Assembly: GCA_030428355.1 (NCBI GenBank)
Contig: JAUIBL010000014.1
Coordinates: 1 to 64,000 of the forward strand
Length of the DNA: 64,000 nt
Direction of reading: 5' to 3'
Source of the DNA: Alphaproteobacteria bacterium
Lineage (GTDB): Bacteria; Pseudomonadota; Alphaproteobacteria; Rhodobacterales; Rhodobacteraceae
Positions 1 through 64,000 of the stretch are shown piece by piece. Each line of letters opens with the position of its first letter. The stretch's first letter is position 1. Under the pieces are notes generated by a model. The model searched no databases, was not told the origin of the DNA, and saw nothing but the letters and a program-made list of their open reading frames with translations. Made by a program: the position numbers and the translations under genes.

Positions 1-50
1 AGGGCGCTGACCATAGAACCCGCGTCACGCCCAGATGCGGGCGGCAGTGA

Positions 51-127
51 GCGGTTGTAGCTCAGTTGGTTAGAGTACCGGCCTGTCACGCCGGGGGTCG
101 CGGGTTCGAGCCCCGTCAACCGCGCCA
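51..127 (+). tRNA. tRNA-Asp (anticodon GTC), copy 1
   Basis: A 77-base cloverleaf can be folded: acceptor arms GCGGTTG and CAACCGC, D-arm TAGCTCAGTTGGTTAGA, anticodon loop CTGTCAC with anticodon GTC, T-arm GGTTCGAGCCCC, discriminator G and an encoded CCA end. It decodes the aspartate codons GAC/GAT. An identical second copy lies 29 bases downstream. tRNA-Asp is also the substrate of the GluQ enzyme encoded near 51 kb. Confidence 0.97.
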
Positions 128-156
128 TCACTGCCCAAAGCATCGACGCGAAATGC

Positions 157-233
157 GCGGTTGTAGCTCAGTTGGTTAGAGTACCGGCCTGTCACGCCGG
201 GGGTCGCGGGTTCGAGCCCCGTCAACCGCGCCA
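157..233 (+). tRNA. tRNA-Asp (anticodon GTC), copy 2
   Basis: This is identical over all 77 bases to the copy at 51-127, including the encoded CCA. The 29-base spacer between the two is unrelated in sequence to the flank, so this is a tandem gene duplication that keeps only the mature tRNA, and both are probably cut from one transcript. Confidence 0.97.
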
Positions 234-246
234 CTTCCCTAATATC

Positions 247-1107
247 CTAGTCAGCATTCAGGAAACCAAGGATCTCTTCGGCTGTCTGTCGTGGTGATTG
301 GTCCGGGAAGAAGTGTCCGCCATCTATCGCGCGATGCTGCATGTCGGCAAGGCGGTCTTTCCAGGTGGCAGGCACGTCAAGAAGATGCGCCATGGCGCCG
401 TCCTTGCCGTAAAGAACCAGCGACGGGCACACGACCTTGCGCGTCAGGTCGGCCCGGTCATCGGCCCAATCCACCTCGATCGCCGCGCGGTAGTCGTCAC
501 ACATGGCGCGGATGCTGTCCGGATCACGCCAGGCGGCCCGGTATTTTTCAAGAAGGTTGGGATCGAAATCGCTCAGCGTGGCTTTCCCGAAACCAAGAAG
601 GCAGCGTTCGAAATAGGCATCCGGATCATGTGCGATCATCGTTTCGGGAAACGGATGGGGCTGGGCGAGAAAGAGCCAATGGTAATAGGCTTTCGCGATT
701 TCCGTGGTCATATGCGTGAGCAGGTGTTCCGTGGGAACGATGTCCATGACCACCAGACTGAGCACGGAGCGCGGGTGATCCAGCGCCAGACGGTGAACCG
801 TCCGCGCCCCCCGGTCATGTCCTGCGGCGTGAAAGCGGGCATGGCCCAGAGACGACATCAAATCGACCATGTCCTGCGCCATCAGGCGAAAGCTCATATC
901 TGCGGTGCGCGCGGGTTTGCTGCTTTCGCCGTAGCCGCGCAGATCGGCGGTCACGACAGTGAACCTCTCTGCAAGGGCTGGCAGCAGCGGACGCCACATG
1001 GCGCGCGTTTGCGGAAAGCCATGCAACAGCAAAAGAGGCGGCCCGTTTCCGGCCACCTCGTAGGCAATTGTCTGGGTATCCGTCTTGAAAAGCCGTGTCT
1101 GCGTCAT
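247..1107 (-). CDS. alpha/beta hydrolase, fluoroacetate (haloacetate) dehalogenase-like
   Basis: The 286-residue protein has an alpha/beta hydrolase fold with the oxyanion motif LLLLHGFPQT. The nucleophile elbow is GHDRGAR, so the nucleophile is Asp98, as in haloacetate dehalogenases and epoxide hydrolases. Arg99 and Arg102 match the carboxylate-binding pair of fluoroacetate dehalogenases. The halide-pocket His-Trp (YYHWLFLAQP) and Tyr (CDDYRAA) are also kept, and the catalytic His is in IDGGHFF. The likely reaction is hydrolytic removal of halide from a short 2-haloacid (EC 3.8.1.3 type); the real substrate is unproven. The frame is open further upstream, but ATG 1107 overlaps the stop of the preceding gene (ATGA) and fits the family start. 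Confidence 0.82.
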   Translation of the reverse strand: MTQTRLFKTDTQTIAYEVAGNGPPLLLLHGFPQTRAMWRPLLPALAERFTVVTADLRGYGESSKPARTADMSFRLMAQDMVDLMSSLGHARFHAAGHDRGARTVHRLALDHPRSVLSLVVMDIVPTEHLLTHMTTEIAKAYYHWLFLAQPHPFPETMIAHDPDAYFERCLLGFGKATLSDFDPNLLEKYRAAWRDPDSIRAMCDDYRAAIEVDWADDRADLTRKVVCPSLVLYGKDGAMAHLLDVPATWKDRLADMQHRAIDGGHFFPDQSPRQTAEEILGFLNAD

Positions 1108-1670
1108 TTCGCAGAGGATGACACGGGCACCACGCTTGTCCAGTCGATATTCGCGATGTCGGACGTCCGTGCCTGTGCGAAGGCCACAATGTCCTGCGTG
1201 CTGTTGAAGCCAGCATAGTTCAGACCGGTTTGCAGATGGGTCTGGTCCAGATTGCTCACCGCAATGGCTGCAACAGCGCCGACGACCAGACCGGCTGCAT
1301 TGCCACGCCCGGTTGCCTTTGGCCTGAAGATACGGACCGCGTTGGCAAGATAGAAAACGACCAGTCCGAGGATCAGAAGCGTGATCCCATGCGTCGCGTA
1401 CTGGATGAACTGGATCGGCCAACCCGAGCGGACCAGCATCGCCTGAACGGTTTCGGGATTGTTGGCCGCAAACAGGGCGGCCAACGCAAGACCAAATCCA
1501 AGGCCGCTCATGAGAACAGGGCTGCCGGATCCACGGGATGCCCGGCTGCCCATCTCCCAGGGCTTGCGATCTTCGCGCATCTGGGGCGGGATGGCCGCAA
1601 ACGCGGGGTCCAGCCGTTTGATGCGAGCGTTGAAATCGTTACGATCTTGTTTACGGAGTACTTTTCTCAT
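1104..1670 (-). CDS. hypothetical membrane protein
   Basis: This 188-residue protein is not one I recognise. A basic N-terminus (MRKVLRKQDRNDF) is followed by three hydrophobic stretches, roughly residues 52-70, 87-110 and 124-142, and a polar C-terminal tail. Its stop overlaps the start of the dehalogenase-like gene by four bases, so the two are translationally coupled. The frame extends upstream to a TTG at 1724; I chose ATG 1670, although its ribosome site is weak. Function unknown. Confidence 0.65.
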   Translation of the reverse strand: MRKVLRKQDRNDFNARIKRLDPAFAAIPPQMREDRKPWEMGSRASRGSGSPVLMSGLGFGLALAALFAANNPETVQAMLVRSGWPIQFIQYATHGITLLILGLVVFYLANAVRIFRPKATGRGNAAGLVVGAVAAIAVSNLDQTHLQTGLNYAGFNSTQDIVAFAQARTSDIANIDWTSVVPVSSSAK

Positions 1671-1794
1671 GGCGTTAACTTTTTGCGCCGAAATGTGTCC
1701 AGATTTGGAAGCGCCCGTGTCCAAGTTGCGGAAGTTTGCGAAACTTTGCAGAAGTTTATGGTGCGTGACGTTACGTCATTCCGGCTGAAGTCCG

Positions 1795-3171
1795 TCATTC
1801 GGAACTCAACGCGGCAAGGATACGCGCCCAGCTTCTTGCGCCTTTGTGGAAGCTTTCGACATCGTATTTCTCGTTCGGACTGTGAATCTGGTCGTCATCC
1901 TTGCCAAACCCGATGAGCATCGATTCCGTCGCGAGCAGGGATTGAAAGTACCCCGCGACGGGAATCGAGCCGCCGCAGCCGATAAAGGCGGCTTCGTCCG
2001 GCCATTCATCGCTCAGGGCGGTGCGTGCTTTTTCGAAGGCCGGGGTGTCGATCGACATGACGGACGCCTGTGATGCGCCATGCGCTTTGAAGGCCACCTT
2101 GCAGTCTTTCGGCGTCAGGTCCGTCACCATGTTGCGCAGGCTGTCGCGGATGGCGTGGGGATCCTGCTGTCCGACCAGCCGGAAGCTGATCTTGGCACTG
2201 GCCTTGGAGGGCAGAACCGTCTTGAACCCGTCCCCCTGATAGCCGCCACCGATTCCGTTGACCTCGCATGTCGGACGGGACCACAGCATTTCAAGGGCGC
2301 TGCGACCGGCTTCCCCGGCAAGCTCGCTCAGGCCGACATCACCAAGAAACGCGGTGTGGTCAAAGCCAAGCGCGTTCCATTGCTGAAGGACATCGGCGGG
2401 AATTTCAGGGACACCCTCGTAAAAGCCCGGGATGGTCACGCGCCCGTCATCATCATGCAGAGCGGCAATGATCCGGCTCAGCACCCGGATGGGGTTCATC
2501 GCGGCACCGCCATACATGCCCGAATGCAGGTCGCGGGTCGGTCCGGTGATGGTGATCTCTTCCTGCAGCATGCCGCGCAACATGGTCGTGATGGCCGGCA
2601 CGCGACTGTCGAACAGGCCGGTGTCGCAGATCAGGGCGATGTCGGCCTTCAGCTCGTCGGCGTGATCTTCCAGAAAAGGCACCAGCGATGGCGAACCTGA
2701 TTCCTCTTCGCCTTCGAAGAAAAAGGTGATCTTGCAGGGCAGGGTGCCATGCACGTCAATCCAGGCGCGGCAGGCTTCGACAAAGGTCATCAACTGTCCC
2801 TTGTCATCGGCAGAGCCACGCCCGCGCAACACGCGGCCCTTGTCGGTGTCCTCGATCTGCGGGTCGAACGGATCATTGTCCCACAGATCAAGAGGGTCGA
2901 CGGGCTGTACGTCATAATGTCCATAGAACAGCAGATGCGGACCGGGGCCGTCGATATGGCCGACCACCATCGGATGACCGGGGGTCGGTCGCTTTTCGGC
3001 ACTGATCCCCATCGACTGCAGGTCTGCGACCAACCAGTCTGCGGCCCGGTCACAGTCATCCTTGAACGCGGGGTCGGTGGAGATGGACGGGATGCGCAAC
3101 AGCCCCTTGAGCCGCTCGAGGCTGTCCGGCAATGAGGAATCAATGCGAGCAAGGACGGGATCGACAGACAT
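1795..3171 (-). CDS. M20 family metallopeptidase (dipeptidase type)
   Basis: This 458-residue protein is a full-length M20/M25/M40 zinc peptidase. The motif FYGHYDVQP near residue 85 and RGSADDKGQ near 118 hold the first metal ligands. FEGEEESGS near 152 holds the catalytic Glu and another ligand. The dimerisation domain follows, and HSPNEKY near the C-terminus gives the last His. The fold is closest to carnosinase/DapE-like dipeptidases, cytosolic with two zinc ions. AAAGGA lies just upstream of the ATG. It is transcribed away from hemA. Confidence 0.9.
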   Translation of the reverse strand: MSVDPVLARIDSSLPDSLERLKGLLRIPSISTDPAFKDDCDRAADWLVADLQSMGISAEKRPTPGHPMVVGHIDGPGPHLLFYGHYDVQPVDPLDLWDNDPFDPQIEDTDKGRVLRGRGSADDKGQLMTFVEACRAWIDVHGTLPCKITFFFEGEEESGSPSLVPFLEDHADELKADIALICDTGLFDSRVPAITTMLRGMLQEEITITGPTRDLHSGMYGGAAMNPIRVLSRIIAALHDDDGRVTIPGFYEGVPEIPADVLQQWNALGFDHTAFLGDVGLSELAGEAGRSALEMLWSRPTCEVNGIGGGYQGDGFKTVLPSKASAKISFRLVGQQDPHAIRDSLRNMVTDLTPKDCKVAFKAHGASQASVMSIDTPAFEKARTALSDEWPDEAAFIGCGGSIPVAGYFQSLLATESMLIGFGKDDDQIHSPNEKYDVESFHKGARSWARILAALSSE

Positions 3172-3313
3172 ACCTATATTCCTTTTTTGGTGTTCCGGCG
3201 GACCCTATCACCGCACCTGTTCCTGTCCAGAGCCGCAAGAAAAGTGCCATTCAGGCGAATGGTGCAGGAAAAATGCAGATTTTTTGGGAAAACGTCGTGC
3301 CGGGGCACGGTGA

Positions 3314-3327
3314 TTGACTCAGATCAA
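3314..3327. promoter_or_regulatory. FnrL/FNR-type site upstream of hemA
   Basis: The sequence TTGAC-TCAG-ATCAA matches the FNR half-sites TTGAT-N4-ATCAA with one mismatch. It lies about 130 bases before the hemA start in the hemA/peptidase intergenic region. Control of hemA by FnrL is well known in Rhodobacter sphaeroides; here it is inferred from the site alone. Confidence 0.72.
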
Positions 3328-3457
3328 GGCTGCGACCGTTGGTCGTTCCTTATGCACATTGTCATAGAGAGATGCGATCTATATCCATTCTAAAACGTGA
3401 ATGCGACGTGGTGCGGCGTAAACGCTGTCCTAAGATCGCAGACTGAAGGAGACGCCG

Positions 3458-4681
3458 GTGCACTACGCAGACAAACTCGACGAAGCCCTCGACCGCTTGC
3501 ATGCAGAGGGCCGCTACCGGACGTTTATCGACATCGAGCGTCAGAAAGGCCAGTTCCCGCACGCAGTCTGGCGCAAGCCGGATGGCACCGAGCAGGACAT
3601 CACCGTCTGGTGCGGCAACGATTATCTGGGCATGGGTCAGCACCCGGCCGTTCTGGCTGCAATGCACGAGGCGCTAGACGCAACCGGCGCCGGGTCGGGT
3701 GGCACGCGCAACATCTCCGGCACGACCGTTTATCACAAGCGGCTGGAAGCCGAGCTTGCCGACCTGCATCAGAAAGAAGCGGCTCTGCTCTTTACATCGG
3801 CTTACATCGCAAATGATGCAACGCTGTCGACGCTGCCGAAACTGTTTCCGGGCCTGATCATTTATTCCGATGCACTGAACCATGCGTCGATGATCGAGGG
3901 CGTGCGTCGCAACGGCGGCGCGAAGCGGATTTTCCGGCATAATGACGTCGCGCATCTGCGCGAGCTTCTCGAGGCCGACGATCCCGCTGCGCCGAAGCTG
4001 ATCGCGTTCGAGTCGATTTATTCGATGGATGGCGACTTCGGCCCGATCGAAGCGATCTGTGACCTCGCCGACGAATTCGGCGCGCTGACCTATATCGACG
4101 AAGTGCATGCGGTGGGCATGTACGGACCGCGCGGCGCAGGTGTGGCCGAGCGCGATGGCCTGATGGACCGTATCGACATCATCAACGGCACCTTGGCCAA
4201 GGCCTATGGCGTGATGGGGGGCTACATCACCTCTTCGGCAAAAATGTGTGACGCAATAAGGTCTTACGCGCCGGGCTTCATCTTCACGACATCCCTGCCT
4301 CCGGCTGTTGCAGCAGGTGCGGCGGCATCTGTCGCGCATCTCAAGACAGACCAGAGCCTGCGCGATCAGCACCAGTTGCAGGCGCGCATCCTGAAAATGC
4401 GTCTCAAGGGGCTGGGCCTGCCGATCGTGGATCACGGCAGCCACATCATCCCGGTGATCGTGGGCGACCCCGTCCACACCAAGCAGATGTCGGACATGAT
4501 GCTGGACCGGTTCGGCATTTACGTTCAGCCGATCAATTACCCCACGGTTCCCCGCGGGACCGAGCGGTTGCGCTTCACGCCGTCGCCCGTACACGGACCG
4601 CAAGAGATTGATAAGTTGGTACAAGCAATGGACGAACTTTGGGCGCATTGTGCGCTGAATCGCGCCGAACTTAGCGCCTGA
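3458..4681 (+). CDS. hemA: 5-aminolevulinate synthase
   Basis: This enzyme condenses glycine with succinyl-CoA to 5-aminolevulinate, the first step of tetrapyrrole synthesis by the C4 route used by alphaproteobacteria. It is a fold-type I PLP protein of 407 residues. The PLP lysine is in NGTLAKAYG at residue 248, the same number as in R. capsulatus. Other family motifs are [19 protein letters not shown] and [10 protein letters not shown]. The start is GTG 3458, set by AAGGAG at 3446-3451. An FnrL-like site lies upstream, consistent with oxygen control. Confidence 0.97.
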
Positions 4682-4809
4682 TACGCGGAATCAGTGCACA
4701 TAACCTTGTCGTATGGTATCTAAAGAGTAATAAAACGCGCGACTCGACTCAGCTGGTACGCGCGACGCAGGCAGCGTGTAGACGGTTGGTACGGCAAGGG
4801 GCAGCGAGT

Positions 4810-6393
4810 ATGATTGGGCGGAAATCCCCAAAGGTTTCGCAGGATACGACCGAGGAAAGACCACGCGGGTTCGATGATTTCGAACTCCGACTCGGCGACG
4901 TCATGCGCGGGGAACGCGCCACTCTGGGCAAGTCTTTGCTGGATGTTCAGCGCGAACTGCGCATCAAGGCCAGCTATATTGCCGCCATAGAAAATTGCGA
5001 TCCGACGGCGTTCGACACGCCGGGTTTCATCGCGGGATACGTCCGGTCCTATGCGCGGTATCTGGGGATGGATCCGGATGACACCTATGCGGTGTTCTGT
5101 GCCGAAAGCGGGTTCGAGACCGCGCATGGCATGTCGGATGCCGCGTCCTCGCGCAAAAAGTCCGACGCATCGCCGATCCTGAGCACAGGGGCAGCACGCG
5201 ACCCGTTTTCGCAACCTGCGCTTCCATTTGCGCCTCGGGCCGATTCCTTCCTGTCCCGCATCGAACCCGGAGCGATCGGATCTACTTTGGTACTTGTGAT
5301 GCTGCTCGGCGGTCTCGGCTACGGGGGCTATGCCGTCCTTCAGGAGGTACAGCGCGTTCAGCTTGCGCCGGTGGATCAGACGCCGGTCGTTCTCAGTGAT
5401 CTTGATCCTCTGCAGACTGCAACGTCCATCGATGAAGACACTGTTGCGTCGACTTCCGTGGGCTCTGCGGTCGGCGTGTTCACGCCCCCTGCCACGGTCG
5501 AAGCGTTTGACCGTCTTTACCGTCCGCAGGCGCTCGATGTGCCGGTCCTTGTGGCGCGGGATGCGCCGATCTCGACCCTTGATCCGAACAGCGTTGGTGC
5601 ATTCGCCCAGGCTGCACGGCAGAATCTTCCGAATGTCGATCTCGAACCCGCGACCTTCCGCGCAAATGCTGGCGATGTCGTTCCTCAGGATGGTGTGACA
5701 CTGATCGCTGTGCGTCCGGCATGGGTCCGTGTACGCGGCGATGACCGGTCGGTGATCTTTGAAAACGTCATGGCGGCCGGTGACACGTGGACAGTGCCTG
5801 CGTCCGAGGCAGATGCGCTGCTGAATGTCGGCGAAAGCGGTTCCATTTATGTCTCGGTCAATGGCCGGACAGTCGGTCCGGTCGGACCGTCGGGCACGGT
5901 CACCTCTGACCTGTCTCTGGACGGGCCAACCCTTGCCGCGGTGCTTGAACCTGCAGACCTGCAGGCGGATCAGGACCTGTCGCGCGTGCTTGCCGATCTT
6001 GGGCGCCCTGCGGATCAACCGACCATCGGACAGCCGAAAATCCTTGAAGACAGCGCGCCCGGCGTAACCCTTGTCGCTGTGCGTCCTGCATGGATTCGCG
6101 TGCGCGCTTCGGATGGCACCGTCATCTACGAAACCATCATGAACGCGGGTGACACCTACGAGGTGCCGATGACCGAGGAACCGCCGACGCTGCGCGTGGG
6201 TGAATCGGGCGCGATCTATTTCGCGATGAACGGCCAGACCTATGGCCCCGCCGGTGCGCGGGGATCGGTGACATCGAACCTGGCCCTGTCGGTTGACGCC
6301 CTGTCGCAGAAATACACGGTCGCCTCCATCGAGGCCGACAGCGATCTCGCGCGTGTGGTGGCGGAACTCGCCATCGAACAACCGTCCGAGTAA
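4810..6393 (+). CDS. RodZ-like helix-turn-helix membrane protein with two DUF4115 domains
   Basis: This 527-residue protein has an N-terminal RodZ/XRE-type HTH (LGDVMRGERATLGKSLLDVQ, about residues 20-85), then a basic linker and one membrane span at about 153-175 (VLVMLLGGLGYGGYAVL). The periplasmic part carries two similar DUF4115 domains, at about 294-372 and 418-493; each begins GVTL-x-AVRPAW and ends GPxGxxGSVTS-like. RodZ couples MreB to the cell-wall machinery. Position directly before ispG is the usual bacterial arrangement. A GTG at 4786 is an alternative start; ATG 4810 has GGGG upstream. Confidence 0.8.
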   Translation: MIGRKSPKVSQDTTEERPRGFDDFELRLGDVMRGERATLGKSLLDVQRELRIKASYIAAIENCDPTAFDTPGFIAGYVRSYARYLGMDPDDTYAVFCAESGFETAHGMSDAASSRKKSDASPILSTGAARDPFSQPALPFAPRADSFLSRIEPGAIGSTLVLVMLLGGLGYGGYAVLQEVQRVQLAPVDQTPVVLSDLDPLQTATSIDEDTVASTSVGSAVGVFTPPATVEAFDRLYRPQALDVPVLVARDAPISTLDPNSVGAFAQAARQNLPNVDLEPATFRANAGDVVPQDGVTLIAVRPAWVRVRGDDRSVIFENVMAAGDTWTVPASEADALLNVGESGSIYVSVNGRTVGPVGPSGTVTSDLSLDGPTLAAVLEPADLQADQDLSRVLADLGRPADQPTIGQPKILEDSAPGVTLVAVRPAWIRVRASDGTVIYETIMNAGDTYEVPMTEEPPTLRVGESGAIYFAMNGQTYGPAGARGSVTSNLALSVDALSQKYTVASIEADSDLARVVAELAIEQPSE

Positions 6394-6502
6394 GCCCCAC
6401 ATTTCTCATGGCGTCCGCTTGCGGGCCGCGTTTCGCGGGCCTAGCTATATCCATAAAGAGACTGTACAGTTTACCTGACACTTTCCGCGACAGGAGGGCT
6501 TC

Positions 6503-7630
6503 ATGAGCCTCAATCACATTCGCCCGTGGCGCAATATCTACCGCCGCAAATCACGCCAGATCATGGTGGGCAATGTGCCAGTCGGCGGCGACGCACCGAT
6601 TTCGGTGCAAACCATGACCAACACGCTCACACCGGATGTCAAAGCCACGGTCGCGCAGGTTCAGGCGGCAGCGGATGCCGGGGCGGACATCGTCCGGATT
6701 TCGATCCCGGATGAAGACAGCTCTCGGGCGCTTAGGGAAATCGTGCGTGAAAGCCCGGTGCCCATCGTGGCGGACATTCACTTTCACTATAAGCGCGGCA
6801 TTGAAGCCGCCGAGGCAGGCGCCGCCTGCCTGCGGATCAACCCGGGCAATATCGGCTCGCCCGAACGGGTGAAGGAGGTCATCAAGGCCGCGCGGGATCA
6901 CAACTGTTCGATCCGCATCGGCGTGAACGCCGGATCGCTGGAAAAGCACCTGCTCGAGAAATATGGCGAACCATGCCCCGACGCGATGGTGGAATCCGGT
7001 CTGGACCACATCAAGATCCTGCAGGACAACGATTTTCACGAGTTCAAGATCAGTTGCAAGGCGTCCGATGTCTTCATGGCAGCCGCCGCCTATCAGCAAC
7101 TGGCCGAAGCCACCGACGCCCCCATTCACCTTGGCATCACCGAGGCCGGTGGCCTGATGTCGGGCACGATCAAGTCGGCCATCGGTCTGGGCAACCTGCT
7201 ATGGATGGGCATCGGCGACACGATCCGCGTGTCCCTGTCCGCCGATCCGGTGGAAGAGGTGAAGGTCGGGTATGAGATCCTCAAATCCCTCGGCCTGCGC
7301 CATCGCGGCGTGAACATCATTTCCTGCCCAAGCTGTGCGCGGCAAGGGTTCGATGTGATCAAGACGGTCGAGACGCTGGAAAAGCGGTTGGAGCACATCA
7401 AGACGCCGATGAGCCTGTCTATCATCGGCTGCGTGGTCAACGGTCCGGGCGAGGCGTTGATGACGGATGTCGGATTCACTGGCGGTGGCAATGGGGCGGG
7501 TATGGTCTATCTGGCCGGTAAGCAGAGCCACAAGATGTCGAATGATCAGATGATCGACCACATCGTCGAAGAGGTTGAGAAGAAGGCAGCCGCTTTGGAA
7601 GCTGCGACCGCGCAGGAAGCTGCGGAATAA
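6503..7630 (+). CDS. ispG: 4-hydroxy-3-methylbut-2-en-1-yl diphosphate synthase (flavodoxin)
   Basis: IspG converts 2-C-methyl-D-erythritol 2,4-cyclodiphosphate to HMBPP in the MEP isoprenoid pathway, using a [4Fe-4S] cluster. The 375-residue protein has the TIM-barrel start ([16 protein letters not shown], then VQTMTNT). The C-terminal cluster ligands are in [13 protein letters not shown] and [17 protein letters not shown] at 6492-6497 precedes the ATG. It follows the rodZ-like gene by about 110 bases and is probably co-transcribed with it. Confidence 0.97.
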
Positions 7631-7632
7631 GA

Positions 7633-7654
7633 CAAGCCGCCGCAAAGCGGCTTG
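7633..7654. terminator. hairpin between convergent ispG and dsbA-like gene
   Basis: CAAGCCGC (7633-7640) and GCGGCTTG (7647-7654) form a perfect 8-base-pair stem with loop CGCAAA, three bases after the ispG stop. There is no long T tract on either strand, so termination strength is uncertain. Confidence 0.55.
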
Positions 7655-7670
7655 CCTTCAGTCGTGAAAA

Positions 7671-8420
7671 TCACCGGGCCTCGGCCACGATCTCCTGCAT
7701 CGCGTCGAGCGGCACGTATCCCCGGATCAACTGATCCCCCATCACGAAGGACGGAGTCCCGTTGATCTGCAACGCCTGTGCAAGCGCGCGGGTCTCGGCC
7801 AGTTGGCGGGTGATGTCTTCGCTGTCCATTGCCGCGATCACCGCATCGGCGTCCAGTCCCAGCGTATCGGCCAGACGGCGCAGAACCGTGTCGTCCAGGT
7901 CGCCGTTCAGCGCGATCAGCGCCTCCTTGGCGGCCTCGTAGGCCTCATCGCCTGCGACTTCGCGTGCGGCCAGCGCGAAACGCGACGACAGCACCGAGTT
8001 TTCCCCCAGGATCGGAAACTCCTTGGCGATGTAGCGGATGTTGCCATCCAGTTCGAGCAATTGCGCCACTTCCGGATGCGCCCGACGGCAAAAGCCGCAG
8101 CGGTAGTCGAAGAATTCCACGATGGTCACATCGCCTTCGGGATTACCGCCCACCCAGGAATAGCCGTCATTGAAGATCGCATCGGCATTGTCGGCGATCA
8201 GAGCGATGTCGCCCTGTGCCTGCTCCGCAGCCTGCCGCTCTTCGAGAACCTGCACCGCTTCCATGATCACCTGCGGGTTTTCCAGCAGGTAGGCCCGCAC
8301 CTGTGCCCCGAAGGCGGCGCGGTCTTCATCGGACATGTTGTTCAGGTCAAGGTCGGCGGCCTGAACGCCGGTGGCCATCAAAAGGGCTGCGAACGAGGTG
8401 GCGAGGCGGGGTGTCTTCAT
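7671..8420 (-). CDS. DsbA family periplasmic thioredoxin (Com1/ScsC-like)
   Basis: This 249-residue protein starts with a Sec signal peptide (MKTPRLATSFAALLMATGVQA) and an N-terminal helical segment. The DsbA fold follows, with active site C108-G-F-C111 (DYRCGFCRR) and a cis-proline loop NGTPSF. It probably makes or shuffles disulfides in periplasmic proteins. ATG 8420 is chosen because GGAGA lies just upstream and the signal peptide begins there. It follows the M48 protease gene by 22 bases on the same strand, so both are likely one envelope-quality-control operon. Confidence 0.9.
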   Translation of the reverse strand: MKTPRLATSFAALLMATGVQAADLDLNNMSDEDRAAFGAQVRAYLLENPQVIMEAVQVLEERQAAEQAQGDIALIADNADAIFNDGYSWVGGNPEGDVTIVEFFDYRCGFCRRAHPEVAQLLELDGNIRYIAKEFPILGENSVLSSRFALAAREVAGDEAYEAAKEALIALNGDLDDTVLRRLADTLGLDADAVIAAMDSEDITRQLAETRALAQALQINGTPSFVMGDQLIRGYVPLDAMQEIVAEAR

Positions 8421-8442
8421 GGGGTTTCTCCAGTCATCGGGC

Positions 8443-9780
8443 TTAGCGCTGTCCGGCGCGTTGGGCTGCACTTAGCACATCCTGTGCGCGTTGCCATGGG
8501 CCGGATCCGCGCGCCAGTGCGCCTTCGGCCCGGGTGGCGTGAATGGCCGCATCCTTGAAGCGGCCCTGCACCGCATAGCGTTCTGCGGTCAACAGCGATG
8601 CCATCGCGTTCTGCCCGGTCTGGGCATAGGCGGTGGCAAGGTCCCGCATGATGCGGGTGTCGCTGAAATCGCGGCCACGGGCGGCTTCAAGGGATTTCAA
8701 TGCCTCGCGGGGGTTGCCCGCGGCAAGCTGTGCGCGCCCCAATCCCCCAAGGATCAGAGGTTCGCGCGGTGCCAGCCGCGCCGCAGCCGAATACACCTTG
8801 ACCGCATCCGAGGCGCGGCGGGACTCAAGCAGGATCTGGCCCTTGAGATCACGCAGGAAGGGATCGTTGGGACGGGCCGTGATGGCGGCGTCGATATTGC
8901 TCAGCGCGCGTCCCAGATCGCTTTGCCGGTGATAGGCCACGGCCCTGCGCATCTGCGCAATATCGGGCGTCAGACTGTCATCTGCGCGGCGCAGCGTCCA
9001 GCTTGGTGCTCGGGTGAAGGCGGTCAGTTTGCCCTTGGCGCGGGCGAACCAGTAATCGCCGGCCGGATCGGGTGCCGTGCGCGCAGACGCCCCGGCGACC
9101 AATCCCTGCAAGGCGCGCAGGCGGTCGCGGGAGAGTGGGTGCGTGCGCATGTAGGGGTCCTGACGGCTTTCGGCCAGCGCGTCCTGACCGCGAAACAGCT
9201 CCTGCACTTCGATGGCACCCTGCGGGTCGATCCCGGCCTGCACCAGATACCGGATCGAGCTGATGTCTGCCGAGGCCTCTTCGGCCCGCGTATGCGCCAG
9301 AAAGTTGCGCATCGCGGACGATTGCACGCCGATGCCAAGTCCAACCGCCGCCTGCCCATTGCCCGCTGCTGCGGCAGCGGCGGCAAGAACCATCCCCAGA
9401 CCGGCGGCTGTCCGCGCGGTGCGCATGTTGCCCAGACGGCGTGCGATATGGCCATTGGCGATATGCGCGGCCTCATGCGCGATGACCGCCTGAATCTGCG
9501 CGGCACTGTCGAGCTTGGTCAGCAGGCCCGAATGGATGAAGATATGCTGCGTGTCCACGATGAACGCGTTGAGCGTGCTGTCGTCGATCACCAGAATCCG
9601 GACCTGCGACGGGCTGAGCCCGGCGGCACGCAGCACAGGGTCGCCCAGTTGTTTCAGCGCGTATTCGATGTCGGCATCGCGCAGCAGCGTGACGGCCCGC
9701 GCCGGAGCCGCCGCGATCAGCGACGTCAGGCACAGGAAGACCCCGATCACCCGTAAATGGCGCAGTGTTGCGTGAAACAT
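8443..9780 (-). CDS. M48 family metalloprotease with TPR domain (BepA-like)
   Basis: The 445-residue protein has a signal peptide (about residues 1-29), a zinc-protease domain with H102-E-A-A-H106 and a downstream glutamate ligand in EEASADI. Several tetratricopeptide-like repeats fill the C-terminal part (about 290-440). The layout matches BepA/YfgC-type periplasmic proteases that act on outer-membrane protein assembly. The start ATG 9780 is the one that gives a proper signal peptide; the frame is open 23 codons further. It is divergent from the aminotransferase gene at 9834. Confidence 0.88.
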   Translation of the reverse strand: MFHATLRHLRVIGVFLCLTSLIAAAPARAVTLLRDADIEYALKQLGDPVLRAAGLSPSQVRILVIDDSTLNAFIVDTQHIFIHSGLLTKLDSAAQIQAVIAHEAAHIANGHIARRLGNMRTARTAAGLGMVLAAAAAAAGNGQAAVGLGIGVQSSAMRNFLAHTRAEEASADISSIRYLVQAGIDPQGAIEVQELFRGQDALAESRQDPYMRTHPLSRDRLRALQGLVAGASARTAPDPAGDYWFARAKGKLTAFTRAPSWTLRRADDSLTPDIAQMRRAVAYHRQSDLGRALSNIDAAITARPNDPFLRDLKGQILLESRRASDAVKVYSAAARLAPREPLILGGLGRAQLAAGNPREALKSLEAARGRDFSDTRIMRDLATAYAQTGQNAMASLLTAERYAVQGRFKDAAIHATRAEGALARGSGPWQRAQDVLSAAQRAGQR

Positions 9781-9833
9781 TGACCTTGCCCTGTCTTCGC
9801 CCCTAGGTCTGCCGCGCACAGTGTAGGAAGAGA

Positions 9834-10991
9834 ATGATGCGGAACTCAAGCCGTGGGGCGGTTGATCCCTTTATCGTGATGGATGTCATGGAAGCCGCGC
9901 GGCAGGCCGAAGAGGCCGGGCGGCACATCATCCATATGGAAGTGGGCCAACCGGGCACGCCCGCGCCTCTGCGGGCGCGGCAGGCGCTGGAACGCGCGAT
10001 GAGCGACAATCCGCTCGGATACACCGTGGCGTTGGGGCTTCCGGCCCTGCGCCAGCGCATCGCGCAGCTTTATGGTGACTGGTACGATGTCGATCTTGAT
10101 CCGTCCCGCGTGGTGGTGACACCCGGATCGTCGGGCGGTTTCATCCTTGCCTTTTCGGCGCTTTTCGATGCGGGCGATCGGATTGCCATCGGCGCTCCTG
10201 GGTATCCGTCTTATCGCCAGATCATGAAGTCCCTCGATCTGGTCCCGCTCGAAATAGAAACCCGCGCCGCCGCACGTTTTCAACTGGAGCCATCCGATCT
10301 TGAAGGTCTTGAGTATCAGGGCATGATGGTCGCTTCTCCGGCCAATCCGACCGGCACGATGCTGGACAAGGACGCGCTTGGGGCCCTGATCGGCGTGGCA
10401 CAAGACAAGGGTGCCGCCTTTCTCTCGGACGAGATTTATCACGGCATCGAATACGACCGCAAAGCGGTCACCGCGCTTCAGATCAGCGATGATGTCTGCG
10501 TCATCAACTCGTTTTCCAAGTATTTCAGCATGACCGGATGGCGCATCGGCTGGCTTGTTCTGCCGCCGGACAATGTGCGTCAGGTCGAACGTCTGGCGCA
10601 GAACATGTTCATCTGCGCGCCCCATGCTGCGCAGGTGGCGGCGCTGGCCGCCATGGACGCGGGCGACGAACTCGAGGCCAATATGGCGGTCTATCGCGAA
10701 AACCGCCGCCTGATGATCGACGGCCTGCCCAAAGCGGGATTTGACCGGATCGCGCCGCCCGATGGGGCGTTTTACGTCTATGCGGACATCTCGCATCTGA
10801 CCGAAGACAGCCGTGCCTTTGCCCGCGCCATCCTCGACGAGGCAGGTGTCGCCGTCACTCCGGGGCTGGATTTCGACCCTCAGAGAGGGGCAGGAACGCT
10901 ACGCTTTTCCTATGCCCGCGCCACGGCGGACATTCTCGAAGGGCTCGACCGGCTTGGGCGCTTCATGCGGGCGCGGGGCCATATCGACTGA
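9834..10991 (+). CDS. pyridoxal-phosphate aminotransferase, class I/II
   Basis: This 385-residue fold-type I aminotransferase has SPANPTGTML, SDEIYHGIEY and the PLP lysine K229 in NSFSKYFSMTGWR. The C-terminal substrate arginine region is GTLRFSYAR. AGGAAGAG lies before the ATG. Substrate cannot be read from the sequence; aspartate/aromatic or alanine-type activity are all possible. It is separated by 53 bases from the divergent M48 protease gene. Confidence 0.85.
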   Translation: MMRNSSRGAVDPFIVMDVMEAARQAEEAGRHIIHMEVGQPGTPAPLRARQALERAMSDNPLGYTVALGLPALRQRIAQLYGDWYDVDLDPSRVVVTPGSSGGFILAFSALFDAGDRIAIGAPGYPSYRQIMKSLDLVPLEIETRAAARFQLEPSDLEGLEYQGMMVASPANPTGTMLDKDALGALIGVAQDKGAAFLSDEIYHGIEYDRKAVTALQISDDVCVINSFSKYFSMTGWRIGWLVLPPDNVRQVERLAQNMFICAPHAAQVAALAAMDAGDELEANMAVYRENRRLMIDGLPKAGFDRIAPPDGAFYVYADISHLTEDSRAFARAILDEAGVAVTPGLDFDPQRGAGTLRFSYARATADILEGLDRLGRFMRARGHID

Positions 10992-11068
10992 CAGCATCGG
11001 CACTGTCCCCCAGGGTGCGAATCCGCTAAAGTTCTGACCAAGGCCCGAACAGAGGCCAAGGTGAGTGA

Positions 11069-12286
11069 ATGAGCGGTGTCCTGAAACGTCTTGTTGCGTG
11101 TCTGCTGTCCGTTGTGCTGGTGACCCCGGTCTCAGCACAAGACCTTGGTGCGTTGGCCCGGTTCGAAGGTGGGACGGTCCGGGACCGCTGGGGCGGAGCC
11201 GAAGTGCAACTTGAGCTCAGCCAGGGCGTGCCATGGCGGCTTTTCACCCTCAGCGCACCGAACCGGCTGGTGATGGATTTCCGCGAGGTCCAATGGGGGG
11301 ATGTCGATCCCGACAGCCTTGACGCATCTGATCGCATCAGCGGCTTGCGTGTCGGATCTTACAGACCGGGGTGGTCCCGTCTCGTCGCCGATCTTGCGGA
11401 ACCGATGGTTGTCGACTCTGCCGAACTTGTGACCGGTGCGTCCGATGGCGGCGCGACCTTGCGCGTGCGGCTGGAGCGCACCGATCAGACCCGGTTCGAC
11501 AGCATGGCGGGTGCGCCGCGGGACCCGAGGTGGGACTTGCCCGCACCTGCCGTTGTCGATGTAATGCCGCCGCGTGATCCGAACCGGATCAGAATCGTGC
11601 TCGACCCCGGCCATGGCGGGATCGACCCCGGCGCGGAACGCGAGGGAATCAGCGAAGCCAACCTGATGCTGACCTTTGCCCGTGAACTGCAGGAGGTGTT
11701 GCGCCGGGCAGGGGACTTTGATGTCATCCTGACGCGCGACGGCGATTATTTCGTGTCGCTCGAGGCGCGCGTGGCCATCGCGCATGAGGCGGGCGCAGAC
11801 CTGTTCCTGTCGCTGCATGCCGATGCACTCGCCGAAGGCGAGGCGCGGGGGGCTGCGGTCTATATTCTGTCGGACGAGGCGTCAGACGCTGCCTCGGCGG
11901 CATTGGCCGAACGTCACAACCGGGATGATCTGCTGGCCGGGATCGACCTCAGCCAGTCCGACGACCGGATCGCAAACGTCCTGATGAGCCTTGCCCGCCT
12001 CGACAATGCACCGCGCAGCGAAGCCCTGGCAGGGCATATCCTTGACGGGATCAGGAATGCCGTGGGCCGGGTACACAAGCGCCCGCTGCGCAAGGCCGGT
12101 TTCTCGGTCCTCAAGGCGGCGGATACCCCCTCGGTCCTGCTCGAGGTGGGGTTTCTGTCGACGCAGGAAGACCTCAGGAATCTGAGCGATCCGATCTGGC
12201 GTCAGGGTATGGCGGCAGGTATCCGCGACGGCATCCTTGCGTGGTGGGCCGAAGACCGGGCACTTGCACCGCTGAGGCGGAACTGA
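11069..12286 (+). CDS. N-acetylmuramoyl-L-alanine amidase (AmiC type)
   Basis: This periplasmic hydrolase removes stem peptides from septal peptidoglycan during cell separation. The 405-residue protein has a signal peptide (to about VSAQD), an AMIN domain (about 28-130) and an Amidase_3 domain (about 170-395). Zinc ligands are seen in LDPGHGGIDPG, GISEANL and LSLHADA, and the catalytic Glu in LLEVGFLS. AAGGTGAG precedes the ATG. The PBP1A gene follows on the same strand. Confidence 0.93.
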   Translation: MSGVLKRLVACLLSVVLVTPVSAQDLGALARFEGGTVRDRWGGAEVQLELSQGVPWRLFTLSAPNRLVMDFREVQWGDVDPDSLDASDRISGLRVGSYRPGWSRLVADLAEPMVVDSAELVTGASDGGATLRVRLERTDQTRFDSMAGAPRDPRWDLPAPAVVDVMPPRDPNRIRIVLDPGHGGIDPGAEREGISEANLMLTFARELQEVLRRAGDFDVILTRDGDYFVSLEARVAIAHEAGADLFLSLHADALAEGEARGAAVYILSDEASDAASAALAERHNRDDLLAGIDLSQSDDRIANVLMSLARLDNAPRSEALAGHILDGIRNAVGRVHKRPLRKAGFSVLKAADTPSVLLEVGFLSTQEDLRNLSDPIWRQGMAAGIRDGILAWWAEDRALAPLRRN

Positions 12287-12399
12287 CTGCACCCTGTGAC
12301 CCTGCGTCATAGGCAACCGACTGCCGGTACGAACGGCAATGTGTTTTGACCAACCGCCCCATATTCGGTAGGGGTACGGAACTGAAACAGAGGCACACC

Positions 12400-14952
12400 G
12401 TGACCCGATTGATCCTGTCATTCTTCGGAGCCATCTTCACCCTTGTCACCATGGGAATGATGATGGTGGCCCTTGGTGTGGGTGGCATCTTCTGGATGTA
12501 TGGCCGCGATCTGCCCAGCCACGAGAGCCTTGCGCAGTACACGCCGCCGACAATCAGCCGCATCTATTCGCGCGAAGGCCGGATCATCGACGAATTCGCG
12601 CAGGAACGCCGCCTGTTCACACCGGCGAACGAGATCCCCGATCTGGTCAAGCAGGCGTTCATTTCGGCGGAAGACAAGAACTTCTACACGCATCAGGGAT
12701 ATGACCTGCGCGGCATCGCAGCAGCCGCCGTTGACGCCGTGGCGTCCGGCGGTCGCGATGTGCGCGGCGCGTCCACCATCACCCAGCAGGTGATGAAGAA
12801 CTTTCTGCTGTCGGGGGATCGTCGGGTCGAGCGCAAGATCAAGGAAATCATCCTGGCTTCCCGGATCGAAGAGACGCTGAGCAAGGAAAAGATCCTCGAA
12901 CTCTACATGAACGAGATTTTCCTCGGGCAGAATTCCTACGGCGTCACGGCCGCCGCGCAGACCTATTTCAACAAGTCACTTGTCGAACTGGCCCCGCATG
13001 AGGCCGCCACATTGGCCTCGATGCCCAAAGCGCCTTCGGAATTCCATCCCGTACGCCGCAAGGACAGGCTGCTGGCACGGCGCAATTTCGTTCTGAAAGA
13101 GATGTACGAGAACGGCTATCTTGACCGGGCGACCTACGAGTCCGAGGTCGCGATGCCGTTGCGGTCGGTTCAGAATGGCGATTATGAACCGTTCCGCGAT
13201 GCCCTGCCGCCGCGCAACTACTTCACAGATGAAATCCGCCGCCAGTTGAGCGAGGATTTCGGCGAAGGCGAATTCTTCTCAGGAGGCTTCAGTGTCCGGG
13301 CCACGCTTGACCCGGACTTGCAGGTCGAAGCCGAAGATGCGCTGCAGCGCGCGCTGGAAAGCTACGACCGGTCCCAAGGTGTCTGGCGCGGCACTGGGCT
13401 GACGATCCCGGCGGATCAATTGACCAGCACCGACGCATGGCGCGAGGCTCTGTCCGCAGTCAGCATCGCCCGCGACATCCGGCTGGAGAACCCGTGGTAT
13501 CCCGCCGTCGTTCTCGAGGTCGGCACCAATGACGCACGGATCGGGATCGAGGGTGTTCCGGATGATGAGGACGGTCACTGGATTCCGGCCAATGACGTGC
13601 AATGGGCGCGCAAGCGCAACCCGGATGGATCGCTGGGACGAAAGGGTCAGGTTGCGGGTGACCTGCTAGAGGTGGGTGACGTGGTGCATGTCCGGCGTAT
13701 GACCTCGGACAGCGATGGCAGCTTTATCCGCTGGACCTTGCGGCAGGTGCCGGAAGTGCAGGGCGCGTTCATGGCGATGGACGTCAACACCGGTCGTGTG
13801 ATCGCGATGCAGGGCGGCTTCAGCTACCAGCATTCGGTGTTCAACCGTGCGACCCAGGCGCAGCGGCAGCCGGGCTCCAGCTTCAAACCCTTTGTCTTTG
13901 CCGCCGCGCTGGACAGTGGCTATTCGCCCGCGACCATCGTGGTCGACGCCCCGATCGAGATCAACACGCCCCAAGGCATCTGGCGGCCGCAGAACGCGTC
14001 CAACAAGTTCTACGGCCCCACACCCCTGCGCACGGGGATCGAACAGTCGCGGAACCTGATGACCATCCGTTTGGCCCAGGAGGTCGGGATGGACGTGGTT
14101 GCGAGCTATGCCGAGAAGTTCGGTGTCTACGATGACATGGGGCGTGTTCTGGCCAATTCTCTCGGCGCGGATGAAACCACGCTTTACAAGATGGTGGCGG
14201 CCTATGCGATGTTCGCCAATGGCGGCGAACGGGTCGAGCCGACGTTGGTGGACCGGGTGCAGGATCGCTACGGCAACACCGTCTACCGTCATGATCAACG
14301 CGTTTGCCAGGATTGTACGCTGGCCAGTCTGCAGCCAGGACGTGGGCCGACCGTGACCAGCGACCGGGAGCGCGTGATGAACGCGGTCACCGCCTATCAG
14401 TTGACTTCGATGATGGAAGGCGTTGTCGAGCGCGGAACCGCGCGCAGCACCGTGAACCTTCCGGTGCCGACAGCCGGGAAAACCGGCACGACGAACGATG
14501 CCAAGGATGTCTGGTTCGTGGGCTTCACGTCGAACATCGTGGCTGGTTGCTACATCGGCTATGACCAACCGCGCAGCCTTGGCCGTGGGGCGTCGGGCGG
14601 CGGCATGTGTGGCCCGGTGTTCAACTCCTTCATGATGAAGGCGGTCGAGAAATACGGCGGCAGCGCGTTCCGGCCACCGGAAAGCTGCCAGTTCATCAAG
14701 ATCGACCGCAACACCGGCGCGCGCCTCTCGGACAGCGCAAGCGGTGACAACGTGGTGGCGGAGTGTTTCCGCGAAGGCGAAGAGCCGATCTTCGGCATCC
14801 AGTTCGATGGTGGCTTTGCCATGGGATCGAATTTCGAGCTTTATAACTCGAGCGGTCAGCCCAGCAAACAGGTCACCACATCCAGTGGCGGGACCGCCAT
14901 CGTCGGTCCGAAAGCGTCGTTCGGAACACTCAGCTCGGGTGGACTCTACTGA
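12400..14952 (+). CDS. mrcA: penicillin-binding protein 1A (bifunctional transglycosylase/transpeptidase)
   Basis: The 850-residue protein has an N-terminal membrane anchor (about residues 5-35). A GT51 transglycosylase domain follows, with catalytic Glu in AEDKNFYTHQG near residue 90 and ASTITQQVMKN. An OB-like insert lies between the domains. The transpeptidase has S493-S-F-K496, SRN in EQSRNLM and KTGTTND. It polymerises and cross-links peptidoglycan. I chose GTG 12400, which has CAGAGG upstream; a TTG at 12346 is in frame but adds a polar tail. It follows the amidase gene by 113 bases. Confidence 0.95.
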   Translation: MTRLILSFFGAIFTLVTMGMMMVALGVGGIFWMYGRDLPSHESLAQYTPPTISRIYSREGRIIDEFAQERRLFTPANEIPDLVKQAFISAEDKNFYTHQGYDLRGIAAAAVDAVASGGRDVRGASTITQQVMKNFLLSGDRRVERKIKEIILASRIEETLSKEKILELYMNEIFLGQNSYGVTAAAQTYFNKSLVELAPHEAATLASMPKAPSEFHPVRRKDRLLARRNFVLKEMYENGYLDRATYESEVAMPLRSVQNGDYEPFRDALPPRNYFTDEIRRQLSEDFGEGEFFSGGFSVRATLDPDLQVEAEDALQRALESYDRSQGVWRGTGLTIPADQLTSTDAWREALSAVSIARDIRLENPWYPAVVLEVGTNDARIGIEGVPDDEDGHWIPANDVQWARKRNPDGSLGRKGQVAGDLLEVGDVVHVRRMTSDSDGSFIRWTLRQVPEVQGAFMAMDVNTGRVIAMQGGFSYQHSVFNRATQAQRQPGSSFKPFVFAAALDSGYSPATIVVDAPIEINTPQGIWRPQNASNKFYGPTPLRTGIEQSRNLMTIRLAQEVGMDVVASYAEKFGVYDDMGRVLANSLGADETTLYKMVAAYAMFANGGERVEPTLVDRVQDRYGNTVYRHDQRVCQDCTLASLQPGRGPTVTSDRERVMNAVTAYQLTSMMEGVVERGTARSTVNLPVPTAGKTGTTNDAKDVWFVGFTSNIVAGCYIGYDQPRSLGRGASGGGMCGPVFNSFMMKAVEKYGGSAFRPPESCQFIKIDRNTGARLSDSASGDNVVAECFREGEEPIFGIQFDGGFAMGSNFELYNSSGQPSKQVTTSSGGTAIVGPKASFGTLSSGGLY

Positions 14953-15050
14953 CCCAACCGTCTCAACCGCATCGGTCGCGCTGCCTTGAAGGGGCGGCGT
15001 GGCTGGTCTATCACCAAGTCTGACCAAGGCCCGAGCATACAGGATCGCCA

Positions 15051-16175
15051 ATGCGCGCTGAAATCCAGAACACCGTTGAACAGATTGAAAAATCCCTCAA
15101 GCTGCTGGCCCAGCGTTTGAACTGGGAAACGGCCCATCACCGGCTCGAGGAATTCAACGCGCGTGTCGAGGATCCGAACCTTTGGGACAATCCCGAGGCG
15201 GCGCAGAAACTGATGCGTGAACGGCAGATGCTGGTCGACGCAATCGAAACCTACAGCTCGATCAAGCAGGATCTCAGCGACAATGTCGAAATGATCGAAC
15301 TGGGCGAAATGGAAGGGGACAAGGAAGTTGTCACCGATGCCGAAAACGCCCTAAAGGCCCTCGCCGACAAAGCCTCGAAGAAAGAGCTCGAAGCGCTGCT
15401 GGATGGCGAAGCAGACGGAAACGACACCTTCCTTGAAATCAACTCGGGGGCGGGCGGGACCGAAAGCTGCGACTGGGCCAACATGCTGGCGCGGATGTAT
15501 GTCCGCTGGGCCGAACAGCATGGCTACGAGGTCGAACTGCAATCCGAACAGCCGGGTGAAGAGGCGGGCATCAAATCCGCCGCCTACAAGATTTCTGGCC
15601 CCAATGCCTATGGCTGGCTGAAATCGGAATCCGGCGTGCATCGGCTGGTGCGGATTTCACCCTTCGACAGCGCCGCCAAGCGCCACACCTCGTTCTGTTC
15701 GGTCTGGGTCTATCCCGTGGTGGACGACAATATCGAGATCGAGGTGAACCCGTCCGACATCCGTATCGACACCTACCGGTCGTCCGGGGCAGGGGGTCAG
15801 CACGTCAACACCACCGACTCGGCGGTGCGGATCACGCACATGCCCACCGGGATCGTTGTCACAAGCTCGGAGAAGTCCCAGCACCAGAACCGCGACATCG
15901 CCATGAAGGCGCTGAAATCGCGGCTTTACCAGATGGAGCTGGACCGCCGGAACGAGGCGATCAACGCCGCACACGAGGCCAAGGGCGACGCCGGTTGGGG
16001 CAACCAGATCCGGTCCTACGTTCTGCAGCCCTATCAGATGGTCAAGGACCTGCGCACCGGGCATGAAACCTCGGACACCAAAGGTGTGCTGGACGGTGAT
16101 CTCGACCCGTTCATGGCGGCCACACTGGCGATGAACGTGTCCGGCAAATCCCGCGCCGACGCGCGCGCCGACTGA
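15051..16175 (+). CDS. prfB: peptide chain release factor 2
   Basis: RF2 reads UGA/UAA stop codons and triggers peptide release. The 374-residue protein has the stop-recognition tripeptide SPF in [12 protein letters not shown] and the catalytic GGQ in [14 protein letters not shown] near residue 250. The frame is continuous, with no in-frame TGA near codon 25, so the programmed +1 frameshift used by many bacteria to autoregulate prfB is absent. AGGA precedes the ATG by six bases. Confidence 0.97.
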
Positions 16176-16197
16176 CGCAAACCCGAAGGTCAGGGGC

Positions 16198-16241
16198 GAT
16201 GTTCCGTGGACGGAACATCGGCGATGCGTCGACGCATCGCC
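16198..16241 (+). terminator. double hairpin after prfB
   Basis: Two hairpins lie back to back 23 bases after the prfB stop. The first pairs GATGTTCCG with CGGAACATC around a TGGA loop (16198-16219). The second is a perfect 22-base palindrome (16220-16241) centred on GTCGAC. A C/T-rich tract follows. This looks like a transcription end signal separating prfB from the DUF2189 gene. Confidence 0.6.
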
Positions 16242-16327
16242 CCCCTTCCTTCGCAAGTCCCCTGTTGCCAAACCCGTGATCACCGGCTTTCATGCGAGAG
16301 TGTGAACGTCATGCAGGGGAGGAGTGC

Positions 16328-17119
16328 ATGAGGGAAACCCCCGAACTTGGTGTGCCAAGGCTCGATCCGGTGTCCGTGGACATATTGCGCACCGCGCTAC
16401 GACGTGGATGGAAAGACCTTGCGCGCGCGCCGGGCTATGCTTTGTTCTTCGCCGGGTTCTATGTTCTGGCAGGCTGGGCGATCTCGTGGATCACGATCTG
16501 GACGGGAACGACCTTTTGGCTGGTTCTCGCGGCCATCGGATTTCCTCTGATCGGTCCGTTTGCGGCGGTCGGATTCTACGAAGTCAGCCGCAGGCTCGAA
16601 CGAGGCGATCCTCTGGTTGCCTCTGACATCCTGAGCGTAGTGGTTCAGCAGTCCCGCAGGCAGTTGCCGTCGATCTGCGCCATCATCATCATGGTCTTCC
16701 TTTTCTGGTTCTTCATCGCACATATGATCTTTGCCCTGTTTCTCGGGCTCAGCACGATGACGAATGTCTCGACCTCACTGGATGTCTACCTGTCGCCCAA
16801 CGGGCTGATGATGCTGACCGTGGGCAGCATTGTCGGTGCGCTGTTTGCCATTCTGCTGTTCAACATCACGGTGATCTCCTTGCCGCTTCTTCTTGACCGC
16901 GAGGTGGATTTCGTCACGGCGATGATCACGTCGTTCCAATATGTGATGGCGCAACCTGTGCTGATGCTGGGCTGGGGCGCGTTCATCGCAATCGTGACCT
17001 TCGTGGCACTCTTGCCTGGCTTTCTGGGTCTGTTGATTGCTCTGCCGCTTCTGGGACATGCGACATGGCATCTTTACGACCAAGTGCGCATGCCCCCCAT
17101 GATGGCAGACCCAGCCTGA
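16328..17119 (+). CDS. DUF2189 family integral membrane protein
   Basis: The 263-residue protein has about six hydrophobic segments, with the family signature near the N-terminus ([22 protein letters not shown]) and [22 protein letters not shown]. Function of the family is unknown. The start ATG 16328 is set by GGGGAGGAG directly upstream; the frame is open 12 codons further. It is convergent with the XRE regulator gene that follows. Confidence 0.82.
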
Positions 17120-17192
17120 GCCAGAACGGGAAAAAGCCGTTTCACGCAATGTGCGATCTGCCGGATCGATGGCCGCCGACCCTGTCTGCGCT

Positions 17193-17987
17193 CTAGAAAA
17201 AGGGTTGACCGATCCGAAGTTGGGTCTGTTCGTAGGGCACAAGATCATTGGCCGAACAAAAGCCGGAACGGCGCGCCGCGCGTCGTGCCCGCGCGCCGTC
17301 ATATCCGAGATATTCGTAGACCAATCTGGCCACACGCGCCCCGGTGCTGCTTTCCCGCACGGTGCGGACCGTATAGCCGACCCAGTAATTGTTTTCGAAC
17401 GACGGCACCTGTGCCAGAAAGTTGAACGAGGTCGTGAGTGAATTGCGGCGACTGACCAAAGCGGCGACGCCGCCCTCTTCGGCCATCAGAAGTCCTCTGA
17501 ATTCCCGGTTCTTTTGCCCGGCGGGCAAACCTTGCTGTGTCATCGCCGCTTTTGCTTCGAACCCCCGAAGAAAGGTTGCCCCATCCCGACGGTAGACGTA
17601 AATAAGTCCTTGAACGAATTGTGTCTCGTCCAGAAAGCTGCGACGAACAAAGCGGTAGAACCCAGCGGGAAAGAAAGTCTCCTGCAATTGTGTGACGCCA
17701 CCAGACAGGAACTCTTCGATTTCCGGGTGGTTGAGTAATGAATTCTTGTTCAACCCCATTTTTGAGAGGGGCTCCAGAATGATCCGGGCATCCACTTTGA
17801 AGTATTGGCAAATGCGGAACAGCACGTCCGGCCGGGGAAAGCTTTCGCCGGAAAGGTACCGGTTGAATTGCGTGCGGTTTATTCCAAGGTCCCGACACAA
17901 CGCCGAGATCGAGTCGGTCGATTTGGCCAGTTCACGCAGGTTCGCACCCAGCGTGTTGCGCAATTCGGCGGGACTTGGACGTGTCAC
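17193..17987 (-). CDS. XRE-type helix-turn-helix transcriptional regulator
   Basis: The 264-residue protein has an N-terminal HTH at about residues 20-70 (SISALCRDLGINRTQFNRYL), followed by ICQYFKVDARIILEPL. A roughly 180-residue C-terminal domain that I do not recognise probably senses a ligand or makes dimers. The start is GTG 17987. It is divergent from a cold-shock-like gene across a 279-base region holding an 18-base palindrome, which may be its operator. Confidence 0.8.
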   Translation of the reverse strand: MTRPSPAELRNTLGANLRELAKSTDSISALCRDLGINRTQFNRYLSGESFPRPDVLFRICQYFKVDARIILEPLSKMGLNKNSLLNHPEIEEFLSGGVTQLQETFFPAGFYRFVRRSFLDETQFVQGLIYVYRRDGATFLRGFEAKAAMTQQGLPAGQKNREFRGLLMAEEGGVAALVSRRNSLTTSFNFLAQVPSFENNYWVGYTVRTVRESSTGARVARLVYEYLGYDGARARRAARRSGFCSANDLVPYEQTQLRIGQPFF

Positions 17988-18142
17988 GTAAACGGCTCTC
18001 AGTAGCTATGACAGAATTCAACGGTGGGTTCAGATTGCACAACCAGCAAAACGTGACTCGGACCAAACTGCGTACAGCATTGACGCGGGGTCCAAGTCTT
18101 GACGGAGACTTGCCCCACCTGATGCTAAACGGGGTCAACATT

Positions 18143-18160
18143 GACGCGAATTCGCGTCAG
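18143..18160. promoter_or_regulatory. 18-base perfect palindrome, candidate operator
   Basis: TGACGCGAATTCGCGTCA is perfectly self-complementary and is flanked on both sides by the direct repeat GGGTCAA (18134-18140 and 18161-18167). It sits between the XRE regulator gene and the cold-shock-like gene, so it is a candidate operator. Binding is not shown. Confidence 0.45.
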
Positions 18161-18266
18161 GGTCAATCTCTTCCGACACAAAATTTTCGCCAGCCGACGC
18201 ACAGTTCAGGATGTCCTGACGCCGGAAAAATTAACACATTGGGCTTCTAAGATGGGGAACCTTACT

Positions 18267-18650
18267 ATGAAACCGCAGAATATGTTCGGTGTTGTGCTGT
18301 GGTCGGACGCAGCCGCACGAAAGGCTGTGATCTGGTGCGAAGACCAAGGTGAGCTTGCATTCTACACACCGGGGGAAGGGAGCATCCATGATGCGCCGGT
18401 GCTCGACGCAGGGGATCTCATCAGTTTCGACATGATCGTCCAGCAGAATGTCCGAAAAGTCAGCAATCCGCAGATCCTGATGGCATCACACTCGCCGGAC
18501 CTGCCTCAGAAACTGCGCGACGGTATGCCGGATACCGCAAAAGACCCGGTGCCTCTCAAGACCCGCAGCCCGGAGAAATCAGAGAAAGTCGTGTCTTTCT
18601 CAGAGTATTGCGGTGTCTCTGTCCGTGAAAAGGTGGCCTGTTCCGGCTGA
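18267..18650 (+). CDS. small protein with a cold-shock/OB-like N-terminus
   Basis: The 127-residue protein begins MKPQNMFGVVLWSD and has alternating beta-strand-like segments (KAVIWCEDQGELAFYTP, LDAGDLISFDMIVQQ, VSNPQIL). These resemble the layout of a cold-shock domain but lack the classic RNP1 KGFGFI. The C-terminal 50 residues are polar and probably disordered. GGGGA eight bases upstream supports ATG 18267; ATG 18252 is an alternative. Function is unknown. Confidence 0.6.
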   Translation: MKPQNMFGVVLWSDAAARKAVIWCEDQGELAFYTPGEGSIHDAPVLDAGDLISFDMIVQQNVRKVSNPQILMASHSPDLPQKLRDGMPDTAKDPVPLKTRSPEKSEKVVSFSEYCGVSVREKVACSG

Positions 18651-18656
18651 TCTGTG

Positions 18657-18697
18657 ACAAAAGCGGCGTCGGGGATGTGTTCCCCGACGCAGCCGCT
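18657..18697 (-). terminator. terminator of the ilvB-ilvH operon
   Basis: A long hairpin pairs AGCGGC-GTCGGGGA (18662-18675) with TCCCCGAC-GCA-GCCGCT (18681-18697), with a small internal bulge. On the minus strand it is followed by CTTTTG. It lies five bases beyond the ilvH stop and also faces the convergent small gene. Confidence 0.7.
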
Positions 18698-18701
18698 CGG
18701 G

Positions 18702-19262
18702 TCACACGCCGCGCGACAGCGCAGCGACCCCGGTGCGCGCGACCTCGACCAGCCCAAGCGGGCGCATGAGGTCGACAAAGGCATCGACCTTTTCCGGGGT
18801 CCCGGTGATCTGGAACACGAAGCTGTGCAGCGTGCTGTCCACGACCTGGGCCCGGAAGATGTCGGCAAGGCGCAGCGCCTCGACCCGCTTTTCGCCAGAG
18901 CCCTCGACCTTGATAAGAGCCAGTTCACGCTCGACCGAACCACCCTCGACCGTCAGATCATGCACTTCGTGGACCGGGACGATCCGGCCAAGCTGGGCCT
19001 TGATCTGTTCGATCACCTGCGGTGTGCCGGTGGTGACGATGGTGATCCGGCTGGTGTGCCCGGCATGATCCACCTCGGCCACGGTCAGGCTGTCGATGTT
19101 GTAGCCACGCCCGGAAAACAGGCCGATGACACGGGCCAGCACACCGGGTTCGTTCGCCACAAGCACCGCAAGCGTGTGGGTTTCCTGCACGTCGGAAAAG
19201 GTTGAACGCAGGTTGTAGGCGGAATGCTTGGTCGAGCCTTTTTTGATATTCAGCGGGGACAT
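18702..19262 (-). CDS. ilvH: acetolactate synthase small (regulatory) subunit
   Basis: The 186-residue protein has an N-terminal ACT domain (TLAVLVANEPGVLARVIGLF) and the C-terminal IlvH domain. It binds the catalytic subunit and confers valine feedback inhibition on acetohydroxyacid synthase, the first common step of Val/Ile/Leu synthesis. It lies 86 bases after ilvB on the same strand; that spacer contains a GC-hairpin repeat element. Confidence 0.95.
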   Translation of the reverse strand: MSPLNIKKGSTKHSAYNLRSTFSDVQETHTLAVLVANEPGVLARVIGLFSGRGYNIDSLTVAEVDHAGHTSRITIVTTGTPQVIEQIKAQLGRIVPVHEVHDLTVEGGSVERELALIKVEGSGEKRVEALRLADIFRAQVVDSTLHSFVFQITGTPEKVDAFVDLMRPLGLVEVARTGVAALSRGV

Positions 19263-19320
19263 GATCTTCTTCTTTTTCCAAATATGCCGGGTGGGTGTGG
19301 GGGGCTGCCCCCCACGGATC
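19262..19320 (+). repeat. dispersed GC-hairpin repeat, copy 1
   Basis: The element contains CCAAATATGCCGGGTG followed by a TGGGGGG-CT(G)-CCCCCCA hairpin and CGGATC. Related copies are at 30860-30940 and, inverted, at 50361-50414. It lies between ilvB and ilvH and includes the ilvH ribosome-binding region. Confidence 0.55.
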
Positions 19321-19348
19321 GGACCGGTGGTGAGGCCGGCGCGATCGC

Positions 19349-21103
19349 TTACACCATGACTGCGCCCTTGGAGCCGATGGCATCCTTGGTGCTGGCTTCA
19401 CCCAACAGCATCTTGTTGTGCGGCTCACCCGACGGGATCATCGGGAAGCAGTTTTCGTGTTTTTCGACCAAACAGTCAAAAATCACCGGACCGTCATAGT
19501 TCAGCATCTCCATGATCGCATCGTCCAGATCGGCGGGGTCCTTGCACAGGATGCCCTTGCAACCGAACGCCTCTGCCAGCTTCACGAAATCGGGCAGGGC
19601 TTCGGACCAGGAATGCGAATACCGCTCACCATGCAGCAGTTCCTGCCACTGGCGCACCATGCCGAGGCGTTCGTTGTTCAGGATGAACTGCTTCACGGGC
19701 AGGCGGTACTGCACCGCAGTGCTCATCTCCTGCATGTTCATCAACCACGACGCTTCGCCGGCCACGTTGATCACCAGCGCATCGGGATGCGCCACCTGCA
19801 CACCGATCGATGCCGGGGTGCCATAGCCCATCGTGCCCAGACCACCCGAGGTCATCCAGCGGTTCGGGTCCTCGAACCCAAGATATTGCGCCGCCCACAT
19901 CTGGTGCTGGCCCACCTCGGTGGTGATGTAGCGGTCACGGCCCTTGGTGAGCTGCTCAAGACGGTCCAGCGCATATTGCGGACGGATCGACTTTTCCGAC
20001 GGCTTGTACTTCAGGCAATCGACCGCGCGCCATTGTTCGATCTGGTGCCACCACTTCTGCAGGCCTTCCTTGTTGACCTTGCGCCCGCGTGCTTTCCACA
20101 CCTTGAGGATGTCCTCAAGAACATGACCGACATCGCCGATGATCGGCATGTCGACGCGGATCACCTTGTTGATCGAGCTGGGGTCGATGTCGATATGCGC
20201 CTTGCGCGATTTCGGGCTGAACGCATCCAGCCGCCCGGTGATCCGGTCGTCGAACCGCGCACCGACGTTGATCATGAGATCACATCCGTGCATCGCGAGG
20301 TTGGCCTCGTAAAGGCCGTGCATGCCAAGCATGCCGAGCCAGTTCTTGCCCGAGGCCGGATAACAACCCAGACCCATCAGGGTCGAGGTGATCGGAATGC
20401 CCGTCGCATCCACAAGTTCGCGCAGCAACTGGCTTGCGCCGGGGCCCGAATTGATCACACCGCCGCCGGTATAAAAGATAGGCCGTTCTGCGGTTTCCAG
20501 TGCTTCCACAAGCTGGGTGATCATCTCCATGTCACCCTTTAGCTGCGGCTGGTAGTGGCTGACCTTCGCCTTGGCCTTTTCCGTGTAGGTGCCGCTGGCG
20601 AACTGCACATCCTTCGGGATGTCGATCAGGACCGGACCGGGCCGGCCCGAGGTCGCCACGTGAAAGGCTTCGTGGATGATGCCCGAAAGCTGATCCGTGT
20701 CCTTCACCAGCCAGTTATGCTTTGTGCAGGGGCGCGTGATGCCAACCGTGTCCGCCTCTTGGAAGGCGTCCGAACCGATCATGAAGGTCGGCACCTGTCC
20801 GGTCAGAACGACAATCGGGATGCTGTCCATCAGCGCGTCCGTCAAACCGGTGACGGCGTTCGTGGCACCTGGACCGGATGTCACGAGAACCACACCCGGC
20901 TTGCCGGTGGCGCGGGCATAGCCTTCGGCCGCATGAACCGCGCCCTGTTCATGGCGCACAAGATAATGGCGAATGCCGTTCTGCTGAAAAATCTCGTCGT
21001 AAATCGGTAGCACAGCGCCACCGGGATACCCGAATACTGTGTCCACACCCTGATCCTTCAGGGCTTGAACCACCATTTTCGCTCCGGTCATTTGACGTGT
21101 CAT
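19349..21103 (-). CDS. ilvB: acetolactate synthase large (catalytic) subunit
   Basis: This ThDP/FAD/Mg enzyme joins pyruvate with pyruvate or 2-ketobutyrate. The 584-residue protein has the N-terminal ThDP domain (VFGYPGGAVLPIYDE, HEQGAVHAAEGYARATG), the FAD-binding middle domain, and the C-terminal pyrophosphate domain with AGEASWLMNMQEM and NNERLGMVRQWQ. AACGGAG precedes the ATG. Expression is probably controlled by the leader peptide and attenuator at 21143-21244. Confidence 0.96.
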   Translation of the reverse strand: MTRQMTGAKMVVQALKDQGVDTVFGYPGGAVLPIYDEIFQQNGIRHYLVRHEQGAVHAAEGYARATGKPGVVLVTSGPGATNAVTGLTDALMDSIPIVVLTGQVPTFMIGSDAFQEADTVGITRPCTKHNWLVKDTDQLSGIIHEAFHVATSGRPGPVLIDIPKDVQFASGTYTEKAKAKVSHYQPQLKGDMEMITQLVEALETAERPIFYTGGGVINSGPGASQLLRELVDATGIPITSTLMGLGCYPASGKNWLGMLGMHGLYEANLAMHGCDLMINVGARFDDRITGRLDAFSPKSRKAHIDIDPSSINKVIRVDMPIIGDVGHVLEDILKVWKARGRKVNKEGLQKWWHQIEQWRAVDCLKYKPSEKSIRPQYALDRLEQLTKGRDRYITTEVGQHQMWAAQYLGFEDPNRWMTSGGLGTMGYGTPASIGVQVAHPDALVINVAGEASWLMNMQEMSTAVQYRLPVKQFILNNERLGMVRQWQELLHGERYSHSWSEALPDFVKLAEAFGCKGILCKDPADLDDAIMEMLNYDGPVIFDCLVEKHENCFPMIPSGEPHNKMLLGEASTKDAIGSKGAVMV

Positions 21104-21142
21104 CGCTTTGCTCCGTTTACAGACACTTCTGTTCGTTACGCG

Positions 21143-21171
21143 AAAAAAAACCCCCGATGTTCAGTCGGGGG
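21143..21171 (-). terminator. ilv operon attenuator terminator
   Basis: On the minus strand CCCCCGA-loop(7)-TCGGGGG is followed by eight Ts, a textbook intrinsic terminator located 40 bases before the ilvB start and 26 bases after the stop of the leader peptide. Its 5' arm shares a base with CCCATGCGC (21171-21179), which can instead pair with GCGCATGGG inside the leader gene (21204-21212). Confidence 0.85.
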
Positions 21172-21196
21172 CGCATGGGGTCTTGGTCTGGTTCCG

Positions 21197-21244
21197 TCAC
21201 CGGCCCATGCGCGCTTTCTCTACAATGACTAGGACTCGTGCCAT
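21197..21244 (-). CDS. ilv leader peptide (15 residues)
   Basis: ATG 21244 opens a 15-codon frame, MARVLVIVEKARMGR, ending in TGA. Codons 4-8 are Val-Leu-Val-Ile-Val, the three amino acids made by the downstream pathway. AAGGAG sits five bases before the ATG. It is followed by an intrinsic terminator and then ilvB. This is the arrangement of a ribosome-mediated attenuator, known for ilv operons of enterobacteria and Caulobacter. Stalling at the Val/Leu/Ile codons leaves the segment at codons 11-14 free to pair downstream. Confidence 0.85.
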   Translation of the reverse strand: MARVLVIVEKARMGR

Positions 21245-21268
21245 GTTGGCTCCTTTTCGCGTGGCCGG

Positions 21269-21298
21269 ACCTTATGTTGACCCTCAGGGAGCGTCAAC
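21269..21298 (-). promoter_or_regulatory. candidate ilv promoter with inverted repeat
   Basis: On the minus strand TTGACG (21297-21292) and TAAGGT (21274-21269) are 17 bases apart, giving a start about 18 bases before the leader ATG. GTTGAC and GTCAAC (21276-21281 and 21293-21298) form an inverted repeat within the same region that could serve a repressor or activator. The -10 match is weak. Confidence 0.5.
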
Positions 21299-21537
21299 AT
21301 CGAAAACCAAGAAAAAAGTACCTGAAGGCAAGAAAATTTTGCCATTTATTGCCGGAAGGGGCGCAAGTCTTGAAATTTTCCTAAATCCCACCCGCCGATG
21401 CTGCGCTTTTCTGCCGAGTCGTGACGCCAAGGGCGCAGGTGATGTGCGCATGCGCGCGGAGATGTGAATTGCAGGTGATCGGAAGGATGCCATAAGCTGA
21501 ACCAATCAGTTCACATCAGTCGGAGCCGGAGGCGCAT

Positions 21538-21822
21538 ATGCTGGGAAAACGCAATCGTCGCGCAGGGGCCTTTTCGATCTGCCACGCGACCGTCCTTGCG
21601 GGCTTTATCGTTCTTGCGCAGGCGCTGAGTCTGGGGACGGCGGATCACCAAGTGCACCTGTCCGAAAGCGAAAGCGGACACCCATCCGTCCCCGCGCAGG
21701 TGTGTCTGCCGCAGGGTGGCGGGGCTGACGCCGTCGGGTCCTGTGCGGTTCTGATGAAAGCGACGCATAAGGGGGCTACGGCCATCGGCATCGTCGTCTG
21801 GAGCCACGGCACGCGGCTCTGA
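21538..21822 (+). CDS. small hypothetical protein, possibly exported
   Basis: The 94-residue frame has CGGAGG six bases before the ATG. It starts with a basic stretch (MLGKRNRRAGAF) and a hydrophobic stretch (VLAGFIVLAQALSLG), which looks like a signal peptide or anchor. Two later cysteines lie in VCLPQGG and GSCAVLM. No family is recognised. A 98-codon frame overlaps it on the other strand but lacks these signals. Confidence 0.5.
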   Translation: MLGKRNRRAGAFSICHATVLAGFIVLAQALSLGTADHQVHLSESESGHPSVPAQVCLPQGGGADAVGSCAVLMKATHKGATAIGIVVWSHGTRL

Positions 21823-21915
21823 GCTCAGTCGCTAACGGGCAACCGCGTGGGGCGCTGGTGCGCTTTTTGCGCAAAAACCTCTGTAATTAAGCCGACCTGT
21901 TGTAGCTTCAAGGCC

Positions 21916-21929
21916 TGGTAGCGCTATCA
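21916..21929. promoter_or_regulatory. LacI-type operator upstream of the TRAP operon
   Basis: TGGTAGCGCTATCA is a near-perfect palindrome with a central CG, the form bound by many LacI-family repressors; CCTG/CAGG-type bases extend it to 18 bases (21914-21931). It lies about 180 bases before the TRAP binding-protein gene. No LacI gene is in the window. Confidence 0.55.
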
Positions 21930-22107
21930 GGCTCTGTTGGAAAAAACTGTGGGATTTCCGCAATTTCTGCCTAAAATTTATACGACTGTAAGCGCCGTTA
22001 ATCATTTGCATTCAGTTTTTTTTCTGATTACCGTCCGTTCCACTAAATGATCCGCGCAAACAGCGGACTGGCTGTATTGTGCATCCAAAACTCAGGGGAG
22101 GTAATAC

Positions 22108-23193
22108 ATGGATCGTCGTTCATTCCTGCGGACGTCTACTGTAGGGGCGGGGGCTGCGGCTGCCACCACACTTGCGGCACCGGCTTATGCGCAGGGCAAC
22201 CGCACATTGACCATGGTCACATCGGTTCCGGACGGCTTTGCCGTGTTCGACGATGCGGCCCAGCTTGCCATCGACTACATCACCGCGATGACCGATGGCC
22301 AAATCTCGTTCAACAAGATGCCCGCGGGTTCGCTGGTGGGCGCGTTCGAAGTGTTCGACGCCGTGTCCTCCGGTCAGGCAGACGTCTACCACTCGGCGGA
22401 ATACTACTTCCTCAACCAGCACCCGGCATTCGCCTTCTTCACCTCCGTGCCCTTCGGCATGACGGCGCAGGAAATGGCGAACTGGTACTATCGTCGTGAC
22501 GGTCAGGCGCTGCACGACGAACTGTCCTCGCTCTTCAACATCAAGCCGATCATGTGCGGCATGACAGCGATGCAGCCCGGCGGCTGGTTCAACAAGGAAA
22601 TCACCTCGGCAGAAGATCTGCAGGGTCTGCGCTTCCGTATGCCGGGCCAGGGTGGTCAGGTTCTGGGTCGCCTCGGCGCCTCCGTGCAGAACATCCCCGG
22701 CGGCGAAATCTACCAGGCGCTTGCGTCCGGTCAGATCGACGGCGCGGAATGGATCGGGCCGTACGCGGACGAGCGCATGGGCTTCCAGGAAGTCACCAAG
22801 ACCTACTACGCAGCCGGCTTCCACGAGCCGGGTTCGGCGCTCTGCCTCGGCTTCAACCTGGAAATCTGGGAAAGCCTGACAGACCAGCAGAAAGCGATCG
22901 TGAACGTGGCGGCTCAGGCGGCCCACGCGCAGAACACCGCGCTGTCGCTGGCCGAAAACGGTGCGGCACTCGCACGCCTGCAGGCCGCAGGTGTTCAGGT
23001 GCGTCAGTTCCCGGAAGACGTCTGGGATGCGTATGGTCGCGCGTCCGCCGAAGTGCGTGAAGAAAACATGGGCGATGAAATCTACGCGAAAGTGGCGGCA
23101 AGCTACTTTGCGTCGATGGAGGAATCGGCCGGTTGGTACGAAATCGCTGACGGCGAATACATGCGCCAGCGCAACCGTGTGAACGCAGGCTGA
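22108..23193 (+). CDS. TRAP transporter substrate-binding protein (TakP/DctP-like)
   Basis: The 361-residue periplasmic receptor has a twin-arginine signal (MDRRSFLRTSTVGAG) ending about AYAQG, so it is exported folded. Features of the TakP-like branch are FRMPGQGGQVLGRLGAS, GPYADERMGF and ETYYAAGFHEPG-like residues. Such receptors bind 2-oxo acids or other carboxylates and deliver them to the DctQ/DctM permease. GGGGAGG precedes the ATG. A hairpin after the gene would favour higher levels of receptor than permease. Confidence 0.9.
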   Translation: MDRRSFLRTSTVGAGAAAATTLAAPAYAQGNRTLTMVTSVPDGFAVFDDAAQLAIDYITAMTDGQISFNKMPAGSLVGAFEVFDAVSSGQADVYHSAEYYFLNQHPAFAFFTSVPFGMTAQEMANWYYRRDGQALHDELSSLFNIKPIMCGMTAMQPGGWFNKEITSAEDLQGLRFRMPGQGGQVLGRLGASVQNIPGGEIYQALASGQIDGAEWIGPYADERMGFQEVTKTYYAAGFHEPGSALCLGFNLEIWESLTDQQKAIVNVAAQAAHAQNTALSLAENGAALARLQAAGVQVRQFPEDVWDAYGRASAEVREENMGDEIYAKVAASYFASMEESAGWYEIADGEYMRQRNRVNAG

Positions 23194-23208
23194 TCCACGC
23201 TGCGTCTC

Positions 23209-23244
23209 AGCCCCGCCCGGACACCCTGTCAGGGCGGGGCTTTT
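23209..23244 (+). terminator. hairpin between TRAP receptor and permease genes
   Basis: AGCCCCGCCC (23209-23218) pairs perfectly with GGGCGGGGCT (23232-23241) around a 13-base loop and is followed by TTT. It starts 15 bases after the receptor stop and probably ends part of the transcripts or protects the receptor mRNA. Confidence 0.7.
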
Positions 23245-23300
23245 CGCCGTTTCAATGACACGCATGATGCTCCGCGACCGGGGCAACAGAGGGGCAGGGT

Positions 23301-24212
23301 ATGGTCGATTTCATCCTTTGGGTGCTTCAGAATATAGTGATGGCCCCATACAATCTTGTCATGGCGGTGTTCAATCCGGGCTCGTGGCTCAACTGGTCCG
23401 ATCCGGCGTCCGTAATGCGCTTCATCTATTACGGCGCATCGGTCGAATTTTTCTTTGTCGTTTTCACGACCTTCCTGATCCTCACAGCCCTCGGCCTTCT
23501 GTGGAAGCGCGCCATCCTTTGGGGATGTGTGCGGGGCCTCGAGGCGATGGCGAACGGGGTTGGCCGGATCGCGGCATGGGCAGGTCTGCTCATGGTGATC
23601 CAGCAGGTCATGATCGTCTTCCTGCAGCGCATTTTCCGGGTCGCCGAGATCGAAATCGGGCCGCTTGGCACAGCCTTCGCTAAAGACCTGAGCTGGTGGG
23701 CGGAAGAGCTCAAGCTTTACAACGCAATGGTCGTTGCACTGTGTGTGACATACACGTTTGTGCAGGGCGGCCATGTCCGCGTCGACCTGTTCTATTCCAA
23801 GGTGAAATACGGCACCAAACGCATCATCGACATGTTCGGCTGCATGTTCTTCATGCTGCCCGCGATCACGATCACCTATCTTTACGCGTGGTTCTTCATG
23901 TGGCGGCACCTGATGACGCCAGCGGTCACCGCGACCAGCGATCTGGACCGGATGCTGATGCAGTCGCGGATTTTCCGTTGGAACGTGGAAACAATCGGCT
24001 TCAGCCCGAACGGCTTTGACGCGTATTTCCTGTTCAAGATCCTGATCGTCCTGTTCTGCGTGCTGACCTTCGTTCACGCGATGGCGTTCTTCTGGCGGTC
24101 GCTGCTGGAATTCATCGAAGGCGAAGAAAGCGAAGGCAAGTATCTTGATCGCGATGCCTTCGCCAGCGAAGCAGAAGAAATCGAGCACGCGATCCATTCC
24201 GGATCGACCTGA
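23301..24212 (+). CDS. TRAP transporter small permease subunit (DctQ), enlarged
   Basis: The 303-residue membrane protein is about 100 residues longer than a usual DctQ (about 160-200). The DctQ core is at roughly 135-215, with TFVQGGHVRVDLFYSK as the typical motif. There are two extra hydrophobic segments before it and one after. It holds the sodium-coupled carrier together with the large subunit. GAGGGG precedes the ATG. The order receptor-DctQ-DctM is the usual TRAP operon. Confidence 0.88.
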   Translation: MVDFILWVLQNIVMAPYNLVMAVFNPGSWLNWSDPASVMRFIYYGASVEFFFVVFTTFLILTALGLLWKRAILWGCVRGLEAMANGVGRIAAWAGLLMVIQQVMIVFLQRIFRVAEIEIGPLGTAFAKDLSWWAEELKLYNAMVVALCVTYTFVQGGHVRVDLFYSKVKYGTKRIIDMFGCMFFMLPAITITYLYAWFFMWRHLMTPAVTATSDLDRMLMQSRIFRWNVETIGFSPNGFDAYFLFKILIVLFCVLTFVHAMAFFWRSLLEFIEGEESEGKYLDRDAFASEAEEIEHAIHSGST

Positions 24213-24274
24213 AAACATGACCAAGACACAAAAGACGATGCCTCAAATGGCACAGGGCGGGGGGGCCGCATAAT

Positions 24275-26629
24275 ATGCTTTTCGGTATGGACGGAGTCGA
24301 GGTTGGTATCCTCATCGTCTTCCTGACGCTTTTCGCCGGTATCATGACAGGCTTCCCGGTGGCCTTTGCCATCGCGGGTGCCGGCGTCATCTCCTTCGCG
24401 ATCATCGCAGCCCTTGATTCCGCCGGGTTGCTGATCCACGAGGCCATCGACAAGGGATCGCCCGAATTCGCGGCCCTTGTTGCAGAAGGCATCGCCCGAG
24501 ACGCCATATCCGTCTTCCGATACCCGGACTTGCCACGCATTGAAGAACCGGTGTTCCCCGGTGGCTGGGAACAGGCGATGGAGCGCAACATCTCCTTCAT
24601 CGTGAACCGGATCAACGAACGTGTGATCGCAGGTCAGTCCATTGAGACGCTGCTGGCGGTTCTGATGTTCGTCATGATGGGCATCACGCTCGAACGCTCG
24701 CGGATCGCCGAAGACCTGCTGACCTCGATGGCGCGCGTGTTCGGCCCGCTGCCGGGCGGTCTGGCCGTGTCCATCGTGATCGTGGGTGCTTTCCTGGCAG
24801 CCTCGACCGGCATCGTGGGTGCTACGGTGGTGACCATGGGCCTGTTGGCCTTGCCGACGATGCTGCGCAACAACTATTCGCCAGAACTGGCCACCGGTGT
24901 GATTGCGGCGTCAGGCACGCTGGGTCAGATCATCCCGCCCTCCATCGTGATCGTTCTTCTGGGAACGCTGGTCGGGGACCTGTACGCGACCGGTCAGGAA
25001 ACCCGCGCCGTTCTGGCGGGGTGTACCGACGCGCTGACCTTCCTCGGCGAACCGGCGGTGCTGTCGGTTGGCACGCTGTTCCAGGCGGCACTGCTGCCGG
25101 GCCTGTTCCTTGCTCTGCTTTACGGGCTTTATGCCTTCGGGTTTGCGCTGTTACGCCCCGCCAGCGCGCCACCCGTCCAGCTGGACGGCACAAGCGGCGA
25201 GGTCGTGACCCGCAACGAAGCCCTGACTTGGTACCTGGCAGCCCCGGTTGGTCTGATCCTCGCGGTTGTGATCGGCTTCAGCTCAGGTGTGATCGGCAGC
25301 CAGACCATCACGGTCTCCGATTATGCTGAACGCGCCGAGGGGCCGGGCCTGCGCACCAACGTGTCCGAGCAGTGTCAGGCGTCGATGATCGAACTGCACG
25401 GTCAAGAGGCGTGGGACGCCGCAGTTGCACAGCGTGCGGCCATGGAAGCCGCCAGTGTCACTGGTGAGGTGGTGGAACTGACCGAGGAAGAGCGTGCGGC
25501 TGCACTGATCGAAGCGCGCGAAAACGCAGCGCCTATCGGAGCGGGTGTAGCGACGGTCTTCACGTTGCTGGCCCTCGTGTTGATCCTCGCGCGCGGCGTG
25601 TCGCCATCGTCAAACCCGCTGCCTCTGATCGTCGGCGGGATTGGCGTTGTGCTGGCCTTCCTGTTCGACGTAGCGTTCATTTCGCTGCTGACCGGGGCAG
25701 GGGCCACGTTCCTGATCCTTGCGGTCCCGATGGCACTGACGATGTACGGTGTCTGGATCGCGATGGGGCGTCTGGCGCAGAACGAACTTCTGCGCGTGGT
25801 CTTCCCGCCCCTGATCCTGATCGTGGCGGTGCTCGGGTCGATCCTTGGCGGTATCACCAACCCGACCCCGGCTGCGGCTCTGGGGGCGGCAGGTGCCATC
25901 ATGCTGGCCGCGTATCGCAAGCTCAAGGAAGAGCAGGGCGCGGCCAAGATCGTCATCTGGGCGTCTTTGGCTCTGGTGATCATGATCCTGCTCGGGGTGA
26001 ATTTCGACCTCCGCATCTCGCGCGAGACAGTGCCGTTCGAAGACTGGGTGGCCTATGTGCTGGCCCAGATTGCCTATCACTTCGCCTTCTTCGGCCTTCT
26101 CTACAGTTGCTGGGTGCTGTTCCGCACCAACATCCTTGGTCCGGTTGTGCGCGAGACGGCGAAAGTCACGTCAATGGTGTTCACCATTCTCATCGGCTCG
26201 CAGCTTCTGAACCTCGTGCTGATCTCCTTCGGTGGTGAGCATTACATCCAGCAATTCCTGCGGTCCTTCGACAATGAAACCGTCGTGTTCCTTGTCGTGA
26301 TGCTGATCCTGTTCGTTCTGGGCTTCGTGCTCGACTTCCTCGAGATCATCTACATCGTCGTGCCCATCGTCGGCCCGGTGATTTACGGGGGGACGCTGGA
26401 TCCGGCCTGGGTGACGATCATGATCGCCATCAACCTGCAAACGTCCTTCCTGACGCCACCGTTCGGCTTTGCCCTGTTCTACCTGCGCGGGGTCGCGCCG
26501 AAAGAGGTCACGACCGGCCACATTTATCGCGGTGTGATGCCCTTCGTCGCCATTCAGGTTCTGGGTCTTGCCTTGCTCTGGTTGTTCCCCGGGATCGTGA
26601 CGATCCTGCCGGACCTCATACAGAACTGA
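24275..26629 (+). CDS. TRAP transporter large permease subunit (DctM), enlarged
   Basis: DctM is the sodium-driven carrier subunit. The 784-residue protein is nearly twice the usual length of about 430. The N-terminal part (FAGIMTGFPVAFAIAG; GTLGQIIPPSIVIVLLG near 215) and the C-terminal part (GGITNPTPAAALGAAGA near 535; FLTPPFGFALFYLRG near 730) match DctM. Between about 300 and 500 an insert carries a soluble stretch rich in Glu/Ala and added membrane segments. A G-rich ribosome site precedes ATG 24275. No frameshift is seen. Confidence 0.88.
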   Translation: MLFGMDGVEVGILIVFLTLFAGIMTGFPVAFAIAGAGVISFAIIAALDSAGLLIHEAIDKGSPEFAALVAEGIARDAISVFRYPDLPRIEEPVFPGGWEQAMERNISFIVNRINERVIAGQSIETLLAVLMFVMMGITLERSRIAEDLLTSMARVFGPLPGGLAVSIVIVGAFLAASTGIVGATVVTMGLLALPTMLRNNYSPELATGVIAASGTLGQIIPPSIVIVLLGTLVGDLYATGQETRAVLAGCTDALTFLGEPAVLSVGTLFQAALLPGLFLALLYGLYAFGFALLRPASAPPVQLDGTSGEVVTRNEALTWYLAAPVGLILAVVIGFSSGVIGSQTITVSDYAERAEGPGLRTNVSEQCQASMIELHGQEAWDAAVAQRAAMEAASVTGEVVELTEEERAAALIEARENAAPIGAGVATVFTLLALVLILARGVSPSSNPLPLIVGGIGVVLAFLFDVAFISLLTGAGATFLILAVPMALTMYGVWIAMGRLAQNELLRVVFPPLILIVAVLGSILGGITNPTPAAALGAAGAIMLAAYRKLKEEQGAAKIVIWASLALVIMILLGVNFDLRISRETVPFEDWVAYVLAQIAYHFAFFGLLYSCWVLFRTNILGPVVRETAKVTSMVFTILIGSQLLNLVLISFGGEHYIQQFLRSFDNETVVFLVVMLILFVLGFVLDFLEIIYIVVPIVGPVIYGGTLDPAWVTIMIAINLQTSFLTPPFGFALFYLRGVAPKEVTTGHIYRGVMPFVAIQVLGLALLWLFPGIVTILPDLIQN

Positions 26630-26648
26630 TCCGCACAGCTTTTGACGG

Positions 26649-26679
26649 AAAAGGCCGCTCACCCGAGCGGCCTTTTTCA
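26649..26679. terminator. bidirectional terminator after the TRAP operon
   Basis: AAAAGGCCGCTC (26649-26660) and GAGCGGCCTTTT (26665-26676) form a perfect 12-base-pair stem with loop ACCC, with A and T tracts on both sides. It serves the TRAP operon on the plus strand and may also serve the convergent bpt gene. Confidence 0.92.
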
Positions 26680-26755
26680 TGTGACGATCCGTACGGTATC
26701 GGTCGTCAATCTTTGGTTGAGTGAAACCCGGAATACAATGCGTGGCAGGGCGCGT

Positions 26756-27568
26756 TCAGCCGCGCAGATCGGGAAGCGAGATATTCGCAACCTGTTCCGC
26801 GATCGGATCTGTCGACAACGGATGGATGTCCGACGAATAGCTGTCGGGTTTGCGAAACGGCTCCCAGCCGCCGTGACGGTAAAGCTCCAGCCCCGAGAAG
26901 GCGGACTTGTACCCCATCTTGGCGCTGCCCGGTACCCAATAGCCCAGATAGACATACGGCAGACCCGCCTCGCGCGCGATCTCGACATGATCGAGGATCA
27001 TATACGTCCCAAGGCTTTGCGCGGGAACAAACGGCGAATAAAACGAATAGACCATGCTCAACCCGTCATCGAGCACATCTGTCAGACACACCGCCTGCAG
27101 CTTTCTGAGGTTCGGGTCCGTGTACTCGATCACGCGCGACCGGATCGGCGTTTCCTCGACCATCGCGGCAAAGTCGAAGACATCCATATCCGCCATGCCC
27201 CCATCGGCGTGGCGGGCGTCCAGATAGGTGCGGAAAAGCTCGTACTGGTCCTCCGTTGCCCATGCGCTGCTGGCCTGTCTACGCAGATGCGCATTCCGCT
27301 TCAGCGTGCGCTTCTGGCTCCGCGATGGACGGAACGCCTCGACCGAGATGCGTGCCGACAGGCAGGCCGAACAATCCGAACAGGACGGACGGTAAAGCAC
27401 GTTCTGCGACCGTCGGAAGCCCTGCTTGGACAAGCTGTTGTTCAGCTTGTCCGCCGCTTCACCCTGCAACGCCGTGAACAGCTTGCGCTCCATCCGGCCC
27501 GGCAGATACGGACAGGGTTGAGGCGCAGTGACATAGAACTGCGGCGCAAGTGGCAGCGAGTGACGCAT
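26756..27568 (-). CDS. bpt: aspartate/glutamate leucyltransferase
   Basis: Bpt adds leucine from Leu-tRNA to proteins with N-terminal Asp or Glu, marking them for ClpS/ClpAP. The 270-residue protein has the N-terminal ATE domain with cysteines in [10 protein letters not shown] and [14 protein letters not shown], and the C-terminal domain with [15 protein letters not shown]. The start ATG 27568 gives the family's [14 protein letters not shown] start; a TTG 13 codons upstream is less likely. Confidence 0.93.
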
Positions 27569-27642
27569 CGAAGACTCTGTATCCAGTGTGCTCAGACCGT
27601 AGCCCAAGGTTTCCCGTCCGCCAACCCCCCAGAATCGGGGGA

Positions 27643-28224
27643 TCAGCGTTCCAGGATCAGGCGACCATTGTTGATCTCCAACCGGGCAAACCGGTTGAGA
27701 TAGTCCATGCCCAAAAGCGATTTCGACATCTCGCCCTCGTTCACGAAAGCGCGGACATCCCGGTCGTGAAACGGCCCGAGTGCCACATCGGCCAAACGCA
27801 CAGGCGCTGTGCGCACAAGACCGTTGGCGGTCATCGCTTCCGAATAAAAGATCACGTCTTCCTCTTTCAGACCAACCCGCGCGGCGTCTTCGCGTGTCAG
27901 CACCATACTGGTTGCGCCGGTGTCGACGACAAACAGAACCGGCGCTTCGTTGATTTCAAGAGTCAGGTAATAATGGCCGTCCGGTCCACGCGGCACCTCG
28001 ATGCGCCCGGCCTCGGACATCACCAGTTGCTGTGGCTGCACGGTTTGGCGGATGCCGCCCCACAGACCGACTGCTGCAATCACACCCAGAAAGATTAGTC
28101 CCCAGACAGCACCCTGCTGCAGTGTTTTGTTCAGGCTCTGTCGGTTCTGAACGACAAACCAGAACACCACCACGGCGCCAAGCAGCACCAGATACGCCAG
28201 ATTGCCATAGTCCATCGCCGACAT
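27643..28224 (-). CDS. retropepsin-like aspartic protease, membrane anchored
   Basis: The 193-residue protein has two N-terminal hydrophobic segments (about 5-25 and 40-58). A single retropepsin domain follows, with catalytic Asp in [13 protein letters not shown] and the later [10 protein letters not shown] (TIGR02281-type family). The fold needs a dimer to make an active site. Its cellular role is not established. G-rich AAGGTGGGGG before ATG 28224 supports that start. It lies next to bpt on the same strand. Confidence 0.85.
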
Positions 28225-28290
28225 GTTCAACCCCCACCTTGCTCATTTCAAGATGTAGGTCGGCAAGTCCCGCTTGTGTAGGGTACGGCG

Positions 28291-28914
28291 CTACCCGCCC
28301 ATCGCCAGCCCGAAGCCCCGGATGCCATCCAGCACGAATTGCACCGACAGCGCCGCCAGCAACATGCCCAACAGCCGCGTCACCACGACGATCCCCGTCT
28401 TGCCCAGCGCCCGCTCGATCAGCGGCGCACTCAGGAACAGCAGGAACACGATGATGAGCACCGCCACCATGACCCCAAGAACCGACGCCATACCCACCGC
28501 GTCATCGGTCTGACCGACCAGAAGGATGATCGACGCAATCGCACCGGGGCCGGCAATCAGCGGAATCGCAATGGGAAAAACCGACGGATCGGGCAGATCG
28601 TCCGCGTCCGCCTTGTCCTCGCGCCGCTTGGTGCGGCGTTCGAACAGCATGTCGAGCGCGGTCAGAAACAGCAGGATGCCGCCGGCAATCCGGAAGGCGG
28701 GCATCGAGATGCCGATGAAGCCCAGCACCTGTTCCCCCAGAAAGGCAAAAAGAAACAGCAACCCCGCCGCGATCACCGTGGCCCGTATGGCAATCGCCCG
28801 CCGCTGCGCCGCCGTCATCCCGGCGGTCAGCGCGATGAAGATCGGCGTCAGCCCGATCGGGTCGATCACCACGAAAAGCGTGACAAAGGCAGGGATGAGA
28901 AAAGCCGGATCCAT
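28291..28914 (-). CDS. MarC family integral membrane protein
   Basis: The 207-residue protein has six hydrophobic segments and the family motifs FVVIDPIGLTPIF near the N-terminus and PIAIPLIAGPGAIAS in the middle. A charged loop (ERRTKRREDKADADD) separates the two halves. MarC/NAAT proteins are annotated as putative transporters, but their substrates are not established. It follows the ABC-F gene on the same strand by 38 bases. Confidence 0.9.
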   Translation of the reverse strand: MDPAFLIPAFVTLFVVIDPIGLTPIFIALTAGMTAAQRRAIAIRATVIAAGLLFLFAFLGEQVLGFIGISMPAFRIAGGILLFLTALDMLFERRTKRREDKADADDLPDPSVFPIAIPLIAGPGAIASIILLVGQTDDAVGMASVLGVMVAVLIIVFLLFLSAPLIERALGKTGIVVVTRLLGMLLAALSVQFVLDGIRGFGLAMGG

Positions 28915-28952
28915 ACCCGACCGCTACAGCCGCCGCGGGCGCGTGGCAACCC

Positions 28953-30806
28953 TCAGGCGTTTTCTGCCGCGTCCAGCTTTTCCTGCGCCGCTTCCCACAG
29001 CGCCTCGGCCCGGCGTAGACCGTCCATGATTTCGGCGTATTTCTTGTTCCAGGTCTCAAGCTCGCCCTTGCGATTGGACTCGTAAAGCGTCGGATCGGCC
29101 AGTTTCTTGGCCAGCGTTTCCCGCATCTCCTCGATCTTTTCGACCCGCGCCTCGCATTTGCGCACTTCGGCCCGCAGCGCCAGCATCGTATCGCGGTCGG
29201 GCCGGGCCGGGCGGGTGGGTTTGGGCTTTTCCGCCTTCACCGGCTTGTCCGACGCCAGCAGCATGGCGCGGTAATCGTCCAGATCGTCCTCGTAGGGCGT
29301 GACGTGGCCGTCCTTCACCAGCCACAACCGATCCGCCACCATCGACAGAAGATGCATGTCGTGGCTCACCAGAATGACCGCGCCCGAATAGGCCGTCAAC
29401 GCCTCGACCAGTGCCTCGCGGCTTTCGATGTCGAGGTGGTTGGTCGGTTCGTCGAGGATGAGCAGATGCGGCGCGTCCAGCGTGGCCAGCAGAAGCGACA
29501 ACCGCGCTTTCTGCCCTCCAGACAGCTTGCCCACAACGGTGTCGGCCTGCGCCGCCATCAGGCCAAAGCCGGCCAGCCGCGCCCGGTGCCGCGTCGGCAT
29601 TTCATCGGGGCGCGCCCGCCGCAGGTGATCGAGCGGCGTTTCGTCCACATGCAACTCGTCCACCTGATGCTGGGCAAAGAACCCGATCCGCAGCTTTGAA
29701 GACCGCGTGATCCGCCCCGCCATCAACGGCAGACGATCGGACAGCAGCTTGGCCAGCGTCGACTTGCCCTGACCGTTCTTGCCCAGAAGCGCGATCCGGT
29801 CGTCTTGGTCGATCCGAAGGTCGAGCTTGCGCAACACTTCCGTCTCGCCATAGCCGGTGACCCCGTTCTCCACCCGGATGATCGGCGGCGACAGCTCGTC
29901 GGGCTGCGGAAAGGTGAAGACCCGCTTGGCGATCTCCTCGGGGGCGGCGACCATATCCATCCGCTCGATCATCTTGAGCCGCGACTGCGCCTGCTTGGCC
30001 TTGCTCGCCTTGGCGCGGAACCGGTCGACAAAGCTCTGCAGATGCGCCACCCGCGCCTGCTGCTTCTTGGCCACCGCCGCTGCTTGGGCGCGCCGTTCCG
30101 CCCGCTGCCGGGCGAACTGGTCATAGGGGCCCTGATAGAAGGTCAGCCGCCGATCCTCCAGATGCAGGATCGCCCCCACCGCACGGTTGAGCAGCCCCCG
30201 GTCGTGGCTGATCACGATCACCGTATAGGGATATTTCGCCAGGTAGCTCTCCAGCCACAGCGCGCCTTCGAGGTCGAGATAGTTGGTCGGCTCATCGAGC
30301 AGCAGAAGGTCCGGCTGCGGGAACAGCACGCCTGCCAAAGCCACACGCATCCGCCAGCCGCCGGAAAAAGCAGAGCACGGCATGCGCTGTTCGTCGTCGT
30401 CAAAGCCCAATCCTTTGAGAATCGCCGCCGCCCGCGCCTCCGCCGACCACGCGTCGATATCGGCCAGCCGCGTCTGCACCTCGGCAATCCGCGCGCCATC
30501 GGTCGCCGTTTCGGCCTCGGCCATCAGCGCCGCCCGCTCCGTATCGGCAGCCAGCACCGTGTCGATCAATGACACCGACGATCCCGGCACCTCCTGGCTC
30601 ACCCCGCCGATGCGCGCCCCGTGCGGCACCGAAATCGCACCACCCTCGAGCGCCAGCTCACCCCGGATCAGCCGGAACAGCGTCGTCTTGCCCGCACCAT
30701 TGGGCCCGACCAGCCCAACCTTGTGCCCATCGGGAATGACGGCGCTCGCGCCCTCGAACAGGGGACGCCCGTCAACGGCGTAGGTGATGTCTTCGATCTT
30801 CAACAT
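28953..30806 (-). CDS. ABC-F family ATPase (Uup/YheS type)
   Basis: The 617-residue soluble protein has two ABC domains. Walker A motifs are GPNGAGKTT near residue 36 and GKNGQGKST near 343. Signatures are FSGGWRMR and LSGGQKAR. A charged linker between the domains holds the P-site tRNA interaction motif region (about 235-295), and the C-terminus is a coiled coil (about 540-617). ABC-F proteins act on the ribosome rather than in transport; no membrane domain is present. Confidence 0.92.
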
Positions 30807-30859
30807 GGCACGCCCATATCAACGCCTGCGAAGACAGACCAGCGCCCATATCTTCTCTG

Positions 30860-30940
30860 GTTCAAAAATACTTCGGGAGTTTGAGGGCAGCGCCCTCAAA
30901 TCCCTGCGCAGCAGGGATGAAGGCCCTTCCAAGGGCTTTC
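30860..30940 (+). repeat. dispersed GC-hairpin repeat, copy 2, with three hairpins
   Basis: After TTCAAAAATACTTCGGGAG come three adjacent hairpins: TTTGAGGGC/GCCCTCAAA (30880-30900), ATCCCTGC/GCAGGGAT (30900-30918) and GGCCCTT/AAGGGC-type (30920-30939). The first hairpin and its AATACT leader match the copies at 19262 and 50361. It lies upstream of ndk. Confidence 0.6.
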
Positions 30941-31003
30941 CAACGCCAAACCCCCATGCTAACGGGCGCAGCAATCGCAAACCAAAACCACGGAGTGACC
31001 AAC

Positions 31004-31426
31004 ATGGCCCTCGAACGCACCTTCTCGATCATCAAACCCGATGCCACCCGCCGCAACCTGACCGGCAAGATCAACGCCAAGTTCGAAGAGGCAGGCCTGC
31101 GCATCGTCGCGCAGAAGCGCATCCACCTGACCAAGGCACAGGCGGGCAAGTTCTACGCCGTGCATGCAGAGCGCCCCTTCTATGACGAACTCTGCGAATT
31201 CATGGCCTCCGCCCCGGTCGTCGTGCAGGTTCTCGAAGGCGAAAACGCCATCGCCAAGAACCGTGAAGTCATGGGCGCCACCAACCCTGCAGACGCCGCC
31301 CCCGGCACCATCCGCGCCGAATTCGCCGAATCCGTCGGTGAAAACTCGGTCCACGGCTCCGACGCTCCGGAAACTGCGGCGGAAGAAATCGCGTTCTTCT
31401 TCTCGGGCCTCGAACTGGTCGGCTAA
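31004..31426 (+). CDS. ndk: nucleoside-diphosphate kinase
   Basis: Ndk passes the gamma-phosphate between nucleoside triphosphates and diphosphates through a phosphohistidine. The 140-residue protein has the family start [14 protein letters not shown] and the active-site segment [12 protein letters not shown] with the catalytic His. GGAG eight bases before ATG 31004 fits; the frame is open upstream through the hairpin repeat but that part is not conserved-looking. Confidence 0.98.
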
Positions 31427-31453
31427 GCCGCCATCTCAGATGGACTTACAGGT

Positions 31454-31482
31454 AGGCCGGGCATTTGCCCGGCTTGCTTTTT
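31454..31482 (+). terminator. ndk terminator
   Basis: GCCGGGC (31456-31462) and GCCCGGC (31467-31473) form a perfect stem with loop ATTT, followed by TTGCTTTTT, 28 bases after the ndk stop. Confidence 0.85.
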
Positions 31483-31493
31483 GCAGCAACCGA

Positions 31494-32675
31494 TCACGCC
31501 GCCTTCGCCAACCCGGCGGCAAAATCGCACAAAATGCGCAGCGCCGCCTCGAAGCGGCTGTCCTCCAATGTCATCGCCACCCGGATATGTCCCGCCGCCG
31601 ACTGGCCAAAGCTTTCCCCTGGCATGACAGCGATGTGATGCGCCTCAAGCAGCGCAAAGGCGAAATCTTCGCCACTCATCCCCGTCGCGCGCACATCCAG
31701 CATGACATACATCGCCCCCTGCGCCGGGATCATGCGCACGGCCTGATGACCCGCCAGCACCCGTTCGGCAATCGCGCGCCGCCGGCGGAACGGCTCGGCC
31801 ACCTGCTCTTCCAGCGACGCGCCCGCCCTCAGGCCGAACAGCGCCGCGTCCTGAATGTAGCCGGGCACGCCATAGGTGGTGTTGGTCGCCAGATCGACGA
31901 GGCATGTGATCGCCTCTTCGGGCCCGACGATCCAGCCGATCCGGCTGCCCGTCATCGCATGGCTTTTCGACATGGACCCGATCACCAGCGTGCGCTCGGC
32001 CATGCCGGGCAGGGCGCGGGGGCTCAGATGCGCACCGTCCCAAACCTGCGTGTCATACACCTCGTCCGAGATCAGCCACATGTCCTGTGCCGTCACCACA
32101 TCGGCGATGGCCTCCAGCGTCTCGCGCGGATAGACGGCGCCCGTCGGGTTGTTCGGCGTGTTGATCACCAACGACACCGCATCATGGCTCGCTGCCTCCA
32201 GCACATCGCGCTGCGGCAGAAACCCCTGCGAGGAACGTGTCAGCACGGCCCGAGGCACCGCCCCGACCGAGCGCAGCACGCCGGGATAGGTCGCGTAATA
32301 GGGATCGACGAACAGCGCCACATCGCCCGGCATGCAGACCGCCATATGCGCCGCGAACAGCCCGGCCTGTCCGCCGGGGGTGATCAGCACGTTCTCGCGG
32401 CGGGTCGGCACCCCCGACTGCGCCTCGATTCGTGCTGCAACTTCGTCGCGTAAGGCACTGATTCCCGGAACAATTGCATATCCTGTGTGCCCACCCACAG
32501 CACTCTTGTACATCGCCTTGAGGATCGATGGGTCGGTGCGGATGTCATGCTCGCCAATCGTCAGCTCGGTCACCGCGACACCCTCTGCGATCATCGCGCG
32601 GGCGCGGTAGAACACGTCCCAGCCGTCGGATCCGTCGCCGTTCAGAGTGGTGATGCGATGTGACAAGGCTGGCAT
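31494..32675 (-). CDS. class I/II aminotransferase, AruH-like
   Basis: This 393-residue PLP enzyme has NTPNNPTGAVYP, MWLISDEVYDTQVWDG and the PLP lysine in SMSKSHAMTGSRIGW. The segments around LPGMAERT, SKSHAMTG and the C-terminal PGESFGQSAAGHIR closely resemble my recollection of arginine:pyruvate transaminase AruH of Pseudomonas. The substrate is therefore possibly a basic amino acid, but this is inference. The gene stands alone, convergent with ndk. Confidence 0.82.
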   Translation of the reverse strand: MPALSHRITTLNGDGSDGWDVFYRARAMIAEGVAVTELTIGEHDIRTDPSILKAMYKSAVGGHTGYAIVPGISALRDEVAARIEAQSGVPTRRENVLITPGGQAGLFAAHMAVCMPGDVALFVDPYYATYPGVLRSVGAVPRAVLTRSSQGFLPQRDVLEAASHDAVSLVINTPNNPTGAVYPRETLEAIADVVTAQDMWLISDEVYDTQVWDGAHLSPRALPGMAERTLVIGSMSKSHAMTGSRIGWIVGPEEAITCLVDLATNTTYGVPGYIQDAALFGLRAGASLEEQVAEPFRRRRAIAERVLAGHQAVRMIPAQGAMYVMLDVRATGMSGEDFAFALLEAHHIAVMPGESFGQSAAGHIRVAMTLEDSRFEAALRILCDFAAGLAKAA

Positions 32676-32920
32676 GGTGGTCTCCGAATAAGTGTTCCCA
32701 ACTCCTGCCAGAGCCTAACGCCCAAAGTCCAGATCGAACCGGCACGTCGCGCAATCCTCTTGACCGGCAAACCAGAACCCGTCTAACTGCGTCGCATGAC
32801 CCGTATCGCAACACTCATTTGCTGCATTATCCGCTAATCCATCTGGCGGGCCGGTCTTCTATTCCCAACACGAGTTGAAGTTGCTACTCCCGCCGCGACC
32901 CCGGCCCGCGAGGAGCATCC

Positions 32921-34411
32921 ATGACCATCTGGTTGACCAACACCGCCACCCGCAAGAAAGAGGAATTCACCCCTCTCGACCCAAAGAACGTGCGGATGTA
33001 TGTCTGCGGGCCCACCGTCTATGACCGCGCCCATATCGGCAACGCCCGCCCTGTCATCGTGTTCGACGTGCTCTTCCGCCTGCTGCGCCATGTCTACGGG
33101 GTGGATCACGTGACTTACGTGCGCAACTTCACCGACGTGGACGACAAGATCAACGCCCGCGCCGCCGAATCCGGCCGCAGCATCGGTGACATCACCGCCG
33201 AGACAACCGCATGGTATCTCGAAGACATGGCCGCCATCGGCGCGCTTGAGCCGACGCATATGCCCCGCGCCACCGCCTATATCGCCGAGATGGTGGCGAT
33301 GATCGAAGAGCTGATCGCGCGTGGCCATGCGTATGAGGCTGAAGGCCATGTGCTCTTCGCAGTCGACTCGTGGAAAGAGGGGTATGGCAAGCTGTCGGGC
33401 CGCTCTGTCGATGACATGATCGCGGGAGCGCGGGTCGAAGTCGCGCCCTACAAGCGCAACCCGATGGATTTCGTCATGTGGAAGCCGTCCTCGGACGATC
33501 TGCCCGGATGGGACAGCCCCTGGGGCCGGGGGCGACCCGGGTGGCATATCGAATGCTCTGCTATGGCCTTTGACCTGCTGGGGGATCAGTTCGACATTCA
33601 CGGCGGCGGCAACGACCTGATGTTCCCGCACCACGAGAACGAGATCGCGCAGAGCAAATGCGCGGGCCACGGCTTTGCGCGCTACTGGCTGCACAACGAG
33701 ATGCTGCAGGTCGAGGGAAAGAAGATGTCCAAGTCACTGGGCAATTTCTTCACCGTGCGGGATTTGCTGGATCAGGGCGTGCCGGGCGAGGTGATCCGGT
33801 TCGTGTTCCTGTCGACGCATTACCGCAAGCCGATGGATTGGACAGAGAAGAAGCGCGAGGAGGCCGAAGCGACGCTGCGCAAGTGGCGGGCGCTGACGCA
33901 CGGCGTTGAACCGGGTGAGGTGCCGTTGGAGGTTGTTGAGGCGCTGTCCGATGATCTCAATACCGCCGGTGCGGTTTCGGTGTTGCACAAGCTCGCCGGT
34001 GAAGGCGATGCAGCCGGCCTGTTGGCTGGTGCGCAAATGGTCGGGCTTCTGACCGATGACCTTGGCGGCTGGGACACTGTAAGTGTCGATCTTTCCACTT
34101 ACGCGGATCGTCTTGCTGCTCTGCGCGAAACCGCGATGCAGACCAAAGACTTCTCCGCTGTTGATGCGATGAAAACTGCGCTGACCGAGGCTGGTGTCGA
34201 AGTGCGTATGTCTAAGGCCGGCGTTGAATTGCTGCCGAAGCCTATTGAATCAATCAAAACGGTTTACGCTCGAGCGAACCAAACGCGAGATGACCTCGAT
34301 GAAATGAACTACTGGCTAGATTTGGCTGAAAATATGCAAGCTGGGAAAATCGTCTGCCTTGAAAACCGAGATGACAAGCTCGCCGCAATAAAGAGGCAGT
34401 TTTTGTCATGA
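32921..34411 (+). CDS. cysS: cysteinyl-tRNA synthetase, with atypical C-terminal tail
   Basis: CysRS charges tRNA-Cys. The 496-residue protein has the zinc Cys and HIGH-type motif in [32 protein letters not shown] and KKMSKSLGN. Residues up to about 445 ([12 protein letters not shown]) look normal. The last 50 residues (starting [16 protein letters not shown]) are not what I expect of the family, and from about 33,900 the DNA becomes visibly richer in A and T. The stop overlaps cimA by ATGA. The core function should be intact. Confidence 0.93.
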
Positions 34412-36027
34412 CCAAAACCCGCCTGACCCTCTACGACACAACTCTCCGCGACGGGCAGCAGACGCAGGGCGTGCAGTTCTCGACCCCCGAGAAACACCGC
34501 ATCGTCGAGGCGCTCGACGCGCTTGGCATCGACTATATCGAAGGTGGGTGGCCGGGGGCGAACCCGACCGACTCCGCGTTCTTCGACGAGGTCGGCCAGA
34601 CGAAAGCAACCGTCACCGCTTTCGGCATGACCAAACGCGCGGGCCGCTCGGCCGAGAATGACGACGTTCTGGCGGCGGTCATGAACGCGGGCACCAAGTC
34701 GGTGTGCCTTGTGGGCAAAACCCACGATTTCCACGTCACCGCCGCCCTTGGCATCACGCTTGAGGAAAACGTCGAAAACATCCGCGCCTCGGTCGCCCAT
34801 ATCGTGTCGCAGAAACGCGAGGCGCTGTTCGACGCCGAGCATTTCTTCGACGGCTACAAGGCCAATCCCGACTACGCGCTGACCTGCCTGCACGCCGCCT
34901 ATGACGCAGGCGCGCGCTGGATCGTGCTCTGTGACACCAATGGCGGCGCGTTGCCCAGCGAAGTGGGCCGGATCACCGAAGCGGTCATCGCCTCCGGCAT
35001 CCCCGGCACCCATTTGGGCATCCACACCCACAACGACACCGAAATGGCCGTCGCCACCACGCTTGCCGCCGTCGACGCAGGCGCGCGGCAGATTCAGGGC
35101 ACGCTGAACGGGCTGGGCGAACGCTGCGGTAACGCGAACCTGACCGCTCTGATCCCGACGCTGCTGCTCAAGGAGCCCTATGCCAGCACCTACGAGACAG
35201 GTGTGACGCTGGAAGCGCTCGAAGGCATGACGCGGATCAGCCGGATGCTGGACGAGATCCTCAACCGCGTGCCGCTCAAGCAATCGGCCTATGTCGGCTC
35301 CTCCGCTTTTGCGCACAAGGCCGGGCTGCACGCCAGCGCGATCCTCAAGAACCCGACGACCTATGAGCATGTCGACCCCGCACAGGTGGGCAACCGCCGG
35401 GTGATCCCGATGTCCAATCAGGCGGGACAATCCAACCTGCGCCGCCGTCTGGCGGAAGCCGGGATCGAAGTGCCGGACAAGGACCCGGCGCTGGCCCGCA
35501 TCCTCGACCGGATCAAAATGCGCGAGGCGGAAGGCTATTCCTACGACACCGCGCAGGCGAGTTTCGAGCTTTTGGCGCGGGATGAGTTGGGAATGCTGCC
35601 CGAATTCTTCGAAGTCAAACGCTACCGCGTGACGGTGGAACGGCGGAAGAACAAGTACAACAAGATGATCTCGCATTCCGAGGCAGTGGTTGTTGTCAAG
35701 GTGGATGGCGAAAAGAAACTGTCGGTCAGCGAGTCGATGGACGAGCTGGGCAATGACCGTGGTCCGGTGAACGCGCTTTCCAAGGCGCTGGCCAAGGATC
35801 TTGGCCCGTATCAGGCGATGATCGACGACATGCGTCTTGTCGACTTCAAGGTGCGCATCACCCAAGGCGGGACCGAGGCCGTGACCCGCGTCATCATCGA
35901 CAGCGAAGACGGGCAGGGGCGGCGTTGGTCCACCGTGGGTGTCAGCGCCAACATCATCGACGCGTCTTTCGAGGCGCTGCTGGATGCCGTGCGCTGGAAA
36001 CTGGTGCGGGACGCCGCCCCGGCATGA
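34408..36027 (+). CDS. cimA: citramalate synthase
   Basis: CimA condenses acetyl-CoA with pyruvate to (R)-citramalate, a threonine-independent entry to isoleucine. The 539-residue protein has the HMGL-like catalytic start [15 protein letters not shown], metal ligands in [13 protein letters not shown] and [12 protein letters not shown], and the C-terminal LeuA-type regulatory domain (about 400-530). The start overlaps the cysS stop. It complements the ilvB-ilvH operon in branched-chain amino acid synthesis. Confidence 0.92.
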
Positions 36028-36800
36028 GCTTTGACGCCGATCTGATCGCCTGTGCGCAACTGGTTGAAAAGGGCGATCCCGACCGCTTTGCCGCCACGAT
36101 GGCAGCACCCGTTGCGGCGCGTAAGGTGTTGTTTCCAATCTACGCTTTCAATGTCGAGGTCTCCCGCGCGCCTTGGGTGACGAAAGAGGCGATCATCGCC
36201 GAGATGCGCCTGCAATGGTGGACCGATGCGCTGGAAGAGATCGCCAGCGGTGGGCTGGTGCGGCGGCATGAGGTGGTGACGTCGCTGGCACATGTGCTGG
36301 ATGCCCCCGCCGCGCGGGAATTGCAGAAGGCGGTTCAGGCGCGGGTCTGGGACGTTTATCGCGATCCGTTTGAAGATCAGGCGGCATTTTCAAAATATAT
36401 CGAAGACACGGCAGCATCGCTCCTGCGCGCTGCGTCGCAAAGCCTGAGCGGCACCATGCCCGATATACTGACCGACCTTGGCTATGCCAGCGGTCTTGCG
36501 CAATTCCTGCGCGCGGTGCCGGAACTGGAGCGGCAGGGGCGCAGGCCCTTGGTGGATGGGCGGCCGGAGGCGGTTCGGGACCTTGCCCGCCAAGGATTTG
36601 ACCGTTTGGTAAAATCCCGCCAGCACCGCGCCGATCTGCCGAAAGTGGCACAGCCGGTCACGTTGTCCACATGGCTGGCAGGGCCGATCCTGAAACAGGC
36701 TTCAGCCGATCCGCGCCGGGTTGCGGACGGTACGCTTGGCATGGCCGAAGCGTACAAAAAGCTGCGCCTGATGTGGTACGCGGCCACCGGACGCTGGTAA
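36024..36800 (+). CDS. squalene/phytoene synthase family protein
   Basis: The 258-residue protein has the trans-isoprenyl synthase fold signature weakly kept: LQWWTDALEEI near residue 70, YIEDTAASLLRAAS near 145, and KAYKKLRLMWY-like C-terminus. The aspartate-rich motifs of true phytoene synthase are degenerate. It resembles the alphaproteobacterial relatives of mitochondrial NDUFAF6, a complex I assembly factor, so a non-catalytic role is possible. The start overlaps the cimA stop by ATGA. Confidence 0.78.
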   Translation: MSFDADLIACAQLVEKGDPDRFAATMAAPVAARKVLFPIYAFNVEVSRAPWVTKEAIIAEMRLQWWTDALEEIASGGLVRRHEVVTSLAHVLDAPAARELQKAVQARVWDVYRDPFEDQAAFSKYIEDTAASLLRAASQSLSGTMPDILTDLGYASGLAQFLRAVPELERQGRRPLVDGRPEAVRDLARQGFDRLVKSRQHRADLPKVAQPVTLSTWLAGPILKQASADPRRVADGTLGMAEAYKKLRLMWYAATGRW

Positions 36801-36801
36801 C

Positions 36802-37044
36802 TCAGAACGCCAGCACCACGCTGCAGCCCAACCCAGTCGCCACGATGTCCGCCGGATCGGCCACATCGTCGATCAGTTCCTTGAGCACGCCGACACCGAT
36901 GGCCGCAAGACAGCCCGCCGTCGGGTTGCCGGTTTCCTGCGTCACGATATGCGACACCGTCGCCCCGGCGGCGAAATGCGCGGCTTTGTCATAGTGCTGG
37001 CAGGCGGCAAGCAAGGGCAGGGCGAGGATCAGGTATCGAAGCAT
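36802..37044 (-). CDS. small lipoprotein, hypothetical
   Basis: The 80-residue protein begins MLRYLILALPLLAAC, a lipoprotein signal with lipobox LLAAC, so the mature protein would start at Cys15. The rest has glycine-rich hydrophobic stretches (AAHFAAGATVSHIV, GCLAAIGVGVLKELIDD) similar to membrane-embedded helical lipoproteins. It ends one base after the convergent stop of the preceding gene. ATG 37044 is chosen over an upstream in-frame start because of the signal. Confidence 0.68.
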   Translation of the reverse strand: MLRYLILALPLLAACQHYDKAAHFAAGATVSHIVTQETGNPTAGCLAAIGVGVLKELIDDVADPADIVATGLGCSVVLAF

Positions 37045-37122
37045 GGCAGGCACCGTTCTGGTGGAAACTGCCAGGCACTCTGTGCCCAAAGCCTGAAGAT
37101 TGAATTAAGACTCTTGGCCAAT

Positions 37123-38361
37123 TCAGGCCATGCGGTCCTTCGGCTGGAACATCAACCAGATCAGCGCGCCACCGGCCAGCATCAGGAACGGAGCCATCGC
37201 CATGTTCACCGCACTCCAGCCCTCGACCGGTGTGCCGCCCGAGCAGTTCAGCAATCCGCCCGAGGCCAGCGATGCGAGGGTCACGCCGCCGAAGACCAGA
37301 ACGTCATTCATACCCTGAACGCGGCCCCGCTCGTGCGGGGCGTGGGCGGCGGTCAGCATTGCGGTTGCGCCGATGAACCCGAAGTTCCAGCCAAGGCCGA
37401 GCAGGATCAGCGCGATGTAGAAGTTCTCGATCGCCACACCCTGCAGCGCCACGGCCCCGGCTGCGGCCAGGATCACCAACCCGGTGGCCACGATCTTTTC
37501 CACGCCGAAGCGCACGATCAGGTGCCCGGTGAAGAAGGACGGCGCGAACATGGCAAGCACGTGCGCCGACACGATGTCAGCCGCATTGCCTGCGGTATAG
37601 CCACATCCGACCACCGCCAGAGGGGTCGAGGTCATGACGAGGTTCATCAACGCATAGGTGACCATGCCGCAGATGATGGCGACCGCGATGCGCGGGGTCT
37701 TGATCAGTTCAAGCCGCGTGCGCCCTTTGGGATCATCGGCGTGCGGTGCCTTGGGTTTCGGGATGTCGAGGAACAGGAACAGGGTCGATCCGATCACGTT
37801 CAGAACGATCACCGCGAAATAGGTGCCGAGGAACGGCACGACATACCAATCGGCTGTCGCCTTCACCAATTGCGGGCCGAGGACCGCAGCAGCAAGACCG
37901 CCCGCCATTACATATGAAATGGCCTTTGGGCGAAACTCGTCTGTAGCGGTGTCGGCGGCGGCAAAGCGGTAGAACCCCTGCGCCGACATATAGATGCCGG
38001 TCAGGAAACTGCCCAGCAGGAAGATCGGGAAGGACGCGACATAAAGCCCATAGGCTCCGATGGCCCCGCCCAGTGCTCCACCTGTCGCCCCAACGGCAAA
38101 GCCGGCGCGGCGTCCGTATTTCTGCATGAAGGCGGAAATCGGCGTGGCGGTCGTCATCGAGCCCAGAACGATCAGCGAAATCGGCAAGGTGGCAAAACAG
38201 ATGTTTGACGCCAGCGACTGCCCGGCCAGACCACCCACGGTAAAGAGCATCGGCATTTGCGCACCAAGGATCGCCTGTGCCAGAACAAGCACAAAGACGT
38301 TGCGCTTCGCGCGGCGGTTTTCTGTGGTGGCGTCGGGGGAGGCGTGGTCAACTGTGCTCAT
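37123..38361 (-). CDS. MFS transporter
   Basis: The 412-residue protein has about 12 hydrophobic segments, a cytoplasmic loop in the middle (DIPKPKAPHADDPKGRTR) and the loop 2-3 MFS motif in MQKYGRRAGFAVG. Substrate unknown. ATG 38361 is the first methionine; a TTG 12 codons upstream is in frame. It is divergent from the cobK-like gene, with 88 bases between. Confidence 0.87.
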   Translation of the reverse strand: MSTVDHASPDATTENRRAKRNVFVLVLAQAILGAQMPMLFTVGGLAGQSLASNICFATLPISLIVLGSMTTATPISAFMQKYGRRAGFAVGATGGALGGAIGAYGLYVASFPIFLLGSFLTGIYMSAQGFYRFAAADTATDEFRPKAISYVMAGGLAAAVLGPQLVKATADWYVVPFLGTYFAVIVLNVIGSTLFLFLDIPKPKAPHADDPKGRTRLELIKTPRIAVAIICGMVTYALMNLVMTSTPLAVVGCGYTAGNAADIVSAHVLAMFAPSFFTGHLIVRFGVEKIVATGLVILAAAGAVALQGVAIENFYIALILLGLGWNFGFIGATAMLTAAHAPHERGRVQGMNDVLVFGGVTLASLASGGLLNCSGGTPVEGWSAVNMAMAPFLMLAGGALIWLMFQPKDRMA

Positions 38362-38449
38362 GTCAGCAGCCGTATGTCCAAATTCAATTTCCTGCAAGTG
38401 TGCGCATCACGCCGTGGCGCTTTGCCTCGCGGGAAAGTAGACGGGCAGG

Positions 38450-39190
38450 ATGAAGGATTTTGACGGCTCCAATTCCGCTGGCCGGGGGCAGGTGGTGATC
38501 CTTGGCGGATCGGCCGAGGCGCGACGCCTAGCCCAACGTCTTGGCACGCAGGCGCGGCTTTGGCTGCCGGATCGGGACCGGATCACCGGGCAGGGGGCAT
38601 CCGGTCAGGGTGATCTCGGCGCTTTGGCGCGGGACGCGTCGGTCGTGGTAAGCGCGCCGCACCCCTGCGATGTCGATACGCTGCGTCTTGCGGTGCGGCT
38701 TGCCGGACAGATGGAGCTGCCGCTCTTGCGTCTTGCACGACCGGCGTGGCGTCCGACGACGCGGGACAGATGGATCCCCCTCAAGAGCGCCCGCGATGCG
38801 GCAGAGCACATTCCAAAAGGCGCGCGCGTTCTGGTCACCCTGGGCCGACCGGCGCTGCCCGAGTTGCGGGCGCTGACGCAGGCCTATCTCTATGTCCGGC
38901 AACTGACCGACCACCATGATCCGTTCCCGTTGCGGAACGGGCGCTATCTGCACGGCATGCCGCCCTTCACAATCGAAGGGGAAATCGCGCTGATGCGCAG
39001 GTTCCGGATCGACGCGGTGCTGACGCGCAATGCAGGAGGGCCGGGGGGCTGGCCCAAGATCGCGGCGGCGCGGGCGCTTGGGGTGCCGGTCTACATGATC
39101 GCGCGGCCCCGGATCGCGATGGGTCCCGAGGTCACAAGCGTCGAGGCTGCGATGCACTGGTTGGAGACAAAGCTGTGGTTGGACGCCTGA
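38450..39190 (+). CDS. cobK: precorrin-6A/cobalt-precorrin-6A reductase
   Basis: CobK/CbiJ reduces precorrin-6A with NAD(P)H in cobalamin synthesis. The 246-residue protein has the N-terminal dinucleotide motif VVILGGSAEARRLAQRL, VVSAPHPCDVDTLRLAV in the first half and VLVTLGRPALPEL in the second, then TRNAGGPGGWPKIAAA. No other cob gene is nearby. The last 16 bases overlap the next gene. Confidence 0.85.
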   Translation: MKDFDGSNSAGRGQVVILGGSAEARRLAQRLGTQARLWLPDRDRITGQGASGQGDLGALARDASVVVSAPHPCDVDTLRLAVRLAGQMELPLLRLARPAWRPTTRDRWIPLKSARDAAEHIPKGARVLVTLGRPALPELRALTQAYLYVRQLTDHHDPFPLRNGRYLHGMPPFTIEGEIALMRRFRIDAVLTRNAGGPGGWPKIAAARALGVPVYMIARPRIAMGPEVTSVEAAMHWLETKLWLDA

Positions 39191-39804
39191 TCGAAACCGA
39201 CGCCTGTGTGGCCGAAGGTGCGGACTGGCTGGCCAAGGCCGAGCCGCGCTTTGCCGAGGCGCTGGAACAGACCGGACCACTGCCACTGCGGCGCAGGCCG
39301 GACGGGTTTGCGCAGCTTCTCAGCGCGATCGTCAGCCAGCAGGTCAGCGTCGCCTCGGCCCGCGCGATCTGGGCCAAGCTGGAAGATGCGGGCGCTGTGA
39401 CGCCCGAGGCGGTGCTGCGCCATGATCAGGATGGGTTGCGGGAGTTGGGGCTCAGCCGGCAGAAGGCGCGCTATGCCTGTGCGCTGGCCGAGGCGGGCAT
39501 CGACTATGACGCACTGCGTCATGCGCCGACGGACGAGGTCATCAAGACGTTGACCAGTGTCACGGGGATTGGCGTCTGGACGGCCGAGATTTACGCGATG
39601 TTTTCCCTTGGTCGTGCGGATGTGTTTGCTCCCGGCGACCTTGCCTTGCAGGAAGGTGCCCGGATTTTGTTCGATCTGCCCGAGCGTCCCAAGGAAAAGC
39701 CCTTGCGGCAGATGGCCGAGGCGTGGAGCCCGTGGAGATCGGTTGCGGCGCGGGCGCTCTGGGCCTACTACCATGTGGCAAAAGACCGAGAGGGGATCGC
39801 ATGA
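39175..39804 (+). CDS. DNA-3-methyladenine glycosylase II (AlkA-type)
   Basis: The 209-residue protein is a HhH-GPD base-excision glycosylase. The helix-hairpin-helix is VTGIGVWTAEIYAMF (about residues 122-136) and the catalytic Asp follows in FAPGDLALQ. It lacks the N-terminal domain of E. coli AlkA. The start GTG 39175 has GGAGA upstream and lies inside the cobK-like gene; the stop overlaps the next start (ATGA). Confidence 0.88.
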   Translation: MVGRLIETDACVAEGADWLAKAEPRFAEALEQTGPLPLRRRPDGFAQLLSAIVSQQVSVASARAIWAKLEDAGAVTPEAVLRHDQDGLRELGLSRQKARYACALAEAGIDYDALRHAPTDEVIKTLTSVTGIGVWTAEIYAMFSLGRADVFAPGDLALQEGARILFDLPERPKEKPLRQMAEAWSPWRSVAARALWAYYHVAKDREGIA

Positions 39805-40466
39805 CACGGGTGTTGCAGGCAGGCCGGAAAGAGCCGGTATCGGGGGAAATCCGCTCGGCGGTGGTGTTCCTGCATGGCTATGGAGCCAACGGGGCCGATC
39901 TGTTGGGGCTGGCGGATCCTCTGGGTGAACATCTGCCGGATACTCTGTTCGTGGCGCCCGATGCGCCCGAGGCCTGTGCCGGGGCGCCCTTCGGCTTTCA
40001 GTGGTTCCCGATCCCGTGGATCGATGGCTCGTCCGAAGAGGAGTCAATGGCAGGCATGGCGCGGGCGGTCGATGACCTGAATGCGTTTCTCGATGCGCTG
40101 ATGGTGGATGAGGACCTGCTGCCCGAGCAGGTGGTGCTGTTCGGGTTCAGCCAGGGCACGATGATGTCGCTGCATGTGGCCCCGCGCCGCGAAGACGCGG
40201 TTGCGGGTGTCGTGGCGTTCTCGGGCCGGTTGCTGGCTCCCGATCTGCTGGCCGACGAAGTGGTCAGCCGCCCGCCGGTTTTGCTGGTGCATGGGGATCA
40301 GGATGACGTGGTGCCGCCGCAATCGCTGCCCGAGGCCGCCGAGGCCCTGCAGAAAGCCGGTTGGGAAGAGGTCTATGCCCACATCATGAAGGGCACCGCA
40401 CATGGCATCGCGCCGGACGGGCTCTCGGTGGCGCTGGCCTTCATGCGGGACAAGTGCAACCTCTGA
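39801..40466 (+). CDS. phospholipase/carboxylesterase family alpha/beta hydrolase
   Basis: The 221-residue protein has FLHGYGANGADLLG (oxyanion), the serine elbow GFSQGTMMS near residue 115, the Asp in VHGDQDDVVP and the His in GTAHGIAPDG. The family hydrolyses short acyl esters or thioesters; the substrate is not evident. It is translationally coupled to the glycosylase gene through ATGA. Confidence 0.9.
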   Translation: MTRVLQAGRKEPVSGEIRSAVVFLHGYGANGADLLGLADPLGEHLPDTLFVAPDAPEACAGAPFGFQWFPIPWIDGSSEEESMAGMARAVDDLNAFLDALMVDEDLLPEQVVLFGFSQGTMMSLHVAPRREDAVAGVVAFSGRLLAPDLLADEVVSRPPVLLVHGDQDDVVPPQSLPEAAEALQKAGWEEVYAHIMKGTAHGIAPDGLSVALAFMRDKCNL

Positions 40467-40472
40467 CCGGCG

Positions 40473-42272
40473 TCAGGTCAGACCGTCCACCGCATCGGCG
40501 AGTTCGAGGAAATCCGGGTAGCGGGCGACAAACTCCGCATGGGCACGGGGAAACCGCTGCGCCAGAAGCGCGAGATGTGCGCGGCACTCCGCATCGCGGC
40601 CCAGCCTGCGGCTGAGCCAGATGCAGCGCACCACCGGGTTCTGGTCCTTCGGGTGGAGGGCGATCTTCTGCTGGAACCCGTGATACATGCCGCCCAGATC
40701 GCGGCTCAGATGGCATTGGTGGATATAGAGGTCGAGCAGCCTGTCGCGATGTCGGGCCGGGGCCTTGTCGAGCGCGCGCAAGGTCTCTGCCTTCATGTCT
40801 TTGGCGCAGAGGTCAAAAAAGAACCGGTTCGACACTAGGTCGTCGATCAGCCGGTGATACCGCTCCTTGTAGCGGGCGAAGGAATAGCGCTCGACCGACG
40901 CCGCACAGGCCGCAGCATAGCGGGCGTGATCTGCGTGCACCTTGAGGATGGCCTGAGCCAAAGCCTCGATGTTGCCGGGCGGCACAAGTTCTCCGTTCAC
41001 ACCCGAGCGGATCAACTCGCGCGGGCCGTAATCCACGTCATGGCTGATCACCGGGCAGTCGCAGGTCAGGGATTCCAGCAACGCGAGGCCGAAGCCTTCG
41101 GTGATCGTGGGGGCAAGCGAGAAGAGGCTGCTGCTGAACACATCCTCGGGGTTTGATGTGTGCCCCATGAGAAAGACCCGGTCGCCACAGTCATGATGTG
41201 CAATCAGTTGCCGCAACCGCGCTTCGCCCGCACCGGAGCCGTAGATCAGGTAGTTCGTGTCGGGGATCAGGTGCATCACCCGCACAAAGGCCTCGATACA
41301 GTGGTGGATCGGCTTGCCGGTGAGTTCAAGCCGAGAGACCGTGCTGATATGGGCGCGATGGGCCCCTCTGGTGGGGGTGATGTCGGTGTAATGTGGGATC
41401 ACCCGGATCGGTGCGCGATGGGCGACATCCTGTTCCAGTCGTTCTTTGTGCACATAGGTGGCCGTCAGGATCGCATCTCCGTCGAAGGCCTCGATCAAGC
41501 CCCGGGATCGGGGTACGATCTTGCCCGACGCTGCCCGGTGATCCGCGTGCAGGAACAGCACCTTGCGTGCCGGGATCGGACGCGACAGGTGGGCCGAGGT
41601 CACACCGTCGATGAACACGATGCTGTCTTCGGGGAAATGCCGCAGGGCCAGAACTCGGTGATGGGCCACCTCGTCGGTAAAGCTCTGCCCAAGCGCGTAA
41701 TCCTCGATCTCGATCAATGCCCCGCGCTCGCGCCGCACGCGGCACCGCGGCTGGCCCTGCACAAACGCCACCTTCTCGACCACGCCATCGCCGAACGCGT
41801 CCCGGCTTTCGACCAACATGCCGTCGAGATACTTCAGCCGACGCTCGTGCTGCGGGTCGTCCAGAAGGTGCCGTGTGGTCAGGCGACCGGCGGCACAATG
41901 TTCGATGGTGTCCCGCATCACCGGAACACCGTTGCGCAGATAGGTGATGCGCTCTTTCCGGCCCTGCGCGGTCTTGCTGTCGTCCCAGACCGGCAGCGCC
42001 GGCGCATCGCGGCGCTGTGCGTCGGGCGGGGCGCAAAGCTCAAGGATCGACCTGTGGCCAATCCTGGGGTCAAGCACCCCTGCCGCCATCAGTTCGGCAA
42101 ACGCGATCCTCTGGGCGCACCCATGCGTGAGGTTGAGCAAAGTCACCTCGGTTCCGGCCTTGTCCGCGAGAAGGTTCATCCGCGTGAAGATCGCATTGAT
42201 CTTGCCGCCACCAACGCTTGATCCCAGCTTGGGCAGGATACAGATCACATGGGCGCTGGCGGGGTCAGGCAT
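40473..42272 (-). CDS. family 4 glycosyltransferase, TagE-like
   Basis: The 599-residue protein has a GT-B fold. KLGSSVGGGKINAIFTRMNLL sits at the N-terminus, a large insert spans about 60-300, and the GT4 core follows with STVSRLELTGKP, IYGSGAGEARLRQLI and the acidic EX7E motif in PTITEGFGLALLESL near 393. The N-terminal half resembles poly(glycerol-phosphate) glucosyltransferases. The C-terminal 130 residues form a helical extension. It probably builds a surface or secreted glycan, but no polysaccharide cluster surrounds it. Confidence 0.78.
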   Translation of the reverse strand: MPDPASAHVICILPKLGSSVGGGKINAIFTRMNLLADKAGTEVTLLNLTHGCAQRIAFAELMAAGVLDPRIGHRSILELCAPPDAQRRDAPALPVWDDSKTAQGRKERITYLRNGVPVMRDTIEHCAAGRLTTRHLLDDPQHERRLKYLDGMLVESRDAFGDGVVEKVAFVQGQPRCRVRRERGALIEIEDYALGQSFTDEVAHHRVLALRHFPEDSIVFIDGVTSAHLSRPIPARKVLFLHADHRAASGKIVPRSRGLIEAFDGDAILTATYVHKERLEQDVAHRAPIRVIPHYTDITPTRGAHRAHISTVSRLELTGKPIHHCIEAFVRVMHLIPDTNYLIYGSGAGEARLRQLIAHHDCGDRVFLMGHTSNPEDVFSSSLFSLAPTITEGFGLALLESLTCDCPVISHDVDYGPRELIRSGVNGELVPPGNIEALAQAILKVHADHARYAAACAASVERYSFARYKERYHRLIDDLVSNRFFFDLCAKDMKAETLRALDKAPARHRDRLLDLYIHQCHLSRDLGGMYHGFQQKIALHPKDQNPVVRCIWLSRRLGRDAECRAHLALLAQRFPRAHAEFVARYPDFLELADAVDGLT

Positions 42273-42340
42273 CGGAATACGGTTCTTGTCTGCTCCCGGT
42301 CAGGGTGCGTCATGCAGGCAAGACGCGCAACGCTTTTCCG

Positions 42341-43480
42341 TCAGCCGCGCCAGATCCAGCCGCCGCCCAGAATGCGGCTGCCTTCGGTTTCGTAGAACAC
42401 GCAGGCTTGCCCCGGTGACACACCTTCCTCTGGGGTCAGCAGTTCCACCTCTGCCGTCGTGTCCGACAGCGGTCGGATGATCGCCGCGCGCGGCGGGCGG
42501 GTGGAGCGAACCTTGACCGAGACATGCCATTCGGTCTGGCTGGTGAAGGGCGCATCGCCCAGCCAGTTGATCTCGCGCACCGGGATGGTGCGGGTGGACA
42601 GCATCTCTTTTGGGCCGACGATCACCTGCTTGGCATCGACATCCAGCTTGACCACGTAAAGCGGCTCTTCCAACCCGCCGATGCCCAAGCCCCGGCGCTG
42701 GCCGATGGTATAATGGATCACGCCACTATGTGTGCCCAGCACCCGCCCGTCGGCATGCACGATTTCACCCGGCTCCGCAGCTCCCGGACGCAGTTTTTCG
42801 ATTACGCTGGCATAGTTTCCATTCGGCACGAAGCAGATGTCCTGACTGTCAGGCTTGTCCGCCACCTGAAGCCCATAGCGCGCCGCCAGTTCGCGGGTCG
42901 CATCCTTGGAGGGCAGGTGGCCCAGCGGGAAGCGCAGGTAGTCAAGCTGCTCGGGCGTGATGGAGAACAGGAAATAGCTCTGATCGCGGTTCGCATCGGT
43001 CGCGCAATGCAACTCGGGCCCATGATCGCCCATCTTGCGCTGGATGTAATGGCCGGTCGCCATGCAGTCGGCTTCGAGATCCTTGGCCGTCTCCAGCAGA
43101 TCCTTGAACTTCACCCGCTCGTTGCAGCGGATGCAGGGCACCGGGGTGGCGCCCGCAAGATAGCTGTCGGCGAATTCGTCGATCACCGCGTCCTTGAAGA
43201 TGTTCTCGTAATCCAGAACGTAATGCGGAAAGCCCATGTCTTCGGCGACGCGGCGCGCATCGTGGATATCGATGCCCGCGCAGCACGCCCCTTTCTTGGC
43301 CAAAGCCGCGCCGTGATCGTAAAGCTGCAGGGTCACGCCGACCACGTCATAGCCTTCCTCGGCCAGTTGCGCCGCGACCACCGAACTGTCGACGCCGCCC
43401 GACATCGCCACGACGACCCGTGTCTCGGACGGCGGCTTGGCGAATCCAAGCGAATTGAGTTTTGGCGCATCGAGGGCCAT
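42341..43480 (-). CDS. mnmA: tRNA-specific 2-thiouridylase
   Basis: MnmA thiolates U34 of tRNA-Lys, -Glu and -Gln using ATP and sulfur passed by the cysteine-desulfurase relay. The 379-residue protein has the PP-loop [16 protein letters not shown], the catalytic cysteine pair in [11 protein letters not shown] and DSQDICFVP, and [16 protein letters not shown] 43480 has GGAGACTCCC upstream; the frame is open 21 codons further. Divergent from sciP. Confidence 0.96.
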
Positions 43481-43624
43481 TGGGAGTCTCCGGGGTGGTC
43501 GGGCTGATCGCGCGAAATATAGGTAAATCCAAGATACTCTCAACCCTTGGCTTCATGTCACATTAAGCCTCGTGCCGCAAAGGTGCCTGCCAGCAGACTG
43601 AAAGGGCTTGGAAAGGGCCGGTAC

Positions 43625-43897
43625 ATGTATCTCAAGAAATCGACGGGTCCCCGGACGGTGACCCTTGCCGATGGCACGATCCTGTCGCAAGCGGACTTGC
43701 CGCCGCCGAACACCTATCGCTGGGTGGCATCGCGCAAGGCTGTGGTTGTGGATGCGGTGGTGCATCACCTGATTTCCCGCAAGGACGCGCTGGCACGCTA
43801 CGACCTCAGCGAAGAGGAACTGGATGCCTGGATCGCGGCGTGCATGTTGCACGGCCGGGATGCCCTCAAGGCGACGGCGTTGCAACGGTTCCGGTGA
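43625..43897 (+). CDS. sciP: SciP, small CtrA-interacting regulator (DUF1153)
   Basis: The 90-residue protein has the DUF1153 signature RGPRTVTL-like start (TGPRTVTLADGTILS), DLPPPNTYRWVASRKAVVV and a C-terminal HTH-like part (LARYDLSEEELDAWIAAC). In Caulobacter SciP binds CtrA and blocks activation of its promoters. The gene is immediately upstream of ctrA on the same strand, and the ctrA promoter region between them has two CtrA boxes. Confidence 0.93.
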   Translation: MYLKKSTGPRTVTLADGTILSQADLPPPNTYRWVASRKAVVVDAVVHHLISRKDALARYDLSEEELDAWIAACMLHGRDALKATALQRFR

Positions 43898-43907
43898 GAT
43901 CGTCGCA

Positions 43908-43922
43908 TTAACACACTCTTAA
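43908..43922. promoter_or_regulatory. CtrA box 1 upstream of ctrA
   Basis: TTAA-CACACTC-TTAA is a perfect match to the CtrA recognition sequence TTAA-N7-TTAA. It lies 93 bases before the ctrA start, consistent with autoregulation. Confidence 0.85.
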
Positions 43923-43946
43923 GTTGTTTTTGATCATGGTTCGGTG

Positions 43947-43961
43947 CTAACCTCAGATTAA
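43947..43961. promoter_or_regulatory. CtrA box 2 upstream of ctrA
   Basis: CTAA-CCTCAGA-TTAA matches TTAA-N7-TTAA with a single mismatch and lies 39 bases after the centre of box 1 and 54 bases before the ctrA start. Confidence 0.7.
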
Positions 43962-44014
43962 CCATTTGCGTTCAGACTCACTCCTGCCGGACGCTGACAT
44001 TGCGGAGAAACTGG

Positions 44015-44725
44015 ATGCGCGTACTCTTGGTCGAAGACGACCCGACGACGTCGAAAAGCATCGAATTGATGTTGGGCAATGCCAATCTGAACGTCTATTC
44101 CACCGATCTTGGGGAAGAAGGCATCGATCTGGCCAAGCTTTATGATTACGATCTGATCCTGCTGGATCTCAACTTGCCGGACATGAACGGCTTTGATGTG
44201 TTGCGGCAGTTGCGTCTTGCGCGGATCGAAACACCGATCCTGATCCTGTCAGGCAACGATGCCAGCGATGACAAGATCAAGGGCTTCGGATTCGGGGCTG
44301 ATGATTACCTGACCAAACCGTTCCACAGGGAAGAGCTGATCGCCCGCATCCACGCCATCATCCGCCGCTCCAAGGGACATTCCCAGTCGATCATCCGCAC
44401 CGGTAAGGTCGAGGTCAATCTGGACGCAAAGACCGTTCAGGTCGCCGGAAACACCGTGCATCTGACGGGCAAGGAATACCAGATGCTTGAACTGCTGAGC
44501 CTGCGCAAGGGCACGACCCTGACGAAAGAGATGTTTCTCAATCATCTCTATGGCGGGATGGACGAACCCGAACTCAAGATCATTGACGTCTTCATCTGCA
44601 AGCTGCGCAAGAAACTGTCCGAGGCAACGGGCGATGGCAGCCATATCGAAACGGTCTGGGGCCGGGGCTATGTCCTGCGCGATCCCGAGGTCGAGGATAC
44701 GGGGCGTCTTGCCATCGGGGCCTGA
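44015..44725 (+). CDS. ctrA: cell cycle/motility response regulator CtrA
   Basis: The 236-residue OmpR-family protein has a receiver domain with phosphoacceptor Asp51 ([10 protein letters not shown]), acidic pocket VEDDP, Lys in DYLTKPF, and a winged-helix DNA-binding domain (about 125-225; [27 protein letters not shown]). CtrA binds TTAA-N7-TTAA sites and in this family mainly drives motility, gene transfer and division genes. ATG 44015 has GGAG upstream. Two CtrA boxes precede it. Confidence 0.97.
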
Positions 44726-44762
44726 AACCAGCCAGGGCCTTTGGTGTTCACGGGGGTGCTGA

Positions 44763-49075
<4,313 letters not shown>

Positions 49076-49083
49076 CCACTTTT

Positions 49084-49108
49084 GTTCTCAAATGTTCTCA
49101 TAAAGTTC
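49084..49108. promoter_or_regulatory. LexA (SOS) box, alphaproteobacterial type
   Basis: GTTC-TCATAAA-GTTC (49094-49108) is a perfect match to the alphaproteobacterial LexA site GTTC-N7-GTTC. A third GTTC lies ten bases upstream of the first (49084-49087). The box is nine bases after the recG stop and 53 bases before the 44-codon gene, placing it over that gene's promoter. Confidence 0.85.
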
Positions 49109-49161
49109 TTTACATGGCGTCAAGGATATGAGAACAAAGAGGAAACAAGGAGGACGACACC

Positions 49162-49296
49162 ATGATGCACCGGATCAAAACCTCGCTTCACGCCGTCAAG
49201 GCCCAGACCAATGCGCCGCTTCTTCAGGATGCGCTTGGGGCTATGTCGTTGGTTGTGTTGCTGGTCGCGGCCCTGCATCTGCCGGTGCTTGTCTGA
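49162..49296 (+). CDS. 44-residue single-span membrane protein under LexA control
   Basis: ATG 49162 follows a strong AAGGAGG site at 49148-49154. The peptide has a basic, amphipathic N-terminus (MMHRIKTSLHAVKAQ), a polar middle and one hydrophobic segment at about residues 26-44 (GAMSLVVLLVAALHLPVLV), predicting N-in, C-out topology. It is preceded by a perfect LexA box and followed by an intrinsic terminator, so it is a single-gene SOS unit. Small membrane proteins induced by SOS, such as Caulobacter SidA, block division; a similar role here is inference, not sequence homology. Confidence 0.75.
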   Translation: MMHRIKTSLHAVKAQTNAPLLQDALGAMSLVVLLVAALHLPVLV

Positions 49297-49419
49297 CCTG
49301 TTGCCTTTTTCTGCCTGCGTGTTTTGCCTGACGGACCGCATCCTGTCCCAACCGATGCACCTGTCCCGGAAGGTTGCCTGCCTTCCTCGTCCCGATGGCC
49401 CCCAACGAACACGTTACTG

Positions 49420-49455
49420 ACCGCCGCCTTCAATCGAAGTGCGGCGGTTTTTTTA
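49420..49455 (+). terminator. terminator of the LexA-controlled small gene
   Basis: ACCGCCGC (49420-49427) pairs with GCGGCGGT (49441-49448), with a further CTTC/GAAG stem inside, followed by seven Ts. It lies 124 bases after the small gene's stop; I see no further reading frame of note in those 124 bases. Confidence 0.88.
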
Positions 49456-49477
49456 TCGGATGGTAAAATTTCGGAAA

Positions 49478-49930
49478 TCAGGCGCTTTGCGTTTCCGCAA
49501 GCTGGGCCACCGCATCGGATGCAGCTTCGAGTGTCAGAAGGATCGACGCATGCCGGTTCTTGAACGCCACTGCAGGACGCAGCACCTCCAGCCCGTCAAA
49601 CGGGGCCGACGGGGTGGGCCCGTCTTCCTTGAGCATGGAGCGCAATTCGTCGCGCGCGCGGGTGATCTGTTCAGGCGTGGTGCCAAGGATCGATGCGCCA
49701 ACGACCGAGGCCGCCGCCTGACCAAGAGCGCAGGCTTTCACGTCCTGCCCGTAGGCGCTGACCTGGCCATCCTCGAGCGTCAGGTCCACCGTCACTGTTG
49801 ACCCGCAGAGGGGTGAGCGTTTCTTGACTGTCGCCCCCGGCGCATCGAGCCGGGTGTGGTGCGGGATGTCCGCCGCCAGTTCGAGGATCCGGCCGGAATA
49901 GAGCTTGATGAGATCGGTATCGCCCGACAT
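49478..49930 (-). CDS. iron-sulfur cluster assembly scaffold-like protein (IscU/NifU N-terminal type)
   Basis: The 150-residue protein has cysteines in RSPLCGSTVTVDL and VKACALGQAAASV and the conserved start LIKLYSGRILELA, all typical of the SufU/IscU scaffold fold; the third cysteine position (C-terminal) appears to be absent, so its ability to hold a cluster is open. ATG 49930 has AAAGGGAAAG upstream. Divergent from hisI. Confidence 0.82.
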   Translation of the reverse strand: MSGDTDLIKLYSGRILELAADIPHHTRLDAPGATVKKRSPLCGSTVTVDLTLEDGQVSAYGQDVKACALGQAAASVVGASILGTTPEQITRARDELRSMLKEDGPTPSAPFDGLEVLRPAVAFKNRHASILLTLEAASDAVAQLAETQSA

Positions 49931-49998
49931 GGCTTTCCCTTTCGCGGTTCCCCTCATAAATAGGGGACCATCCGGCGGATGCAAAAAGGTTTTTTCCC

Positions 49999-50361
49999 AT
50001 GAGCTTTGATCCTGCGACCTTGGTCTATAACGAGGCGGGCCTCATTCCGGCAATCGCTCAGGATGCGGCATCCGGCGAGGTGCTGATGATGGCGTGGATG
50101 AATGCCGATGCGGTGGCCAAGACGCTGGCGACCGGGCGCGTCACCTATTGGTCGCGATCGCGGCAGGCGTTCTGGGTGAAGGGCGAAAGCTCGGGGCATG
50201 TGCAGGAACTGGTGGCGCTGCGCGTGGATTGCGACCGGGATTGCCTGCTGGTGACAGTGAACCAGACCGGGCCTGCCTGCCACACCAACCGGCGCTCCTG
50301 TTTCTACACCGAAGTGCAGGACGGTGCTGAAGTGGAGATCATGACGCCGATGGAGGTGTGA
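49999..50361 (+). CDS. hisI: phosphoribosyl-AMP cyclohydrolase
   Basis: HisI opens the adenine ring of phosphoribosyl-AMP in histidine synthesis. The 120-residue protein has the family segments [20 protein letters not shown] and the zinc/magnesium-binding region [20 protein letters not shown]. It is the single-domain form, without the HisE domain. No other his gene is near. Confidence 0.96.
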
Positions 50362-50414
50362 TCGTGGGGGCGCTGCCCCCACACCCCCGGAGTTTATCCG
50401 GCAAGATGAAGATC
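50361..50414 (-). repeat. dispersed GC-hairpin repeat, copy 3 (inverted)
   Basis: Read on the minus strand it contains AAACTCCGGGGGTG, then a TGGGGGC-AGC-GCCCCCA hairpin and CGATC, matching the copies at 19262 and 30860. It fills the gap between the convergent hisI and gluQ genes and may also end their transcripts. Confidence 0.6.
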
Positions 50415-51264
50415 AGGCCGGGGGAAGGCCCACCATCTTGCGGATGTCATTCGGAGTCGCCCCTTCGGAGCGGTAGAGCGCGATGGCGCGGGCGTCGTCG
50501 CGTTTTGCGAGGCGTTTGCCCTGTTCATCGCGGATCAGGCGATGATGGTGATAGATGGGGGTGGGCAGGCCCAGCAGGGCTTGCAGCAGAACGTGGATTG
50601 GCGTGGCGGTGGCGAGGTCTTCGCCGCGGATCACATGGGTGATGCCCTGCGCCGCGTCATCGACCACCACGCTCAGGTGATAGGCGGCGGTTTTCGTGTC
50701 GCGGCGGGCCAGGACGATGTCGCCAATTTCCTCGATCAATAGGGCGCGCGTTAACGTTGATGCCGCGTGACTGCCGGTTTCCGTATAGTCAGGCAGCGTT
50801 TGCAGGTGGTCCACCGCGCGCGCCATGTCGAGGCGAATGGCGTCGGAGTCAGCGCGGTCGTCCCATCGCCGATGGCGGCACGTACCTGGGTAGATCAGCC
50901 CGTCCGGCCCGTGCATCGGCGCGCCTTCCTGTGGGGCAGAGGCGACGCGTCGGATGTCGCCGCGCGTGCAGGCGCAGGGGTAGAGGAGGCCCATTTCGCC
51001 AAGCCGGTCGATCGCGGCGTCATAGGCGGCCGTGTTCTCGGACTGGCGCAGGACGGGTGTTTCCCATGTCAGGCCGAGCCATGCCAGATCATCGTAAATC
51101 TGCGCCTCGAAGGCGGGGGTGCAGCGGGCTGTATCGGTGTCTTCGATGCGCAGCAGGAAACGGCCATGGGCGGCACGCGCCATGTCATGGGCCAACAGAG
51201 CGGAATAGGCATGACCGAGGTGAAGCGGGCCGGTCGGGCTGGGGGCGAAACGTGTCGTGAACAC
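50413..51264 (-). CDS. gluQ: glutamyl-Q tRNA(Asp) synthetase
   Basis: GluQ attaches glutamate to queuosine 34 of tRNA-Asp. The 283-residue protein is a truncated GluRS catalytic core without the anticodon-binding domain: HIGH-type PSPTGPLHLGHAYSALL, zinc cysteines in YPCACTRGD and YPGTCRH, and KMSKS-like KRLAKRDDA. GTG 51264 lies two bases after the trmFO stop. Its substrate tRNA is encoded twice at the start of the window. Confidence 0.93.
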   Translation of the reverse strand: MFTTRFAPSPTGPLHLGHAYSALLAHDMARAAHGRFLLRIEDTDTARCTPAFEAQIYDDLAWLGLTWETPVLRQSENTAAYDAAIDRLGEMGLLYPCACTRGDIRRVASAPQEGAPMHGPDGLIYPGTCRHRRWDDRADSDAIRLDMARAVDHLQTLPDYTETGSHAASTLTRALLIEEIGDIVLARRDTKTAAYHLSVVVDDAAQGITHVIRGEDLATATPIHVLLQALLGLPTPIYHHHRLIRDEQGKRLAKRDDARAIALYRSEGATPNDIRKMVGLPPA

Positions 51265-51266
51265 CG

Positions 51267-52628
51267 CTATTCGGCTGCTTTGGCGGGATCCTGTGCGGCC
51301 AGCCAGTCGGACCACGCCGCTTTGGCGCGGTCGGTATAGGCCTTGTAACGGTCTTTGCGTCCGCGCCGCCCGCCCTTGAGGCCATCGACCGGGCGGAAGA
51401 GGCCGAAATTCACGTTCATCGGCTGGAAGGTCTTGGCATCGGCCCCGCCGGTGATGTGATGGATCAGGGCGCCATGGGCGCTGTCCTGCGGAACTGTGGG
51501 CAGGGGGTGGCCTGTGATCTCGGCAGCGGCCATGCGGCCGGCAAGCAGACCCATGGCGGCGGATTCCACATACCCTTCAACGCCCGTCACCTGACCGGCA
51601 AAGCGGATGTTCGGCTTCGAGCGCAGGCGCATCTGGTCATCAAGCAATGTCGGAGAGTTCAGGAACGTGTTGCGGTGGATGCCGCCCAAGCGGGCAAAGC
51701 TTGCCTTCTCAAGGCCGGGAATCATCCGGAAAACATCGGTTTGCGCGCCGTACTTCATCTTCGTCTGGAAGCCGACGATGTTGTAGAGCGTCCCCAAGGC
51801 ATTGTCGCGGCGCAACTGTACGACCGCCCAAGGCTTGACGTCCGGCTTATGTGGGTTGGTCAGGCCCACCGGCTTCATCGGCCCGTGGCGCAGGGTTTCG
51901 CGCCCCCGTTCGGCCATCACCTCGATGGGCAGGCAGCCGTCGAAATACCCGGCAGTTTCGCCTTCGTGGAATTCGGTCTTGTCTGCGGCGAGCAGCGCGT
52001 CGATGAAGGCTTCGTATTGGTCCTTGTCCATCGGGCAGTTAATGTAGGCGCGCTGTTCTTCCTCGGTCTCGCCCTTGTCATAGCGCGACTGGAGCCAAGC
52101 TTGGCTCATGTCGATGCTGTCGGCATAGACGATGGGGGCGATGGCATCGAAAAAAGCCAGACGGTCGGTGCCGGTCTCGGACTGGATGGCGGCGCCGAGG
52201 GCGGCGCTGGTCAGCGGGCCGGTGGCAAAAATCCACTGTCCCTCAGAGGGCAATTCCGTGATTTCCTCGTGGCTTACGCGGATGTTCTCATGTGCGTGCA
52301 TTCGTGCCGTGATCTTTGCGCTGAAGGCGTCGCGGTCCACGGCGAGCGCCCCGCCCGCAGGCAGGCGATGCTCATGCGCGGTGCTGATGATCAGGCCACC
52401 GGCTTCGCGCATTTCCCAATGCAGCAGACCCACCGCGTTCTGTTCGTGATCGTCCGACCGGAAGGAGTTGGAGCACACCATCTCGCCCAGATCGCCGGTC
52501 TTGTGGGCGAAGGTTTCAACCTTGGGGCGCATTTCGTGGATCACGACGCGCACGCCCCGGTTCGCGGCCTGCCATGCGGCCTCGGACCCGGCCATGCCGC
52601 CGCCAACGATATGGAGTTCCTGTGTCAT
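51267..52628 (-). CDS. trmFO: methylenetetrahydrofolate-tRNA-(uracil-5-)-methyltransferase (folate-dependent)
   Basis: TrmFO makes 5-methyluridine 54 in the T loop of tRNA using methylene-tetrahydrofolate and FAD. The 453-residue protein has the N-terminal dinucleotide motif [40 protein letters not shown] and the C-terminal [15 protein letters not shown] 52628 gives the usual [11 protein letters not shown] start. It is followed closely by gluQ, another tRNA-modifying gene. Confidence 0.96.
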
Positions 52629-52665
52629 GCTGGGCGATGTAATCCGTCGTTTCGGGTTTGTCACG

Positions 52666-53283
52666 TCACTGATCGGGGGCGATCAGGCCAAGCCCGCGCA
52701 GGTAGACGCCGATGCCGGTTTCCAGAAGCTGTTCCGGCGGGAAAGGCGATTTCGTTCCCGGCGAATTGCGGGCGAAGAGTTCCACAACGCCGTGGCTGAG
52801 CGCCCAGACATGGGCCGAAAACATCGACGCAGGCGGGCGTTTTTCCGGCGGGATGTGCTGCGAAAGGTCTTCGGCGGCGCGTTCCAGAACAGCGCGGGCG
52901 CGTCCCGACGCTGCGGCAAGATCGGGCGTGCGGTTCACCGAGATGCCGCTTTCGAACATCGCGATATAATGGCCGGGGTATTTGCGCGCAAAGGCCAGAT
53001 AGGCACGACCCGTCGCCTCGAATGCGGCCAGGGCCGAAGGCTGACCGCTGTCATAGGCGTATTGCATCACGTCGGCAAAGATCTCGTAGCCCTGAAGGGC
53101 GGCTTCGGCGATCAGATCGTCGCGGCCTTCGAAATGGCGGTACACGGCGGCAGGGGTCACACCCGCCTGTTTCGCGGCTTCCGACAGGGTGAAACCTGTC
53201 GGGCCCTTTTCTGTGATCAGCTGGAGCGCTGCATCAACGAGGGCCTGCCGCAGATTGCCGTGATGGTAGCCGCGTTTAGCCAT
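52666..53283 (-). CDS. TetR family transcriptional regulator
   Basis: The 205-residue protein has an N-terminal TetR HTH ([40 protein letters not shown]) and a WHG-type ligand domain with [15 protein letters not shown]. Its start overlaps the ppk2 stop by eight bases, so the two are expressed together. Target and ligand unknown. Confidence 0.92.
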
Positions 53284-54145
53284 CCCAGATGTCCGGTCCG
53301 CCGCAGACTTTGGGATCGACCTGACCCAGCGCCTTGAGGTCCTTGCGCGCGTAGTCCAATTGGGTCAGCACGCTTCGGATCGCGTTGATGCGGGCGCGGC
53401 GCTTGTCGTCGGAGCGCACGATGGTCCACGGCGCGTGGTCGGTATGGGTCTTGTCAAAGGTTTCCCGGATGGCATTGCTGTAGGCGTCCCATTTCTTGAG
53501 GCCCTCCACGTCGATCCAGCTCAGCTTCCATTGCTTGAGCAGGTCGCTTTCCCGATCAAGGAAACGGCGCAGCTGTTCCGCACGCCCGACATTGAGCCAG
53601 ATCTTGAACAGCTTGATCTCGTCATCGACCAGCATCTTTTCGAAATCAGGCACTTGCCGGAAGAAATGCGTGCGCTGCTCGGGGGTGCAGAAGCCGAACA
53701 CATGCTCGACCACGGCGCGGTTGTACCAGCTGCGGTCGAAGAACGCGATCTCGCCGGCAGCGGGCAGATGATCGACATAGCGCTGGAAATACCATTGCGT
53801 CGCCTCGGTTTCGGTTGGTTTCGACAGCGCCACGACACGCGCGCCGCGCGGGTTGAGGTTCTCCCGGAACCGCTTGATCGTGCCGCCTTTTCCCGATGCG
53901 TCCCTGCCTTCGAACACGATGGCGATGCGGGCACCGCTGTCCTTGGCCCAGGATTTCATCTTCACAAGTTCGATCTGCAGGGCGGCAAGGTCTTTTTCAT
54001 AGGCCTTGCGCGGCATGCGTTCGGAATAGGGATAAGTCTGGTTGAGGATGTCGTCCTTGTCCGCGCGTTTGATCGCATTGCGGATGTCTTCGGGTGCCGT
54101 GTCGTTGAAAAAGGCGCTGATCGCACCGTCAAAGGGAAGGTCCAT
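53276..54145 (-). CDS. ppk2: polyphosphate kinase 2
   Basis: PPK2 transfers phosphate between polyphosphate and nucleotides. The 289-residue single-domain protein has Walker A-like [15 protein letters not shown] (about residues 80-94), the Walker B-like [18 protein letters not shown] and the lid region with [20 protein letters not shown] 54145 has AAAGGGG upstream. Single-domain PPK2 of this length can be class I (NDP) type; the nucleotide preference is not readable here. Confidence 0.93.
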
Positions 54146-54197
54146 ACGGGCCCCTTTCAATCCTGTGGTCTGATGTGAATATGGGATGTTAATGCGA

Positions 54198-55151
54198 TTA
54201 ACGCAAACCCGCACGTTGGGCCGCGCGGTCGATGGCGGCGATGACCTCGGGTTCGGCGGCGTGGTGCGGCATGTGGCCGATGCCTTCGAGAACTGTGAGG
54301 TTTGCACCCGGGATCTGTCTGGACAGGGGAATCGAGTGGATCGACAGGCCGACCGTGGTGTCGGCATCGCCGTGTATGATCTCGGTGGGAACGGTGATGG
54401 TGCCGTAGCGGGTGTGCAGCGCCTTGATTTCGTCCAGTAAGTTGGCGCGCTGCATCGCGTTGGCACGCAGCGTGTCGCGGCGCAGGGTCAGAGGGGCACC
54501 GATGTATTCGGCATAGCCTTCGGGTTCTTTCTGCGGCGCGAAGACGCCTTCGATGGCGCGGTCCACAAGGGGATTGGGCACAAAAGCGGTAAGGGCCGGA
54601 ACCACCGTCGCGCCGCCCAGATCGCTTGACGTGACCTTGTAGAAGAGGCTCAGATCGCTGGTCCACGGGTTGGATGCAGCCGCAAGCAGGATCAGCGCCG
54701 ACAGGCTGTCGGGGCGTTCAACCGCCCATGCCAAAGCCACCGCGCCACCGTAGCTTTGCCCCAGAACCATCGGTTTTTGCAGGCCAAGTTGCGCTGACGC
54801 ATCCGCCAGAAGAGTGGCCTGTTCGATCAGCGTCGTGCCGTCTGGATTGACCCGTTCCGTATAGCCCAGCCCCGGTCGGTCAAAGGCGGTGACGCGGTAT
54901 CGGTCGGCCAGCTTGTCGACCAGAGAGAAGGTGAAATCCCGCAGGTTGCCGCTTGCGCCGTGGATCAGGACGATGTCGGGGCCGGTGCCTTTGGTCACGT
55001 AATGCACTTGCGTGCCGTTCACGGTCAGGAACTGGCCAAGCGGCGGAAACTGCTCTTCCGCCCTCGTTTCGCGGTAGCTGGCCGTGCAGGCCGTCGTCAG
55101 CACCAAGGCGGCTGCACATCCAAGCAGCACACCCATTCCCTTTAACGCCAA
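54198..55151 (-). CDS. alpha/beta hydrolase, probable lipoprotein
   Basis: The 317-residue protein has a lipoprotein-like signal ([22 protein letters not shown], lipobox LTTAC), then an alpha/beta hydrolase domain: [13 protein letters not shown], nucleophile [11 protein letters not shown], Asp in [11 protein letters not shown] and His in [10 protein letters not shown]. The start is TTG 55151: AGGAGG lies five bases before it, and ATG 55136 would lose the positive charge of the signal. It is an outer- or inner-membrane-attached esterase or lipase of unknown substrate. Confidence 0.82.
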
Positions 55152-55160
55152 TCCGGCCTC

Positions 55161-56105
55161 CTACCTGTTGCGCAGATCCGTGCTTGCTGCGCCGATCTGC
55201 TCGATGTCGAACGGAGTCGTCAGGTAGATCTCGGACACCCAATTGCCATAGAGAAGATGCGCATGGCTGCGCCAGCGGTTCTGCGGCGGCTTGCTGGGGT
55301 CGTTGTCGGGGTAGTAATTCGCGGGCACGTTGATCGGCGTGCCATTGGCGATGTCACGGTCATATTCGTCTTTGAGCGTGCCGCTGTCATATTCGAAGTG
55401 GTTGAACACATAAAGCGCCCGGTGCGCCGGGTCCTCGACCAGACAGGGGCCGGTTTCGGCGCTGTCGATCAGGATGGGAAGTCCCGCCTTTTCGACATCT
55501 TCGCGGCGGATCTCGGTCCAGCGGCTGACCGGGATCACCATGTCATCCGAAAACCCCCGCAGATAGGGCGATGCTGGCGCGAGGTTGCGGTGCCGGATGC
55601 AGCCGAAGGCCTTGTGCGGCAGGTCGATCTTGGGCACGCCGTGAAAATGGTTGATCATTGCCATGCCGCCCCAGCAGACGCCGAATGTGGAATGGACATG
55701 GCTCTGTGTCCAGTTCATCACCTGAACCAGCTCGTCCCAGTATGTCACGTCTTCGAACGGCAAATGCTCGATCGGCGCGCCGGTGATGATCAGCCCGTCG
55801 AATTTTTCGCCGCTCTCCGCCACCTCGGCAAAGGGGCGGTAAAAGCTTTCCATATGTTCGGCGGCTGTGTTCTTGGTCTGATGCTCGGTCATGCGGATCA
55901 GGTTGAATTCGATCTGCAACGGCGTGGCCCCGATCAGACGCGCAAACTGGTTTTCGGTCTGGATCTTCTTCGGCATCAGATTGAGCAGCGCGATGCGCAG
56001 CGGGCGGATGTCCTGCTGGCTGGCGAGTTCGTCGGGAATCACCATAACGCCTTCGCGCTTGAGCACGGAATAGGCGGGCAGGTCGGTGGGCAGTTTGATC
56101 GGCAT
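55161..56105 (-). CDS. metA: homoserine O-acetyltransferase (MetA fold)
   Basis: This enzyme acylates homoserine for methionine synthesis. The 314-residue MetA-family protein has the catalytic Cys144 in FGVCWGGMA and the His/Glu region [16 protein letters not shown]. The acyl-donor position after TGAP is I-Glu113 rather than Gly, which in characterised family members marks acetyl-CoA rather than succinyl-CoA use. It ends 10 bases from the lipoprotein hydrolase start and begins two bases from the ATPase stop. Confidence 0.9.
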
Positions 56106-56107
56106 CG

Positions 56108-56974
56108 TTACGGTCTTTTCCGGTCTATCGCGCTTGCAATCAACGCGTCGAAATTGGAGGGCGAGGCATCGGCCATCAGGTCGTGGGCGTCGATGGTGAC
56201 GCCCCAGCGCTCGGCCATCATCTGGTAGCGCGGCTGGCGGTGCGCAAGGGCCTGCGCATAGGTCCAGCGGATAAAGCTGTCAGGATCAACATCGTCTTCC
56301 TGTAGATTGTTTTCGCTCAGATATTGGTCCCAGACACGTGTCAGGAATTCCGGTTGATAGGCCATTGGTTTGGGTGCCTTGTCGAACCGGCGGATCAGTT
56401 CTTGGGTATGCGCCGCGTCGCCCTTGATCCAGACCAGCAGCGCGTGTTTCGCGAGTTCCGCCATGATCGGATCGTTGGGATCTTCGGGATCGACCCATTC
56501 GCAGATCGACCCGCCGGTGTCGCAGACGAAATGCGGATAGCCATAGAGGTCCATCGCACGGTCGATGAAATACCCGGTGTCGAGCAGAGCCGCCATTTCG
56601 GCGCGGCGGAACTGGTCCTGCCGTTTGCGGTACTCGTCGATGGGCATGCCGCCGCGCACGGGATTGCCGGGCTTGCCCAGATAGGCGGACACGGGGGCGA
56701 GGTTGTGAAAGCTCAGATTGGAGCCGATATAAATCGAGTCCGACATCAGCAATTCGCGCAGGAACGGCACCTTCATGGCTTCGCGCTTGGCGTTGTCGGC
56801 GATGTATTCGCCCATGTAGCGGGTGCCGATGCGGTAGTCGATGGAGTAGTGGAACCAGTCGCCGCCATCACGCAGCAGGTTCGAGATATGGGTCTTGCCC
56901 AAGCCCGACATGGCAAACAGCACAACGCGCTTGTTCGGCGCATCCCGCCAGTCCTGTGCAGAGGTGTAGATCAT
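56108..56974 (-). CDS. P-loop ATPase/kinase-like protein
   Basis: The 288-residue soluble protein has a short P-loop [10 protein letters not shown] near residue 22-31 and a second hydrophobic strand ([14 protein letters not shown]) that could be Walker B. It is not one I can name. The motif [20 protein letters not shown] and later [15 protein letters not shown] are probably family specific. It is two bases upstream of metA and probably co-transcribed. Confidence 0.72.
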
Positions 56975-57059
56975 CGCTGTTGGTCCACTGTCCGAAATCC
57001 CGTCGTCTGGGATTAACGGTGCGCTGCAGGGGCGTCAAATGGTTGTCGTCCGGCGAACA

Positions 57060-57095
57060 AGAAACCCCGCCGGAGTCAGCTCTGGCGGGGTCGAT
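57060..57095 (-). terminator. terminator after the FadL-type gene
   Basis: On the minus strand ACCCCGCC-loop(12)-GGCGGGGT (57064-57071 and 57084-57091) is followed by TTCTT, about 40 bases after the porin gene's stop. It separates that gene from the ATPase-metA transcript. Confidence 0.75.
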
Positions 57096-57130
57096 AAGTG
57101 TCATCCGCCGGTCGGACCCGGCTTGGTGGC

Positions 57131-58456
57131 TCAGAAATCGACGGTCAGCGAAACGCCGATACCAAGGGCAGTGTTGTCTTCAAAGACAACGCCCGACGCG
57201 TCCTCGGCTTCGCCCAGCCACACATATTCAAGCCCGCCGCGCAGGGTCATGTTGTCCATCTTGTACTGACCCCCGACGCCAAGGCTGATGAAGCCATCGC
57301 GCGGTGACAGGCGGGACACGGTATCGCCGTTCTGGGCTTCGTAGGTGATCTGCGCAAAGCCGGACAGGTCCTCGGTGAACGCGCGACCGATGCCGAGTTT
57401 CCAGGTGGTGCGGTCATTTTCAAAGCCGGTGACATTGCCGCCCGTCACCCCTTCGTATTCCGGCGTACGGACTTCCCACTTGGACCATTCGACCCATTTG
57501 ACCTGACCGAACAGCAGCGTGCCGGGGGCGATCCCGGTCTGGAAGTCCAGCGCCACAGCCTGAGGCATGACGACCTTGGTTTCACCACCGTTGGCGTCGA
57601 TACCAAGACCGGCGATGCTTTCGGACGTGCTGAAGGAATGTGTGATCTCGCTTTGCCACGACAGCGCCACGCGCAGCGCGATGTCGGGGATCTCGTAGGC
57701 GACACCAAGGATCGCGCCCCAGTCACCGACGCGGCTGCCGCTGGCGTTGTATTCCATCGACGTGCTGAAATCCTGCGCGGCGGCCCCAAGGGCCTGTGCC
57801 TGAGCGCCCAGAGCCTGTGCCTGCGCGCCAAGGGCCTGAGCCTGCGCCCCAAGGGCTTGCGCCGTCGCCAGATCCCCAGCGGCACCTGCGGCCTGTGCCT
57901 GGGCGCCAAGCGCCTGTGCCTCGGCCCCCAACGCCTGCGCCTGCGCGCCGATGCCCTGCGCATTGCGGCCAACGGAACTGCGCACAAGCAGGTCGGGGAT
58001 GGTGATCTCGGCCTCGCTTTCGACATAGCGCGCCCCGCCGAAGACCGAGACGCGGTCGGTGACGCGGTACTTGCCGACAAGAGCGATCTGGTCGCTGTCC
58101 CAATCTGCGGTCAGACCGGCGTAGATGCCCTGCGTATATTCCGCGCCCGCGCCATACGGGTTGTTCACATACATCCCGAAAGTCAGCTTTTCGGTGAAGT
58201 CGTTTTTGTAGGCGAGGTTGTAGTTGTTGTAGTCGGTCAGCATGTTGCCGGTGCTGCTTTCGCCGCCACCCGCTGCCGTAAGTTCGGGTGTGTATTTGCC
58301 CGACAGGTCCGGCATCACATGCGAAAAGCTCAGTTGAAGCTGGTCGTTGCGTGTGAACAGAAACCCGTAATCATTGTTCGAGCGTTCAATGCCGCCCGCA
58401 TGTGCAGCACCTGCTGCAACGGCAAGCGCCAGCGCGCTTGTCATGATTCTCATCAT
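57131..58456 (-). CDS. FadL-type outer membrane porin with internal heptad repeat
   Basis: The 441-residue protein has a signal peptide (MMRIMTSALALAVAAGAAHA), beta-strand patterns throughout and a terminal aromatic residue (SLTVDF), as in FadL/OMPP1 channels for hydrophobic compounds. Residues about 165-225 are low-complexity heptads of the form AQALGAQ, eight copies interrupted by GDLAT, which would form a long helix. GAGGG five bases upstream supports ATG 58456. It stands alone with its own terminator. Confidence 0.82.
   Translation of the reverse strand: MMRIMTSALALAVAAGAAHAGGIERSNNDYGFLFTRNDQLQLSFSHVMPDLSGKYTPELTAAGGGESSTGNMLTDYNNYNLAYKNDFTEKLTFGMYVNNPYGAGAEYTQGIYAGLTADWDSDQIALVGKYRVTDRVSVFGGARYVESEAEITIPDLLVRSSVGRNAQGIGAQAQALGAEAQALGAQAQAAGAAGDLATAQALGAQAQALGAQAQALGAQAQALGAAAQDFSTSMEYNASGSRVGDWGAILGVAYEIPDIALRVALSWQSEITHSFSTSESIAGLGIDANGGETKVVMPQAVALDFQTGIAPGTLLFGQVKWVEWSKWEVRTPEYEGVTGGNVTGFENDRTTWKLGIGRAFTEDLSGFAQITYEAQNGDTVSRLSPRDGFISLGVGGQYKMDNMTLRGGLEYVWLGEAEDASGVVFEDNTALGIGVSLTVDF
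57784..57960 (-). repeat. 21-base tandem repeat inside the porin gene
   Basis: About eight units of 21 bases encode AQALGAQ-type heptads, with one interruption encoding GDLAT. The units differ by a few bases each, so this is an imperfect in-frame array; loss or gain of a unit would keep the reading frame. Confidence 0.85.
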
Positions 58457-58578
58457 CTGGACCCTCATCCCTTGAGATTGCAATGTCTCCTCTGCAATTT
58501 TCGTACCCAACTGTCTGACACAGGGTCAATTTTTACCGTACGTCAGCAGGGGTGAACTGCCGCAGCGTCACATTTCTG

Positions 58579-59442
58579 TTACGCGCGGGTCGAGGACCAG
58601 ATGTTGTAGTAATTCGCGGCAAAGATCAGCGCCGCGCCAAGCAGGACAAACGGGTCCAGCGGTTCGGCGTAAAGCAGCATCCCGACAATGGCGATCACCG
58701 GCAGGCGGGTAAAGTCGATGGGCATCACGATGGTGGCCGGGGCCAGCGACAAGGCCGTGGTCAGACAGAAATGCGCGACCAATCCGGCGATGGCGATCAC
58801 CACGACCCAAGGCAGGTTCGCCGCACTGGGCAGGGCAATATCGCCGTCGAATCCGGCAAAGCCAAGGCCCAGCACCGCCTGCATCACGGTCAGGTAGAAG
58901 AGGATGCAGGTGATGGTTTCGGTCCGCGTCAGCTTGCGTGTGAACACCGCCGATCCGGCAAAGCCGATGGCCGCCAGCGCCGCGGTGACCAGACCGATGT
59001 GAAACGTATCCGGGCTGGGGCGTGTCACGACAAGGATGCCGATGAACCCGATCACCGCCGCAATCGCCTGCGATCGTGTCAACCGTTCCCCCAGCACGAA
59101 GGGAGCCATCAGCATCACCCAGAGCGGTGAGGTGAATTCAAGCGCGAAAACCTGCGCAAGGGGAATCACCGTGATCGAATAGAACCACAGGTTCTGCCCG
59201 GCGAAGTGGCTGACATTGCGGATGAAATGCAGGCCCAGTTTCTGCGCGCGCACCTCTTTCAGAGTTCCGGCAAGGCTGGCGATTCCGATCACGATGACCA
59301 TGCCGATCAGGCTGCGATACATCATGATCTCGAACGTATCGAGATCGAGGCTGACCGCGCGGCCCGCAATCGCCATCGAGGTGAACGACACAATCGCGCC
59401 GATCATCCAGAGGCAGGCCCGGATCGTTGGGGACAAATTCAT
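58579..59442 (-). CDS. DMT family EamA-type transporter
   Basis: The 287-residue membrane protein has about ten hydrophobic segments in two EamA repeats (IVSFTSMAIAGRAV and FAGSAVFTRKL regions). The substrate is not evident. It starts one base after the stop of the SH3-domain gene on the same strand. Confidence 0.88.
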   Translation of the reverse strand: MNLSPTIRACLWMIGAIVSFTSMAIAGRAVSLDLDTFEIMMYRSLIGMVIVIGIASLAGTLKEVRAQKLGLHFIRNVSHFAGQNLWFYSITVIPLAQVFALEFTSPLWVMLMAPFVLGERLTRSQAIAAVIGFIGILVVTRPSPDTFHIGLVTAALAAIGFAGSAVFTRKLTRTETITCILFYLTVMQAVLGLGFAGFDGDIALPSAANLPWVVVIAIAGLVAHFCLTTALSLAPATIVMPIDFTRLPVIAIVGMLLYAEPLDPFVLLGAALIFAANYYNIWSSTRA

Positions 59443-60057
59443 TCAGTCACGCGGCAAGTGACAACAGCCCGACAGGAATCGGCGTTGGCCGGGGGCGATC
59501 AACTGCATCGTGATGGTCCAGCCATAGGACCGGTCGCTCATCCCGTCAAAGCAGGTGCCGCCGGAAATCGTGGCTTCGATCACCCGACTGTCCTCGGTCG
59601 CCAAAGTGACAAGCGCGGGGCTGCCAAGGCGGCCCTCGGCGGTGACGATGCTGTCAAACGCGAAATCCGTGTCGCTATCAACGGGGTGCGAATAGCGGGC
59701 GTCGGTGCCGTAAAGACCAAGCGCCCAGAAGGGTTCGGTGCCGCCACAGATCAGGCCTTGGGGCAGGGTGGTTTCCCCTAGCGTCGGCACCTCGTCACGG
59801 GTCAGAAACCGGGTCGAGACCCAGCCGTCGCGTTCATTCAGCGCAATCCGCGCCCAGTTCCCGGTAGGATCGAAGGTGAACACTTCGACCCTTTGGGCGT
59901 CATGCGCGAGATCGCCGATGTCGGCGCTGCCCGCAGAGGGCTCGGACCGCACGTTCAACACGTCATTCGCCGCCACGCCGATCACGCGGTGATAGGTCGG
60001 CTCCGCCTGCGCCGGGGCAGGCAGGGCCAGCGAAACGGCCAGAAGGCCTGCGCGCAT
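59443..60057 (-). CDS. exported SH3-domain protein (COG3650-like)
   Basis: The 204-residue protein has a signal peptide ([18 protein letters not shown]), a bacterial SH3 domain (about 28-85, with NVRSEPSAGSADIG and GWVSTRFLT) and a C-terminal domain with CGGTEPFWALGLYG and SGGTCFDGMSDRSYGW, as in lipoprotein-type COG3650 proteins. Its start overlaps the guaA stop by one base; an ATG three codons earlier is an alternative. Role unknown, probably periplasmic. Confidence 0.8.
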   Translation of the reverse strand: MRAGLLAVSLALPAPAQAEPTYHRVIGVAANDVLNVRSEPSAGSADIGDLAHDAQRVEVFTFDPTGNWARIALNERDGWVSTRFLTRDEVPTLGETTLPQGLICGGTEPFWALGLYGTDARYSHPVDSDTDFAFDSIVTAEGRLGSPALVTLATEDSRVIEATISGGTCFDGMSDRSYGWTITMQLIAPGQRRFLSGCCHLPRD

Positions 60058-61628
60058 TATTCCCATTCGATCGTTCCCGGCGGTTTCGAGGTGATGTCAT
60101 AGGTGACGCGGTTGATGCCCTTGACCTCGTTGATGATCCGCGTGGCGGTTTCGCCAAGGAAGTCATGGCTGAACGGATAGTAATCCGCCGTCATGCCATC
60201 CACCGATGTGACCGCGCGGAGCGCACAGGCGTAATCATATGTACGGCCGTCGCCCATCACCCCCACGGTGCGCACAGGCAGGATCGCGACAAAGGCCTGC
60301 CAGATCTCGTCATAAAGACCGTGCTTGCGAATCTGGTCGATATAGACCGCATCCGCTTTGCGCAGGATCTCGAGCTTTTCGCGGGTGATCTCGCCGGGGC
60401 ATCGGATGGCAAGGCCGGGGCCGGGGAAGGGGTGGCGACCGATGAAGCTGTCGGGCAGGCCAAGCTCGCGGCCCAACTCGCGTACTTCGTCCTTGAAGAG
60501 CTCGCGCAGCGGCTCGACCAGCTTGAGGCCCATCTTTTCCGGCAGGCCGCCCACATTGTGGTGGCTCTTGATCGTGACCGACGGTCCACCGCTGAAGGAC
60601 ACGGATTCGATCACGTCCGGATAAAGAGTTCCCTGCGCCAGGAATTCCGCGCCTTCGATCTGGTTCGCGTATTTCTGGAACACGTCGATGAAAAGACGGC
60701 CAATGATCTTTCTCTTTGTTTCCGGGTCACTTACGCCGTCAAGCTCACCCAGAAACAGCTCTTGTTCCTGGGCGTGGATCACCTGCAGATTCATGTGATC
60801 GCGGAACATCGCGACAACCTCTTCGCCCTCGTTCAGGCGCAACAGGCCGTGATCCACGAAGACGCAGGTCAACTGGTCGCCAATCGCGTCATGCAGCAGC
60901 GCTGCCGCGACCGAGCTGTCGACACCGCCGGACAGGCCGCAGATCACGCGTTTGTCGCCCACCTGTTCCTTGATCTTGCGGATCGCTTCTTCGCGGTAGG
61001 CGCCCATCGTCCAGTCGCCGGTAAACCCTGCAAGCTGCACGAAATTCTGATAGAGCGTCTTACCGTTCGGGGTGTGATGCACCTCGGGGTGGAACTGCAC
61101 CGCATAGAAGAGGCGGTCGGTGTCGGCGGTGATCGCAAAGGGCGCGCCGGGCGAGGTGCCCAGAACGTCAAAACCCGGAGCGATTTCAGACACATGGTCG
61201 CCGTGGCTCATCCAGACCTGTTCGCGGCCCGTGCCATCCATGAACCACCCAGCCAAAAGGTCACTGCGGGTGTCTGTGGGGGTGACATAGGCACGGCCAA
61301 ACTCGGCGGTCGCGTGTTCGCCCGCTTCGACCTTGCCACCCAGATCCTGCATCATCACCTGCTGGCCATAGCAGATGCCCAGGATCGGCACGCCCATCTC
61401 GTAGGCCTTGCGGGGCGGGCGCGGGCTGCCCTCGCGCATCACGCTGTCCGGGCCACCGGAAAAGATGATCGCCTTTGGGGCAAATTCGGTCAGGAAATCA
61501 TCCGTCACATTCTGGAACGGATGGATCTCGCAATAGACATTCAACTCGCGAAGGCGACGCGCAATGAGCTGCGTGACCTGGCTGCCAAAGTCGATGATGA
61601 GAAGGCGGTCATGATCTGCTGTGTTCAT
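60057..61628 (-). CDS. guaA: GMP synthase (glutamine-hydrolysing)
   Basis: GuaA converts XMP to GMP. The 523-residue protein has a class I glutaminase domain ([10 protein letters not shown], catalytic Cys; FHPEVHHT) and an ATP pyrophosphatase domain with PP-loop [12 protein letters not shown], then the dimerisation domain ending TIEWE. ATG 61628 matches the family start. Divergent from the MttB-family gene. Confidence 0.98.
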
Positions 61629-61831
61629 GGCTCCTGATAGGCAGAGCACGGGTAAATGGCAATATTGCCGATGCGCGGGTGCACGCATGGCTTTGTCGCA
61701 GCGGTACCCCATCAAATGTCGCTTTCGCAACGGACAGGACGTAATCGGTCCCTGACGCCCCCCTGACACATATTAAGGAGTGTCCACCGGACGACGCGCC
61801 GGGGCGAACAGAACCCGTATGGAGTTGAATC

Positions 61832-63376
61832 ATGGCAGAGGCAGAAACACGCAGACGGTCACGTGGTGGCGGCGGTGCGGCGCGGCGGGCAGAACGCACG
61901 GCGGTTTCTGTCGAAACGGCCAAGTACATCCAGCGCAACATCCCGAATTTCGAGATCCTGACCGAAGAGGCGCTTGAGATCATCGAGACCAACGCCGAAA
62001 CGGTCCTCGCAGAAATCGGCGTGAACTTTGTCAACAACCCGGGTGCGCTCGAACTGTGGCGCAATGCCGGGGCCGATGTCACCGGTGAGCGTGTACGCAT
62101 CCCGCGCGGTCTGGCCCGCAAGCTGTGCAGCACCGCACCCTCCACCTTTACCCAGCACGCGCGCAACCCGAACCGCAATGTCGAGATCGGCGGACGCAAC
62201 CTTGTGCTGGCTCCGGTCTATGGACCGCCCTTCGTGCATGACGCGATGGGGGGACGCCGCTATGCGACCCTCGCCGATTTCGAGAAATTCGTGAAGCTGG
62301 GCTACATGTCCAAATGGCTGCACCATTCGGGCGGCACGGTCTGCGAACCCACCGATATTCCGGTGAACAAGCGCCACCTCGACATGCTGATGGCGCATAT
62401 GACCCTGTCGGACAAACCCTTCATGGGCTCCGTCACCGAACCCAGCCGTGCGCAGGACAGCGTCGAGATGTGCGAGATCCTGTTCGGCAAGGAGTTCGTT
62501 CAGGACAACACCGTGATGACCTCGCTCATCAACATCAACTCGCCGATGACCTTCGACGACGTGATGATGGGCGCGCTCGAAGTCTATGCCCGCAACAATC
62601 AGGCCGCGATCATCAGCCCCTTCATCGTCGGTGGCGCGATGGCGCCTGTGTCGGTGGCGGGCACGCTGACGCAGGTTCTTGCCGAGGTGATGGCCGGCAT
62701 CGCCTACAGCCAGCTTGTACGGCCCGGTGCTCCGGTGATCTTCGGGGCCTTCGTGACCTCGATCGACATGAACTCGGGCGCACCGACCTTCGGCACACCC
62801 GAGGCCAGCCAGATCACCTATGGCGCAGGCCAGTTGGCCCGCCGTATGGGTCTGCCGTTCCGTTCGGCCGGCAGCTTTACCGGCTCGAAACTGCCGGATG
62901 CGCAGGCGGCGTATGAGACCGCCAACAGCCTCAACATGGGGCTTTTGTCGGGTGTGAACTTCATGCTGCATGCCTGCGGCTGGCTCGAAGGCGGGCTGGT
63001 TGCGTCGTTCGAGAAATTCGTCATGGACGCCGATCAGCTTGGCGCGCTGCACAAGATGGCGCAGGGCGTATCGGTGGACGAGGAAGCGCAGGCCATGGGT
63101 GCGATTGCCGAAGTGGGCCCGGGTGGCCACTACCTCGGCTGTGCGCACACGCAGGCCAACTTCAAGAGCGCCTTCTGGCGGTCCGATCTGTTCGACTTCA
63201 AACCCTATGAAACATGGTCCGAAGAGGGCGCGCGCGACACGATGGCGCTGGCGACCGAGCGGGTTCAGCGGTTGATCGACACCTACCAGCAACCGCCGCT
63301 CGATCCGGGCATCCACGAGGGTCTGACCGACTACGTGGCGCGCAAGAAAGCCTCCATGCCGGACGCCTTCATGTAA
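61832..63376 (+). CDS. MttB family methyltransferase (trimethylamine methyltransferase-like)
   Basis: The 514-residue protein is a TIM-barrel member of the MttB superfamily (FVGGAMAPVSVAGTLTQ, SYGAPTFGTPEASQ-like segments). The frame has no in-frame TAG, so it is a non-pyrrolysine member, of the kind that demethylates quaternary amines such as glycine betaine. No corrinoid protein or reactivase gene is next to it. GGAG precedes the ATG. The last eight bases overlap the convergent DUF6477 gene. Confidence 0.87.
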   Translation: MAEAETRRRSRGGGGAARRAERTAVSVETAKYIQRNIPNFEILTEEALEIIETNAETVLAEIGVNFVNNPGALELWRNAGADVTGERVRIPRGLARKLCSTAPSTFTQHARNPNRNVEIGGRNLVLAPVYGPPFVHDAMGGRRYATLADFEKFVKLGYMSKWLHHSGGTVCEPTDIPVNKRHLDMLMAHMTLSDKPFMGSVTEPSRAQDSVEMCEILFGKEFVQDNTVMTSLININSPMTFDDVMMGALEVYARNNQAAIISPFIVGGAMAPVSVAGTLTQVLAEVMAGIAYSQLVRPGAPVIFGAFVTSIDMNSGAPTFGTPEASQITYGAGQLARRMGLPFRSAGSFTGSKLPDAQAAYETANSLNMGLLSGVNFMLHACGWLEGGLVASFEKFVMDADQLGALHKMAQGVSVDEEAQAMGAIAEVGPGGHYLGCAHTQANFKSAFWRSDLFDFKPYETWSEEGARDTMALATERVQRLIDTYQQPPLDPGIHEGLTDYVARKKASMPDAFM

Positions 63377-63680
63377 GGGCAGGGGCTGGGGTGATCTGCG
63401 TCTGGGCACGCAGCAACTGATACTCGCCCATGATCGCGGTCAGAAGATCGACATGCGTGGCGATGCTGTACCCGGCATCGCCGTTTTCGCGTTTCTCGTT
63501 CATCTCGGCTTCCAGCGCCATCAGCCGGATGACCGTAGGCCCAAGCCTGAGGCTGACACCATAGCCCAGAAGACGGGGCAGGCGCGCTTCGCGGCGGTAG
63601 GTTTGCGCGCCGATCCGGGCTGCACGGATCAAGAGGCGCGGGCGGCGCAGGGTGGCGATTTGGGTCATCAGGTCTTGCAT
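63369..63680 (-). CDS. DUF6477 family protein
   Basis: The 103-residue protein begins MQDLMTQIATLRRPRLLIRAARIGA and is rich in arginine in its first half. It matches my recollection of the DUF6477 family found in Rhodobacterales; function unknown. It shares eight terminal bases with the convergent MttB-family gene. Confidence 0.75.
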   Translation of the reverse strand: MQDLMTQIATLRRPRLLIRAARIGAQTYRREARLPRLLGYGVSLRLGPTVIRLMALEAEMNEKRENGDAGYSIATHVDLLTAIMGEYQLLRAQTQITPAPALT

Positions 63681-63872
63681 ATTCGGGTCCTTCCCTGTCT
63701 GGCGTGATGGCCGATGTCGGGAACAGCGTTGCACAATCTAAACGTGTGTTGCGTCCGATCTGTCGCGGCGCACGGTCTGCTCGTCTTTTGTTTAAGATTT
63801 GGAAACAAAAGCTTTGATGCGTTCAAACGTTAACAAATCAGAAACAAATACACGCATAGGTAGATTCTCAAC

Positions 63873-63893
63873 TGTGGATAAATCTGTGGATTG
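63873..63893. promoter_or_regulatory. two DnaA boxes
   Basis: TGTGGATAA (63873-63881) is the exact complement of TTATCCACA, and TGTGGATTG (63885-63893) is a seven-of-nine match in the same direction. They lie in an AT-rich stretch (63775-63900) just before the last gene. They could regulate that gene or titrate DnaA; there is too little here to call an origin. Confidence 0.6.
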
Positions 63894-63922
63894 TTCACGC
63901 GGCAGTCGAATGGGGGATTTCT

Positions 63923-64000
63923 ATGACCAACCTGCACCATGCCCAGACCAGACCGGGATGGACGGCGCTTTTTCCGGAAGAGGCGCATCGCTACCTGGCA
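63923..64000 (+). CDS. 5' fragment of a gene cut by the window end
   Basis: ATG 63923 with GGGGGA upstream opens 26 codons (MTNLHHAQTRPGWTALFPEE...) to the end of the window. The start resembles the DUF6456/DNA-binding proteins often near DUF6477 genes in this group, but 26 residues are not enough for a firm call. Confidence 0.5.
   Translation, partial: MTNLHHAQTRPGWTALFPEEAHRYLA

What the first reader, a model, noticed from the sequence alone, without database searches (positions are those of the whole stretch)
49084..49455. SOS-controlled 44-residue membrane protein: a possible SidA-like division inhibitor
Directly seen: a perfect GTTC-N7-GTTC LexA box (plus an extra GTTC), a strong ribosome site, a 44-codon frame with one membrane span, and a terminator with seven Ts. 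Known: in Caulobacter, SOS induces the tiny inner-membrane inhibitor SidA, unrelated in sequence to SulA. Inference: this gene is the equivalent damage checkpoint in the Rhodobacteraceae. It is too short for standard gene callers and sits right after ligA-recG.
Basis: partly seen in the sequence, partly recalled or inferred. Interest (0 to 1): 0.85.

Follow-up and report, generated by a model that had tools for sequence, protein, structure and literature searches.

The report
SOS membrane peptide with structured RNA
Most sampled bacteria of the Rhodobacter/Roseobacter group carry, next to the repair gene recG, a tiny gene that looks switched on by DNA damage, encodes a one-span membrane protein, and has a message ending in a conserved folded RNA; it may be how they stop dividing when their DNA is damaged, but this has not been tested in cells.

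Summary
The 44-codon ORF (49162-49296) is under purifying selection (dN/dS 0.14). Its profile matches 257 of 295 sampled family genomes; in a class-wide sample of 385, six match: five family members and one chance-like hit. Of 110 loci examined, 110 have GTTC-N7-GTTC upstream and 109 recG directly upstream. The operator is compound: GTTC-N6-GTTC-N7-GTTC, TTTACA, then an opposed GAAC-N7-(C)AAC block like this genome's recA box. The 3' UTR is a conserved structured RNA: 29 of 31 modelled pairs change on both sides, 428 cells against 103 in shuffles; no Rfam match. Most likely this is the SOS-induced one-span membrane division inhibitor of these bacteria, SidA/YneA-like in function but not a demonstrated SidA homologue, on a transcript with a second, RNA part. 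LexA control is well supported by sequence; division inhibition is inferred. An ftsZ target for the RNA did not beat reversed-sequence controls. Nine capped literature searches showed no description of it.

The parts
44841..46988 (+). ligA, NAD-dependent DNA ligase (neighbour)
   Evidence: Pfam DNA_ligase_aden E 8e-94
46550..49075 (+). recG open frame (its true start probably lies inside; the conserved upstream neighbour)
   Evidence: Pfam DEAD, RecG_wedge and RecG_dom3_C; recG directly upstream in 30 of 30 and 79 of 80 loci
49084..49087 (+). extra GTTC half-site, N6 before the next
   Evidence: the four columns are 92-98% conserved in 110 loci
49094..49108 (+). LexA box 1, GTTCTCATAAAGTTC
   Evidence: GTTC-N7-GTTC upstream of the ORF in 110 of 110 loci
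49109..49114 (+). TTTACA, probable -35 element
   Evidence: six columns 74-100% conserved in 110 loci; distance from its start to the opposed TGAGAACAAA is 19-21 nt in 110 of 110, 20 in 102; role inferred
49132..49146 (-). opposed LexA-like block GAAC-N7-AAAC (GAAC-N7-CAAC in 89% of relatives)
   Evidence: GAAC and the last AAC invariant in 110 loci; same layout as the recA box AGAACAAGAGGCGAACA of this genome
49147..49153 (+). ribosome binding site AAGGAGG
49162..49296 (+). 44-residue single-span membrane protein MMHRIKTSLHAVKAQTNAPLLQDALGAMSLVVLLVAALHLPVLV
   Evidence: dN/dS 0.144 over 120 pairs of 16 genomes of the genus, own included; 257 of 295 family genomes
49297..49454 (+). 3' UTR: conserved structured RNA (covariance-model match at 49304-49454)
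   Evidence: 70.6 bits, E 1.4e-14 in the own genome
49317..49324 (+). 5' strand of the outer helix (partner 49407-49414) in the predicted fold
   Evidence: minimum-energy fold; outer-helix pairs covary
49338..49358 (+). hairpin H1: GCATC - CTGTCCCAACC - GATGC
   Evidence: 5 of 5 pairs change on both sides across 97 loci; RNAalifold chose another small helix here
49368..49386 (+). second hairpin with the loop TGCCT
   Evidence: not part of the covariance model
49420..49454 (+). terminator hairpin CCGCCGCC...GCGGCGG and seven T
   Evidence: 97.8% of cells paired

Best explanation
A core SOS gene of the Rhodobacter/Roseobacter family. Shown by sequence: a LexA-type compound operator, a selected 36-44 residue protein with one C-terminal membrane span, and a conserved structured RNA with terminator behind the stop codon. 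Inferred: when RecA triggers LexA cleavage the tightly repressed promoter opens, and the peptide inserts with its N-terminus inside. Its conserved face (DAxG at the inner end of the span, LHLP at the outer end) binds a divisome membrane protein, most likely FtsW/FtsI, and holds septal synthesis inactive until repair is done. The 3' RNA, with exposed C-rich loops, is a second functional part, either a regulator of this message or an sRNA released from it.
For: LexA motif identity: in this genome such boxes stand before recA, lexA, an ImuA-like gene, an ImuB-like Y-family polymerase and a dnaE2-like gene. 110 of 110 loci carry box 1 and 109 of 110 have recG directly upstream. Protein: dN/dS 0.144, 257 of 295 family genomes, plus 9 further diverged frames with a box behind recG among the 18 recG loci read. 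Fold: one helix 5-43, pLDDT about 90 over residues 21-40. Best hydrophobic 18-mer mean 2.26, on average 1.1 residues beyond it, no net charge there in 109 of 110. RNA. Precedents: SidA, DidA and YneA are small single-span damage-induced proteins acting on FtsW or FtsN (PMC4211646 passages; PMC13396833 passages).
Against: No expression, localisation or division data. No family match in Pfam, NCBIfam or PDB and only one PHROG at E 0.16, so the target is a guess. 5 of the 18 recG loci read from poorly matching genomes lack the gene, and 6 of 9 genomes without the gene or without a recG hit still have lexA. Some SOS membrane peptides are not division inhibitors (DinQ, listing; TisB, recalled). N-side net charge is positive in only 56 of 110, so the orientation is uncertain. 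The constant place behind recG may only reflect a shared chromosome backbone.
Confidence: 0.5

Rival explanations
1. The RNA is the main actor: an SOS-induced sRNA, released from or co-terminal with the message, that base-pairs with mRNAs through its C-rich loops, as Klebsiella DinR (3' end of dinI mRNA) does with ftsZ. The peptide is secondary.
For: Strong covariation. Motifs are mostly unpaired in predicted ensembles: CTGTCCC 78%, TGCCTC 84%, post-stop TTCTGCC 80%, CTGCCTGTCC 71%, against 40% for the body as a whole and 48% for all C in it. It ends in a terminator. DinR precedent (PMC10907235 passages). Pos19 in Rhodobacter sphaeroides is a coding sRNA (PMC5036791 passages).
Against: The protein is under clear selection and persists where the RNA is not found: L109 and L110 had no match, L251, L264 and L265 none at E up to 1. 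The ftsZ start region scored in the best 4-14% (medians) of 734 background start regions for three motifs, but two reversed motifs did as well (7.4% and 2.2%). Folding energies without the terminator are only about 2 SD below mononucleotide shuffles (mean z -1.9, 27 UTRs).
Confidence: 0.2
2. A membrane-depolarising SOS toxin (TisB/DinQ-like) that slows growth rather than blocking the divisome, with the folded RNA limiting its translation.
For: Small hydrophobic peptide, compound LexA operator that would fit tight repression, structured RNA on the same transcript.
Against: Position-specific conservation (DAxG, LHLP) is more than a generic pore peptide needs (judgement). Wobble cells favour folding of the coding strand (114 GU against 40 AC), so no antisense antitoxin is indicated. 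No leader-to-UTR pairing beyond swapped pairs (own better in 30 of 60).
Confidence: 0.2
3. An SOS membrane protein with another task: regulator of a membrane protease, of gene transfer agent release, or of envelope stress.
For: SOS is tied to gene transfer agents in this group (PMC6473078 passages); nothing here excludes it.
Against: The immediate neighbours ligA and recG are repair genes; I saw no link to such systems, but did not search for one.
Confidence: 0.1

Closest known systems
SidA of Caulobacter crescentus
   Same: Alphaproteobacterial, LexA-controlled, tiny inner-membrane protein (29 residues per PMC4211646, passages)
   Different: No demonstrated homology: no SidA sequence was available, and the profile gives no convincing match outside the family among 385 class genomes. 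Here 36-44 residues in 110 loci, behind recG, with a structured 3' RNA.
YneA (B. subtilis), SosA (S. aureus), DidA (Caulobacter)
   Same: Damage-induced small membrane division inhibitors acting on late division steps (PMC13396833, PMC4211646; passages)
   Different: YneA needs a LysM domain outside the membrane; this protein has almost nothing beyond its span. DidA is not SOS-controlled.
DinR sRNA of Klebsiella (3' end of dinI mRNA)
   Same: A regulatory RNA at the 3' end of a LexA-controlled message (PMC10907235 passages)
   Different: Different host gene and bacterial group; release from the message unknown here; ftsZ pairing not supported above controls.
TisB / DinQ of E. coli
   Same: SOS-induced small membrane peptides with RNA-based control (DinQ: abstract start in the listing; TisB: recalled)
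   Different: No antisense RNA indicated here; the RNA lies on the same strand behind the ORF.
Pos19 of Rhodobacter sphaeroides
   Same: Short stress-induced transcript of a related bacterium with a translated small ORF (PMC5036791 passages)
   Different: RpoE-controlled, and found only in R. sphaeroides strains according to that paper.

Membership tests
LexA (SOS) regulon of this genome | GTTC-N7-GTTC / GAAC-N7-GAAC operator as at recA, lexA, imuA-like, imuB-like, dnaE2-like genes | tested here: met
LexA (SOS) regulon of this genome | binding by LexA and induction by DNA damage | not testable with these tools
   needs EMSA/ChIP and RT-qPCR
SidA-type SOS division inhibitor (by function) | small protein with a single membrane span | tested here: met
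   hydropathy of 110 proteins, one predicted helix
SidA-type SOS division inhibitor (by function) | binds FtsW/FtsN and blocks division | not testable with these tools
SidA (by descent) | sequence similarity to Caulobacter SidA | not tested
   no SidA sequence at hand; only indirect: no convincing match outside the family
Named protein families | match to a Pfam, NCBIfam, PHROGs or PDB profile/sequence | tested here: not met
   (only one PHROG, at E 0.16)
Rfam families | covariance-model match | tested here: not met
   48900-49700, E up to 1: none
Structured RNA (as a class) | helices kept by compensatory change | tested here: met
   29 of 31 pairs, 428 cells vs 103 shuffled and 79-107 slid (alignment fitted to the model); on the unfitted MAFFT alignment 16 of 31 pairs, 40 cells vs 10.4 shuffled and 7-17 slid
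DinR-like 3' UTR sRNA repressing ftsZ | specific pairing with the ftsZ start region | tested here: inconclusive
   post-stop motif median 4.4%, but its reverse 7.4% and the reversed H2 motif 2.2%
Type I toxin-antitoxin (TisB/DinQ) | antisense or cis RNA antitoxin | tested here: inconclusive
   GU/AC asymmetry favours coding-strand folding; leader pairing no better than swapped

The most novel reading that the evidence does not exclude
A family-wide dual-function SOS transcript: one LexA-controlled message that arrests the cell twice, by a single-span peptide at the divisome and by a structured 3' sRNA acting on other mRNAs, and that serves as the missing SOS division checkpoint of the Rhodobacterales.
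Probability: 0.25. Interest if true: 0.87.

Novelty: new variant of a known kind. Interest (0 to 1): 0.7.

Why it matters
An SOS division inhibitor of the Rhodobacter/Roseobacter group was not named in the listings and passages I saw. If this gene is that inhibitor, the checkpoint becomes directly testable in tractable strains, and it would add another peptide type to the SidA/YneA/SosA class that converges on septal synthesis. The covarying 3' RNA has no Rfam match, is tied to one SOS gene, and invites a search for its partner.

Tried and rejected
ftsZ as target of the RNA: the loops CUGCCUGU and CUGUCC fit the conserved block before the ftsZ start (15 loci), but against 734 background start regions reversed motifs score as well, so composition explains it (start located in 14 of 15 ftsZ loci). 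dnaA start regions gave no consistent site (13 of 14 full-length dnaA loci; the G240 locus was left out because it starts at the contig end; starts were picked by a simple rule and some may be wrong).

Cis pairing of leader and 3' UTR: own pairs better in 30 of 60 (the first 60 usable loci), so no sign of it.

Phage or plasmid origin: no match in phages (own protein) or plasmids (one relative's protein).

Gene loss following lexA loss: of 9 genomes without the gene or without a recG hit, lexA is missing in 2 (G024, G069), below the cut-off in 1 (G099) and present in 6; the other 13 genomes of that call, which have the gene (G130 doubtful), all have lexA. Weak at best.

Antisense antitoxin: GU/AC asymmetry points to the coding strand.

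RNAalifold alone: on 45 sequences it recovers only the terminator. On 20 it gives six pairs of the outer helix, the terminator, a small helix that uses the loop TGTC in place of H1, and a three-pair helix. The H1 and CCGG pairs and the rest of the outer helix were drawn by hand from single-sequence folds and then counted.

Rows left out: one search was given 99 of 110 loci (11 near-identical congeners omitted); 20 of the 99 built the model, so 77 of 79 is the independent count. A3 used 20 loci chosen for clear structure. The 80 fetched loci are mainly the better-scoring of the 257 hits.

Full report
What is there. At 49084-49455 lies a short unit behind ligA and recG: three GTTC half-sites (GTTC-N6-GTTC-N7-GTTC, 49084-49108), TTTACA at 49109-49114, an opposed block GAAC-N7-AAAC at 49132-49146, AAGGAGG, a 44-codon ORF at 49162-49296, and a 158-nt 3' region that ends in a terminator with seven T. 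Motif counts in the window alone would not make the box significant (4 seen, 2.0 expected). Conservation does.

Conservation of the gene. The single protein matches 32 of 61 genomes at E up to 1, own genome and 16 of 16 congeners included. A 17-row profile matches 257 of 295 family genomes at E up to 0.01, own included. In a class-wide sample it matches 6 of 385 genomes, 5 of which belong to the family (own included); the sixth is a partial hit (E 0.004) inside a 495-residue frame, so probably chance. Of 22 family genomes with no or weak match, the RecG C-terminus was found in 18. In 13 of those 18 a LexA-type box and a diverged small hydrophobic ORF still follow recG (one, L265, is doubtful and AT-rich), and 5 show neither in the 600 nt read. 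Four of the 13 were already among the 257, so 9 are additional. Among 16 genomes of the genus, own included, dN/dS is 0.144 over 120 pairs (pS 0.388, pN 0.075). In 110 loci examined closely, 110 have GTTC-N7-GTTC within 300 nt upstream, and recG lies directly upstream in 30 of the first 30 and 79 of the 80 further ones. 117 lie behind recG and 116 show the protein; the three misses lie at locus ends. Taxonomy labels give 69 Roseobacteraceae, 41 Paracoccaceae and 8 without a family label. The pattern was derived from these loci, so this shows specificity, not independent discovery. The nearest named proteins are from Marivita, so the window is probably from that genus.

The promoter. Across 110 loci the two GTTC of box 1 are invariant; the upstream GTTC columns are 92-98% conserved; TTTACA follows box 1; and 19-21 nt after its start comes TGAGAACAAA, in which GAAC is invariant and, seven bases on, (C)AAC with AAC invariant. 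In this genome a box of the GAAC-N7-GAAC form stands before recA (AGAACAAGAGGCGAACA), lexA (GAACAACAGTAGAAC), an ImuA-like gene (NCBIfam match below its cut-off), an ImuB-like Y-family polymerase and an error-prone DnaE2-like polymerase. The pattern TGTTC-N7-GTTCT occurs 12 times in the genome against 1 for the reversed pattern; I identified genes at only some of the 12. LexA control is therefore a strong inference from sequence. Binding itself was not tested. A 2012 study noted that recG of some alphaproteobacteria appears LexA-regulated (PMC3323433, passages); it did not mention a gene behind recG in the passages I read.

The protein. In 110 loci it is 36-44 residues (starts picked by script), most often 40; the best 18-residue window has a mean hydropathy of 2.26, and on average about one residue follows it. 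In the 17-row alignment the invariant residues are M1, D23, G26, L38 and P41; the signature is QDAxGA...LHLP. AlphaFold2 on the single sequence gives one helix, residues 5-43, with confidence about 90 over residues 21-40 and a pTM of 0.38. No match in Pfam, NCBIfam or PDB; one PHROG at E 0.16 for a relative.

The 3' RNA. Behind the stop codon the loci tend to share a post-stop TCTGCC (76 of 110 in the first 40 nt), CTGTCCC (at least once in 89 of 110) and TGCCTG (97 of 110), and the folds show a long outer helix, a hairpin like GCATC-CTGTCCCAAC-GATGC, further hairpins and a C/G-rich terminator. On an unfitted MAFFT alignment of 20 chosen loci, 90.5% of cells pair (31-46% when slid), 16 of 31 pairs change on both sides, and 40 cells do so against 10.4 in shuffles, 0 of 500 as high, and 7-17 when slid. 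The structure was drawn from predicted folds of these sequences, which favours the percentage paired but much less the compensatory counts. RNAalifold by itself finds only part of it and an alternative to H1. A covariance model matches 97 of 99 loci given to it (77 of 79 not used to build it); the weakest matches are short and carried by the terminator. On the 97-row alignment, which is fitted to the model, 92.9% of cells pair, 29 of 31 pairs change on both sides, and 428 cells do so against 103 shuffled and 79-107 slid. GU cells outnumber AC cells 114 to 40, so the coding strand folds. Folding energies without the terminator are only about 2 SD below mononucleotide shuffles (mean z -1.9, 27 UTRs). 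Among 41 whole genomes, 22 of 25 family genomes have one strong copy (57 bits or more) beside the small gene; one more (G017) has a weak one there (27 bits), and stray family hits reach 25 bits. The best score in 16 genomes outside the family is 22 bits. In the diverged recG loci the RNA is found clearly in some (L259, L255, L249, L253) and not in L251, L264 or L265, so the protein persists without it in a few lineages. In the loci and genomes searched I saw no case of the RNA without the protein. Rfam has no match. The C-rich motifs are mostly unpaired in predicted ensembles (68-84% against 40% for the body and 48% for all its C).

How it most likely works. Shown by sequence: conserved LexA-type operators, a selected one-span peptide, a conserved RNA on the same strand ending in a terminator. 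Inferred: SOS induction, membrane insertion, a specific membrane partner, and division arrest. Published damage-induced inhibitors SidA, DidA and YneA are small membrane proteins that act on FtsW or FtsN, and modelling of stated low confidence in a 2026 paper suggests that several converge on FtsW TM7 (PMC4211646 and PMC13396833, passages). A peptide whose conserved residues sit at both ends of a bare span fits that mode, but so far nothing ties it to FtsW. [quoted passage not shown] I tested that idea here. The conserved ftsZ leader does fit the loops, but reversed motifs fit as well, so I do not claim it.

Literature. Nine searches of the held open-access library (most lists capped at 12-20 rows) returned no title or abstract start that describes this gene or RNA. 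I read passages only of PMC4211646, PMC6473078, PMC3323433, PMC10907235, PMC5036791 and PMC13396833. The Dinoroseobacter LexA site table (a supplement), a 2004 LexA regulon paper and subscription papers such as the R. capsulatus LexA study were not available to me, so prior notice of the ORF as an unnamed LexA target is possible.

Verdict. Observation confirmed and extended; interpretation partly supported. A new variant of a known kind: an SOS-type single-span membrane peptide of a new, apparently family-restricted type, joined to an apparently undescribed structured RNA.

Noticed in passing
L036, L038, L039 (own genome, contigs C50, C56, C64): ImuA-like, ImuB-like (Y-family polymerase) and DnaE2-like genes each have their own GAAC-N7-GAAC box on separate contigs of the draft genome, so the mutagenesis cassette seems split rather than one operon.
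   Followed up: partly
L266-L280 (ftsZ loci of 15 genomes): CAGG(C/T)GGA stands a few bases before the ftsZ start codon in 15 of 15 loci, mostly continued as CAGA; I know of no reason for this.
   Followed up: partly
L265 (G130): In an AT-rich family genome a LexA-type box still follows recG, but the small ORF behind it has lost the DAxG/LHLP signature.
   Followed up: no
49478-49984, minus strand: Convergent neighbour with a weak NifU_N match (E 0.0065, below the cut-off), found behind the small gene in 23 of the first 30 loci.
   Followed up: no
12898-12912, 14041-14055 and 35638-35652, minus strand: Three further GTTC-N7-GTTC matches in the window; the total of 4 is not above chance.
   Followed up: no
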